This document shows, in pieces, positions 1 through 64,000 of a DNA stretch of 64,000 nucleotides; position 1 is the first letter of the stretch; each line of letters opens with the position of its first letter. The position numbers and the translations under genes are program-made. This stretch comes from Pontederia crassipes (Eukaryota > Streptophyta > Magnoliopsida > Commelinales > Pontederiaceae): positions 17,539,501 through 17,603,500 of the forward strand of contig CM060195.1 of the NCBI GenBank assembly GCA_030549335.1, in the 5' to 3' direction. The notes below the pieces were generated by a model. The model saw only the letters and a list, made by a program, of their open reading frames with translations, made no database searches and was not told the DNA's origin.

Positions 1-480
1 ATTTTTTTCTTAATTAATCGAGCGCTCTCCTATTGTATTGGATAAGTCCAAACATTGATAGTAGAATTGGAATTGTATTAAATTGAATCGAATCATATAG
101 ATCATGGTCATTTCAAAATCGACATTAATTGGTAATTGTCACTTCCTATTGAATCGAATTAAATTGTTATTTATCAATAACCATTTATTCTCCCAATCTG
201 ACCCTGTTCTTGATTTCTCTTTGCAGACCATCTCTTCTTCTCTTTCTTTTCCTTTCTTTGTCGTCTTAGCAAGACAAAGAAAATCATCATTTTGTTTTCT
301 TTTTCTTCTTAATATGGTCATGGTTGTGCAAGGCTCTCTCGGTAGCTACACTTTTTTCTTCTTTCTAAGATGTCTCAGTCGCACTAATCTCCGAGAGAGA
401 CAAGATCAAGTTTTATACTAAGTTAATCTAACATGAATTTGGGTTTCTTATTTGGGATGATAGCCCAACAACCCCCTTAG
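1..480. other. Intergenic, no recognisable gene
   Basis: The stretch is AT-rich with pyrimidine-rich runs (TCTTCTTC near 230-310). Open frames on both strands here have low-complexity translations and match no family I recognise. I see no RNA gene or element end. Confidence 0.5.
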
Positions 481-960
481 CTCTCCCGCTTGCCAAGTAT
501 GCCTCTCGAAGCCCCCCATCGCTTTCTCCAACGCGGACTCCAAGCTCCCCTAGGCCTTCCCGTCGTCCTCCTAGACTCCCATTATTTTTTATCCTTGACA
601 CGCTCACAGGATTCCTCTGATGTCGATGATGGAGGATGTTCTAGTCAAGTAGTCCGACACCGTCACACTCTACTCATGGGGACAATAGGGCTGGTGAAGG
701 GCGTGGAGATCACCCATAGGAACTTCATTGCCTTACTCGCGGCAATAAAAGCTAGGAACCGTAATTGGTCGAGGCAGAGGCACCGTCGGTGTTGCTGTTC
801 ACGATCCCACTGTTCCACATCACGAGGTTTTTCATGACAATCGTGGTGGTGGCGCTGGGGAAGACGATGACACTAATGACATGGTTCGAGTTTAAGGTGA
901 TGCTCCGGGTGGTGGAGCGGCATTGGGTGACCTACATGCCTTGGCACCGCCATTGGTGGT
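481..960 (+). pseudogene. 4-coumarate-CoA-ligase-like gene fragment (broken)
   Basis: This is a piece of an acyl-activating enzyme of the 4-coumarate-CoA ligase / 4CL-like family, which adenylates carboxylic acids and joins them to CoA. The AMP-binding signature is readable near 679-717 (TIGLVKGVEITHRNF, the family's SSGTTGxxKGVxxTHxN motif). After a frame change near 760-780 the next family block follows (LLFTIPLFHITRFF, then VALGKTMTLM and VERHWVTYMP) to about 950. At least two frameshifts are needed: one just before the signature, where the Tyr-Ser-Ser-Gly part reads in another frame, and one after THRNFIALLAAI. The N-terminal substrate region and the C-terminal lid domain are missing. I infer a non-functional relic of about 160 codons. 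The family is clear; the exact member (4CL or 4CL-like) is not. Confidence 0.75.
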
Positions 961-2117
961 GTAACGCCCCACGCCATCAAATCATATTTTGACACGAGAC
1001 AAGGCTGGTAGCTTGGTGGCGCCACGATACTTTCCATCCAAACAATGGTCAATAAAAACATAGCGAAATATTATAAACAATAATATGATGAACAACAACC
1101 ATCTAACGAATCATAATATCAATAAAATCCATAATTACACATGGACACATCATACATAATTTGAATGAAACTATTCATGAGTCACATTAAAGTTGCAAAC
1201 CCTAACATGGACAGCATGGTACAACACTCTAAACATAGTTCTAAACAATTATATAAGGCTTACTAATTGGCCATGAACAAGATGACATAAATCTAAACAA
1301 CTCATGCCATGTGCAACCTTCTTTTGTCATGAGCAGCACCACCATTAGCTTGACATGCAAGATCTGGCGCAGGAAAAATTCAATCCATTAGAGTATGTAA
1401 GGTCCAAACAATAAAATTAACAATTTTAATGAAAAGACAAAGCGATAAAAATGGGTAACAATAAACATGATTCCATAACTATGCAATCCAATTCAATAAC
1501 TAGGTATGACATTAACTTAGATTCTGTCCATTTATTAAGCATGAACAATGCAATCAAATGACATTATTATGCCCAATATGACCCAAGGTTCAATAGTGCT
1601 TATACTTAATCAATTAGAGTTATTATCTTATTTGTTATCATTTGATGAGTGAAGGTTTGCACCAAGACTTTCATAATTTCTCATATATCCATTCCTATTT
1701 CTCATCAAGTGACAACTCTAATTTCAATCAATCAATTTAGCAATCAATAATGTGAGCCTTTACCAATAGTTCGGAGGACTAATTTGCCTTATTCTTAATA
1801 GTGACTAGCTAGACTACTCAAAACTGTTCGTTCACATCAATAAGTGCCCACGAATGGTCGATCCAATCCAATTTGGAGGAATTTACTTTCCAATATGACG
1901 GACTCCTCAATTTCTATCCTTCCAACAGTTTCATTCAATCAATCAATACATCAATACATTATTCTATTTCTATTTACGACTTCGCATGCATTTCGTAAGC
2001 ATGTAAACTATCAATCAAATCCATTAAAAATGATAAACAAATAATCGGTTAGGAATACCGATCGACTTGTCAAGTCCTGAAAGCTAACCGGTCCCATTTG
2101 ACATGCAATCGACCGAT
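961..2117. other. AT-rich spacer
   Basis: About 1.1 kb of AT-rich DNA with no credible reading frame. It opens with TGTAACGCCCCACGCC, a start seen in some plant LTR elements, but no matching second repeat, primer site or polypurine tract is visible in the window, so I do not call an element. Confidence 0.4.
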
Positions 2118-2335
2118 CGATATTATTCAGCGGTTGACCGATCTAATCGACCGACATAGTCCTGACAATTACATCGGTCGACCGTCATATTTGCGACATC
2201 AGCCTCGATCGACCAATCGATTAGCGGTCGACTGACATGGTCTCGACAATTACATCGGTCGATTGTCATATTTGCGACATAGCCCCGATCGACCAATTGA
2301 TTAGCGGTCGACTGATCGATGCATCCAGAGGAGAA
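2118..2335. repeat. 81-bp tandem repeat rich in TCGACC palindromes
   Basis: Two full units start at 2171 and 2252 (period 81) with a partial unit upstream from about 2118. Each unit carries ATCGGTCGAC, TTTGCGACAT, CGATCGACCAAT and AGCGGTCGACTGA. The repeated GGTCGACC/TCGACCGAT cores are self-complementary. Similar cores recur at 55540-55760 inside a copia-like LTR, so this may be a remnant of the same kind of LTR. Confidence 0.7.
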
Positions 2336-3283
2336 GAAAAAGGTTTTCACTACTGCGCCGATCAACCGGTCCTAGTGGGCGATCGACCGGTCCATACCGT
2401 AGAGTGAGTTCTAGAGGTTTTCACACTATTTTTCTCAATGAAATACATCAAACATGGTGCCACACATCAAAGAACATGCTAGACACTAAAACATGACATA
2501 AACACAATTCCATAATCAATTTCTAGCATGCCAAGTTGTAGGTTTTCATGAATCTAAACATGCATCTATATTTTTATCTCAAAAGCTAAGTTTTCTAACA
2601 AAATGCACTTAAGACAGAATTGATAAACCATCATTTTGGATAAAAAAATATTAGACTTAGATCTACATTGGTCTACAACCAAGGTAGGAGTCCGCCTTAC
2701 ATACTTCTATCTTTTAAAATTGTCCTCTTTTTTTCCTTTTCTAGAACTTCTCATTCTCTCCCAACTTGGCCCAGCTAGATCTTGATCCTCTTCCAAAACT
2801 CTACCCTCTTGTTGCTAATTTGCTCCCAAAAGGGAATGAACTTTACTTACATTATGTTTGCATTAAGGTGAATGGAGGGTAAAGAGGGGGAGGGGAAGGG
2901 AAAAAAATTTCTCTCGTTTGGATAAAATTTTAAAGGAGGGGAATGGAAGAGAATCTCCATTTTTTTCCCTCCTCCTCACCTTTTGTGTTATTTTGTTTTA
3001 ACTTCAAATTGGGATGTAAAAGTTTCCTTCAATTCCCTCCTTTTTCCCCTCATTTTATTACATGTGTGCTACATATGGTGGCCATGGCAAAGTCCGACCT
3101 AGTCCGTCGGTATGAAGTCTCATCACTGCAGGTCGTGGGGAGCGGCGGGGTGTCGCTCGATTAGGAAGTAGTTGAGAAGTTCGCCGCTTCTTCCCCGATG
3201 TCGGCATCACTCAAGTAGGCGCTGCCGGTTACTTGTTAGTCCATTTTAGCTCTTGATTTTTGCCCTTCTCATGAAAAATTCTG
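2336..3283. other. Spacer with a purine/pyrimidine inverted arrangement
   Basis: No gene is visible. Near 2865-3060 a G/A-rich arm (GAGGGTAAAGAGGGGGAGGG) is followed by a C/T-rich arm (CCCTCCTTTTTCCCCTC), giving an imperfect inverted arrangement of about 200 bp that could be a decayed MITE. No target duplication was found. Confidence 0.35.
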
Positions 3284-3303
3284 ACGGTTCAACGTGTATT
3301 TTT
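3284..3303. repeat. 20-bp target duplication, left copy
   Basis: ACGGTTCAACGTGTATTTTT occurs here and again, identical, at 11410-11429. The two copies enclose the SINE-like body, the Harbinger element and the MITE. Read on the minus strand the right copy precedes the SINE 5' side and the left copy follows its A-rich tail, as expected for a retroposon target duplication. Confidence 0.7.
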
Positions 3304-3458
3304 TGGGTGCCGGCCCGGGTCTACGAGAGGTGTTTGGTGTCCAAGACTACTGCACTTGACTAATCCGGAGCCGGAAAGACAGAGCAGCGAAGGTTAATTC
3401 CCTGGCCAAGGGGCGACTCCAAGGTTCGAACCTAGGGCTACTAGCTCCCAACGAACGC
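3304..3458 (-). mobile_element. SINE-like retroposon body, minus strand
   Basis: On the minus strand this segment contains GGTTCGAACC, a perfect RNA polymerase III B-box (plus-strand 3425-3434). It ends in a short A run leading into the target duplication. The 5' tRNA-like part is short, and its start is cut off from its target duplication by the Harbinger element and the MITE. The 20-bp direct repeats at 3284 and 11410 support retroposition. I cannot assign a named SINE family. Confidence 0.5.
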
Positions 3459-3461
3459 TTG

Positions 3462-3473
3462 GGCTGCGTTTGG
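3462..3473 (+). repeat. Harbinger left terminal inverted repeat
   Basis: GGCTGCGTTTGG, preceded by the target duplication TTG. It is followed by subterminal palindromic GAACATTTG/CAAATGTTC copies (3490-3560), which may be transposase-binding sites. Confidence 0.8.
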
Positions 3474-6160
3474 ATCGTTGGAACAACCGAGAACATTTGA
3501 TTGTTCTGCCAAACATAATCAAATGTTCTAGTGGGGCCCACTGGAACATTTGTTCCGGTCAACGCAGTTTGTTCGCAAATGTTCTCGGAAAAAAGTTCTC
3601 ACCTTGCGCGAGAACTTGCAAATTTCCGACGGAAGCCGAACCACCTCAAATCCCACGCCGCATTTTGCCCCAAATCTGATGTACTATCGTCTCATCGAAG
3701 AAATGTTCGTTGCTTCATTGCTATCCGAAATCGCTCGCTCGCCCCTCTCTCCGACGACATTCGTCAGACGCATGACAGCGGACGACGGCAAGAACGCCAA
3801 AGATAAGCCATAGGTGAGATCTCTTTCCTTTTCCGGTAGGCTTTCCACACCTGTTAAAATTCTCTCGTTCCGTGAAGTTTTCCATCGTCGTCTTCATCGT
3901 TCGATAATGTAATGCCGGATTTGGTGGTTTAGGGTCGATCTGTTTTCGTGGTTTGACGTTCACCGATGATCGTCGTTTTATACTACCACATTGGGTCCTT
4001 TTTTATGTTCGATGAAAGTAGAAGCATCCTAGGGTTTCATTATGTCATTCTGTCAAACATTGATCCCTGTATTTTTTTCATCGTCTATAGCTGCCGGACT
4101 TGCAAATCTGTCTCTCTCTTTGACCGGTCATCCCCCCTCTCTCCCCAAGGAAAACCCTAGCCGTGAAAGAAAACGTTGAGGACCTTAGCTTATGCGTATG
4201 ATAACCGCCTTTTGATGGTCGGCCGCTCTCTGTCAAATATACTCAGTCAGGCAGCCCCACCAGAGTCTTCACAGCCCAAGCCCCCAACTCTTCTTCTCGA
4301 TCAACGGCCACCCTATTCAGATTTGCGATTTCAGATCTGGTGACACACCTGCAATTTTTGATTTCCAACTGTAAAGCATGTCCACGGTCATGTCATGATG
4401 CCGGCAGGTTGCCGTTAATTTATCTCTAATTATGATGAAGTTTGTGCAAATTTGTGCTGAAATGTTAGTCGACAGGTTTCTAACTGCAAATAATGTCCAC
4501 GGTCATGTCATGATTGGCGGTAGGTTGCCGTTAATTAGCCTGAATTCATCATGCTCAATTCCTCTCATCGTGATTTGGTTACTCCTTTCTCGATGACGAA
4601 GTTTATGCTGAAATGTTATAATGTTAATTATGATGTTGTTTATATCTTTGCTTTCTATTTGCTTTGTTATAATGTTATAATGTTAATTATGATTTTGTCT
4701 ATATATTTGTTGTTTATATATTTGATTTCTATTTCTGTTTATATCTTTGTTAATTATGAAGGTTCTACTTTTCTGCTTCAGAAACATTTATGCCTGCATC
4801 TGTGTGGATGCTTAGCCAGATGATTCTGTGATTTATGCTTTTCTGTAGAAATTGTATTCATGTTAGGAGCAAGGATTAGAGAAATTGTGGATTCCTTCTA
4901 GAGTTCTTAATGTTTGTTATGATTGGATTAGTTTCTTATAGCCCAAATTTAGTAATTAGGAATGTCTCCCTCCATGGAAGCGCACATGCTGGTTGGTTGG
5001 AACATGACATCAATTGCCTTCTGCCAATTAATCTTGCATATTGTGGAAACTTAAATTTTCGTAGACTTTAGAATTTGCCAAGAAAAGGATTTTTTCCCTT
5101 CTTTTTTTCCCACAAAACTTATATTCTGATTTCCGTGATTATTTCTCTCAACTTAATAATTTGGATCTTTCTTTCAAAGTAAAATTAAAACTTCTGACGT
5201 TTACCATCATCAACAACACTTGGCCTCTCAGTGTGGACTCACCTTCATGAAACCTTTGGCAAGTGTTTGACAATTTTGGACAATTACCTTGCAAGGGGCC
5301 ATCTACTTTTAACCATGATTCGTCTGACCTTTTGGACTCGCCTTCATGAAGTCCCCTCACTATGGAACTTATTGGAAGCTGTTGCCATTTTAGAGCTCAA
5401 TTTTCGGAACATTAATTTATGTTATGTTTTTTGTGGCATGTCAATTTTAATTAGCCTTTCTAATTCCATACATAGTTCTTCCACCAAGAAAATTAGTTGG
5501 TTTTGGTCAGCTACATTTTTTTCCATATGTGTGAATCCATCCTGAAAATGTTTAACTTCTGATTTCTTGATAACAGTTGGCCGTCGAGCCGTACCTCGTG
5601 CGGCATTACTTTTTTCTTCGATAAGGCACTTGGGTTAATTTCTTATAATTGAATGTCCCCACAGCTTGCGAGAGAAGGGTCGATCCCGCATTCTCCACCC
5701 GTGACGACGTTGGAGCTTTCAAGGAGCATTGAGGTACATTCTCGGTGTTTTAGCTTACTTCATTTTCATGCTGAATACTGAACATAGCATAGCAATACCT
5801 ATATTATATACATTCCCTCTGTTTTAGTACTATCGTCATAGTAATATCAATATTATGTTAATTCTTGCACCGCATGTTGCTATAAAAGTTGATCCGTAAT
5901 TTCTTGAATCGCATTATTATGTTCTGATTCAATCAGTTCAATAAGGACTTTGCTATATCAGTTCAATAGGACTAATTTTCAATGGCCATTTATGTAACAT
6001 ATCTTATGTATGATAGAAATAACAAAGTGCTATATCGTGCGACAATATATTACATTTATGTATGATATCTTATAGACAGCCATGTGTTCGAATATTACAT
6101 TTATGTATGATATGCGAACACTTTCCAAAATTTATTCATTTTGGTGTTCTATAGACAGCC

Positions 6161-7511
6161 ATGAGTTCCAATAAAGGAAAAGAAAAGATCAACTCTTCGG
6201 AGAAGGCACGATCCAGCCATTGGTCGCTAAATAAGGATGCCTTCTTCGTTGGGATGATGATGCAAGAGAACGTGGATGGTTACTTCCGGGGTAACACATT
6301 TGCGTCAGAAGCGTGGAAAAGGATGTGCAACAGGTTCAACGGGCACTTTGGTGAGAGAATGACTATCGAGCATATGAAGAATCATCTCAAAGTGATGAAA
6401 AGAAATTTCGAGTTGTGTCGGACTCTTGCAAACAAGAGCGGATGGGGATGGGATCCGGAGAAGTGCATGCCACAGCCACCGGAAGAGGGAATGTGGGAGG
6501 AAGTGATAGCGGTGAGTAGTCGTGCTTTTCTAAATCTCTTTCCACCCAACACTAAGGCCATCGGTTTGTACTGAATCTTCACTGTACCAGGTTAACAAAG
6601 ATTACATGAGGGTGAAGAACAAAATGTTCCCTCATTACGACGACTTCATTTTCTTGTTCGCCAAGAACACTGCCACGGGTAAAGAGGCATGTACGTCCAC
6701 CAAACTCGTGGATTTAGAAGAGGAAGAAAATAGCTCCGACGATAACATTATTGACATGACCACACCCACCGCTTATGGAGCAGAAAAATAGAACAACGAT
6801 GATCCTACCGAATGCAAATTGCCAAGTTCTTATAGAACAACCTCTTCGGGCAAGAGAACCAGGTCCACTTCCATTTCAATCACATCGAAGAAGAAGAAAA
6901 GTGTTAAGGGTGTGGATTTGGTTGCACAGGAGATAGCTTTGAAGAAGTTGAAGCTCATAGAAGATTTGCTGACCGTACAATAGAATAAGAATCCTTTCTC
7001 ATTTGCCGATCAGTGTTGGGCGAAGCTGGAAGAGAGGCTGCCCAACCTTCCCTCGAATGTGAAATTGGCGGTCGCTGATGCATTCAAAGATGAGAAAGAG
7101 TTGTGGACGTTCATGCGATGCGACGATCAAATGCTTCAGACGTGGATAGGGAGAAAGGTGTCAGAGTACTATCGTCTCCCCCCTCCGGCACCATCGCCAA
7201 TGTCGTTCACAACCTTCTCGCCTAAGGAAGTTCAACAACCGCGTGCAGCACATGGGGTACCTCCGGTCACTACTACGATCACTTTTACAGCATCACCGGC
7301 GTACCCCGCTTCTGATTTCCGTCCATCCTTCGGAGCCGGTAGTATGCCGAATCCCTTTGCCGCGTTCCAAAGCTCGCCGAATCCGTTTTGTAGTCCGAGC
7401 AAAGTAATGCGGCCTACAGAAGGGAGTTTCGCATTACCTTCCCGACGTTTCATTCCACCTAGGGCCAGTGGCGAGGGGGTTGAGGAGGAAGATTTGAGCG
7501 GGGAAGAGTAG
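6161..7511 (+). pseudogene. Harbinger ORF1: Myb/SANT-like DNA-binding protein, broken
   Basis: In PIF/Harbinger elements this protein binds the element ends and helps bring the transposase to DNA. Exon 1 is 6161-6511. It encodes a trihelix/Myb-SANT-like domain with spaced aromatics (WSLNKDAFFVGMM, FASEAWKRMCNRFN, HMKNHLKVMKRNFELC). A 79-bp GT-AG intron (6512-6590) joins in phase to exon 2 at 6591 (VNKDYMRVKNKMFPHYDDF). Exon 2 continues to 7511, with a lysine-rich stretch (ITSKKKKSVKG) and a Pro/Ser-rich tail. It has two in-frame TAG stops, at 6789-6791 and 6981-6983. Without these stops the frame stays open between 6591 and 7511, so the gene died recently by point changes. Both broken codons lie in a frame that otherwise keeps family-like sequence. 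Confidence 0.82.
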
Positions 7512-7849
7512 ATCTGCTATTCAGAGTGCTCGAGTTATCTTTAGATCCATGTACTTTTTTCTTAGCAAGTTGCTTTATGTAAGACATTTCGTTATATATT
7601 ATAATGTAAGTAGTAGCAGTATGGCGCCACTCATTTTTTAATTAGCAATCATCAGACTCATTTTTTAAGTAGTAGTAGTATGGCGCCACTACATTTCGTT
7701 ATATCTTTAGATCCTGTGCTTTGAACCACTCATCAGACTTTGTATTTCTTAATTTATGTATTAAGATGTTTAATTATGTTCTGATGAATTTACTTTTATG
7801 GCTACTCATTTTTTATTGCGCATTATATCAACTTGTGTTTTGGCAGATG

Positions 7850-9219
7850 AATACTGAACAATTATTGTCCTTCTTCGTTGAGGACTTGATTTTCAACGAA
7901 CTTCATGAAGATGATGTGGATGATTCATCAGAAGGTCACGTCGATGAGGCAAATGGGACACCATCCTCCGTGCGCATCCTGAAGCTACCCTGCAGGACAC
8001 GCCCGTTCACTGGAGATCAAGCCGTTAATGAAATGTTGAATGGCCATCCGAAAAGGGGTATCATCATTTCGGGGTTGAAAATACAACTTTTATGATGTTA
8101 GAGGAGCTACTTGTTTCTCGTGGACTTCTTGCATCGACAAAGTATGTCAGTGCACGGGAACAACTGGCCATCTTTTTATTTGCGATTTGTCGAGATGAAA
8201 CAAATAGAGACATACAAGAGGAGTTTCAGCACTCTGGTGAAACAATTTCACGGTACTTCAGGCATGTCTTGAAAGCTATTTGTTCATTAAACGACGAGTT
8301 ATAGTACTGCCGGGTGAAGATGTAGGTGTTCACCCTCGAGTGCGGGACAGTCGTAGATTCTATCCGTACTTTGCGGTAAGTGGTACTGCGTGCACTTGTA
8401 AACCAAACTTATAATTGATTATTTTCATTAACCTTCATTGATTTCTCAATACAGAATGCGTTAGGTGCTGTCGATGGAACTCACATCCCAGCTCGTGTAC
8501 CAAAATCGAAATCAGTGCCGTACCAAAATCGTAAAGGTTTTCTCTCACAAAACGTCATGGCAGCCGCGTCTTTTGACCACACCTTCTTATTCGTTTGTGC
8601 TAGTTGGGAAGGTTCAGCAGGCGATATGAAGATCTTGAGTGGTGCTTCAAAAGGAAGGAATTTCGCGTACCGACGGTAGGCATTTGTAACCCTTATTTTC
8701 GATTTGCATAATCCCCTCTAATTACTTAGTGCAACGTTGCTTGTAGGAAAGTACTTTCTTGTGGATTCAGGTTATGCGAATTTCGACAAGTTCATAGCAC
8801 CCTATCGAGGAGGCAGGTATCATATGGGGACTTTTACTGAGGACACCTCGACTGGACGGTATCGTCATGCGAAGGACATTTTTAATCATCGACATGCTTA
8901 GTTGCGGAATTGTGTGGAAAAGTCATTCGAAATTCTGAAAAAAGGTTTCGGATGTTTCGTAGCCTCATGCAATTTCCGTTGAAGATTCAAAAGTACATTG
9001 TCATAGCATGTTGCATAATACACAACATCATAAGACGTCATCAAGGAGGCGACAAGTATTTCAATATGACGATCGAGCTCGAACCCGAAGCGGTCCGTGC
9101 GGGTGACTTGACACCTTCTATGCCCGCCTAATCAATCGAAAGAACAAGAGGTGACATTCTTCGGGACGGCATAGCAACTAGGATTTGGGCTGATAATGGA
9201 AGGCGTAGACGTACGACTT
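7850..9219 (+). pseudogene. Harbinger ORF2: DDE transposase (HARBI1-like), broken
   Basis: This encodes the PIF/Harbinger endonuclease that cuts and moves the element. The reading starts at the ATG at 7850. It shifts frame in a G run at 8071-8074, continues as a helix-turn-helix-like stretch (ICRDETNRDIQEEFQHSGET), and shifts again near 8298. An intron at 8376-8454 (GT-AG) leads to the first catalytic Asp in GAVDGTHIPA. A second intron lies at about 8679-8747, followed by the second Asp in YFLVDSGYANFDKF. An in-frame TAG at 8899-8901 interrupts the block just before the third acidic residue (VEKSFEILKKRF). Another stop at 9129-9131 precedes a C-terminal run ending at 9219. All three catalytic regions remain but the gene is not translatable. 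Confidence 0.83.
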
Positions 9220-9701
9220 AACTTATAATTAAAATAGTTATCGCGACTTGTCTACTAGTAAATGAACCTTTTACATCTATATACTATATGTGACATATCC
9301 TAACATATCTTGCTTATCTCTCATATTTTATTTAGCATGAGGTGCTTGTCACTTTTCTTCATATCCTGCTTGTCCGTTGATTATCTTTACGACTAGGTCG
9401 TTGCCATTTTCTTCAACTTATATGGTGTAATAATGATTTAGTATTAGGTTATACTTTTAGCTCAATCACAGTTTGTTTTTTGCTTATCCCTTGACTTAGT
9501 TTTGTTTGACCTTCTGTATATGAGGTAGAAATTCTATATTTTGCTCCATAGAGCCATTCTGTTTAGTTTTCTAAAATCGCCTTTTTGGTTTTCTGTCGAA
9601 TAAAAGCTGCCGTCAGGTTATCCTTTTTAGTTTGCCAGCAATAATTCAATTACTTCACTCATGCAAATTCATGCAGGACACCTTACCACAGAGGATTAGG
9701 A

Positions 9702-9975
9702 TGGCTACCCAGAGATTTTATGTTGTGTATGAAGGTCGCAAACCAGGATATATGACACCTGGTCTGAATGCCAAGCACAGGTGTCAGGTTATCCTTATTG
9801 TGTGTACAAGAAGTTTGACTCCTTTGATGCAGCCGCAACTTCCCTTTCAAAGTTTTGTGAAATGCAGGACAACAATTACACGAAGCTACCAAACAATTCT
9901 GAACTACCTATTAAAAGTCGACATGTTATGTTGCCATCTCAAACTCCATCCTCTTCAGAAACTATTGTTGAATAG
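9702..9975 (+). pseudogene. Viroplasmin / RNase H1 N-terminal-like domain ORF inside Harbinger
   Basis: A start at 9702 gives RFYVVYEGRKPG, the first strand of the small RNA:DNA-hybrid-binding domain at the N-terminus of eukaryotic RNase H1 (also called viroplasmin-like). The second half, QVSGYPYCVYKKFDSFDAA, is in another frame from about 9750, so one base has been lost near 9745-9747. The second frame runs to a stop at 9973-9975 with no RNase H catalytic domain. It lies between the transposase end and the right terminus, on the same strand. It could be a third element-encoded protein or a captured host exon. The domain match is by motif only. Confidence 0.65.
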
Positions 9976-10675
9976 CCACTCCAAAATTTTCAGTGTGGAT
10001 GCAATTGTCGAAGGAACCTGGTACTACTTATGTGTGTGCATTGTTGTTCTATGTTGTAGCTAAGATTGCTTGTAATTGTGGTAGCAAGGTGTGAGTTAGA
10101 CCCTATGTCATTTTGAACATGGACGTGTTGCTGTGATGTGTGGATGCTAAGATTGCTGTGCGAACTGATATCATTTTGACCATAGACTTGTTGCTGCCTT
10201 CTGTGCACTAAGTTTGTATTCAAATTTCTTTTCGTACTCTCATTGTGATGTAATCTAAGATGTGCTATGCACTGGCCGGACTTGCTCTCCTGTTATTCGT
10301 TGTTAAGTTGCTGCATATTTTTATTTGTTAGTCGATTTGATTAGAACATGTGCAGAGGCTTCTATGTTTGTATAGCCTTGCTTCTTGCTGTCGTTTTTTC
10401 CGTTGTGTTGAAGTCTCGTCGCCGTTCGGTTGGTGTTATTTTTTGGCTGGTTGCATTTTGGCGTCAACTTTCGATTTCCTGCATCGTTCGTCGGTTACTT
10501 TTGGTGCCAGGAGATAAAGAACTTATCCAAACAGTCAGGAGAACATCCGATTACTTTGCTGTCATGTCACACCCAAAAGTTCAAGTCGGATGCAAAATTT
10601 GTCCAAACAGAGTTTGGAACTAATGTGTCAAATCTAAAATGTTCTTAGAACTAAAGTTCTCACCCAGTATCTGAG

Positions 10676-10687
10676 CCAAACACAGCC
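10676..10687 (-). repeat. Harbinger right terminal inverted repeat
   Basis: CCAAACACAGCC, which is GGCTGTGTTTGG on the minus strand and matches the left end with one change. The following TTG (10688-10690) is the target duplication. Confidence 0.8.
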
Positions 10688-10690
10688 TTG

Positions 10691-11407
10691 GGTTGCGTTT
10701 GGCATGGGAACATTGAGAGAACTTTTGTTCTCGAGAACTAATTGATGTGATAGAAAAGTTTGGATTGGTGTTTGGATGAAAAAGTGTAATGATGGGGATT
10801 TAAAAAGTTAATGTGACGGATAAGTTATAGTGGGTGTTTGGATAAAAAGTAAGAACTAAGAATATAATTTATTATTTTATGATGTATAAAATTATAGTAA
10901 ATAAGAATATATTATTAATATTATAATTTACATAAATTGTTATATTATTAATATTATTTTATTTATTTTGATTAAATATTTTAAATATTATTAATATTAC
11001 AATTTACGTATATTTTAAGATTCAAATATAATATATTTTTTTAAAAAATAATTGAATAATTTAATTAATAAAATATTTATTAATTATTAGAACTAATTAT
11101 TTTATAGTTTTTAATTAATAACATTTAATAAATTATTTTATAATATCTCTAATAATGTATTAATATATTATAAATTATATATACATACATTGTAAAATAA
11201 TTAAAAAGATAGATGAAAAAAATTAACGGCGGGACAATTGAAAAAAAATTTGCGACGGGACAATTGAAAAAAAAGAAGAAATGTTAACATTTGTCAAAAT
11301 ATTTTTATCAAACTCACGCGACGGAGACATTTTATGTTACTGTCATGTAAGTGTGTTTGAAAACATTTCACAATGTTATCACAAATATTCCCAAACCAAA
11401 CACACTC
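10691..11407. mobile_element. PIF/Tourist-type MITE, 0.7 kb, AT-rich
   Basis: The left end GGTTGCGTTTGGCATGGGAA and the reverse complement of the right end, GAGTGTGTTTGGTTTGGGAA, form imperfect inverted repeats of the PIF type. Flanking triplets are TTG (left, shared with the Harbinger target duplication) and TTA (right), so one base has changed if they were the same. The interior is AT-rich without a coding frame. It abuts the Harbinger element exactly, so Harbinger probably inserted into the MITE's left target triplet. Confidence 0.65.
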
Positions 11408-11759
11408 TTACGGTTCAACGTGTATTTTTAGTCTATCACGTTTATCATCCACGACGAATCCAACGGGCGTCCGAATGAGGAGGTCTCATTAGGATGGGGC
11501 CCATTTTGTCCTATGGTAAATGGGCTATGCAGTACGTGTTGTTCTAACATTTATATGCTGCCACCTTATTTTTTAATTGACATGAGAAACTGAATGCACA
11601 CCCGTCAGCAGTTTAAACGAGAAAAAAAAGGAAAATATATAAATTAATAGGTTAACAACAGTTCATTATGATGCTAACGCTGGCTACAACTTTTGCAGAT
11701 AACAGTTACGTGCGTATTATACGAACTAACATATATGAAAACAACATTAGCAGAGCTCA
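11408..11759. other. Intergenic; right copy of 20-bp duplication and 3' flank of the next gene
   Basis: The right copy of ACGGTTCAACGTGTATTTTT is at 11410-11429. The rest, to 11759, lies downstream of the minus-strand gene and probably contains its 3' untranslated region. I see no other feature. Confidence 0.5.
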
Positions 11760-12284
11760 TTAATAACAACGATGGCTATGCAGCAGGTGCTGAAGCTGGC
11801 AAGAAGAAGAGTTCAGGAAATCCTCCTTCCGTGACGAGTTCTTCAAGAACTTAATGCAGTCTTCAATGGCTTCCGACTGATGAGAATCCCCGAAAGGCGC
11901 ATATCGACTCTGCGGGGTCATCATCGATATGCTTGCGGAAGTCGCCTTCGTTGATGACACCGTCGGTTGTTTGACGCTTCTCTGTCGGGGGATCGAATGC
12001 TGAATCCTGGACATGCTGGTCCTGATGCGCTGGTAGAGTCTTGCCACGGAGCAACGAGCTCTCTTGATCACAAACCTATAAGAAGAGGAGGACGAGGAAG
12101 ACGATGACGACGTCCATGAGGCGCCCGAGGAACTCTTATGAACCTGTTTCTGCGACTTCGATCTGTTACAGCAGGCTTCAAATGACCTCGTTTGGTTCTC
12201 GAATGTGAAGAAGAAGTTTGGCTTCTCATAGGCGTCGACGCTGAAGCTTGGACGTCGACTGCCGCCGTAGCTGGTCGTCGACAT
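11760..12284 (-). CDS. Small Ser-rich protein, resembles plant Josephin-like small proteins
   Basis: This is a single-exon frame of 174 codons starting at the ATG at 12284. An in-frame ATG at 12305 is an alternative start. The longer upstream extension translates a TA microsatellite as alternating Ile/Tyr and is unlikely to be protein. The N-terminus (MSTTSYGGSRRPSFSVDAYEKP) is basic and Ser-rich. A serine run sits near residues 60-70. A basic amphipathic segment follows (IKRARCSVARLYQRIRTSM). The C-terminal part has SHQSEAIEDCIKFLKNSS from residue 134, which resembles a motif I associate with small plant proteins annotated as Josephin-like. There is no catalytic Josephin domain, no signal peptide and no membrane segment. 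Function unknown; the family assignment is from memory of the motif. Confidence 0.6.
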   Translation of the reverse strand: MSTTSYGGSRRPSFSVDAYEKPNFFFTFENQTRSFEACCNRSKSQKQVHKSSSGASWTSSSSSSSSSSYRFVIKRARCSVARLYQRIRTSMSRIQHSIPRQRSVKQPTVSSTKATSASISMMTPQSRYAPFGDSHQSEAIEDCIKFLKNSSRKEDFLNSSSCQLQHLLHSHRCY

Positions 12285-12322
12285 CTTTCCGCATTCGAAT
12301 CCCATGTCGACGTCGCCATGGC

Positions 12323-12324
<2 letters not shown>

Positions 12325-12356
<32 letters not shown>
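12325..12356. repeat. (AT)16 microsatellite
   Basis: A 32-bp uninterrupted AT run, 20-40 bp upstream of the likely start codons of the minus-strand gene. It lies in that gene's 5' leader or core promoter region. Confidence 0.95.
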
Positions 12357-12358
<2 letters not shown>

Positions 12359-12503
12359 GTGTACAAGCGGAAGAAGTAAGGAATTGAAAGGTCAGACCAG
12401 GGAATTCGATCTCCAAGAAAATGAAATGGAAAAGAGGAAAGGTAAAGGAGTGATGAAGACAGTACTAGCAGCTAGAGGGGGGGAAAGGGGTTTAAAGCCT
12501 TAA

Positions 12504-13271
12504 AGGTGGTCAAAATGCCCACAGTTGGAGCTGCGAGTTATGATGTACAGGCACGCTGTTGGATGAGATCGATTGACAAATTGACTCAAGTTTGCGAGGA
12601 CTCTGGGGATCTATTTGTCTCATCAAAGTTAAGCTGGAACAAAGAATGAGATCATGAGACGTGCATGTTTGGCGGCTTGCGTAGGTTGTCATGCAGCTTG
12701 AGGAATCTCCATCCTTGAAGCAAGTAAAAAAAAAAAAAAGGAAAGGGGGAAGAAGAAAAGCGCTCGATTCATGTTTGGAAAAGATGAGAGGGTAGTTACT
12801 GCAGCAAGTGATATCAATTTAAATGATAAAAGAAAACTCAAAGAAATGTCACCTAATCAAAAGATTTGTTAGTAAGTTTATGATTATACTGAAATCTTCT
12901 TAAGGAGAAGAAAATCATGCATTAATTAGTGTGTGAGCAGGGAGCGGCTGCTCTTTTGAGGCGGTGTCATCGAGTGTTGGGTCCTTCTGCTGCCCTTTTT
13001 GTTTGGCTCATATGTTCTGTTGGTATGTATCGTCTGACAGGCAGCAGACAGACAGACAGACTACGGACAGAATAAGGATCCATGGAGCAGGCAGATGAAG
13101 ATGGGGGTTGGTGTTGGGGACAAAGGAGATGCGAGTACTTTTATTTTATGCGACTGTGTACTGTGTATGCATTATGCATCCATCGTTTTCGCCTGGCCAC
13201 GTTTAGATTTTATTACTGTATACGTGATTCATAATCCACTATAATCAATTTCCTCTTCGATAAATTTCAGA
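12504..13271. other. Intergenic, promoter side of the small gene
   Basis: No further gene is visible. It holds an A run (12726-12739) and a short GACA repeat (CAGACAGACAGAC near 13047-13060). Its left part is upstream of the minus-strand gene at 11760-12284. Confidence 0.5.
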
Positions 13272-13343
13272 GTCCTTGTAGTATAGTGGTGAGTATCCCC
13301 GCCTGTCACGCGGGAGACCTGGGTTCGATCCCCGACATTGGCG
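13272..13343 (+). tRNA. tRNA-Asp (GTC), slightly degenerate
   Basis: The 72-nt sequence has the plant tRNA-Asp layout: an A-box TAGTATAGTGG, an anticodon stem CCCGC/GCGGG with loop CTGTCAC (anticodon GTC), and a B-box GGTTCGATCC. The anticodon stem is perfect. The acceptor stem GTCCTTG against CATTGGC has two mismatches in its middle, and the T-stem has one C-A mismatch. A T-rich pol III terminator follows immediately. It could be a working gene with weak stems or a recent tRNA pseudogene. Confidence 0.82.
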
Positions 13344-13358
13344 TTGTTTTTTATTTTT
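13344..13358 (+). terminator. Pol III terminator-like T tract
   Basis: TTGTTTTTTATTTTT directly follows the tRNA 3' end. A run of six T is sufficient for RNA polymerase III termination. Confidence 0.75.
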
Positions 13359-15516
13359 CAGTTTTTCCGCTGGTCTTCTTCTCTCATGAGACGGGCCATC
13401 GACTCGGTCTACGATGACGATGCTTCTTTCGTCTACGAGATGATGAACGATGAAGCGAGCACTCTCCCGTTTTTATCTGCTTTGAGTGGCTTGATCAGTC
13501 TGGAACTTGCGCCGATGCTTTTTGTGTTGAAATGTCGATATGATTCCAAGTTTTTCCGGGGTAGTGCTGCGGTATTAGATTTTCAAAGTTAACGCATAAC
13601 AGACACCAATCGCGTAGGTGAATCTGATGGCTGCAGGTTCGGAAGGACAAATTGTTCCCACGGTTAAGGGGGCCATTCTTCTTCTTGGAACTCGAATTCT
13701 GCGGACAGTTTGTTTTCGATGTTATGTAGCATTCATCTTATGCAACCGGTTGAGAGCTATGAACAATTCGCAGGAACTCTAATTCTGGTGATAGTTGGTT
13801 TCGACTAACCAGGGCCACGATCAAATTATTTCTTGCTTGCTCAACACAATTAGCAGGAGTAAAAAGAAGGCTAGGTTCTTACTCAATCTTTGGCTAATTC
13901 GATGTTAATAGTTTGAACAAGGTTCTTACTATGCACTGTCTCAAACTTCGCATCTAATATGGATCGAATGTGATCCATCAAACTTGGTCAAGATCATAAC
14001 AAGATTGAATGTTCTGTAATCAAACATATCTATAGGCAAGCAAACAGTGCTGGAGACTTTATCGCTAATAGATCAGCTCGTGCTGATTAATTTTGGGAAG
14101 GGAATCCATCTCCGGAACCTCCTCCGACTGTTGTACTTGAACTATTCTGCTTCTTATGCCAATAGATAATTCGTGTTTTTTCAAAACAAAAAATACATAT
14201 AAAAAAATGTTATTGTGTAGTAACATGTCCTTGAGGTCTTGGAGGATCATGGATTACAGAAAAAAAAACATAAGATTGGGTTGTTCTGGAATCTGAACAA
14301 CCACCCAAAAATGGGGGTCTTCAGTAGTTGGTTTCTTCTTTGATGCATTAAAATATTTTCATTGCAGTAGTAGTGGGCTTATTGTTGTGTTTGCACATGT
14401 CAAGGCGACGAAAACGAAACTTTCATGATAGACATCATGGAAAAATCGCAACATAGATTCCGTTGTTGCGATACATTGCCAATTCTTTTGTGGATCAGTT
14501 AACGTTCTACTGCTCATCTGTTTGCCAATTCTTTTGTAGATCAAATTCACCAGTTCTGTTTGCCAATTCTTTTGTGGATCAAAATCACCAGCAGCCACTG
14601 GCAAACATGCTTTCAGTCGCCAATTTTTCGGTTGTTGCTCCTCAACGTATGTTCCAAACCCAGAATTACAGGTATAATTCACAAAAAAAAGAGAGAGAAA
14701 CACATATCTCTACACAAAATGAACCGATTAGGAAAACGAATTTACACCGGAATCCATTTTTCTATTCAGCAATCCTAAGTAATTTAAATTTCAAATCGAA
14801 ACATCTGCAATAAAAAAAGATTATTTTCATAATTTACTCTTGAGCTATTACGATTTTTCACATCTAACCTCAAACTACGACTTTATTTTTTTAAATCCTT
14901 AAATTATCGTGATTTTTTTACTTTAATCCCTCGGGCCTACATTTTCTATTACTTTTACTTTTTCTTATTTATGAAAAGACTAAATTACACCTCCCTTCAT
15001 GACACATCAAATATTACATTAGTCGCCCCCTCCAATCCGGTCCTAAAAATGAAGTGTTTCAATAATTATTTTTCTTTTTTATATTTATTGTTTGATGTGT
15101 TATTAAAAGAAGGATAATTTATTCTTTTCACAAATAAAAAAGTAAAATTAATATAAAATATAATAGAAGCGGACGGGAGAATTAAAATAAAAAAGTAACG
15201 ATAGTTTAGGGACAAAAAGTAATTAAAAATAAGTTCATAATTTAACATTAAATATGAAAAATCATAATAATTAGGATGATTTCTGAAAATAATCCATGAA
15301 AAATGTGCACTTTTATATATTTGTCCAAAATTTGTCAAGCGCCTACGAGGCTAAGACCAATGGACCAAACCAGGGCCGATCAGATGACTTTCAGTTTTTT
15401 TTACTCCAGATTATGTTTGCGAAGGCAAAGCATCTGAAATAGCAGATGGTGGTTTCATGTGCTTACATTTCCTATTTGAATAACCTCTCTATCTTTTCCA
15501 TTATTTTATCTTCCTT
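13359..15516. other. Intergenic, no recognised gene
   Basis: An 84-codon open frame at 13338-13592 overlaps the tRNA end and has no recognisable domain, so I do not call it. The right part, from about 14800, is strongly AT-rich. One triple direct repeat (14476-14582) is listed separately. Confidence 0.45.
14476..14582. repeat. Three copies of a 22-bp direct repeat
   Basis: TTGCCAATTCTTTTGTGGAT and close variants start at 14476, 14522 and 14560, with spacings 46 and 38. The core is almost identical while the spacers differ. Confidence 0.8.
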
Positions 15517-15723
15517 AGATACCTATTTCATAAACTCCGCTTATGTTTTATAGCCGGTCCCAAGCCCGGATAAAGGAGGAGAGTTGTGTTAGGCCCCGAC
15601 AGCCAGCGTAAAATCCTGTCGAATCTTATGAACATGGATCAACGAATATTGGCGTCGTATGATCCATGTAGCCGACCCCACCTAGTGGGATAAGGCTTTG
15701 TTGTTGTAGATATCTATTTCATA
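15517..15723 (+). mobile_element. 5'-truncated LINE (RTE-type) tail insertion with 16-bp TSD
   Basis: The body at 15533-15707 ends in CCTAGTGGGATAAGGCTTTG followed by TTGTTGT, the 3' terminus shared by plant RTE-like LINEs and Au-type SINEs. It is flanked by AGATACCTATTTCATA (15517-15532) and AGATATCTATTTCATA (15708-15723), a 16-bp target duplication with one difference. Only the 3' 175 bp are present, typical of incomplete reverse transcription. There is no coding potential. Confidence 0.8.
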
Positions 15724-15725
15724 CA

Positions 15726-17128
15726 CATAAAATCTATATATATATAATTCTAAGTATTCAGTGGTAGCTTTGTGAATAGTCTACATCGCTTCTTTGCTCA
15801 GCATTCCTATTTATCTTTTTTCTGAGTTTTTTAAAATTTTCATCTCATTTTTTAAGAATGTTAAACGACATGTATTAATCACCTCACTTTTTTATAAATA
15901 TTATAAATGACACGTATCAATTGCAAACGTTATAAATGACACGTTTTAGGAATATTATAAATGGCCACAATGTTATAAATGAAAAGTTTTAACATTTATG
16001 TGTATAACATTTTTCTATGCAAATCTATATATATATATATAATTCTGAGGATTCAGTGACAGCTTTGTGAATAGTCTACATCGCTTCTTTACTCAGCATT
16101 CCTATTTATCTTTTTTTGAGTTTTTTTAGAATTTTCATCTCATTTTTTAATAATTTTAAACGACATGTATTAATCACCTTATTTTTTTATGAATGTTATA
16201 AATGACATGTATTAATTGCAAATGTTATAAATGGTACGTTTTAGGAATATTATAAATGACCACAATGTTATAAATGAAAAGTTTTAACATTTATGTATAA
16301 CATTTTTTCCATGCAATATATATATATATATAATTCTGAGGATTCAGTGACAACTTTGTGAATAATCTACATCGCTTCTTTGCTCAACATTCCTATTTAT
16401 CTTTTTTCTGAGTTTTTTAGAATTTTCATCTCATTTTTTAAGAATGTTAAACGACATGTATTAATCATCTCATTTTTTTATGAATGTTATGAATGATACG
16501 TATTAATTGTAAATATTATAAATGACACGTTTTAGGAATATTATAAATATATATATATATATATAATTCTAAGGATTCAGTGACAGTTTTGTGAATAGTC
16601 TACATCGCTTCTTTGCTCAGCATTCCTATTTATCTTTTTTCTGAGTTTTTTTAGAAATTTCATCTCATTTTTTAAGAATGTTAAACGACATGTATTAATC
16701 ACCTCATTTTTTTATGAATGTTATAAATGACACGTATTAATTGTAAATGTTATAAATGACACCTTTTAGGAATATTATAAATGGCCACAATGTTATAAAT
16801 AAAAAGTTTTAACATTTATGTGTATAACATTTTTTCTATGCAATATATATATATATAATTCTGAGGATTCAATGACAGCTTTGTGAATAGTCTACATCGC
16901 TTCTTTGCTCGGCATTCCTATTTATCTTTTTTCTAAGTTTTTTAGAATTTTCATCTCATTTTTTAAGAATGTTAAACGACATGTATTAATCATCTCATTT
17001 TTTATGAATGTTATAAATGACACGTATTAATTGCAAATGTTATAAATAGCACGTTTTAGGAGTATTATAAATGGCCGCAATGTTATAAATGAAATGTTTT
17101 AACTTTTAATGTTATAACATTTTTTTCA

Positions 17129-17159
<31 letters not shown>

Positions 17160-18097
17160 ATTCTGAGGATTCAATGACAGCTTTGTGAATAGTCTACATC
17201 TTTTCTTTGCTCAGCATTCTTATTTATCTTTTTTCTGAGTTTTTTTGGATTGTCATCTCATTTTTTAAGAATGTTAAACGACATGTATTAATCACCTCAT
17301 TTTTTTTATGAATGTTATAAATGACACGTATTAATTGCAAATGTTATAAATAGCGCGTTTTAGGAATATTATAAATGGCCACAACTATATATATATAATT
17401 CTGAGTATTCAGTGGCAGTTTTGTGAATAGTCTACATCGCTTCTTTGCTCATCATTCATATTTATCTTTTTTTTGAGTTTTTTAAAATTTTCATCTCATT
17501 TTTTAAGAATGTTAAACGACATGTATTAATCACCTCATTTTTTTATGAATGTTATAAATGACACGTATTAATTGCAAATATTATAAATGACACGTTTTAG
17601 GAATATTATAAATGGCCACAATGTTATAAATGAAAAGTTTTAATATTTATGTGTATAACATTTTTTCCATGCAAATCTATATATATATAATTTCGAGAAT
17701 TCAATGACAGCTTTGTGAATAGTCTACATCGTTTCTTTGCTCAGCATTCATATTTATCTTTTTTCTGAGTTTTTTAGAATTTTCATCTCATTTTTTAAGA
17801 ATGTTAAACGACATGTATTTATCACCTCATTTTTTTATGAATGTTATAAATGACACGTATTAATTGCAAATGTTATAAATGACACGTTTTAGGAATATTA
17901 TAAATGGCCACAATGTTATAAATGAAAAGTTTTAATATTTATGTGTATAACATTTTTTTTATGCAAAATCTATATATATATAATTTGAGGATTCAGTGAC
18001 AACTTTGTGAATAGTCTATATCGCTTCTTTGCTCAGCATTACTATTTATCTTTTTTCTGAGTTTTTTAGAATTTTCATCTCATTTTTTAAGAATGTT
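15726..18097. repeat. Tandem satellite-like array, about 293/235-bp units, nine copies
   Basis: Units begin with AATTCTGAGGATTCAGTGAC or a variant, directly after a TA microsatellite. They start at about 15746, 16041, 16332, 16565, 16857, 17159, 17397, 17689 and 17982. Unit lengths are 295, 291, 233, 292, 302, 238, 292 and 293, and the last is cut at about 116 bp. Short units lack the part around ATGTTATAAATGAAAAGTTT. Inside each unit a short motif, TTATAAATGACACG or similar, recurs about four times. There is no coding frame. The order long-long-short is repeated twice, which indicates a higher-order repeat of about 820-830 bp. Confidence 0.92.
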
Positions 18098-18296
18098 AAT
18101 TCATTCATAATTGTGCCGTTTAAGTCTATGCTCCAAAGAGAAGGTAATAACTTATCTAATGACTTAGAGTTGGATATGCTAATCGAGTAAGCCAACACAA
18201 CAGTACGTTTGCTTACAGTCAGTTTTCTCAGAGAGGCGTGCTGGCTCTGCTAGTTTTTTCACTAGTTGCCAACTGCATCGAGAGGGAGTCGCGTAC
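18098..18296. other. Distal 3' region of the THIC locus
   Basis: Lies between the satellite array and the distal acceptor-like site. Its sequence is non-repetitive. If long THIC transcripts exist, their 3' ends probably lie here. I see no clear coding feature. Confidence 0.4.
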
Positions 18297-18323
18297 CTGC
18301 GGCCAAGAAACAAGGAAATAAAA
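18297..18323 (-). promoter_or_regulatory. Acceptor-like splice site after distal TPP aptamer
   Basis: On the minus strand, TTTATTTCCTTGTTTCTTGG is followed by CCGCAG, with the CAG at 18299-18297. The pyrimidine-rich run and CAG form a good 3' splice-site match. The distance from the aptamer end (18324) to the CAG end is 27 nt, the same as for the proximal copy. Confidence 0.5.
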
Positions 18324-18440
18324 CACAGCACACTTCCTACGCAGGTATTATCCTGGCTCAGGTTCAAAGGGACTATCTCAGCCTGCATCAATCCTCCCCA
18401 GAGTTTGGAGAGAGACTGAGCAAGCACCCCTGGTGCTGCT
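18324..18440 (-). promoter_or_regulatory. TPP riboswitch, distal copy (copy B)
   Basis: This TPP-binding aptamer of the thi-box type lies on the minus strand, downstream of THIC. Conserved blocks in order are GCACCAGGGGTGCTTG, GGCTGAGATAGTCCC, TTTGAACCTGA, CAGGATAATACCTG and GCGTAGG. P1 is closed by GTGCTG (from 18438) against CAGCAC (18331-18326). P3 is CTCTCC paired with GGGGAG. The loop CAGG-ATAATA-CCTG keeps the usual TAAT. One deviation from the proximal copy is GCGTAGGAAG instead of GCGTAGGGAG. Plant TPP aptamers control splicing and 3' end processing of THIC RNA; this copy is about 300 nt farther downstream than the other. Confidence 0.9.
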
Positions 18441-18714
18441 TACAGTCAGTTTCTTGTCAAAAACAAATAAATAAAAGCACATCTACCACATCTGAATGTC
18501 ATTCCTCAGTGGTAATATCAAAATAAGGGAAAATCATGTGCGTGTTATGGAACTAGAAGAGGTTAATCCAGATCATAAACATGGATCATCACTTTCTGAG
18601 GATTGCCATAAAAAACTTGATTAAGATAAAGGAATACTTCCCATGATTAAGGAGCATCTTTCGGATCGAAAGTCAATGCATGTGTATTATGTGGGATCAA
18701 AAGCCAATGCATCC
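18441..18714. other. Spacer between the two TPP aptamers
   Basis: About 275 bp without coding or repeat signal. On the minus strand it would be 3' UTR or intron of THIC. Confidence 0.5.
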
Positions 18715-18741
18715 CTGAGCAAGCACAAAAGGAAAAGAAAA
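18715..18741 (-). promoter_or_regulatory. Acceptor-like splice site after proximal TPP aptamer
   Basis: On the minus strand, TTCTTTTCTTTTCCTTTTGT runs into GCTTGCTCAG, with the CAG at 18717-18715. It is pyrimidine-rich and ends in CAG-G, a strong 3' splice-site match. It ends 27 nt after the aptamer boundary at 18742. Confidence 0.55.
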
Positions 18742-18868
18742 GAATTGCACACTCCCTACGCAGGCATTGTCCTGGTCAGGTTCAAAGGGACTTTCTCAGC
18801 CAGTCCTACCTCGATCCATGGCTAAATTACCACGGATGAGACAGACAGGCACCCCTGGTGCAATTTCT
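18742..18868 (-). promoter_or_regulatory. TPP riboswitch, proximal copy (copy A)
   Basis: This minus-strand thi-box aptamer starts about 510 nt after the 5' splice site that follows the THIC stop codon. Blocks in order are TTGCACCAGGGGTGCC, GGCTGAGAAAGTCCC, TTTGAACCTGA, CAGGACAATGCCTG and GCGTAGGGAG. P1 is long (AAATTGCAC against GTGCAATT). P3 is ATCCGTGG paired with CCATGGAT, eight pairs including one G-U. In the P5 loop the usual TAAT reads CAAT. In Arabidopsis the ligand-free aptamer masks a 5' splice site, and TPP binding frees it, giving long unstable transcripts and lower THIC expression. The same feedback is expected here. Confidence 0.93.
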
Positions 18869-19379
18869 TATTAATCAAACAGCCCCAAAACGTTGATAGA
18901 AGAACAGGGTCTTTATCAAAATACACATCTAAAGAGAACAAAATATGTTTTTTTTATTGACGACTGAACATATTCTTACCAAACATCAACTAATATCCAA
19001 CAATATGAAAAGTTCGCCCAAAGCATTTTGATGTAGCCATATATTGCGTCATTGCTAGATCATATATTGATGTTCTTCTGTGTCTGTAACAAAATGGCAT
19101 CACGTTCAGAAATTATGAAATGTAAAACCGCAGTGACAGGTTAAAATAAAAACACACAAACAACTAAAGAATGAAATGTTGCACAATTGTGTCTGCATTT
19201 ATTTTAGCCTTTTGAATGCCTATCTGCTCTTGAGGCTACATAAAAAAGGATATTATTTCTGCTGAGGTAACAGATTAGAGTAACAGTTGTGGTTGTAGTC
19301 TGACGTTTGATGTACAAAAACGAAATATGTACCATGTCAAGCTAAAGGAACATGACAGATTGTGAGAAAAACCATTTAC
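18869..19379 (-). other. THIC 3' UTR / 3' intron region
   Basis: A GT splice donor (AG-GTAAATGG) lies at 19379, two bases after the TGA stop (19384-19382). This matches the plant THIC arrangement in which an intron begins right after the stop codon. The rest is AT-rich with no other coding signal. Confidence 0.7.
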
Positions 19380-19381
19380 CT

Positions 19382-22839
<3,458 letters not shown>

Positions 22840-22942
22840 CTGAGCAGATTGACGACGGAAGGTGGAGGAGAATGAGGAGATATTAGGAAGCAAGGCAGTG
22901 GAGCGCCTCGTCGAGTGGTCGGTCGACAGATACTTATAAAGG
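22840..22942 (-). promoter_or_regulatory. THIC core promoter and 5' UTR exon
   Basis: TTTATAAGTA at 22940-22931 on the minus strand is a TATA-box match. A leader exon of roughly 60-70 nt would then run to the splice donor at 22840/22839. The leader is CT-rich (CTCCTCATTCTCCTCCACC), common for plant 5' UTRs. Confidence 0.55.
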
Positions 22943-23073
22943 AGGGGGGGCGTGCTCTTCTCGTCATCTCGACCTCCCTCGTCGTCGCATGCTCGGCGTG
23001 GACGCTACGATTCGGATCAAGAGGCCGAGATGCGATGTGGTGGCGATGACGATGATAGATGGTCTTTATGGAA

Positions 23074-23082
23074 AAAATATCT
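23074..23082 (+). promoter_or_regulatory. Evening element, proximal
   Basis: AAAATATCT, an exact evening element, lies about 135 bp upstream of the THIC TATA box. Evening elements bind CCA1/LHY-type clock Myb proteins, and Arabidopsis THIC is reported to be clock-controlled through its promoter. Confidence 0.55.
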
Positions 23083-23379
23083 CCTCGACAAATATCGGCA
23101 AATCGATTAAATAAAAGAAATGGGAAAAATTCTTGGATGGAGCACACTTTACTGCACTTTCCTACGCTTTCATGATATTATTATTACTACTATTACTAAT
23201 AAATAATAATAAATACTAAAACAATAGGCGCAAATTGCATGCGCCGGCCCAATGGATATGCATCATTTCCTTCTAAGAGCCAATATTTTTTCTTTTCGAT
23301 TATTTCATGGATCGACTGAAAATATTTTTAGAAGAAAGTAACAATAAAAAAAATATTATGATTGCAATTGTGCCAAGAG

Positions 23380-23388
23380 AGATATTTT
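23380..23388 (-). promoter_or_regulatory. Evening element, distal (reverse orientation)
   Basis: AGATATTTT on the plus strand reads AAAATATCT on the minus strand, the strand of THIC. It is about 440 bp upstream of the TATA box and 190 bp from the copia insertion. Confidence 0.4.
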
Positions 23389-23584
23389 GGAATGGGATAG
23401 CGACGGATAGAGGTCCAGTTGACGTCGGCGAGTGGCGACCACAGAATTCTTATTATTGTAACAGATGCCATGCTTCGGATAATTGACAATCTTTTTTTGG
23501 AGTTTGCAGCAGAGCTAAATGAGTCCATCAGATGATTTTTCATGATTTAGCACACATTTTTGCCATCCAAATAGAAAACAAATA

Positions 23585-24049
23585 TGTTAATAATGTCTTG
23601 AATCTGAACTCAATTGATCTCTCTACATAGTAAGACGCTTCAGCAGAATTTCCCTACGGAGGTCTCGCTGACTGGTCAGCGAGCTTGTGGGGGGTCAAAG
23701 GGGGATCCAAAGGGATCCCCCTGTGTCCCGGGGGGGAACACCTGCGGGGGTTGCAAGGGGGCGGAGCCCCCTGAGCGAAAATTTTTAAGAGTATTCTGAT
23801 GTGATTCGGATTTGATTTATTTCCTTATCACGAGATATGTGTCCTATTTTCAGAGGATTTATTTAGAGTCCCAGTCCATATATAATTCCTACAATTTGTC
23901 AAAGGGAGTGCCTATATAAACTCCCTAGGGGTCTAAACAGAGACCCATCCTTGTAATCATCGTTATTTCATAACAAAGAGCCGCCGCCGTTTTTCCTCTT
24001 CGTGTTCTTCTGTATTTCGTGCGATCTCTCTCTCCCTCTTTTCGTAACA
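23585..24049 (+). repeat. Copia 5' LTR (465 bp)
   Basis: Starts TGTTAATAATG and ends TTCGTAACA. A TATA-like CCTATATAAACTCCC (near 23910) marks the promoter. It contains a G-rich section at about 23690-23775, with several runs of five to seven G, that is absent from the 3' LTR. Confidence 0.93.
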
Positions 24050-24052
24050 AAC

Positions 24053-24065
24053 TGGTATCAGAGCC
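24053..24065 (+). promoter_or_regulatory. Copia primer binding site (tRNA-iMet type)
   Basis: TGGTATCAGAGCC, complementary to the 3' end of plant initiator tRNA-Met, starts 3 nt after the LTR. It primes minus-strand DNA synthesis. Confidence 0.9.
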
Positions 24066-24100
24066 TTAGGGTTTGTCAGCGATTCTCGATCAGCAGGGAG

Positions 24101-26125
24101 ATGGCGTCGCACAACGTGAGCGTGGAGAAGTTCAACGGTAGGAACAGTTTCGGGTTGTGACAGATCAAGATGCAGGCGCTTTTGAAGCAACAAGGAGTCT
24201 GGGCGCCGCTCTCAAACCTGTCGAAGAACAAGCCAAAGGAGGAAGACTCGAAGGGCAAAGAAAAGAAGATCGACCTCGCAACTTTGGCGGCACAGGAGGA
24301 GAAGGCGCACTCGATGATTCTATTGTGTCTGACGGATGAGGTGATAATCGAGGTCGCAGATGAAGAAAATGTGGCCGGTCTGTGGTTGAGACTCGAGAGT
24401 CTATATATAACGAAGTCTCTCACCAACAAGTTGCTGTTGAAGCAACGTCTGTTCTCTCTCCGCATGCAGGAAGGTACCCCTCTGAAGGAACATTTTGATC
24501 AGTTAAATTTTTTGTTGATGGAACTCAGAAATATTGATGTTAAGATCGAGGATGAAAATGCTGCCCTAATTCTGTTAGTTTCGCTTCCTCCATCATATGG
24601 GAACTTCGTTCAGTCTATGATTATTGGGAAGGAAACTATAAGTCTGGAAGAAGTAAGATCGAGTCTTCATACTCGTGAACTTCGGCATAGGGCATCTAGA
24701 AATTCTACAGAGACTCAGGCCGCGGGTTTGATATCGACCACAGAGAAGGGACAGTCCTCGAATTCGAAGAAATCCAAATCCAAGAAGAAGAAAATCACTG
24801 CGAAGGACATCTGTAATTACTACAAGGAACCAGGTCATTGGAAGAAAGACTGTCCGAAGAAGAAGAAGGCCCCCGTCGCTGCGGTGGCACATAAAACAGG
24901 GAATTCCGAAGATGATTTGGTTTTGACTGCTTCTGATCAAGGATGTCTGGAGGATAATTGGGTTCTGGATTCGGGGTGTTCCTATCACATGACTCCGAAT
25001 AAAGATTGGTTCTCATCTTATCAGAAGACTGACGGTGGAAATGTCATCATGGGCAATAATGCGTTATGTCAGATAGTTGAAATCAGTTCTGTGCAGATCA
25101 GGACTCATGACAATCTTGTGAGGACGCTGACAGATGTCCGCCATATTCCGCAACTGAAGAAGAATTTGATATTACTTGGAGTCCTCGACTCTAAAGGGTG
25201 TCAAATCAATGCTGCTGGAGGCATCCTCACGGTCATGAAGGGTGATGCTACAGTTCTGAAGGGAGTCAGACAGAAGTCCTTGTATGTATTACAAGGCAAG
25301 ACAGTCTCTGGCGTTGCTGCAGTGGCTAGTTCATCCGAATCAGATAGGTCCAGGCTGTGGCACATGCGGCTTGGGCATATGAGTCAGAACGGGATGAATA
25401 TCCTCAGCAAACGAGGTCTTCTAGGAGAGAAGAAGATATCTGAAATAAACTTCTGCAAGCACTGCGTATTCGACAAACAGCGAAGGTCTCAGTTTGGCAA
25501 GGCAGTGCACAGGACAAAGGCGACACTTGACTACATCCACGCCGATTGTTGGGGTCCCTCTCATGTTCCATCATTAGGAGGTGTGAGGTACTTCCTATAT
25601 GTGATTGATGACTACTCGAGGATGACTTGGGTATTCATGATGAAACACAAGAGTGAGTCCTTCAAGGCCTTTAAGCAGTGGAAGGTTCTGGTGGAAAATC
25701 AGACGTCGAAGAAAGTGAAGCGTCTTCGTACTGACAATGGTTTGGAATTCTGTTCTACTGAATTCGATCAGTTCTGCAAAGATGAAGGCATTGCCAAGCA
25801 TCGCACAGTCAGGGATACTCCACAGCAGAATGGAGTTGCAGAACGAATGAACATGACACTTCTGGAGAGGGCAAGGTGCATACTCTCTAACGCTGGCCTA
25901 AATAGGACATTCTGGGCTGAAGGTGTTAACATAGCTTGCTACTTGGTGAATCGAAGTCCGGCGACTGCGATTGATCTCAAGACTCCAACTGAGGTATGGT
26001 TAGGAAATTCTGCTGATTATACTTGTCTGAAAGTTTTTGGTTGTCCAGCATACTATCACGTCAGTGAAGGAAAGTTGGAGCCAAGGACCAAAGAAGGGGT
26101 GTTCATGGGATATGGTGCAGGGTGA
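24101..26125 (+). pseudogene. Copia gag-protease-integrase part of polyprotein, broken
   Basis: The ATG at 24101 opens gag, but codon 20 is TGA (24158-24160) where the family has Trp (FNGRNSFGL-stop-QIKMQAL). After it the frame is open to 26125. Gag is of the UBN2 type. The zinc knuckle CNYYKEPGHWKKDC has Tyr in place of its second Cys. Protease is WVLDSGCSYHM. Integrase has the HRLGH-like HMRLGHMS...CKHC zinc part and acidic residues in IHADCWGP, LRTDNGLEF and GVAERMN. It ends MGYGAG-stop, where one G of a GGGG run is missing (near 26119-26122). The next frame starts at 26122. Confidence 0.9.
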
Positions 26126-28005
26126 AGGGCTACAGTATCTGGTCTCCTTCAGAACACAAAGTCATCCACAACAGAAGCGTGACCTTTGATGAAGCATCAA
26201 TGCTTCAGTTGAAGGTGGAGGCTAAAGAGAGTGTCAGTAAACAGATGGAGGTTGAAATCATTCCAACTGAGGATGATGCTGAAGGATCACATCAAGAAGC
26301 AGAACCAAAAGGTGAAGAATCTGATGAGCAACCTGAAGAAGAGTCAATTGCTGCTACACGTCCTCGCAGAGAAATGGGTCCTCCTAAGCGATATGGTTTC
26401 GAGGACATGGTTGCTTATGCACTACAGGTAGCTGAAGAGGTGGAGTCCCTGGAGCCGTCCTCTTATAGGGATGCCATCACATGTGCCGAATCTGAACAGT
26501 GGATCGCTGCTATGGGTGAGGAGATGGAATCTCTTCACAAGAATCAGACGTGGGAGCTGGTCAAGTTGCCTAAAGGCAGGAAGGTTGTTGACTGTAAATT
26601 GATTTTCAAGAAGAAAGCAGGAATTCCAGGAGTTGAAGGCACGAGATACAAAGCACGACTGGTTGCTAAAGGTTATAGTCAGAAAGAAGGTGTGAACTAC
26701 AATGAGATATTCTCATCTGTTGTCAGACATACTTCTATCAGGGTGCTACTTGCTCTTGTAGCACATCAGAATCTAGAGCTCGAGCAACTAGATGTGAAGA
26801 CTGCTTTCCTCCATGGAGAACTTGAAGAAGACATTCTTATGAGCCAACCAGAGGAATTCTCCATTCTTGGAAAGGAGAATCAAGTTTGCAGTCTGAAGAA
26901 ATCTCTGTATGGCTTGAAGCAGTCTCCAAGACAATGGTACAAGAGGTTCGACAACTTCATGATCAGTAAGGGATTCAGTCGAAGTCCCTATGATTGCTGT
27001 GTACATCACAAGAAGGTGAAGGACGGCTCCACCATCTATCTGCTCTTGTATGTTGATAATATGCTTATTGCTGCCAAAGATATGACAAACATTCAGAATC
27101 TGAAAAAGCTCCTCAGTGCAGAATTCGACATGAAGGATCTTAGTGCAGCACAGAAGATTCTGGGGATGGAAATTCTAAGGGATTGCGCACAGAGTAAACT
27201 CTTCTTATCTCAGAAAAGTTATATTGAGAAGATTTTATCCAGGTTTGGAATGTCTGGAGCGAAGCCTTTGAATACTCCATCAGCTGCAAATGTTCATCTT
27301 TCTGTTGCCTTCGCACCAAAGTCAGAAGCAGAAAAGGAGTACATGTCTCGGGTTCCATATGCTAGTGCAGTTGGAAGTCTGATGTATGCCATGGTTTGCA
27401 CAAGACCGGACATTGCTCATGCAGTCAGTGTTGTCAGCAGATTCATGAGCGATTCAAAAAAGGAGCACTGGCAAGCAGTGAAGAGAATTTTTCGGTATCT
27501 GAGAGGAACATCTGATATTGGCCTCATCTACAGAAGTGATAAAAAGTGTTTGGTTGTAGGGTATTCAGATTCAGATTATGCTGGAGATGTTGATGGAAGA
27601 CGATCTATGACATGCTATGTCTTCACTTTGGGCAGTTCAGTTATTAGTTGGAAGGCTACACTTCAGCCATCAGTTACATTGTCCACCATAGAGGCTGAAT
27701 ACATGGCACTGACAGAAGCTGCCAAAGAAGACATCTGGTTAAAAGGCTTAGTTGGAGATCTCGAATTACATCAGGAGCAGGCTATAGTGTACTGTGACAG
27801 TCTGAGTGCAATATGTTTAGCCAATGATCAAGTACATCATGAAAGAACCAAACACATTGATGTCAGATATCACTTCATCCGCACTGAGAAGAGGATCAAG
27901 GTGAAAAAGATTGGCACTGAAGACAATCCAGCTGATATGTTCACCAAATCTGTTCCTTATGGCAAGTTTCAACATTGTTTGGACTTGCTTAACATAAATA
28001 CTTGA
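26122..28005 (+). pseudogene. Copia reverse transcriptase-RNase H part of polyprotein
   Basis: It continues the polyprotein one frame over, beginning [19 protein letters not shown], where copia proteins join integrase to reverse transcriptase. RT blocks [15 protein letters not shown], [48 protein letters not shown] and [10 protein letters not shown] are present. The catalytic YVDD reads YVDN, replacing an Asp that binds metal. RNase H follows ([50 protein letters not shown]). It stops at 28003-28005. The frame is open throughout, but the YVDN change should inactivate it. Confidence 0.92.
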
Positions 28006-28069
28006 TAATAGCTTCAAGATGGGACTGGCGGCGGCGTGGCGTGCTTTTGTGCTCTGAAGATGATTCAAG

Positions 28070-28083
28070 TCAAGGTGAAGATT
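28070..28083 (+). promoter_or_regulatory. Copia polypurine tract
   Basis: AAGGTGAAGATT directly precedes the TG of the 3' LTR, the position of the plus-strand primer in copia elements. Confidence 0.6.
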
Positions 28084-28342
28084 TGTTAATAATGCCTTGA
28101 ATCTGAACTCAGTTGGTCCCCCTACATAGTCAGGCGCTTCAGCAGAATTCCCCTACGGGGGTCTCGCTGACCGGTGTAATTCCTATCATCTGTCAAAAGG
28201 AGTGCCTATATAAACTCCCTAGGGGTCTAAACAGAGACCCATCCTTGTAATCATCATTATTCCATAACAAAGACCGCCTCCGTTTTTCCTCTTCGCGTTC
28301 TTCTGTATTTCGTGCGATCTCTCTCTCCCTCTTTTCATAACA
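28084..28342 (+). repeat. Copia 3' LTR (259 bp, internally deleted)
   Basis: Matches the 5' LTR at both ends but lacks about 206 bp between CTCGCTGACCGG and TGTAATTCCTAT. LTRs are identical at insertion, so the loss happened afterwards. The same 5-bp target duplication still flanks the element. Confidence 0.9.
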
Positions 28343-28347
28343 AAATA

Positions 28348-28785
28348 TTATAATTTTGCACATCTATTGCTCTTACTTTCTTTTAGAATTAAGAGGGAAT
28401 TTTTTCCTCCAACCACTTCTGAACTATGAACTTTTTTGAATCTACCAACGACTTAAATATTCCACGGAGCCTACTTTGAATGGTGCCATTTTTTAACTTA
28501 GGTCCATCCATCGATGCTGAAATTCAGATAAGTGTGCTTAAAATAATACATAAAATTTAATATAAAAAAAATATTGGCCGGCATGGGGGTGAGGGCGTTG
28601 CGCCCTTGCGGCAAGGTCGCGCCCCCGACCTCATCGGCACGAATGAGGCGGGCGTCGCCCCCCTTGCGACCTCGCCGACGAGGTCGAAGGGACCAACGTC
28701 GCCCCCCATCTAGTCGGTAAGATGTGGGTGGGGGCGTTGCCCCCTACCGACGTAACCTCCATAACAGTATTCTTCCCCTATTCCC
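28348..28785. other. Spacer with GC-rich block
   Basis: The first 44 bp (ATCTATTGCTCTTACTTTCT) resemble 53191-53232. A GC-rich block at 28577-28745 repeats short units such as GGCGTCGCCCCCC and GGGCGTTGC in both orientations. It is in marked contrast to its AT-rich neighbours. No gene is seen. Confidence 0.5.
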
Positions 28786-29894
28786 TTATCATCTCTTATT
28801 TTACTTATGATTATCAAGATAAATTTGCCACCTTTTCACTGAAACATTTATTGAATTTACAAAATTTGAGCTACTATCTGACCTTTTTGAATTAGTCTAG
28901 GGGAACTAACAACTTTTTGAAATTTGAACTTGAACATGAGAGAAAAGAGAGGGATAAAGGACACCGGAGAGAGAGGGAAGAGGAGGACGAAGGGGAGACT
29001 ATCAGAGATCCAATGACGAGAAGATGAAGAAGAAGATAGAAGATGTCCAAAAATATTCTGATAGCCGAAGCCTATGTTTGGCTAACTTTAACTTCTTTTG
29101 TGGTGTAATTATGTCGATGCTATGGTTTTGATTTCTCTGCTATCGTACTTCTAAACATCTAGTTTAATATGCTTTTATTGGATTGCAATTTCCTTGATCA
29201 TATTTAATCCTCATTAGATCGGAAGATCTACTTATTATTACCATCTTGTCTCATTCGAGAGAAGGGACATATTATACCTTGTTGAAGTATTTCATTAGCA
29301 TAATCTTCATCAATTACAAATGGTTGGGAAGCTTATTTTGATAACTATTGTGAGGCGAGAGTCCATAATAGTGACTAGTTGTCTTAGATTCATTTTAATT
29401 GTTTGGATTAGAATTGCAAGATTGCATTTCAGTGATCAAGAGTTCAATTTCTTTTTTGATTAGGATGAGAGATCAACTAATCAATTGTTTCCAATCCATT
29501 TATTAATGACTTATCCCTTTTAAACTCAAAGAGTGATCGACGAGTTTAAGGAGAGAGTAGTTGATTTATAAGATAAGGATCGAGAGATCGTTTACCTCAC
29601 GTCAAAAATTAAAACCTATAGCATTAACCAATTCATCACAAAAGAATCTTTTCTTCTGAATTCTAGTCTCTTTATTATTTCTTCTTTTAAATTATTTTTG
29701 CCTTTCAATTATGTGACAGTTTTCGAGATATAAATGGGTTAACATTCCGATCTAAGTCAATAGAGTTACGATACTTGTGATTCCTACTCGACCTATATAC
29801 TTGCAGTAGTAGTGTGGACTCTACAATAAAATTTAAATACAACTAGAACTATATTGGCCGGTGAGAGAGATCACATCTTTTAAAGTTCACGTCA
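28786..29894 (+). repeat. E1 5' LTR (1109 bp)
   Basis: It aligns along its length with 49987-51052 and ends TTTAAAGTTCACGTCA. Its first bases read TT where the 3' copy has TG. Confidence 0.88.
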
Positions 29895-29900
29895 AGTTTT

Positions 29901-29917
29901 TGGCGCCATTGTCAGGG
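29901..29917 (+). promoter_or_regulatory. E1 primer binding site (tRNA-Asp type)
   Basis: TGGCGCCATTGTCAGGG starts 6 nt after the LTR. It is close to the complement of the 3' end of plant tRNA-Asp, the primer typical of Athila/Tat elements. Confidence 0.75.
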
Positions 29918-30021
29918 ATTTAGATTATTGTTTTCCATTTATATCCTTTGTTATTTATCTTCTTTAGCATTAGAATCTCTATCATTCATCTTTTAATCCT
30001 TTGATTTCAGAAGAGTTGTAT

Positions 30022-31044
30022 ATGGCTAGGGATACCCACAAGCAACTGCTTGAATTAGACCCTGAGATCGATCGAACCTTCAGAAGAAGAGTGCAAGAAC
30101 ATAGGAGCGAAACACCTTTAACTGAAGAAACAATTCGCACTCAATCGACAGAAATTGAACCAAACTTTGAGTTGGAAAGAGAAATGATGACTCAGCAGCA
30201 AGAACAACAGCAACCTTCGGTTCCTTCCTTACAAGAGCTCTATAACCCTACTGCAGATGGATTGGAGTAAGCTATTTTGAAGCCAACTATTCAAGCCAAC
30301 AACTTTGAATTAAAATCCTCTTTGATTTCGACAATTCAGCAAAACCAATTTGGTGGAACCTTAGATGAAAATCCAAATCAACTCCTCAAAGATTTCTTAG
30401 AAATATGTGAAACAACGAAGCTAAATAAAGTCTCACCAGAAGCACTCAGACTGAGTCTTTTCTTTTTCTCTAAGAGGCAAAGACAAATAATGACTATAGT
30501 CCCTCGAACTAAGAGAAAGGAACAATTGGTGAAGGCTTTTCTACCTAAATATTTTCCTCCAAGCAAGACAATCAAAATCAGAAACCAAGTTATTGTGTTT
30601 GTCAAACAGACTAGGACTCAATGAAGCCACCCCTACTGTTAATGTAACAAAATACTATGAAATATGTGGCTCGTCTGATCATATCTCTGTACATTGTGAA
30701 TTACTAAAACAACAAGGTCATCAACACTAGGCAAATGCGATAGGCTCATACCCTTCTAGTAATGACCCGTATTCCAACATATTCAATCCTGGATGGAAAA
30801 ATAATCCGAAATTTTCTTACAGAGACAATTATCAACAAGCTCAAGTTCTTGCTTGCAGAATAGATCCAATCAAAGGGTGCAACATCAAAATCCTTATATT
30901 GATCAAGGGCAATCCTCTACGAGCAAGCTTGAATCAATGATGGAGAAGTACAAGTCTAAACAAGATACTCTAATGCAAAAGATGTTCAAAAAGACTGAAA
31001 GTCTCTCCATCCATAACAAGATGCTGGAAACACAGATAGCCCAA
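30022..31044 (+). pseudogene. E1 gag, N-terminal part, broken
   Basis: The ATG at 30022 gives MARDTHKQLLELDPEIDRTF. A stop at 30268-30270 interrupts, then the gag core follows (QANNFELKSSLISTIQQNQF, NPNQLLKDFLEICETTK). Near 30595-30612 about 470 bp are missing compared with E2, which removes the middle of gag. A zinc-knuckle remnant (CGSSDHISVHCELLKQQGH) and the linker SKLESMMEKYKSKQDTLMQK continue to 31044, where E2 begins. The rest of this frame resumes at 41282. Confidence 0.85.
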
Positions 31045-32062
31045 TGACATGAACTTTTTGTAGTTATGGAATTAGGAATTCTCGCACTGAAGGTAATTCT
31101 AGTCACGTTTTAAATTTACTCTAGAGTTCACGCAATTGTAAGTGCACAAGTCGAGTAGAAACCTTGAGTGCCGTAACTCCGTTGATTTAGATCAATTACT
31201 TGTTCTAATTATATCCCGGAAATTATCACAAAATTATTAAGAGTAAACAGGATAAAGAAACAAACATAGATTAAGAATAACGAAGGAGAGTAAGGAAGGA
31301 TCAAAATGTAATTGAGGAGACTCCCTAGTAATGAACCTGTAGATGCTGTTTGCAATTTCAATGTTCGACTTACTGATTTTATAAATTCACTAAAACGCGT
31401 GTGAAATATTCTACCTCCCAACCTATCGATTTATTTATGGACCGAGAAGAGAGTAGCTGCTAATCACTAAATTAGGACCATTAATTAATAAGATTCTCAT
31501 CCTTAATCAGAAGAAGAGTCCGATCTCTCGATCTTCAACAACCCATTCTTTTGATCCTAATCGAAGTGATCAAAATGCAATTGATACCTCTTACAATTGT
31601 TAGAAGTTCTCACCTCGCAACAGTCATTAAGATAGATTTCTCGATCTTTTTATGACCAATAAATCAATAATCCCCAGAAATATCTAATTGAAATCAGACA
31701 TAAATTATAAAGGCTTCCATGTATCAAGTAAATTAAAAAGGAGGAATCAAATTCGAGGTATCAAAAAGTCGTCAGAATCTAGAAAGTTTCATCACAAGGG
31801 AACCAAAATATTTCTTTAGCTCATCGTGAATCTTCATAGCCTTTTATCTTCTTTTCTCAGCCCTCCTTCCCCCTCTCCGGGTTCTCCTCCTCCCTTTTGT
31901 TTTCTCCCTGTTCAGAAATTCAAATTTTAAAAGTAGTTAGTCTTCCCTTTGACTCCTTCTAATTTTCTTCTAATAATAAAGAAAACTATTTAAATATGCT
32001 CAATTTTTATGTGAATTTGTGAGTTTAATTATAATAATTATGAGCATAATAAGAGGTTATCA
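31045..32062 (-). repeat. E2 3' LTR (1018 bp)
   Basis: Matches 40178-41276 but lacks about 75 bp present there at 40815-40890 (including GCAAGTAATGTGACTACTTT). Starts on the minus strand with TGATAACCTCTTATTATG. Confidence 0.92.
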
Positions 32063-32076
32063 AATTCCCTCAAGCT
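32063..32076 (-). promoter_or_regulatory. E2 polypurine tract
   Basis: On the minus strand AGCTTGAGGGAATT directly precedes the 3' LTR. Confidence 0.75.
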
Positions 32077-33190
32077 TAACTTTTTGCTTATCCTCAAGCA
32101 ATGTTCAAGACAAGAGAGATTTAATCTTCACCTTGCTTTTCAGCCATCCTTTTAATATACCAACCTTATATTCTTTGCTTAATTGCCTCATCTTTTCCTT
32201 TGTTCCTTGACTTTAAAGAAGATATTAAAAACAAGACATTTTTAACTTCCTCCTACTTAGCTCGAGCCAGAGAAATCAAGTGGTATGAATAGAAAATAAG
32301 AATGTTAATGCTGACTCTACTTGTACAGTATGAACTCTCTTTTGATTCTTATTTCTTTTCATTTGTCCAGTACTCATGTGATTATCCATATTACTCAGGG
32401 GGATCTATGTAACAGGCTTTTGATCGACACATCCCAGGGCAGTTGCTCTTAGGGTACCAGGCATGAACCCCTACGGATTTACTCACCCAGATTCACCTTG
32501 GTTTAGGAATGCACCCTTTTTGTACCTTCTGGGCTTCATTGTCCCTCTTTTCTTTTGCTTTTGATTTTTGTTTTGCTCGTTTTCAAATTTTTCTTTTCAT
32601 TGAGTTCCATACTGCACTCGAAGATGTTAGTATTAACAATCTTATTAACAGTCATTTGAATTGAGTGATGTGCTTAAATAGGATTGGTCATCAGGCTTTT
32701 AATATATTAAAATAGTCACTTTCTGCTAGCCTTGACCCTTTCCCTTTAAGCATTGAATTAGGTTGTGAAGTATATTAAAATATTGGAAAGATTAGCAAGA
32801 TGCTTCTTGAACAAAGTTTCAGGAGGTTACAAAAGAGGCTATAGCTATAGGGTAGGTTTGAAGTCTCTTATTATACTACTTGGAGATAAATGTATAATGT
32901 CATAGAAGTAAAAAAAACAATTTGTAATTGTGAGAAGATGTGAATGTGTCAAGAAAGAGTAGAAATGTACCATGTTGCCCTCTCCCCCAAGCTTAGTATC
33001 GACTCTATCCTCAATGTCGATCATGCCAAGAAGAGGGACCAGGAGGTGATTGAAGCTTTAGTATGCGATCAATGACTTGCTGAATGCCACTGAGTGTTGT
33101 TAGAACAGAGTTCTGGACAATCTCTACTCCTTGTACTTGCTGTTGGTGCATCAAGTTTTGTTGCTCCAAAGTATGTAGTTGAGTTTGGTC
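32077..33190 (-). other. E2 3' non-coding region
   Basis: This part lies between the extra ORF and the polypurine tract. A second tract-like AAGCTTGGGGGAGAGG lies on the minus strand at about 32994-32977. No gene is seen. Confidence 0.6.
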
Positions 33191-34090
33191 AATTATTCTA
33201 GGATGAGGTCCAGTTTGTCGGAAGAGGTAAGTGATGAAAGTTTGGAGGCATCTGGGGCTGATGAGGAGGAAGAGGAGACAACGTGCCTTCTAGGGGTTCT
33301 AGGACCAGAAGGAATTCGTGGAGCTGTCTTGTAATCCAAAAGCAATGGGAGTAGTGTTGAGATAGGTCTCGTGACTTGGATGAAGTCATTCATCCACCAA
33401 TTCCTGCCTTCCAGAATTGAAGTTTGTCGAGGGTCGGGCAACTAGAAGAGGGCAGATGGATTAGATTATCGCCAAAAATGTTGGCCGTTAACCGTGAGAA
33501 GGACCCCTTCTTTGGTCAAGAAGTCTAAATCAATCAATGTTGCAGCAGTTGGGGTGGTGTCTCCTAAGAACACATAGTGTTCAGCTAGAGGTGCAACGAG
33601 GTTGCTGCAAAGGATTTGATTATATTCGCGGGTTGACTCCGTAATCAAACTTTGCAAGAAAAATGATGCAAGGTTAATCTCTGTGCTAGAGAGAAGACAC
33701 TAGAGAATAAAAAGTTCATCGGTAGAAATGAAATCTTTCTCGTAGTCATTGGGACGAATTAAGACAGTATTGGTGAGAAGAATATGGAGGTATAGAAGAA
33801 CATGGTTCTTAAGATGTTGGCCGATTAGATGTAGGATGTTATCTGTACGACGACCGATAAGTTGATACCAAACTTCAAGTGCGGGGAAAGAAGGTGGAGG
33901 GGTTCTGTGGCCTATATTAGGGAGATTCAGGAAGCGAGCTAGAGTATCTAGGCTCATAGCGAGGTCGTGATTGCACAGACGAAATTCGATGTGGTTTGGC
34001 ACACCATCTTCATCAAAGCCGGTGGGGTATAGAGTTCCCAAGAATTCGGCTAATACCTCCTCATAGAAGTCCCATCGTTTCATGAAGAAG
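33191..34090 (-). pseudogene. E2 extra ORF downstream of integrase (Athila ORF / env position)
   Basis: On the minus strand the frame begins near 34083 (MKRWDFYEEVLAEFLGTLYP), then SLDTLARFLNLPN, EVWYQLIGRR, LHILLTNTVLIRPNDYEKDF and STREYNQILC. It carries in-frame stops near 33698 and 33465 and ends near 33193. It corresponds to 47880-48799 in E1. Athila elements carry an additional ORF after integrase, often called env-like. The family resemblance is to plant ATHILA-type ORF proteins; no membrane segment or signal peptide is evident here. Role unknown. Confidence 0.65.
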
Positions 34091-34859
34091 GGTAGGAGAC
34101 GGGATCGGTGAAGTATGGTTCTAACATCATCGAATAATCCGAGAGGTTCGAGAGCAAGAAGGTCTAGGAATCTAGTGGAGAAGAAGTTTTTGCACCTGGT
34201 TTGTAGGAGGCGGTGGGCTTCCTCGCTATTCTCTGGTTGTTGTATGTTGGATGTTGGACGCAGGAGTCCGTCTGGACGTAGCCGGCATCAGATGGACTCA
34301 GAGGAGCTATTGGTCGTGGAGTCTGATGATGCACAAGTTCTCTTCATGTTGCCGACCAGTTGGCGAGGGTGTCTGCGATCTTAGAGGGTTGCTCGGAGGA
34401 GGATGCGAGGCTGTTTAGGGATTTCGGATGACCGAAGGGTAGTGGATGTTGGAAGAGAGATAGTGGGTTGGGTGGAGTACGAGGCATCGTGAAGGTGTGT
34501 GCGATTTGGAAAAGTGGATATTTGGGTAGATGTGGTACTAGATTTCGTTGGGATTCTCAAATAAATCTACGAGGTGTACCTTTTTGGGGGATTTTCTGAT
34601 ATTTTTGACCTTGTGAGTACTGACGTGGCTGATGGCCGTTTATTTGGTTGGGTTGCCTCCTTGTAGTGCCTTTTTTTAATGTCGTTGGCTCGATCTTATT
34701 TCTTTTAGTGGTTCGATTGTAGGTGCACAACTTCTTCGAACCTTGCTGCACCTGGATTGTAATGTTTCAATCTCTGCCCATTGACCTTAAAAATTTCCGA
34801 ATTGCTATTTTTGATATTTGCGCCATGAGGATATATTTTCTCGATGATGAATGGTCTGG

Positions 34860-35880
34860 ACCATCGCGTTCTTAACTTTTCGAGAAAAAGTCATAATCGA
34901 GAGTTGAATAACAGAACTTGGTCGCCTTCCTTAAAACTCCTTCTCAGTATATGCGTGTCATGCCATTTCTTCGTTCTTTCTTTATAGATGCGGGAATTAT
35001 TGTAAGCATCTAGTCTCAGTTCATCTAACTCATTGAGCTGCAAAAGTCGATTTCCAGAGGCTGCTTGAAAGTCATAGTTTAGTGTTTTGATTGCCCAAAA
35101 AGCCTTGTGTTCTAGTTCCACAGGTAGGTGACAATGCTTGCCATAAATCAACTTAAATGGCGTTGTCCCAATTGGTGTTTTATATGCTATCCGGTATGCC
35201 CACAGTGCTTCATTGAGTTTCAAGCTCCAGTCCTTCATAGTTATTGAGACTGTCTTTTCGAGAATTATTTTAATTTCTCTATTCTAGACTTCTGCTTGCC
35301 CATTAGTTTGAGGGTGATATGCAATAAAAACCCGATGTTTGACTCCATATTTAAGCAACAATTTTTCAAAACTCCATTTGTAAATGTGATCCTCCATCAC
35401 TGATGACCAATCTAGGCACCCCAAACCTTGGGAATATTATATCTTTAAAGAGTTTAATAACTGACTTTGAGTCTGCTCAGATTGTAGGGATAGCTTCAAT
35501 CCACTTTGAGACATAATCTGCAGCTCGAGAACTTGTATCCGCACGAGGGAGGAAAGGGTCCCATGTAGTCCACTCCCCATACATCGAATATTTCTACCTA
35601 AAGTATAAGCTGCTAAGGTACTTCATTTCTTCTGCTTATATTTCCAGTTCTTTGACAAGCATCACACGATTTAACAATATTGATTGCATCCTTGAATAGA
35701 GTCGGCCAATAGAAATCTATTTGGATAACTTTGGAAGCCATTTTTTTGATATCCTCCGTGACCACCATATGGAGATGAATGGCACTCCTGTAGTATGGCA
35801 GCTCATTCCTCGTCTGGTACACACCTTCGATATATTCCATCTGCACACTTTTTGAAAAGAAATGGTTCATTCTAGAAGTA
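34860..35880 (-). pseudogene. E2 integrase, broken
   Basis: The minus strand shows the zinc-binding part (YRSAIHLHMVVTEDIKKMAS, then CDACQRTGNISRRNE) at about 35870-35613. It also shows the C-terminal part ([55 protein letters not shown]) at 35238-34891. The catalytic core between them is split over several frames. Confidence 0.82.
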
Positions 35881-36049
35881 GTATTTAATATCTAAAAATA
35901 ATTTCTTCTTTTGTTGATAGGATAGATCTGGTCGTAAAACTCCGGAGGCTAAGTAGTTAGCATAGTCGGCAAATCATGGAAGCTGTGTTTTTTGGATCGA
36001 AAATAGTTGATCATTTGGAAAAGAGTCATTAATAGCTTTTTGAGTGCCA

Positions 36050-36500
36050 AGATTAATGTCCTATTCCGATAATTGAAGTCGGGAAAGGTGATCGGCTATC
36101 AAATTTTTTGTCTCTTCGTTCTTTGATTTCTAAATCAAATTCTTGTAATAGAAGGATCCATCTGATGAGTCTAGGTTTGGCATCCTTTTTAGCAATCAAG
36201 TATCGGATGGCTTGATGATCGGTATACACAATGACTTTGGAACCGACTAGGTAGGATCTAATTTGTCCATTGCAAAAACGACTGCTAAAAATTCTTTTTC
36301 AGTCGTACCATAATTGATTTGTGCTTCATCCAGGGTTTTGCTGGCATAATAAATTGCATGCTGCTTTCTATCCTTCCTCTGTCCCAATACTGCTCCCAGG
36401 GCTTGATCACTAGCATCACACATAATTTCAAAGGGCAAAGACCAATGTTGCATCAAATATGAACTCTGCTTCTTTTGATAGGAGTTTTGTTAAGAGCCTT
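36050..36500 (-). pseudogene. E2 RNase H, broken
   Basis: The conserved gypsy RNase H start PFEIMCDASDQALGAVLGQR and the block [20 protein letters not shown] lie at 36456-36247. The continuation ([17 protein letters not shown]) is out of frame downstream on the minus strand to about 36050. Confidence 0.82.
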
Positions 36501-37570
36501 GCAATAAGAGAAAAATCTTTAATGAAACGTCGATAAAATCCTGCATGTCCAAGGAAACTTCTGATTCCCTTGATATTAATAGGTGGAGGTAATTTTTCAA
36601 TTACTTTTGTTTTGGCTTTATCAACTTCAATGCCTCTGCCTGAAACAATGTCCCAGAACTACTCCTTCTTGTACCATCTAATGACATTTCTCCCAGTTCA
36701 ATACTAGATTAGATTCAGCACATCTCTGTAACACTTTTTCTAGATTCTGCAAGCAAATTTCAAAGGAAGTGCCATACACTAAAAAGTCATCCATGAATAC
36801 TTCCATTTTTTCTTCAATATAATCGGAAAAGATTGACATCATGCACCTTTGAAAGCTTGCTGAAGCATTACATAACCCAAAGGGCATTCTCCTATATGCA
36901 AAGGTTCCATAAAGACAAATAAAGGTAGTCTTTTCCTGATCATTTGGATGAATAGGAATTTGATGGAATCCAGAAAAATCCATCTAAGTAGCAAAAGTAA
37001 GAGTGATTTGCTAGCCTTTCTAACATCTGATCGATGAAAGATAATGGAAAATGGTCCTTTCGAGTGGCTTTGTTAAGCTTTCTGAAGTCGATACACATCC
37101 TCCATCCAGTTACCGTTCGTGTGGAAATGAGTTTGTTCGACTCTGTCTTTACTACAGTCATCCTGCCCTTTTTTGGCATGACCTGCACGGGGCTCACCCA
37201 CTGACTATCTGATATAGGATAAGATAATTCCTACATCCAAAAGTTTAATCACTTATTTTTTCACTACTTCTTTCATTGCTGGATTAAGCATTCTTTGTCC
37301 TTCTATGGAAGGTTTATAATCCTTTTCCATATGAATACGATGCATGCAAGTAGTAGGATTGATTCCCTTTAGATCGTCCAATGTATATCCGATGACATGC
37401 TTGTAATCTTTTAACTTGTCTAATAGTTGCTGAAGTTGATTTGTCCTTAAATCTGCACTGACGATCACTGGATAAGTGGAATCTTCTCCTAAAAATTCAT
37501 ACTTGAGATTTGGAGGGAGTTTTTTTAACTCAGGCTTCGTTGGCTTCTTTGAGTTAGTCGGTAGCATGAA
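36500..37570 (-). pseudogene. E2 reverse transcriptase, broken
   Basis: On the minus strand, ELKKLPPNLKYEFLGEDSTY precedes RT. Then come VMPKKGRMTVVKTESNKLIS, GWRMCIDFRKLNKATRKDHF, IHPNDQEKTTFICLYGTFAY, RRMPFGLCNASASFQRCMMS and VFMDDFLVYG, the last with an intact FMDD metal site. Breaks lie near 37197-37253 and 36983. The thumb and linker continue in pieces to about 36500. Confidence 0.88.
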
Positions 37571-37579
37571 GTTTGTAGA

Positions 37580-38165
37580 TTAGTCCTCTAGTGAATTGTC
37601 AGAGTGTTGTATTTTTGTCGAGAGCATATGACTTGTAAGGATGCTTGCTTCTTCTTCTGTCCACAGAGATGATTCTTGAGCTTCAAGGGATACTTCTAAA
37701 GATTTAGAAATATGAATAACTGACGCCACTTTCTGTATTAGTGAATCCACTTGCTCAGATTGAAGATGGTGATCTTCTATGTCTGGATAATTGATAATAT
37801 TATTCAATCGAAATTCGACTGTGTCATCACCTATTTGAAAAGTGAGACGTCCTTGTTTAACATTTATCACTGCTCCTACAGTAGCTAGGAAAGGTCTTTC
37901 CAACAGAATGGGAGTTTGATTATCTTCATCCATGTCTAAAACCACGAAGTCAGCTGGTATGTAGAAATTTCCTACTTTGATTGGTATATCTTCCAGAATT
38001 CCTTGTGAAATTTTTATAGATCGGTCTACTAATTGGAGAGACATATTCGTGGGCTTAATATCACCCATCTCGAGTTTTCTGCATAATGATAAGGGATAAT
38101 GCTCACCAAGGCACCAAGATCACACGAAGCTCTTTGTATCCTTCGATTTCTGATTTCGCAAGGTA
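37580..38165 (-). pseudogene. E2 retroviral-type aspartic protease, broken
   Basis: The minus strand reads through the active-site region near 38125 (family ALCDLGASVS, here split by a frame change). It continues as LSLCRKLE, GDIKPTNMSLQLVDRSIKIS, DFVVLDMDEDNQTPILLERP and FLATVGAVINVKQGRLTF, to a stop at 37580. Confidence 0.82.
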
Positions 38166-38169
38166 TAGA

Positions 38170-40061
38170 AAAGCTAACAAGGTCTTTTAACTTCGGGGGG
38201 CAATCTATTTTGAATTACGACACTGGCTTCAGCAGTTAGTGCAACTGTTTCATTTTCTTGTATCCTCCTCTTTTTTGATAAGATGTCTTTGAGAAATTTT
38301 GCATATGCAGGCATTTCCTGTATGGCTTCCACAAAGGGTACATTAATATAGAGTTTCTTCAAAATTTCTATAAACTTGCCAAACTGTTGATCTTGTCGAG
38401 ATTTCTCGAGGGCTTTAGGGAATGGTATTTGAGCAGAGTAGCTGGAATGTTCTTCAGTAAGCTGTTGCTTGGATTTATTTTGTTCATTCGATGTAACCTC
38501 TGGTTGAACCATTTGGTCTTGTTCACCAATCCCTCCATTGCCTTCAGTCAAAACCTTTTATCTAGTTCTTTTGATGTTATCTATTGTTTTCCCACTTCTT
38601 AAGGTTACAACTTGAACCTGTTCCTTTGGATTTTTCTCTGGTTGGCCCGATAGAATTCCTAGTTGTCTTGAAGAAGATGCAGCCTGTTGAACTATTTGAG
38701 GCTCCAACATTTTATTATGAATGGAGAGACTTTCAATTTTCTCAAATATTTTCTGCATTAAAGTGTCTTGTTTCGACATATACTTTTCCATCATTACTTC
38801 TAGCTTGTTCAAGGAAGATGACCCTTGATCCGGCGAAGAGTTTTGAAGTTGAGCTCTTTGATTGAATCTGTTTTGCCAAGTGGGAACTTGGGTTTGTTGA
38901 GGATTGTCTCTGTAAAAAAACTTTGGATTGTTCTTCCATCCAGGATTGAAAGTGTTAGGATACGGATCATTGGTAGATGGATAAGGACCTAACACATTTG
39001 CCTGATTGTGATGTCCTTGCTGCTTTAATAGTTCACAATGCACGAAAATGTGATCAGGTGAACCACATATCTCGCAACATCTTGCTATTATATTAACAGT
39101 AGGAGTAGCTTCATTGAGTCCCAGTCTACTAATTTCCTTTTGAAACTATGTACTCCACCTTAGAAGAAAAATCCTCACGATCAAATCGTGTTTGAGTTAA
39201 TGCGACCGGCTCATTGGACCTTGAGTGAGCTAGAAAATGTTGATTCCTTGCTATTTCTTCTATAAGTTGATAGGCCTCATTTACATTTTTATTTATAAAT
39301 ATGCCATATGCAGCATTATGAAGTGCCATTTTTGAAGTATAATTAAGTCCATTGTGGAAAGATTGCACTAAGATCCATTTGCTTAAGCCATGATGAGGAC
39401 ACGACCTTAGCAATGTCTTAAACCTTTGTCAGGCTTCATACAACATTTCCTAATCTTTTTGAATAAAGCCAATGAATTGATTTCTGATTTTGATGGTCTT
39501 ACTTGGAGGAAAATATTCTGACAAGAAGGCTTTTACCAGTTGCTCTCAAGTAGTTAATTCCCGGGGTTCCAGTGACTGTAGCCATTGCTTGGCTTTACCT
39601 TTTAACGAGAAAGAGAAGACTCTTAATCTCAATGCCTCTGATGATACTCCATTCAACTTGGTTGTCTCGCATATTTTCAGAAAGTCTTTAAGATGTTGAT
39701 TTGGGTCTTTATCTGAATTCCCTCCAAATTGGTTCTGTTGGATTGTGGAAATTAAAGACGATTTTAACTCGAAATTGTTGGCTTGAATAGCAGGCTTCAA
39801 AATCGCTGACTCCAGTCCATCTGCGGTGGGAGTATAGAGTTCTTCTAATGACGGGACTGGTGGTCATGGTTGAAGTGGCTCTTATTGTTGAGCCATCATT
39901 TCTGCTTCCAAATCAGAATTCTCCTCGAGATCTATGGATTGAGTGCTGCTTGTACCTTCAAGAGAGGATGTTCTATTCTTATATTCTCGCACCCTTCTTT
40001 TAAAAGTTCGATCAATCTTAGGGTCTAGTTCAAGCAATTATCCGCGAATGTTTCTAAGCAT
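38170..40061 (-). pseudogene. E2 gag, broken
   Basis: It starts at the ATG at 40061 on the minus strand; the first codons include a stop, followed by LLELDPKIDRTFKRR. Core blocks are QANNFELKSSLISTIQQNQF, DPNQHLKDFLKICETTKLNG and FSFSLKGKAKQWLQSLEPRE. The part AHSRSNEPVALTQTRFDRED lies at 39413-39129. A zinc knuckle CEICGSPDHIFVHC is near 39075. The C-terminal linker (SKQDTLMQKIFEKIESLSIH) and FGKFIEILKKLYINVPFVEA, EMPAYAKFLKDILSKKRRIQ follow to 38174. Unlike E1, the middle part is retained. Confidence 0.87.
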
Positions 40062-40154
40062 ATACTAATCACTGAGATCAAAAGAAAAGATTCATCAATA
40101 AATATTACTAAATCAACTAAGCATGGATATAAATAAAGAGTAAATAATCTAAAT

Positions 40155-40171
40155 CTTCGGCAACGGCGCCA
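40155..40171 (-). promoter_or_regulatory. E2 primer binding site (tRNA-Asp)
   Basis: On the minus strand TGGCGCCGTTGCCGAAG lies 6 nt after the 5' LTR. Its first 14 bases match the complement of the canonical plant tRNA-Asp 3' end with CCA. Confidence 0.85.
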
Positions 40172-40177
40172 AAAACT

Positions 40178-41276
40178 TGACGTGAACTTTTTGTAGTTAT
40201 GGAATTAGGAATTCTCGCACTGAAGGTAATTCTAGTCACATTTTAAATTTAATCTAGAGTTCACGCAACTGCAAGTACACAAGTCGAGTAGAAACCCTGA
40301 GTGTCATAACCCCGTTGATTTAGATCAATTACTTGTTCTAATTATATCCCAAAAATTATCAAGAAATTATTAAGAGTAAACCGAATAAAGAAACAAACAT
40401 AGATTAAGAATAACGAAGTAGAGTAAGGAAGGATCAAAATGTAATTGATAAGGTTCCCTAGTAATGAACTTGTAGATGCTGTATGCAATTTCAACGTTCG
40501 ACTTACTGATTTTATAAATTCACTAAAACGCGAGTGAAATACTCTACCTCGCAACTCATCGATTTATTTATGGACCGAGAAGAGAGTAGCTGCTAATAAC
40601 TAAACTAGGACCACTGATTAATAAGATTCTCATCTTTAATCAGAAGAAGAGTCCAATCTCTCGATCTTCAACAACCTTTTCTTTTGATTCTAATCGAAGT
40701 GATCAAAATGCAATTGATACATCTTACAATTGTTAGAAGTTCTCACCTCCCAACAATCACTAAGATGGATCTCTCGATCTTTTTATGACCAATAAATCAA
40801 TAATCCCCAGAAACACAGCAAGTAATGTGACTACTTTCTCCTCTCGGATGGAACTAGTTAACAAAGAAAACAATTGATCTCTCGATCTAATTGAAATCAT
40901 ACATATATTATAAAGGCTGCCATGTATCAAGTAAATTAAAAAGAGGAATCAAATTCGCAGTATCGAAAAGTCAAAACAAAAGTCAGCATCTACAAAGTTT
41001 CATCACAAGGGAACCGAAAGATTTGTTTAGCTCATCGTGAATCTTCACAGCCTTTTGTCTTCTTTTCTCAGCCCTCCTTCTTCCCCCTCTCCGGGTTCTC
41101 CTCCTCCCTTTTGTTTCCTCTCTGTTCAGAAATTCAAATTTCAAAAAGTAGTTAGTCTTCCCTTTTACTCCTTCCAATTTTCCTCTAATAATAAAGAAAA
41201 CTGTTTAAATATGCTCAATTTTTATGTCAATTCATGAGTTTATTATAATAATTATGAGCATAATAAGAGGTTATCA
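40178..41276 (-). repeat. E2 5' LTR (1099 bp)
   Basis: Runs on the minus strand from TGATAACCTCTTATTATG to AAAAAGTTCACGTCA. It retains the 75-bp part missing in the other copy. Confidence 0.92.
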
Positions 41277-41281
41277 CCCAA

Positions 41282-41399
41282 CAAGCAACATCACCCTCGA
41301 GACAACAAGAAATTTTGCTCGGACAACCAGAGCAAAACCTGAAGGAGCAAGTCCAAGCCGTGACCGTGAGGAGTCGAAGAGTAACTGAAGACACTAAAA
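41282..41399 (+). pseudogene. E1 gag tail between E2 and CACTA
   Basis: After the second CCCAA the E1 frame resumes with a Gln-rich linker (ILLGQPEQNLKEQVQAVTVR), matching the E2 gag stretch LGILSGQPEKNPKEQVQVVT. It is cut by the CACTA element at 41400 and continues after 43255. Confidence 0.85.
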
Positions 41400-41550
41400 C
41401 ACTACAAGAAAATCGCGATTTTCCGACGGATAATTTTTGACGGTTCTAAATCCGTCGCTATTTGCGACGGATTTTTCGACGGTTCCGTTTCCGACGGATT
41501 TTTCGACGGTTATGACCGTCGGAAATAATTTATATTATTATTTAATTTTT

Positions 41551-42010
41551 CGACGATTAGGAACGTCGATATTTTCGACGGATATCCATCCGTCGTAATT
41601 TCTGACGACTTTTCCGACGGTTATGACCGTCGAAAATAAAAAAATTAAATTATGTATTTTTATATTATTATTAAATTTTTTTCAACGGATTTTCCGACGG
41701 TCACGACCGTCAGAAATAAAAAAATTAATTATATAATTTATTATATTATTATTTAATTTTTCGACGATTAGGAACGTCGATATTTTCGACGGATATCCAT
41801 CCGTCACAATTTCTGACGACTTTTCCGACGGTTAGGACCGTCGGAAATAAAAAAAATTAAATTATATATTTTTAATATTATTATTAAATTTTTTTGACGG
41901 ATTTTCTGACGGTTGTGACAGTCAGAAATAAAAAAATTAATTATATAATTGGTTATATTATTATTTAATTTTTTGACGGTTAGGAACGTCAATATTTTCG
42001 ACGGATATCC
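41551..42010. repeat. 211-bp tandem repeat in CACTA left arm
   Basis: CGACGATTAGGAACGTCGAT begins copies at 41551 and 41762, and a variant at about 41974 (period 211-212). Each unit contains several CGACGG palindromes separated by AT-rich DNA. Confidence 0.85.
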
Positions 42011-42239
42011 ATCCGTCGCAAAATCCGCCGCAATTTTCGAAGGTCATAACCGTCGGTAAATCCGCCGCAATTTCCGACGGATATCCAAATCGTCGCAATT
42101 ACCGACGGTTTTGACCGTCGGTAAATATTACCGTCGGTTCAAACCGTCGATAAAATAAAAAATAAATATTATATATAACTAAATAAAATGAAATTTTTTA
42201 TTATTTATGTTTTCGACGGCCGAAACCGTCGGTAATTAA

Positions 42240-42640
42240 CATTTCGTTATCCCATTTTTTTTCCCTTTTTCCCGCTTTCTTTCCAAATTTTTTCCTTTAT
42301 ATATTTTCCCTCCTCCCTCTTCTCTCTCCCTCCTTCCTCCACTCCTCTTTCTCTCCCTCCTCTCCTTTCTCCCTCTCCCGGCCGCAAGCACGGACGCCGG
42401 ACGCCGGTTACGCCGCGAGATCGGCCTCTCCCGCGCGCCGGACGCCGACGACCCTCCCACGCCGGACGCCGGCGATCCTCTCCCGCACCGGCGTATCTCT
42501 CTCTCTCCCGCTCCGCCCGGCATCTCTCTCTCTCTGCTGTCGGCCGGATCCGGCCGTGGCCGTTCGGATCCGGCCGCCAGGCGGCCGGTTCCGGCCTCCA
42601 GCGGCCGGATCCGGCTTCCAGGCGATCGGATCGGCCCTTA
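42240..42640. other. GC-rich core of the CACTA element
   Basis: A C/T-rich tract (CCTCCCTCTTCTCTCTCCCT near 42308) is followed by GC-rich DNA. The latter has GCCGGACGCC repeats (42390-42475) and CGGCCGGATCCGGCC palindromes (42540-42620). The composition differs from both arms. It may be a captured piece of host 5' UTR/first exon or a low-complexity expansion; no gene family is recognisable. Confidence 0.55.
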
Positions 42641-42750
42641 AAAAGTTATTTGCGACGGTTGCGACCGTCAAAAGATCGACGGTTGCGACAACCGTCTAAA
42701 GTTTCGACAGTTGGGACCGTCGAAAAGTTGCGACGGCTCGAACCGTCGGC

Positions 42751-43090
42751 CTTTTCCGGCGGTTGCAACCGTCGAAAATTTCGACGGCTCGGACCGCCGG
42801 CCTTTTCCGGCGGTTGCGACCGTCGAAAATATCGACGGCTCGGACCGTCGGAAGCCTTTTTCGACGGTTGCAACCGTCGGAAATATCGACGGCTCGGACC
42901 GCCGGCCTTTTCCGGCGGTTGCAACCGTCGGAAATATCGACGGTTCGAACCACCGGGGACTTTTCCGGCGGTTGCAACCGTCGAAAATATCGACAGTTCG
43001 AACCACCGGGGACTTTTCCGGCGGTTGCAACCGTTGAAAAATTTCGACGGGTCGAACCGCCGGGGACTGTTCCGACGGCCAGAACCGTCG
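42751..43090. repeat. About 53-bp tandem repeat, seven copies, in CACTA right arm
   Basis: CTTTTCCGGCGGTTGCAACC-type units start at 42751, 42802, 42856, 42907, 42960, 43013 and 43067 (spacing 51-54). Each unit is nearly palindromic (CGACGGTT...AACCGTCG). Long open frames on both strands arise from the repeat and are not genes. Confidence 0.9.
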
Positions 43091-43258
43091 ATATTTTCGA
43101 TGAATTTTTTTCAACCGTCGCAAATCCATTTGCGACGAGCGTTTTTCGGACGGATCGATTCCGACTGAAAAACCGTCGGTAATTGCGTTATCGACGGTTT
43201 TCGGGCTGATTACCGACGGTTCGGACCGTCGATAATCCGCGTTTTTCTTGTAGTGAAA

Positions 43259-44275
43259 GAACAAGACTAGAAGTTTTAACAACGAGAATGTGGAAACGTC
43301 AGGGCAAGAAGAAGTAGTTCAACCGGACGCCAAGATAAAGGAACAGAAAGAAGCCAAATGACCAAAGACTTCGGAAGACCCCCCCGATTATTCTACACGA
43401 GTACCATTCCCGAAAGCTCTGGAAAGAAGCCGACATGATATGTAGTTTGACAAGTTTGTTGAAATCTTAAAGAAACTCTATATACTCTTTGTCGAAGCCA
43501 TTCAAGAGATGCCTGCCTATGCAAAATTCCTTAAACATATCATATCAAAGAAAAGGAGGATACAAGAAAATGAAATAGTTGCACCAACCGCCCAACTAGT
43601 GCCATAATTCAAAACAGATTACCTCCAAAACTCAAGGATCCTAAGAGTTTTTCTATACCTTATGAAATTGGCAACAGAAGAATTCAAAGGGCCTTATGCG
43701 AGTTAGGTGCTTCTGTTAGTGTCATTCCCCTCTCATTATGTAGAAAACTTGAAATAGGTGACATCAAGCCCACTAATATGCTCCTCTAATTGGTGGATCG
43801 ATTTATCAAAATCCCACAAGGAATTCTAGAAGATATACCAATCAAGGTAAGGAACTTCTACATACCAGCTGTTTTTATAATCCTAGATATGGATGAAGAC
43901 AACCAAACTCTCATCCTCGTTGGGAGACCTTTCCTAGCTACTTCAACAATAGTAATTGATGTCAAACAATGTCATCTTACTTTTTAAATAGGCAATGATA
44001 TAGTGGAGTTTTGGTTAAATCAAATTATCAATTGTCCGAATATGGAGGATTATCACTTTCAACCTAAGCATGTGGACCCCCTAACCCAGAAAGTTGTATC
44101 AGTCATTCATATATCTGACCCTTTAGAAGTTTCTCTAGGAGCGTAAGAACCATCACTGTGGACAGAAGAAGAAGCTCGACTTCTTACAAGTCACATGCTC
44201 CCAGCATTGATACAAGGTCTAGACAACAGACAAGAGAGTCAACCTTCAAGCTTGAACAAGAATCCAACATAAAGA
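43259..44275 (+). pseudogene. E1 gag end and aspartic protease, broken
   Basis: After the CACTA element the gag end resumes (VEAIQEMPAYAKFL near 43495, KKRRIQENE near 43550). Protease follows with RALCELGASVSVIPLSLCRK near 43690; the catalytic Asp of the D-L/T-G motif is Glu here. GDIKPTNM is followed by a stop at 43787 and then GILEDIPIKVRNFYIPA, LDMDEDNQTLILVGRPFLAT. More stops lie near 43985, 44143 and 44269. Confidence 0.83.
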
Positions 44276-44279
44276 AATA

Positions 44280-45480
44280 ACCTAAACCCCAGTTGAAGAA
44301 GTTGCCTGAGAATCTCAAATATGAATTCTTAGGAGAAGATTTCACTTACCCGGTAATTGTCAATGGAAATTTAGAATCAAGTCAGCTTCAGATGCTGCTC
44401 GATAAGCTGAAATCCCACAAGCATGTCATAGGCTACACTTTGGATGATCTCAAGGGAATTAACCCCCATGTTTGTATGCATCGTATCCACATGGAAAAAC
44501 ATTTCAAACCATCCATCTAAGGATAGAGAAGGCTCAACCCAGCAATGAAAGAAGTTGTAAAGAAAGAAGTGATTGAGCTTCTAGATGCAAGAATCATCTA
44601 TCAGACAGCCAATGGGTAAGTCCTATGCAGGTCGTGCCAAAGAAAGGTGAAATGACCATGATAAGGACCGACTCAGACAAGCTTATCCCCACAGGTACTA
44701 TCACAGGTTGGAGGATGTGCATTGACTTCAGGAAGCTGAACAAAGCCACCCCAAAGGACCACTTCCCCCTTCCCTTTATTGATCAGATGCTAGAAAGGCT
44801 GGCAAATCATTCTTATTTTTGCTATCTAGATGGATTCTCCGGATTTCTTCAGATCTCCATTCACCCAGATGATCAGGAAAAGACTACTTTTCCTGCTACC
44901 AAAGTTGATGCCCGTCGATGAATTTCATCTTACTGTAATAGGTTTGTTGGGAAATATACACCGCGTAGACCAAGGGAGAACACTCATCGTTTACATGTCC
45001 ATATGGGACCTTTGCATACAGGAGAATGCCATTCGGGTTATGCGATGCTCCTGCAAGTTTCGAAAGATGCATGATGTCAATTTTTTTTTACTTTATAGAA
45101 CAAATCATGGAAGTCTTTATGGATGACTTCTCAGTTTATGGAACCTCTTTTGAAGGCTGCCTGTATAACCTCTGCAAAGTGTTACAAAGATGTGCAGAGT
45201 CTAATTTATGTTGAACAAGGAGAAATGTCACTTCATGTTCCAAGAAGGAGTACTGTTGGGACACATTGTTTCAGGTAGGGGCATGAAGTTGACAAAGCTA
45301 AAACAGAAGTCATAGAGAAGTTGCCCCCACCCTCCAATATCAAAGGAGTTAGAATTTTCCTCGGGCACGCCGAATTCTATCGAAGATTTGTCAAAGATTT
45401 CTCTCTCATTGCAAGGACATTAACAAAACTCTTATCCAAGGAAGCTGAACTTTATATTCGATGAAGATTGTTTAAAAGCT
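44280..45480 (+). pseudogene. E1 reverse transcriptase, broken, with inserted segment
   Basis: KLPENLKYEFLGEDFTYPVI leads to RT: QVVPKKGEMTMIRTDSDKLI, GWRMCIDFRKLNKATPKDHF, ERLANHSYFCYLDGFSGFLQ and IHPDDQEKTTF. At about 44892-45002 some 110 bp replace a short E2 stretch, then MPFGLCDAPASFERCMMSIF and VFMDDFSVYG (intact FMDD) resume near 45030-45140. The thumb region (VLLGHIVSG, FYRRFVKDFSLIAR) runs to about 45430 in several frames. Confidence 0.87.
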
Positions 45481-45489
45481 TTTAATACA

Positions 45490-45985
45490 TTGAAGAAGGC
45501 ACTCACGATGGCTCCAATTATCCAACCACCTGATTGGTCACTGCCATTTGAAATCATGTGCGATGCTACTGACCAAGCTGTTGGAGCATGCTAGGCCAAA
45601 GAAAGGATAAGAAGCTAACATGTGATCTATTATGCTAGCAGAACTCTAGATGAAGCGCAGATCAATTATGCCACGACAGAAAAAGAGGTTTTACCTGTAG
45701 TCTTCGCAATGGATAAATTTAGATCATATCTAGTCGACTCTAAAGTCATCATCTACACTGATCATCAAGCTATCCGACATCTAATTACTGAGAAAGATGC
45801 CAAAGCCTAGATTACAAGAATTCAATTTGGAGATCAAAGATAAAAAGGGAGCAGAAAATCAAGTTGCTGATCACCTCTCTCGATTTCAACTATCAGGACA
45901 GGAAAATGACCTCGCAAATTATCAAGCTATCGATGATTCCTTTCCTAATGACCATTTGTTCTCAATTCAAAATGGAAAACTTCCC
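45490..45985 (+). pseudogene. E1 RNase H, broken
   Basis: PPDWSLPFEIMCDATDQAVG lies near 45530-45590. A stop/frameshift follows around 45593-45621, then [40 protein letters not shown] and, one frame over, IKDKKGAENQVADHLSRFQ. It ends near 45985. Confidence 0.85.
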
Positions 45986-46019
45986 TAGTTCGCAGATTAT
46001 GCTAACTATCTAGCCTCAG

Positions 46020-47165
46020 GAATCTTACGCTCGGATCTCTCTTATCAACAAAAGAGGAAATTCTTCTTCGACATCAAACATTATTTCTGGAACGAGCTGT
46101 ACCTCTTTAAAAAATGTGTTGATGGAATATATCGAAGATGCATTCTAGAAGAAAATCAATCTTCTATACTTCGGGAATGCCATTCATCCCCTTATGGTTG
46201 TCACGAAGGACATCAGAAAAGCCTCCAAAGTGCTCCAGATAGGTTTCTATTGGCCAACTCTATTCAAAGATGCAACTAATTTCATAAAATCCTATGATGC
46301 TTGTCAAAGAATGGAAAACATAGGAAGAAGAAATGAGGCACCCCAACAACCAATACTAGAAGTAGAAATCTTTGACGTATGTGGAGTCGATTATATGGGT
46401 CCATTTCCCTCCTCATTTGGCTACAAATTCATACTTCTAGCAGTAGACTATGTTTCAAAATGGATCGAAGCAGTTTCCACAGTTGTAGTAGATTCAAAGT
46501 TCGTCACCATGCTCTTCAAAGACCCTATATTTCCAAGATTTGGGGTGCCCAGATTGATCATCAGTGATGGAGGCTCACATTTTATCGAAAGAAGTTTTGA
46601 AAACCTACTGATCAAATATGGAGTCAAGCATAGAGTCTTTACTACGTATCACCCACAGACTAATGGGAAAGCTAAAGTTTTCAATAGAGAAAAAAAAACG
46701 ATTTTGGAAAAAATAGTCTCTGTAACAAGGAAAGATTGGAGCAAGAAAATTAATGAAGCATTATGGCATATCACACCACGTATAAAACTTCGATAGGAAC
46801 GACACCATTCAGGCTGATCTAAGACAAATACTATCATTTACCAGTGGAGTTGGAGCATAAAGCATTCTGGGCAATCAAAGCGCTCTACTATGACTTCCAA
46901 ATAGCTATCGGGAAATGACTATTATAGCTCAACTAATTAGATGAACTACGACTAGATGCTTACAACAATTCTTGTCTTTATAAAGAACGAGCAAGGAAAT
47001 GGTATGACAACCGCATATTGCAAAAGAAGTTTAAGGCGGGCGATCAGGTTTTACTATTTAATTCCCGCTTACATCTTTTTTTGGGAAAGCTACAGACAAG
47101 ATGGTTAGGGCCATCCACCGTTGAGAAAGTCTATACTCTTGGAGCAGTGGACATAAAAAATGGCA
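46020..47165 (+). pseudogene. E1 integrase, broken
   Basis: The zinc part (CHSSPYGCH near 46180, YDACQRMENIGRRNE) precedes the core. Catalytic Asp residues are in VCGVDYMGPFPSSF and LIISDGGSHFIERSF. At the third site the usual Gln-Ala-Glu reads KAKVFNRE, so Glu is replaced by Lys. The C-terminal part (EALWHITPRIKLR) stops at 46794-46796 and fragments continue to 47165 (YKERARKWYDNRILQKKFKA). Confidence 0.85.
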
Positions 47166-47459
47166 ATTAAAATTTTTTTAAAGTCAACAGACAAAGGTGG
47201 AAACAATACAATCCTAGCGCTGAAGAATTCAAGGAGGTCTTGTACCTACGACCAGAACACTAAAAATCTAGCCACTATGTTGAACCAACGATATTAAAAA
47301 AAGGGCGCTACTAGGAGGCAACCGAACCACATAAATTGTCATCAGCCACATCAGCATCCACATAAGCTCCAAAATTCTTAAAATCACCTGAAAAGTACAC
47401 CACATAGATTCGGTTGAGAATTCCAATAAAATCTATGAGCATATTACTCAACCGACCAA

Positions 47460-49014
47460 CTTGCCTATCCCCACACGCCCAAGACGGCGATGCCTCAAAT
47501 TCCCACACCGCCATGATCTCCTACATCCCCACCCCACCCACACGCCGACCTCTTCATCCCAGAACATCATCCCCAAAATCCCTTTAGACCCTTTTCTCTC
47601 CCGACGATCATCCCCAGCTCACCTCACCCAAGAGTCGGACAGCAACAATGAAGTGCACCTGAACATCTTTCGACTCCGACACCAATAGTTCCTCGGAGTC
47701 CATCCGACATCACCTACGTCCAGACAGTCTTCTATGGAAGCCATCACACATGAGACGACCAGACGAAAGTGAAGAGGCACTACACTTGGAACATAGCCAG
47801 TGCAAAAAAAATTCTTCTACTAGGTTCTTATACCATACCACTCTTGAACCACTCGGCATCTTTGATGGCATTAGAATTCTTTTACATAGGGCACATTCGA
47901 TGCCCTTTTTCATGAAACGCTGGGACCTCTAAGAAGAGATAGCGGAAGAATTCATCGGAACGATGTTCTGTGTACATCGTGATGATGTTGATGTGCCTGA
48001 TTGTATTGATTTTCGCCTCTACAACCAGAATTTTTCTTTGACCCTTGACACTTTCGCCCGTTTCTTAAATCTTCCGAACTCTAACCCCAAAACCCCTCCT
48101 CCCAACTTCTCTGTCCATGAAGTTTGGTACCAGCTTACAGGGATGCGCGCCAACAATGCCCTCCAACTCGTTAGCCGTAATATTAAAAATCATGTTTTTC
48201 GATGCCTCCACATCTTGCTGACCAACACCATCCTTATTCGCCCAAATGACTATGACATGGATCTCATTTCCGCTGATGAACTCTTCATCCTGTGGTGTCT
48301 CCTGACTAACTCGGAGATCAACCTTACGGCTTTCCTCCTGCAAACCATGCTCAAAGAATCCACCCGCGAGTGTGACCTAATCCTCTGTGGCAATTTCATC
48401 TCAGCCATTGCCGAACATTATGTGCTTATAGGTAACACCAATCAGGTACCAACCAACCACCTCAACTTGGACTTCCTGAGACACGAAGGAGTCCTCATCA
48501 CAATTAATGGACGCAATTTGTGGCGACAAGCCGATCCCACAGAACTCCTCCCGCTGCCTAACGCCCAGAAGACAACAATCCTAGAAGGTAGGAATTGGTG
48601 AATGAACGATTTCATCCAAGTCTCACGACCAATCCCAACGTTACCTCCCTGCATATTCGAGTCTATTGCATCTCTACGAGCTCCTTCTACACCCAGAACA
48701 AGAAGAACCGCAGTCGTGTCTTCCTCTTCATATGCACCAAATGCCCCACGTCCTGCACTAGACACCTCAACCGATAAATTAAACCTAATTTTAGAATAAG
48801 TGAATAAGCTAGTAGAATTCAATGCCTGCAACCATGAAGACATTCAGGCATTAAAATATCAGCTCAACAGTATGGAACAACAAGGTCTCTCCCATGTCAA
48901 CAAAATCCAAGAGGTAGAATTGGTGCAAAATTCTATCCCCACCACCCTCAGTGACATCCAACAAGTCACTGACCGACTGGTGGAGCTCGCACCTCCTCCT
49001 GGTCCCTCTTCCTA
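47460..49014 (+). pseudogene. E1 extra ORF downstream of integrase (Athila ORF / env position)
   Basis: The longest open part is 47963-48601: CIDFRLYNQNFSLTLDTFAR, FLNLPNSNPKTPPPNFSVHE, VWYQLTGMR, LHILLTNTILIRPNDYDMDL, STRECDLILCGNFISAIAEH. Stops lie at 47930-47932, 48599-48601 and 48797-48799. The Ser/Pro-rich segment and a C-terminal heptad-like stretch (DIQALKYQLNSMEQQGLSHV) end at 49013-49015. It matches E2 33191-34090 in order and motifs. No signal peptide or clear transmembrane helix is visible, so an envelope role is unsupported. Function unknown. Confidence 0.68.
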
Positions 49015-49972
49015 GCATGATCGACACTGAGGGTAGTGTCGAGTTCAAGTTTGGGGGAGAGGGCGATATGGTACATTTCTCTCTTTACTTATTGTTGTAT
49101 ACCACTCACTCTAATTCTTATTGCTATGTCATAATTTCCTCTTTTCGAGACAATTTAGCCCCTATAATTGAAATTTTTTATGATATCTGAGAAGTAGGAG
49201 ATGTTTTCACTCCCCCATAATCTTGGCCCTTTGTTTCTCTCTTAAGTCATGTTCAAGGACACCCTGCCAAACTGATGAAATTTGAAGCACTTCATGACTA
49301 CCATTCATTGCTCTAAGTGTTGGGTCGTGGCTTGAAGAAAGTTGCCAAGCGAAGCTTTAGACGCCCGACGAGTAATCCTATTCATGGTCAAACGTTATTT
49401 CTACTAAGCCAATTAATAATTGTATCTCTGTTGAATGCTCTAGTGCAGTTAAGCTTAGCAAAAGTAAGTGAAAACAAAGCAAAGAAAAGAGGGCTGGTAT
49501 AGCTCCAGAAGGTACAAAAAGGGTGTACTTTGGAACCTGGATGAGTTCGAGTGACTAGATCCAAGGGGTTTATGTCTGACAACCTAAGAGCAACTGCCCT
49601 GTGATCTGACGATAAAAAACCCACGACATAGACCACCCAGTGCACTATGGATAATCACATGAGTACCAGATCAATGAAAAGAAATTGCAATCAGTAGTGA
49701 AAGTACCTGTCAATAAACAAAATCCCATGCTGCACTTGTGGATGCAACATTGATATCTTTATTATCAGGCCATCATGCTTTATTTTCTCTTTATGAGCTG
49801 AATTTAAAAATATTTTGCACATAAACACCTTCATTAAGCAGGGTCATTTGGAAAAGTGAAGAGGCACTTGAGTAGTGAATGTAAAATATGAATGACGAGA
49901 AGAGTAATTGGCAAATAGGGTGGAAATTGAAAGTTTTGCCTTGAACATTGCTTGAGGACAAGCAAACATCCA
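49015..49972 (+). other. E1 3' non-coding region with internal polypurine tract
   Basis: TCGACACT-GAGGGT-AGTGTCGA (49021-49042) can form a hairpin and is directly followed by AAGTTTGGGGGAGAGGG (49047-49063). The same order exists in E2. The rest is non-coding. Confidence 0.65.
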
Positions 49973-49986
49973 AGCTTGGGGGAGTT
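49973..49986 (+). promoter_or_regulatory. E1 polypurine tract
   Basis: AGCTTGGGGGAGTT ends at the TG of the 3' LTR. Confidence 0.82.
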
Positions 49987-51052
49987 TGATCATCTCTTAT
50001 TTTACTTATGATTATCAGGATAAATCCGCCACCTTTGCATTGAATCATTTATTGAATTTACAAAATTAGTAATCTAATCTTTTTGAATTAGTCTAGGGGA
50101 ACTAACTATTTTTTGAAATTTGAACTTGAACGAGGGAGAAAAGAGGGGGGATAAAGGACACAAGAGAGAGAGGGAAGAGGAGGAGGAAGGGGAGATTCGA
50201 AGACGAGAAGAAGATAGAAGATGTCCAAAAACATTCTGATAGTATCGAAGCCTATGTTTGGCTAACTTTAATTTCTTTTGTGGTGTAATTGTGTCGATGC
50301 TGGATTTTGATCTCTATTGCCGTACTTCTAGACATCTAGTTTATTATGCTTCTGTTGGATTGCAATTTCCTTAATCATATTTAATCCTCATTAGATCGAA
50401 AGATCTACTTATTATTACCATCTTGTCTCATTCAAGAGAAGGGATAGATTATACCTTATTGCAGTATTTCATTAGCGTAATCTTCGTCCATTACAAATCG
50501 CCGAGAAGCCTAATTTGATAACTATTGTGAGGCGAGAGTCCATAATAGTGACTAGTTGTCTTAGATTCATTTTAATTGTTTGCATTAGAATCGCAAGATT
50601 GCATTCCGGTGATTGAGAGATTAGTTTCTTTTATGATTAGGATGAGAGATAAACTAATAAGCTATTTCCAATCCATTTATTTATGGCTCAAAGGGAGATC
50701 GACGAGTTTAGGGAGAGAGTAGTTGATTTATAAGATAAGGATCGAGAGATCATTTACCTCAAGATAGAGATTAAAACCTACAACGTTAACCAATTCATCA
50801 CAAATGGGTATTTTCTTCTGAATTCTAGTCTTTTTATTATTTGTTCTTTTACTTTATTTTTTCCTTTCAATTACGCGACAACTTTCGAGATATAAACGGG
50901 TTAACATTCTAATTTAAGTCAATGTGTTACGACATTCGTGGTTCCTACTCGACCTGTATACTTGCAGTAGTGTGGACTCTAGAGTAAAATTTAAATACGA
51001 CTAGAACTAAAGTTTCCGATGTGGGAGATCACATCTTTTAAAGTTCACGTCA
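49987..51052 (+). repeat. E1 3' LTR (1066 bp)
   Basis: TGATCATCTCTTATTTTACT to AAAGTTCACGTCA, colinear with 28786-29894. A related LTR in reverse orientation is at 62958-64000. Confidence 0.92.
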
Positions 51053-51100
51053 CCCCTCTTCCTCTTCCCCTTCCATCTGTCACCACCAATTAATCTCTCC

Positions 51101-51620
51101 TTGCTCCCTAACATGTCAACGTCATCGTCCTGCAGTTATTCGGGCCCTAATAACTCTTCACCCAAAGACCCTTTCTTAGACAAGATCACCCAAATCAGTT
51201 CCATGTTGGGCCTTGAAATCAGCCGCGTCCGCATCCGCTGGGCACTCGCAGCTGCAAAAAACAATGTGAACCGAGCGATCAACTTCCTCATCGATAGCCC
51301 AAACTCGAAGAATGATGCGATTCCGGTGACCAGCAGAGGAGATGAGATGGGCTACACCCAGCGTAGCCCATGCAATTGGTGTTCGGTGCCTGGTAGCTCC
51401 TCTCTGAGATGGTGTTTTGACGCACGACATTGGCGAGATGATATGCTACAACTCTTCGTCCAAAGACCTTCTCACGACAGGATTGATGAAATCAGTTCTA
51501 TGCTGGGTCAGGACCACCCCAGCTCGCCGGCGACGTCCCCCCCTCGCTGCTGGCCAACAAATTTTATTTTATTTTTACTATTATGTATTATTTTAAGTAC
51601 ACTTATCTAAATTTTTCGAG
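51101..51620 (+). pseudogene. UBA-like domain gene fragment
   Basis: The ATG at 51113 opens MSTSSSCSYSGPNNSSPKDP, then a UBA-like helix set (FLDKITQISSMLGLEISRVR, ALAAAKNNVNRAINFLID), a small fold that often binds ubiquitin. After about 51310 the sequence loses similarity. A second SMLG motif (DRIDEISSMLGQ, 51477-51510) repeats the first. The frame ends in a low-complexity hydrophobic tail (51608-51610). It begins 60 bp after the E1 LTR. I read it as a truncated or rearranged host gene start; the parent gene is not identified. Confidence 0.55.
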
Positions 51621-51803
51621 AGTATTTTGGTCATTTCATAATTAAAAAGATGAAAAATAACGAAAAAGTTAACAGACATTGATGGGTGAACTTAAGTGAA
51701 AAAAGCTGCATAGTTCAGAGGGGTGGTCCGCAGAATATTTGTAAGTCATTGGTAGACGCGGAAAAAGATCATAGTTCAAGAGAGGTTAGAGGAAAAAAAA
51801 CCT
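51621..51803. other. AT-rich spacer
   Basis: No gene or element end is visible. Confidence 0.4.
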
Positions 51804-52083
51804 TAAGATTACACACATATTGTGCATGAATGCACACCATATTCTCTTCTGTTTGGAATGGGCAAAGGAAGTATGTTGTGGGATTACAATTAATTTTTAT
51901 GTTTATAAAATATCATGTTTAATTGTAATCTTTTTTATATGTACAAAAAATTATCAAACTTTTAGATAATAATTAGTATATTACCATACTCCTCCAGTTA
52001 TACCCGTCACACCTCTTTAGTCCATTTTTTTCATCTATGATACTCCAACTTTAACCAGTAAACACGAGTAGTCGTGTGATCCA
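51804..52083. repeat. 280-bp direct repeat, copy 1
   Basis: TTAAGATTACACACATATTG to GTAGTCGTGTGATCC recurs at about 53228-53510 with scattered differences, 1424 bp away. No TG...CA ends, primer site or polypurine tract is found, so it is not a clear LTR. Confidence 0.8.
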
Positions 52084-52650
52084 TTACACTACATCAAAGA
52101 TAGAACATTATAATCATGTAATAATTCTTTAAACATGAAATACATCATAAGTATTCATCATCATATGGAGCTTTGATATCGAGGTTGACATAGTCAAACA
52201 TCAAGAAATTGAATAATCATAATGGGGATCATTAAGATCAAAATCGCGTAAGGCATAGTCAATTGTAAATCAAGGATAATCATAAAAAAATCAATAACAT
52301 CATTGGGCATAACCCATCATCATCGATAATTATGGTATTATTGAGCATAGTCCATCATCATAATTGTCATATCATTGGGCATAGCCCATCATCATAGGTA
52401 ATAATCTGATATGGTCCTTGTTAGGAACCTATCCTAACGATCAACAACAAAGTGAAAGCGAAAACCAAAGGAATTTATTCAAAAACACGAATCAAGGAAG
52501 CAGAAATATCGATAAGAACATGTGCATAAGAATCAATACCAAACTAATGTAATTTAAATGAATTGCAAAATAACAATTACCATCAATCCAAGTCAAAGTT
52601 CACAAGGAACAAAGAAGAAATCAATAATAATCAGCATTTTTTCTCTACAA
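52084..52650. other. Spacer with short TGGGCATAGCCCATCATCAT repeats
   Basis: Three to four copies of a CATTGGGCATA(A/G)CCCATCATCAT motif lie between about 52300 and 52400. No gene is seen. Confidence 0.55.
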
Positions 52651-53079
52651 TAGGGGTGAGCAGTTGGGACTGGGTCTCGGCTGACTCAGTCCCAACCTAG
52701 TTTGCTCCGAGTTACTGGAAAAGGAAACCCGAGGTCCGGGACGAGGTCGTCTCGATCAAATCGGGACAAAAATAGAGAATTCCTGATTTGACCAAAAAAA
52801 TAAATAAATAAAATAGTAAAAAATTAATATTATTATATAAATATGATAACTATCAATTAAGTTATATATATGATAATACCAAATAAAATATACATTTTTA
52901 TTTAAAATAAACATAAATGTAATATTTAAAAATAATTTAATCTTAATATAATATATTTAATCAGGTCGGATCGAGTTTGGGTTACAATAATCTGGACCTG
53001 ATTTCGACCTGGTTACACATCGGGTCGGGAAAAAACTCGAAAAATTCAGGTCGGTGCGAGCCGGGGCGACCAAAACCTA
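52651..53079. mobile_element. hAT-like MITE, 429 bp
   Basis: It starts TAGGGGTGAGCAGTTGGGAC, a typical plant hAT-type MITE end. The right end reverse-complemented starts TAGGTTTTGGTCGCCCC. Flanking octamers CTCTACAA (52643-52650) and CCCTACAA (53080-53087) match at seven of eight positions, the TSD length of hAT elements. The interior is AT-rich with GGTCGGG/CCCGAC arms. Confidence 0.65.
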
Positions 53080-53227
53080 CCCTACAATGAACAACCCCTC
53101 TTATTTATAGGAGGAAGTTAAGCCCATTACATAGAAAACTAAAATTTAATGGACTCAAGGCCCAACCAAAACCTAAAATTTAATAACTAAAATTTTGCAT
53201 ATCTATTGCTCTTACTTTCTTTTAGGA

Positions 53228-53510
53228 TTAAGATTACACACATATTGTGCATGAATGCACAACATATTCTCTTCTTATCGGAATGGGCAATGGAAGTATG
53301 TTGTGCACTTATGATTAATTTTTATGTTTATAAAATATCATGTTTAATTATAATCTTGTTTATATCTACAAAAAAATTTTCAAACTTTTAGACAATAATT
53401 ATATATTAGAATAATCCTCCAATTATACTAGTCACACCTCTTTAGTCCATCTTTTTTTTTCATCCATGGAACTCCAATTTAACCAGTAAGCATGAGTAGT
53501 CGTGTGATCC
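53228..53510. repeat. 280-bp direct repeat, copy 2
   Basis: Second copy of 51804-52083. Here it is preceded by TTTTGCATATCTATTGCTCT and TACTTTCTTTTAGG, a 44-bp stretch also found after the copia element at about 28349-28392. Confidence 0.8.
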
Positions 53511-53699
53511 GTCCATTTGACTCTTTTGTTGACTTTTATATATGTTCTCTCTCGTGTGATTCATGCCAGCGTCCCCTTAAACATTCTAATTAAAGCACCT
53601 AATATAACAAAAATGTATAATACATATAGATATTGAAAGAGTAAAATGTATATGCTAAGCGGCTTCTGCACCGCATCGTGTCACGCAAAAAATCAGCCG

Positions 53700-54639
53700 T
53701 CCACTAGTGAATGAACAGGGTGAGCAATCCTCCCTCCCTCCCTCTCTCTCTGCGTCTCTCTCGCGCGATCCTGCTTCCCTCTCTCTATCTCTCTGTGTCT
53801 CTCGCGCCATCCTGCCTCCCTTTTTCTCACTTTACGTCCTAACTAATAGCCCTTGCTATGCCCAGGCTCCTGCCTCCTTCCCTCTCTCTGTGCGTCCTAA
53901 CCCATATTGCTACACACACGATCATGCCTCTCTTTCTCTCTTCACATCCTAACCCCAACCGTCTCTCTCTCGCTCTCTATCTATTTCTCTCTCTCTTCCT
54001 TGATCATCTCTTCTTCTCAGTCATCGACTGTTCTCTTTCTCTAGTGGTTCTCTCTATCTCCAGGGCTAGCTCTCTCTGCATCAATTGCAAACTCCTGATC
54101 TCTCTCTCCCCTTCACACTCTCTCTTTCCATTCTCTTCTTCCCATTCACCGATGAGATCGGTTCACGAGATGCTCATCCAACTCAACGGCAGCAGCAGCG
54201 GTGATGAGTTCTCGGCTATGGGAGAGGAGATGAACCGGATGCTGAAACCCCTCATCTGCGAACTCATCCCCACTGTCGATCAACACGTGGCCTCCACCGC
54301 TAGCGCTGAGGCTTGACGAGGGCGGCGATGAGGAGACGATGGGTCCATGGTGGAAGATGAAGGGGCAGCATCGTGCGAGAGAAAGGTAGAGAGATACGCA
54401 GCATCACGTTCGAGAGAGGGATATGATCTGGCAAAGAGGGAGAGAGGGGGGGGGGGGGGGGCAGCATCGTGCGAGAGGGAGGGAAGATCGTGGATGGCTT
54501 GTAGGACCCCAAGGAACCAAGAGGAGAGAGGGACGAATTGGTGTTAAAATCGAAAATATGGATTTTACAAAATACGTCGTGAAAGCTTAAAATCGTTCAA
54601 ATCATCACAATAACAACTCACATGGTGTGACGTATTTTA
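53700..54639. other. CT-rich low-complexity region with unassigned reading frame
   Basis: 53730-54150 is dominated by CTCTCT/CCTCCCT with repeated CGTCCTAACC phrases. An ATG at 54151 opens MRSVHEMLIQLNGSSSGDEF and ends at 54314-54316 (54 codons), a frame I do not recognise. It is followed by a GA-rich part with GGCAGCATCGTGCGAGAG repeated (54365 and 54460). A run of sixteen G lies at 54446-54461. It could be a captured 5' gene part; evidence is weak. Confidence 0.4.
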
Positions 54640-55047
54640 TGTAACAATCTTGCAGTTGCGTAGGATATTGTCCACTTTGGGCCTAAGCTTGCACGGTATT
54701 CCCAAAACGCGTCCTACCAAGTCAAGGCCATGCTTCCATATATACCCAGCATCTCTCCCATGACTTATGCATGTGGAACTAATCCAAGGCATGCCTCATG
54801 CACCCTTCACCCCTTAGGGGACTCAACGTTCTCGTTGAGTGATCACACCCCACCATGCATAAAGGCTCACGCGGAGTGTCTCTGATACCATATGTAACAC
54901 CCTTGCACTTGCGTATGATATTGTCCGCTTTGTGCCTCGGCCCACACGGTTTTCCCAAAACACATCCTACCAAGTCAAGGCCATGCTCCCATATATACCC
55001 AACATCTCTCCAAGGCTGTGTGACTAATTCAAGGCATGCCTCATGCA
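54640..55047 (-). mobile_element. TRIM (miniature LTR retrotransposon), minus strand
   Basis: Two repeats, 54640-54802 (163 bp) and 54893-55047 (155 bp), are strongly similar and, on the minus strand, run TGCATGAGGCATGCC...TGTTACA. Between them is a 90-bp interior. On the minus strand it begins TATGGTATCAGAG, an initiator tRNA-Met primer site directly after the 5' LTR, and ends in CCTAAGGGGTGAAGGG, a polypurine tract before the 3' LTR. There is no coding capacity. Flanking pentamers do not match. Confidence 0.82.
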
Positions 55048-56207
55048 CCAGGTTATTGACGAGGTTCGGTCAAACCTTGGCCTACATCCCTGCTCTGACT
55101 TCTCAACCTCGAGACCGTCAGAGATTCTACTAATATGCCTTCCTTCGTTCCAAATGGGGCAAGGAAGAACCCTTTACACCAAACCACCTTTTCTCTGCTT
55201 TGAGAGGTAAGACACCTCTCATTCTAGGAAGCTTATCTATTCTCTAGCTCAAGAGCTAAGATATAGAACCTCTTTTACATAGGAACTCACACTCAACTTT
55301 CTAATAAAAGGTTTCTCTCTTTTACAACATGAACCTCACAAGAAAAAAAGAGAGAAAGAAGAGATGATTTTGCTCTAACTTCAAGAAAATAATTTTCCTT
55401 TGATTCTTGACGTTTCCCTTGAGTGCTTGATAAATTCTGAACCCCTTGATCTTCTTTTATAGGCTTCTTAACTTCATTTAGTAGTTGAGACTTGTTTCCT
55501 AATTCTGGGATCAAAATATGACCATTTTAGTGCATTTTGTGTGCTGATCGATCGTTTTGCCCCATCAGTCGATCGTTACACTTTCTTTTATGAAAAATGT
55601 GACCGTTGGCAAATTTTGCACTGTCCGATCGACCAACCGGTTGACCGGTATAGTCTCGACATTCTATTTGCTGAAATTAGGTATTTTCTGCACTGACCGG
55701 TCGACCGGTGTGCTTGACTGGTTGACTGATATTCTAGCCGGCAAGTTGACCGCCCTGCACTCTTTTGAGCATAATGTTTTGCACAATTATCCAAATGAGA
55801 TGATTTTTTATTCTATGGAAAACTAACATAATTCTCTAAAAAATTTATATTCATAATTCATCCAAAATCTAATGTGATCATAGTCAAATATTGATTCAAA
55901 GTTCAGTATACAAAATTATCCATTTCAAATAAAATATTTTAGACCTTTACTCTTTTATACATAACTTTTCGTACCAGTATCCAAATGAGATGATATTTGA
56001 TTATATGAAAAGATAATAACATTCTTTAATATTCATCTATTAATGTAAATTTCATGGGAACATAAACAAATATTAGTCGAAAATCTAGTGCATGAAGCAA
56101 CTCATTCTTATTTAGATTTTTTTCGGCATTTTGAAATATAACTCTACTCTTTCGATGTTTGTATCATCAAAATATAATTACATAGGGTATAAAAACTTTG
56201 CTCCAAC
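55048..56207 (-). repeat. 3' LTR of a decayed copia-like element, with TCGACCGG palindromes
   Basis: On the minus strand it begins TGTTGGAGCAAAGTTTTTAT at 56207, matching TGTTGGAGCAAAGTTATTGT at 58873. It runs on for up to 1.15 kb. 55540-55760 holds repeated GGTCGACCGGT/GGTTGACCGGT cores. The end near 55048 is inferred from the ACGAGGTTCGGTCAAACC-type U5 sequence next to the TRIM. Confidence 0.6.
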
Positions 56208-57219
56208 AATATCCCTCTTTTTGATGAAGACAAATCGAGAAATATGAAAAATATATAAGTTACAAAAAATTGAAAAATCAATTTTACTCCCCCTAAACCT
56301 AAGCTTTTCTTACAATTATAGATATACACATGAGTACTAACTGTAAGGTATGTTTTATATAAAGTTATATTCATATATATATATATATATGTCTCCTATA
56401 TTCATATCATATTTTCCTATATTTCTCTCCCTTTTGTTTCATCAAAAAGAAATTTGCATATGAATCACATAAGAAACAATACGTAACTTCCCTTAATCAT
56501 GCCATCTTTGAAAAATTTTATTCTCCCATTTTGTCATATAAGAAACTTGTAAAGTAATACATCATAACGAGTTGTTCCATTAAAAGATATGCGATAGGAA
56601 AAAATAACTCACCCTAAATTTATGTCTATTTTATAATGGAAAAATATGAAATCAATCTAGAGGTTATGAATAACACAAGTCTCAAAAAATGTATTAAGAA
56701 TCAAATATTGAATAAAACTTTGAGACAACAATGATATGTCAAATTGAGTTTTGTAAACTAATCATGAATTTAAACAAAAATCATATTCAAAGTGGGTGGA
56801 TGAAATAATATTTCAACATTTGTTTTGAACAAGCTCCCCCTATCACTATGACCAATTTTCTTTCTCTTTCTTTTGTTTTTTATATGTCCCTCCTTTCTTT
56901 CAAAGAAATAATAATTTGGAATTATGAGTGAGAAATCAAAACTTTGTTTTCATAACATAAAGTTTTTTAAACTTAAAATTTAAAAGTCATGATAATAAAG
57001 TAATTCTACAACTATGTAGACGTATGCTCATGAAGAAGGTTCAAAATTTATCTTATAAATTATACTTTTATCATGGTCTTCATGCCTTCACATTTTCAAA
57101 TCCACTTGTCATTTGCTTTACATGTGAGGCACACCTGAAAAACAATCATTTAGCTTTTGGTATCCAAACTTCTTTGTGTCCAATTTTGAGTCAATGTTCC
57201 TTTTGGAACCCATATCATC
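56208..57219. other. AT-rich remnant between gag and 3' LTR
   Basis: About 1 kb where pol would be expected. No pol motif is seen, so pol has been deleted or was never present. Confidence 0.5.
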
Positions 57220-58645
57220 TCATGTTAAAATTGTTTTCTTACTTTGCATTGATATGCATAATGACCATAAAATCCACATAGTAATATGTGAAATTTTTAA
57301 GGATTTATCGTAAGAAAGATTAGATTTCCAATAAGAATTTTCATGTCCAAAGTATTTCCTAGAATTTCTTTTCTTTGCGTAACAACTAACCTTATCATTA
57401 TTTTGTGATTTTTTTAAAAAAGTATTTTCCTTCTTTAGTTTTTCTAAAGACCATGCTAGTTTTACAATCTCACATGCATATGTAATTTCTAAAGAATCAA
57501 TTTCATTTTTCAAGTTTTCATTTTCCACAATATATGTATCATTTTCTTTTTTTAATTTCTCAAACTCATGTAATAATTTTCCATTTTCTTCTTTAAGTAA
57601 AATATTCATTTTTATAAGAGAGGAAAGTTTTTATGCACATCGAAAGAAAGTTCTTCTTCATAAGAGTTTGATGAGTCATTATTTGAATTTGAAGGGTTAG
57701 AAGTTACCTCATCGTTGTGTACCATTAAGCATAGATATGCATCCTCACTATAAGAGCTTGATGAGTCACTTGCATCACTTGACTCTTCATACTTTTTCTT
57801 CTTCCTTTTCTGAGATGTCTCTTCTTTGTCATTCCTTGTGAGACTTGAGTTTCTTTCTTGGTTATGTTTATATAATCTTCTCTTTGGCTTCTCATTATTT
57901 TCTTCAATTTTCACCAACTTGAGATATTTGTCAGGCTTTCTTGTATAGCGTGCTATTATCTTTTTGTCTACTTCTTCTTCGCTTCAATTTTGTTTGCTTT
58001 CAATGCCAATGTCTTCTTTTTGGGAGCATTTGATTCTTCTTCTTCCTAGATTCCGATCTCATAGGTTAATAGTAAACAAATTAGATCATCAAAATCCAAA
58101 CTGTTCAAGTCTTTTTCTTCAATCATGGTCCTCTTTGTATCCATTTGGAGGAGAGAGACCTGAGAAACTTTTTCACCTTTCGGATATTAGTTCCTGGCTC
58201 ATCCAAAGAGGCTAAGCTATTCACAATATCATTGAACCGTACAACCATCTCATTTATGGGTTCATTTTCTTACATTTTGAAATAATCATATTGATGATTT
58301 AAAATATTTAAACTAGACTCCTTAACTTTATACATTCCTTTATAAGTAATAATGAATTTCTTTCAAATCTCGTTTGCACTTTCACAACAAAAAATTCGAT
58401 TAAACTCTATTGAATCCAAAGCACAATAAAAAATATTTTTAGCTTTCCAATCAAGTTTTGGAAAAAAAATTTCTCTTTTAGTATATTCTAAAGGTAATTT
58501 TTCATGTAAATAATAACTTTTTTTAACAATATCCCACATGTCAATATCAATAGAAATATGTACGCTTGTATATGAATTTTCCAATATGCAAAAATTGATG
58601 CATTAAAAAACGGAGGACGACTAATTGATTCACCTTCGGAAAAAC
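57220..58645 (-). pseudogene. Copia-type gag (UBN2-like), decayed
   Basis: On the minus strand the N-terminal block RPPFFN...AYWKIHIQAYI is readable from about 58640. Then come SIDIDMWDIVKKSYYLHEKL and AKNIFYCALDSIEFNRIFCC at 58584-58363. A frameshifted middle (NEPINEMVVRFNDI near 58250) follows, then a Lys/Ser-rich part at 57917-57612 (KRKKKKYEESSDASDSSSSY). A coiled-coil-like stretch lies at 57609-57220 (KLKKENDTYIVENENLKNEI). This order matches gag of copia elements with a UBN2 domain. No protease or polymerase follows. Confidence 0.72.
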
Positions 58646-58669
58646 TAAATCAAATTGATGCCATAGCTA

Positions 58670-58873
58670 ACAACATTATCTATAACTTTTATATTCATCT
58701 TTTAATGTAAGTCTCGTGGGAACATAAACAAATATTAATCAAAAGTTTACTGCATGAAGCAACTCATTCTTATTTAGATTTTTTTTCGGCATTTTAAATA
58801 TAACTCTAATATTTCAAGGTTTGTATCATCAAAATATAATTACATAGGATACAATAACTTTGCTCCAACATGA
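58670..58873 (-). repeat. Truncated 5' LTR of the decayed copia-like element
   Basis: About 200 bp match 56020-56207 (for example GAAGCAACTCATTCTTATTT and CATCAAAATATAATTACATA). The rest of the LTR is missing. A weak primer-site-like TATGGCATCAATTT lies just downstream on the minus strand. Confidence 0.7.
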
Positions 58874-59195
58874 TTGATTTCTTGAGTGACACGATGTAGT
58901 GCAAAAACCGCTTAGCATATACATTTTACCCATATTTTTAAAATATATATGCACAATAAAGCTTTAACTATATGTGACATATCTTTTATGTAACACCTTC
59001 AAAATTTATCTCACTTGGTAGCAATATACGCCTCGTAGACGTTATATATGTATGGACATAACTTTATTTAAATACGAATTTTGATTGGTGAAGGAAATGA
59101 GTACATGATGCATAAGGAAAAATAGCAAAAGTATATAAGAACATGACATAATCAAAGTCATAATAAGCTTAATATAAAATGAGTCTCCAATGTCA
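58874..59195. other. AT-rich spacer
   Basis: No feature recognised. Confidence 0.4.
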
Positions 59196-59204
59196 TAAAT
59201 AAAT

Positions 59205-60479
59205 AATGTTTTAAAAATTAGTTCGTACTAGCCAGTTAAATCGGTCCGACTGCGAACTGATTAGAGATTCGGTCCGGATCATTAGTAAAATTGGAAATGA
59301 TAAAAAATATCGGGTTGGCTAGGAAAAAATTGGGTTTAATCGGTGAGTCTGGTTGAACTCAGTTTTTATTTTTTTTCAAAAGATATAATACATGGAAATA
59401 ATTTATTAGGAGATATTAAAGTTTAAAGTTACCAAATTATTTTAAATGGAATTGGAAGTTTATGAAGTTTGAGGGAGAAACAAAAGGAAATAATTTAACA
59501 TAAGAAACTAAAAGGAAAGATGTTAGTTGGAGAGAATGAATAAAAATGAAAATATATTATTAAGAGAATAATAAAATAAAAGAGAATTATAGATAGAACG
59601 AGAATAAAATATAATTATTCAAATAAAATAAAATTACTATTTAAAATAATATCCAGTGATAAATAATAATTATTAAATTGATTTACTCATTTTTATATTA
59701 ATTTTCTAATTATATTATTATAAAAAAATATAAATAATATCGATCCAATTTCTGATTTTTTTATAAAAGCATTTAAACATTTAAGCATTGACTATTGGCG
59801 AACTTTCATTTTTCGATTTCCGACCTTGACTCGGTTGAAAAAAATTAAAATATGGAAAGCTTTTATTAGAGGATATGAATATTTAAATGATTTTATAATA
59901 AAATTGGAAAACTCTGCACCTGAAAGGAGAAAAAAAGGAAAAAATTTAAAATTTAAAATAAGAAAATAAAAGGAAAGATCATGAATCCTTGATTAGATGA
60001 AATGAATCAAAATAGAACTAAAATAGTAATCAAATTAAATAAAGAGAGAGATATATATGGAAAGAGAATAAAATTCGGTAATAATAAATTTAGATTGAAA
60101 TTAAAGTTCGATTATTATATTAGTAAAAAAAGAAAAGTACTAAAATATAAACATATTATTAATCAAATAAAATAAAAGAGAGTATCTATGAAAAGAGAAT
60201 AAAATCCGATAATAGTATATTAGTGATAAATTTAGATTGAAATTAAATTTACTATTACTTTAGTAATAATAAAAAGAAATCTATTATTTAAACTAATGTT
60301 TGGTATTTAATTGGTTTAATCATTTTTGTAATAATTTATATATTAAATTAATCTTAAATAATATAAATAAAATTAGTATATAAAAATCTGGTTCAACCAG
60401 CTGAATCCTAGTTGAACTAATTGAACCTTGACTCGGTTGGCTTGCCGATCCGATCTTCGATCTGATTTTGAAAACATTG
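59205..60479. mobile_element. MULE-like non-autonomous element with 9-bp TSD
   Basis: The direct repeat TAAATAAAT flanks it exactly (59196-59204 and 60480-60488); nine bases is the Mutator TSD length. The left end AATGTTTTAAAAATTAG and the reverse complement of the right end CAATGTTTTCAAAATCAG are similar. Both are followed by CGG/CCG-rich arms (AAATCGGTCCGAC; GATCGGATCGGC). The interior is very AT-rich with no gene. Confidence 0.72.
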
Positions 60480-60488
60480 TAAATAAAT

Positions 60489-62146
60489 ACAACTCAATGG
60501 AAAAGTAGATAACATAAAGAGACTCAACATCATGTGCTAAAGCCATTATGAGCTTAACATGTCGTCAGCGTCTATAATATTAAATATACAAAGGAGATGA
60601 ACCTCTGCTTTGATACCCAAAACATAATAATCATATGGATAAAATAACTCAAAGATAAGAACATCATGAAGAGTTATCATCATAATCCATAAGCACATGT
60701 GACTCATGGGTGCGATGTGATGTGTGTGACTTGAGTGGAATGACATACATCAACATAAAAACCACACACTGCGTGAAAAAAGGATGACTAAGGAGATGGA
60801 CGCCCCTATGCGTTTGAGTACCCCACTTCACAAAAAAACCTCGAATAAGCTTTAAAATATAAAAATCCTTATCACACACGACGAGACTACAAACACACAA
60901 CAATCAATGTAGTACTTAAATATCGATCCACAGGGAAAAGTTGAAAAGTTCACACTTAATCAAAATCATTTTGAAGGAAAATCTAAGTCTAAGAAAGTCG
61001 GTTGAAATGAAAAAGAGAAATATGATAAATAAAAAATCACAACAAATGAAGTTGCACTAATTTTTATGGATTTTTAATGCAAAAGTAGACAAATATCATA
61101 GTAGATAAACACTAGGGCTTATTGGTTGTTTTAGGAGTTATATTTCTTAAATCGAGATAAAAACATATAAGGTAGCAGCAGAAGTTTACCTCCGGACTTA
61201 TAAGAATCCTAATACATACATCATGACTCATCTAGCTTCTTGGCATGTGCTGAATGTCAACACATGATCCCTCTCGGACGAATCCTCTTAAGTTCGATTT
61301 GAGAGAGAAGGTTGAGAAAACTCCGAACAAATCTCTCGGCTCTACCTGCCAATAGTCGCCAGTGACACTATAGACACAATTCGATTATCGTCCCACCTCT
61401 CGGCACGCATACGATAGTTAATGAATAGATTATCCTCTCAGGCAGGAATCATTGACACTAAGAAATAGAAAAATAGTCCAAACGAGAACTTCAGCAAAAT
61501 GAATGACCTTGGGATACTCCAAATCCACCTTGGTCTCACTACGAACTAACCACCGATACCTCCTTAGACACAAACCTATCGTTATCCTACCTCTCGACAC
61601 GTGTGCAAAGACTAATTAATAGAGTACAATCTCAGGTGGGGGATGTCGGCGCCGAAATGTATGGTTGAAGTTTTGAAAGTAGGAAATCATCTCTCAAAAA
61701 TAAAAAAAGGAGAATCACCAATGCTTCACCTAAGCTGACCCTTGGCAATGATGATTTCTCGACATATTCTAGCACCGTCACAACCTCTCAGCTCGCATGC
61801 CTTAACTAGGGAAACACCCTCTTAGGCGGGAATCACCTTCATCGAAGGTTATCCGAACTAAACTCAAGGGGTTAAATGGTAACAAGAAATGGATTTACAA
61901 AAGGCCAGATGGCATTGTGCCTTGATGAAAGAATCCAGTTTCAAGCTCCTCACCTCAAAGTTTGAGTTGAAGAAGAATGTAACCTTCTCGAGCCAAGGCG
62001 CAAGTGATGAATCGACCAATCAGAACACATTCAACAAACAAAGACAACATAATAAAATTGAAATCAACAATGAAATAATAAACACAAGGACAACAAAACA
62101 CTAAACATAAGATAGAAGGTAAACAATTGCTGCTTGTCATAAACAT

Positions 62147-62147
<1 letters not shown>
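60489..62147. other. Spacer with degenerate ~200-bp repeats (possible LTR remnant)
   Basis: Three degenerate segments, near 61351-61458, 61546-61652 and 61749-61840, share an ACCTCTCGGCACGC-like phrase followed by a CTCAGGCGGGAATCA-like phrase at about 200-bp spacing. ATATCGATCCACAGGGAAAA (60920) resembles LTR sequence of plant gypsy elements. No ends or coding parts were found. Confidence 0.4.
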
Positions 62148-62177
<30 letters not shown>

Positions 62178-62243
62178 AAGAAGAAGAAGAAGAAGAAGAA
62201 GAAGAAGAAGAAGAAGAAGAAGAAGAAGAAGAAGAAGAAGAAG
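62148..62243. repeat. (AAG)32 microsatellite
   Basis: An uninterrupted 96-bp AAG run. Open frames of poly-Lys and poly-Ser across it are artefacts of the repeat. Confidence 0.97.
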
Positions 62244-62957
62244 GGGAGGTTGCCAACCTTCCCTTTAGCCTCCTCCTACAATGGGTTCGGGAATAAAGTG
62301 TTGGAAGATTAAGAAGATTGGGAACTCCCTTTATGTATAACCTCATTATTTTATATCCTTAATGCTTGATGTCACTTGTCCACTCATTTAGTTATTTTCT
62401 TGTCGTGTTGTGCTCACTTTTTGAATCAAAGGAATATACTTGTGATCCTTCCTTAGCTGCCTCTCTCTTAGTTGCCACATGTACAACTTCTCTGGCTACT
62501 CTTTTGTATTCTTCTTCCCACTTTAAATATACCATATGCTTTAGCCAAAACCTTCTTTCCTTGGTTGCCTCTCTCTTAGTTGTACACTCCACTTCAAGCT
62601 TTCCACATGTCCATTTGTTCATCCGCTTGTCCTCATCTTCCCATAAAAGTATTAGAGGAAGCTTCCATCTTTCACTAATATGGTTTATAGCCACAAATCA
62701 ATAACCACAACATGTTAGTTCGTGATAATAATCATATCTTATAGTCATGATTATTAATTTAATAAATATTGATGAATTTGTAGACATAAATGATTTATAT
62801 CATGGTAATAATGGTTTAGTGATGGTTACGAAAATTTATTTTGTGGCAAATAATATAAGTAATTGGCACAATTTTGATTTTCATAATAAATAATTTTTAT
62901 TTAACCTAATTTTATTTTCTTCCGGCATCCTATTCATCTTCTCTCGTCTTCAGGTCT
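62244..62957. other. Spacer
   Basis: No gene recognised. A phrase CCTCTCTTAGTTG(C/T) recurs at about 62460 and 62570, suggesting a small internal duplication. Confidence 0.4.
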
Positions 62958-64000
62958 TGAGTGAACTTTAGAAGTTGTGATCTCTCACACCAACTAAATA
63001 TTGTTCGAATCGTAGTTAAAATACTCTAGAGTCCACATTACCGCAAGTATATAGGTCGAGTAGGAACCAGAGTGTTGTAACCCCACTGAGATCCCATTAT
63101 ACCTCAAAAGGTGTCATGAATGCTAATAACAAGAAGGAAACAAAAAGAAATCAAAGAAATAAGGATCCTAATGAGATGAGAATTTCCTTATGGTGATTTG
63201 GTTACTACTCTGAATTGATCCCTGAATGTTGATTCTTGCCTTAACTCTTTCCACTCATCCCTCGATCTCTCTTGGAATGTCAGGATTAGCCGCTAGTGAA
63301 TAGATTAGGAACAATAATCAATTGATCTCTCAATCTGATTATCTCTCGATTCTTTCGAACATGTAAATTAAAATCCGAATAACGACATAAAGCCCAATCC
63401 AAGACAATCAAGACCATTGCGACTCTCGCCTCACAATGTAATAAGTTGGACCTTTCGGTCAGTTAGAAATAGAAGAGCTCATTAAAAGAATGCGATTGCA
63501 AATGGTTTCAAGTAAATACCATCCCTTCTCTCGAATAGGACAGAGTGTGAACAAATAGAAGATCTATCGATCTATAAAAATTAAATATGACTAAATCATT
63601 CACAATACTGTTCAAAACAAATTGAAAGTTGTATAATGGATACGACTATCGAAAAGGAATCAAACCACAGTAGTAACACAAATTACACCACAAGGAATAA
63701 AAGTTCTAGCCGAATATCGGCATAAGCAAAATAAAAGTCTTTTTCATTCTTTCTTCCTCAAACTCTAATTTCCTTCTTCTTTTTCCTTCCACCTTCTTCC
63801 TTCGTTCCGTCTCCCCTCTTTCCCCTATTCCTCCAACTTGGGTTTGATCTCCTGTTAGAATTCCAAATTCAAAAAGTAGTTAGTTCCCAGAGACTAGTTC
63901 AAAAAGGTCAGAAAATAACTCAATTTTTTTATAAATTAAATAGAGTTTTAATGCAAAGGTGGCAGATTTGATATTGATAATCATGAGTAAAATAAGAGAT
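62958..64000 (-). repeat. LTR of a third Athila-like element, cut by window end
   Basis: In reverse orientation this matches the E1 LTRs: plus-strand start TGAGTGAACTTTAGAAG, and end GATAATCATGAGTAAAATAA corresponding to the E1 start TTATTTTACTTATGATTATC. No tRNA-Asp primer site lies left of 62958. It is therefore either the outer 3' LTR of a minus-strand element continuing beyond 64000, or a solo LTR. Confidence 0.82.

Follow-up and report, generated by a model that had tools for sequence, protein, structure and literature searches.

Two TPP aptamers downstream of THIC in Pontederia crassipes suggest a two-step vitamin B1 feedback switch

The window, that is the whole 64,000-nt stretch of Pontederia crassipes DNA that was analysed, carries on its minus strand an intron-split gene for THIC, the chloroplastic phosphomethylpyrimidine synthase (Table 1). 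The product of 20116-21015 (minus strand) was matched by the Arabidopsis phosphomethylpyrimidine synthase of the PDB with an E value of 2.4e-177. With the N-terminal 140 residues as the query, 58 THICs were found in a protein search, with identities of 43-70%; flowering plants supplied the top matches, and some gymnosperms, a lycophyte, algae and unnamed metagenome proteins were also among them. The coding region was read from a three-frame translation and the exon joints were placed by eye. The last exon is open in frame, within an ORF at 19382-20053 that ends at the stop codon. Elsewhere in the window we observed a tRNA-Asp gene (13272-13343, plus strand) and a plant snoR71 (39385-39491, plus strand).

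Two TPP aptamers lie 3' of the THIC stop codon in the orientation of the gene, hereafter copy 1 (proximal) and copy 2 (distal). An earlier note on this DNA had described both as complete, and had proposed a covariance search as a check. This search, performed on the window with the Rfam model RF00059, rejected neither copy: both matches are full length and score above the curated cut-off of 54.3 bits (Table 1). By the boundaries drawn in that note (18868-18742 and 18440-18324) the gap between them is 301 nt, consistent with its figure of about 300 nt. None of 200 dinucleotide shuffles was as stable as the native letters for either copy (z of -3.5 for copy 1 and -3.4 for copy 2); for a longer copy-2 stretch, 18324-18454, z was -2.9 and 3 of 200 shuffles were as stable. 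The helices P1-P5 of both copies fit the Rfam alignment, P1 consisting of 8 consecutive pairs in copy 1 and 7 in copy 2. Ligand-free fold models are weak evidence, and are given here as such. In its lowest-energy model, copy 1 has the conserved CTGAGA unpaired, in line with expectation. In that of copy 2 (-50.5 kcal/mol) most of the CTGAGA is paired with an upstream CTCAG, and a native-like fold appears only as the centroid (-46.9 kcal/mol).

Next to bacterial aptamers, copy 2 has two peculiarities. The bacterial set came from a pattern scan of genome contigs, prokaryotic records only, in the best 80 of 590 thiC loci. The pattern counted 50 aptamers in 49 loci over all 80 (off-pattern aptamers are uncounted), and Rfam run on 40 of the 80 gave 28 TPP matches in 27 loci. 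The P4-P5 arm, which contacts the pyrophosphate of TPP according to an excerpt of PMC6414600, measures 16 nt between ACCTG and CG in copy 1. This is the usual length, found in 43 of the 50 bacterial aptamers; the others have 15 (4), 14 (1) or 13 (2) nt. The arm of copy 2 is 17 nt long, with one extra base, as in none of the 50; this is variation in length and touches no motif that Rfam requires. Copy 2 also reads AGGAA instead of AGGGA. We rejected this as a fatal change, because 6 of the 50 bacterial aptamers share AGGAA. A pattern scan of viral contigs found no outgroup plants.

We compared the two copies with each other. With the P2-P3 segment left out, the cores agree at 64 of 68 bases, copy 2 having one inserted base in addition, and two outer P1 pairs differ by compensatory changes (T-A to A-T and T-A to C-G). 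For the P2-P3 segments, which are 47 and 40 nt long, 12% of shuffles gave an equally good alignment. The near-identical core, the compensatory P1 pairs and P3 arms that cannot be aligned beyond chance together indicate that the aptamers are homologous and that the duplication looks old, with both folds kept. The proposal that aptamer and acceptor had been duplicated as one module was not supported by this comparison, as no clear homology could be shown outside the core: equally good alignments were obtained with 26% of shuffles for the links between aptamer and acceptor-like site, 26% for the upstream 60 nt and 3.6% for the downstream 80 nt, the last a weak signal in T-rich sequence.

That proposal had rested on a link of the same 27 nt from each aptamer to a pyrimidine-rich tract and a CAG. 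The CAGs at 18715 and 18297 do follow such tracts. By pyrimidine content (0.85 and 0.75) they rank first and second of the 41 YAG triplets in the 1,284-nt region 19383-18100, a measure that was picked after the CAGs had been seen. Their near-equal spacing also stands; for two random starts, the distances to the next CAG agreed within 1 nt, at 15-45 nt, in 1.5% of 20,000 draws. The exact value of 27, on the other hand, depends on where the aptamer boundary is drawn, and counting from the homologous end of AGTGTGC (3' strand of P1) gives 32 and 31 nt. As the equality is boundary-dependent and the homology of links and flanks is not above chance, save weakly downstream, equal links were rejected as proof of a module duplication.

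Splice sites were scored by a weight matrix of consensus values, and the 22 best acceptors were listed. The CAGs 18715 and 18297 rank fifth and sixth among these. The CAG of copy 2 abuts GTACGC and makes a donor-like AG/GT junction (donor score 4.11 at 18296). Both copies have a further candidate inside the aptamer. An excerpt of PMC5853225 places the published plant THIC acceptor such that 7 bp of the aptamer 5' end are left in the intron; we read this acceptor as GCACCAG/GGGTGC, and the sequence is kept in both copies. Each copy therefore has two candidate acceptors, one in-aptamer and one downstream. Since the in-aptamer sites score low in comparison (Table 1), the downstream CAGs stay live candidates and may be used.

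The best donor of the 3' region stands immediately after the THIC stop and is the predicted start of the usual intron at this place. A lower-ranking one, at 18979, is the candidate regulated donor, and a candidate poly(A) signal lies between it and copy 1 (Table 1). At this donor, UUUGGUAAG could pair at 8 of 9 positions with CUGACCAGG of the copy-1 P4-P5 arm. We did not accept this pairing as support for the known mechanism; it is weak because at least 8 pairs were reached by 15 of 507 upstream 9-mers.

Short repeats were also observed around these sites. The 12-mer GTGCTTGCTCAG is present at 18726-18715 (minus strand), at the acceptor-like site after copy 1, and at 18427-18416 (minus strand), in the copy-2 5' strand, possibly by chance, as 50 of 500 resamples hold a repeat of at least 12. 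A 19-nt direct repeat (89%) occupies 18663-18681 and 18694-18712, 31 nt start to start, just past the copy-1 acceptor-like site.

Table 1. Features of the THIC gene and its 3' region (positions in the window)
Feature	Position	Strand	Details
THIC (phosphomethylpyrimidine synthase, chloroplastic) coding region, intron-split	19382..21784	-	ATG 21784, stop TGA 19384-19382
Predicted start of the usual intron after the plant THIC stop, donor GAAG/GTAAAT	19378..19379	-	two bases past the stop codon; top donor score of the 3' region (weight matrix)
Candidate regulated donor TTTG/GTAAGAAT, upstream of copy 1	18978..18979	-	rank 5 among donors (weight matrix)
AATAAA, candidate poly(A) signal, between donor 18979 and copy 1	18953..18958	-	sequence
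TPP aptamer copy 1 (proximal)	18735..18866	-	RF00059, 66.3 bits, model positions 1-105 of 105
In-aptamer acceptor candidate of copy 1, GCACCAG/GGGTGC	18855..18857	-	fits published position (excerpt of PMC5853225); score 1.54
Acceptor-like CAG after copy 1	18715..18717	-	32 nt past AGTGTGC; pyrimidine content 0.85; acceptor score 3.17
Direct repeat, 16 nt, exact, upstream arm (5' of copy 2)	18437..18452	-	repeat search
Donor-like GACT/GTAAGC just 5' of copy 2	18442..18443	-	donor score 0.71; can pair with copy-2 5' strand
TPP aptamer copy 2 (distal)	18316..18441	-	RF00059, 60.6 bits, model positions 1-105 of 105
In-aptamer acceptor candidate of copy 2, GCACCAG/GGGTGC	18430..18432	-	sequence; absent from the list of the 22 best acceptors
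Acceptor-like CAG after copy 2	18297..18299	-	31 nt past AGTGTGC; pyrimidine content 0.75; acceptor score 3.11
Direct repeat, 16 nt, exact, downstream arm	18210..18225	-	repeat search; interrupted by a 9-base insertion at the second THIC locus

We searched the genome (1.13 Gb, 43 contigs) with the THIC last exon and with Rfam. The exon search found two THIC loci, and the four TPP matches found by Rfam are distributed two at each. Of 26,776 first-look candidates 49 were scored, and these included no weaker TPP match up to an E value of 10. The second locus, on contig C14, carries the same aptamer pair and is collinear with 11410-23585 of the window, barring insertions and a deletion, over the 33 kb compared. 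The same 33 kb has a further match at 3-2185 of the window and scattered matches elsewhere. The C14 THIC has an in-frame deletion, with the counterpart of window 20446-21690 (residues 32-326 of 644) missing at C14 46480346-46480440, and from its sequence is probably not a working enzyme. Both aptamers are kept there despite the deletion.

A 2.6-kb insertion 3' of copy 2 in the window is absent at C14. Also absent there is an array at 15730-18099, in which some nine diverged units follow one another, mostly at intervals of 291-302 nt and twice at 233-238 nt; it ends about 200 nt 3' of copy 2 in the sense of the gene. A twister type-P1 match at 15528-15587 (plus strand; 56 bits, under the cut-off of 67.2) is held by an element that we take to be SINE-like and that ends near GTTGTTGTAG. 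Genome-wide, all 62 candidates scored (68,074 first-look candidates) matched the twister family, 12 of them over the cut-off, and thus a repeat family may carry twister ribozymes.

On either side of the block that holds the aptamers (18868-18297), the flanks differ between the two loci at 39 of 703 bases. This divergence indicates that the aptamer pair is older than the split of the two THIC loci. An assembly artefact is also unlikely, because the same pair stands at two diverged loci. The block itself has changed more slowly, at 9 of 572 bases against 31.7 expected at the flank rate (one-sided Fisher test against the flanks, p of 1e-4), which is similar to the rate in coding stretches (13 of 997). 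Copy 1 (18868-18742) and its link are identical at the two loci (0 of 127 and 0 of 27 bases; 8.5 changes expected in the 154), and this includes the P3 arm, usually the variable part. For copy 2 (18440-18324) with its link the effect is borderline, with 3 of 117 and 0 of 27 bases changed against 8.0 expected in the 144 (binomial p of 0.04, one-sided Fisher p of 0.053). One of these three changes is a mismatch in the P3 stem of the C14 model. The lowest-energy folds of copy 2 also differ (-47.5 kcal/mol at C14 against -50.5 kcal/mol in the window), the P2-P3 arm being more native-like at C14. The conservation is not specific to the aptamers, as the stretch between them is slow too (6 of 274 bases against 15.2 expected). 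The slow divergence of the block fits constraint, and could also be due to gene conversion or uneven mutation.

The arrangement has the same gene, side of the gene and aptamer class as the plant THIC 3' UTR TPP riboswitch of Arabidopsis, tomato, cassava and oil palm. Also shared are the predicted intron right after the stop and, by our reading of an excerpt of PMC5853225, the sequence GCACCAG/GGG of the candidate in-aptamer acceptor. It differs in having two aptamers where that riboswitch has one, and the pyrimidine-rich acceptor-like CAG 31-32 nt after each aptamer is extra to the plant riboswitch as described. The earlier note was correct that tandem TPP riboswitches are known in bacteria (PMC9481103). 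Bacterial tandem riboswitches likewise have a pair of complete sensors for the same ligand within a single regulatory region, and a pseudo-cooperative response has been proposed as the reason. They act, however, on transcription or translation, whereas the region here follows the gene on its 3' side and would control splicing and the choice of 3' end.

Among eukaryotes, an excerpt of PMC5882874 describes two TPP aptamers in 5' UTR introns of NMT1 of the oomycete Saprolegnia, for which a duplication was proposed. That case also has two TPP aptamers in one eukaryotic thiamine-synthesis gene. The enzyme and the location in 5' UTR introns are different, and the Saprolegnia copies are, by the same excerpt, very similar and cluster together, whereas the P3 arms here have diverged. 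Among the literature matches listed, none described tandem TPP riboswitches in a plant, and a literature text search with plant aptamer letters gave no match. In the excerpted part of an oil palm study (PMC7390266), RiboSW, one of four web tools, gave the largest number of motifs in plant ThiC genes; it is possible that a second motif in such genes is already tabulated there.

We put the probability at about one half that the plant THIC 3' riboswitch is present here in a tandem form, with copy 1 as the ordinary sensor and copy 2 as a further TPP-dependent control of splicing. Most likely, copy 1 works as a normal riboswitch, and copy 2 also senses TPP but acts only on transcripts with a long 3' UTR. 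The mechanism of copy 1 is known from other plants: in an excerpt of PMC10226581, the aptamer masks a donor, and at high TPP the early poly(A) site is spliced out. Copy 1 stands in the published layout of a donor right after the stop, a second donor, an AATAAA and an aptamer with a candidate in-aptamer acceptor (excerpts of PMC5853225 and PMC10226581). By analogy, the donor upstream of copy 1 would be blocked at low TPP; cleavage and polyadenylation would then take place ahead of copy 1, and the resulting mRNA would be short and stable and lack both aptamers. At high TPP, copy 1 would bind TPP, the intron with the poly(A) site would be removed and the RNA would extend. Copy 2 would be present only in these long RNAs. 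There it may make the acceptors 18430 and/or 18297 available to that upstream donor or to donor 18443 close by, and a second TPP binding event might send the RNA to a longer, unstable 3' end. We infer that copy 2 is transcribed, binds TPP and affects splicing; we lean slightly towards its being functional, and the way in which it would act is our inference.

The tandem form is consistent with the Rfam scores of both copies above the cut-off, with the stability of each beyond 200 shuffles and with the presence of the pair at both THIC loci. The P1 compensation beside diverged P2-P3 segments, the slow block 18868-18297 and the fact that the two downstream CAGs are the most pyrimidine-rich YAGs also argue for it. 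Against it stand the extra P4-P5 base, the non-native lowest-energy fold and the borderline conservation of copy 2 on its own, together with the low scores of the in-aptamer acceptors and the weak donor-aptamer pairing at copy 1. In addition, diatom TPP aptamers are present without thiamine control, according to the title of PMC9544697.

The features of copy 2 that count against the tandem form would be expected if it were a relic, with copy 1 alone regulating THIC and copy 2 a decaying duplicate in a rarely used long 3' UTR or beyond the transcript. Besides the extra base, the non-native model and the borderline conservation, copy 2 scores lower in Rfam (60.6 against 66.3 bits), and one of its three changes between the loci is the P3-stem mismatch that goes with the weaker C14 energy. 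However, its core and P1 are intact, with compensatory pairs and a score over the cut-off, although the similarity of the P3 arms has been erased; this is unexpected for a relic that has been free for so long, and we regard this explanation as unlikely. Copy 2 could also be a self-contained aptamer intron of 147 nt, from donor 18443 to CAG 18297; without TPP the donor would be trapped by pairing with the 5' strand of the aptamer itself, and TPP would free it. When the upstream 16 nt were shuffled 1,000 times, 0.6% of the shuffles did as well as the hairpin, GACTGTAAGCAGCACC / GGTGCTTGCTCAGTC, whereas the same test at copy 1 gave 61%; its letters are unchanged at C14, and the 65-nt fold has a z of -3.6. 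It was, however, noticed after the fact with five donor regions tried, and its duplex energy of -20.9 kcal/mol is unremarkable, within about one sd of the background (mean -15.9, sd 4.8). Pairing with copy 2 is stronger for the 18297 region (-24.5), and further donor regions equal the hairpin in strength. Moreover, a 131-nt ligand-free model favours the aptamer fold over the hairpin, and the donor scores only 0.71 because it has a T at -1. Such an intron is thus improbable. Hardly more doubtful is a two-stage TPP gate made from splicing, in which copy 1 would set the escape from the early poly(A) site and copy 2, itself an intron with its donor masked by its own 5' strand and, as in recursive splice sites, an AG/GT end, would decide what becomes of the RNA that has escaped; the response to vitamin B1 would then be steeper or have two thresholds.

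We consider least probable that copy 2 is the older sensor and copy 1 was added, or that an insertion brought in copy 2 from a THIC paralogue since lost. What suggests an insertion is the exact 16-nt direct repeat that brackets copy 2 and its 3' flank; when the region was resampled 500 times by a Markov model, no exact repeat was as long. The repeat could be a target-site duplication or what is left of a tandem duplication. The 70 nt past the copy-2 CAG (18296-18227, minus strand) also have 54% GC against 33-36% in three stretches around. On the other side, copy 1 occupies the canonical place after the stop, a young repeat is hard to square with the old divergence of the aptamers, and a genome search, which can miss matches, revealed no other source of the bracketed stretch (two candidates scored). 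The stretch 18296-18227 likewise had no match outside the THIC loci in the genome search. An origin of copy 2 as part of a transposable element was considered separately and is unsupported, because the only matches of 18200-18730, in a search that can miss some, were the two THIC loci themselves and copy 1 at both, the latter by way of the aptamer core.

The tandem form of the plant riboswitch is the reading that we favour. Two TPP aptamers after a plant THIC gene, where one is usually described, are apparently undescribed in plants among the literature matches listed, and the arrangement suggests a two-step vitamin B1 feedback switch. It is plausible that two sensors on one RNA give a steeper TPP response or alternative 3' ends. 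Two sensors retained in one plant gene would offer a natural test of whether tandem sensors sharpen a response in eukaryotes, as is thought for bacteria. The tandem also bears on how splicing-based switches can be stacked, and is relevant to the engineering of vitamin B1 content.
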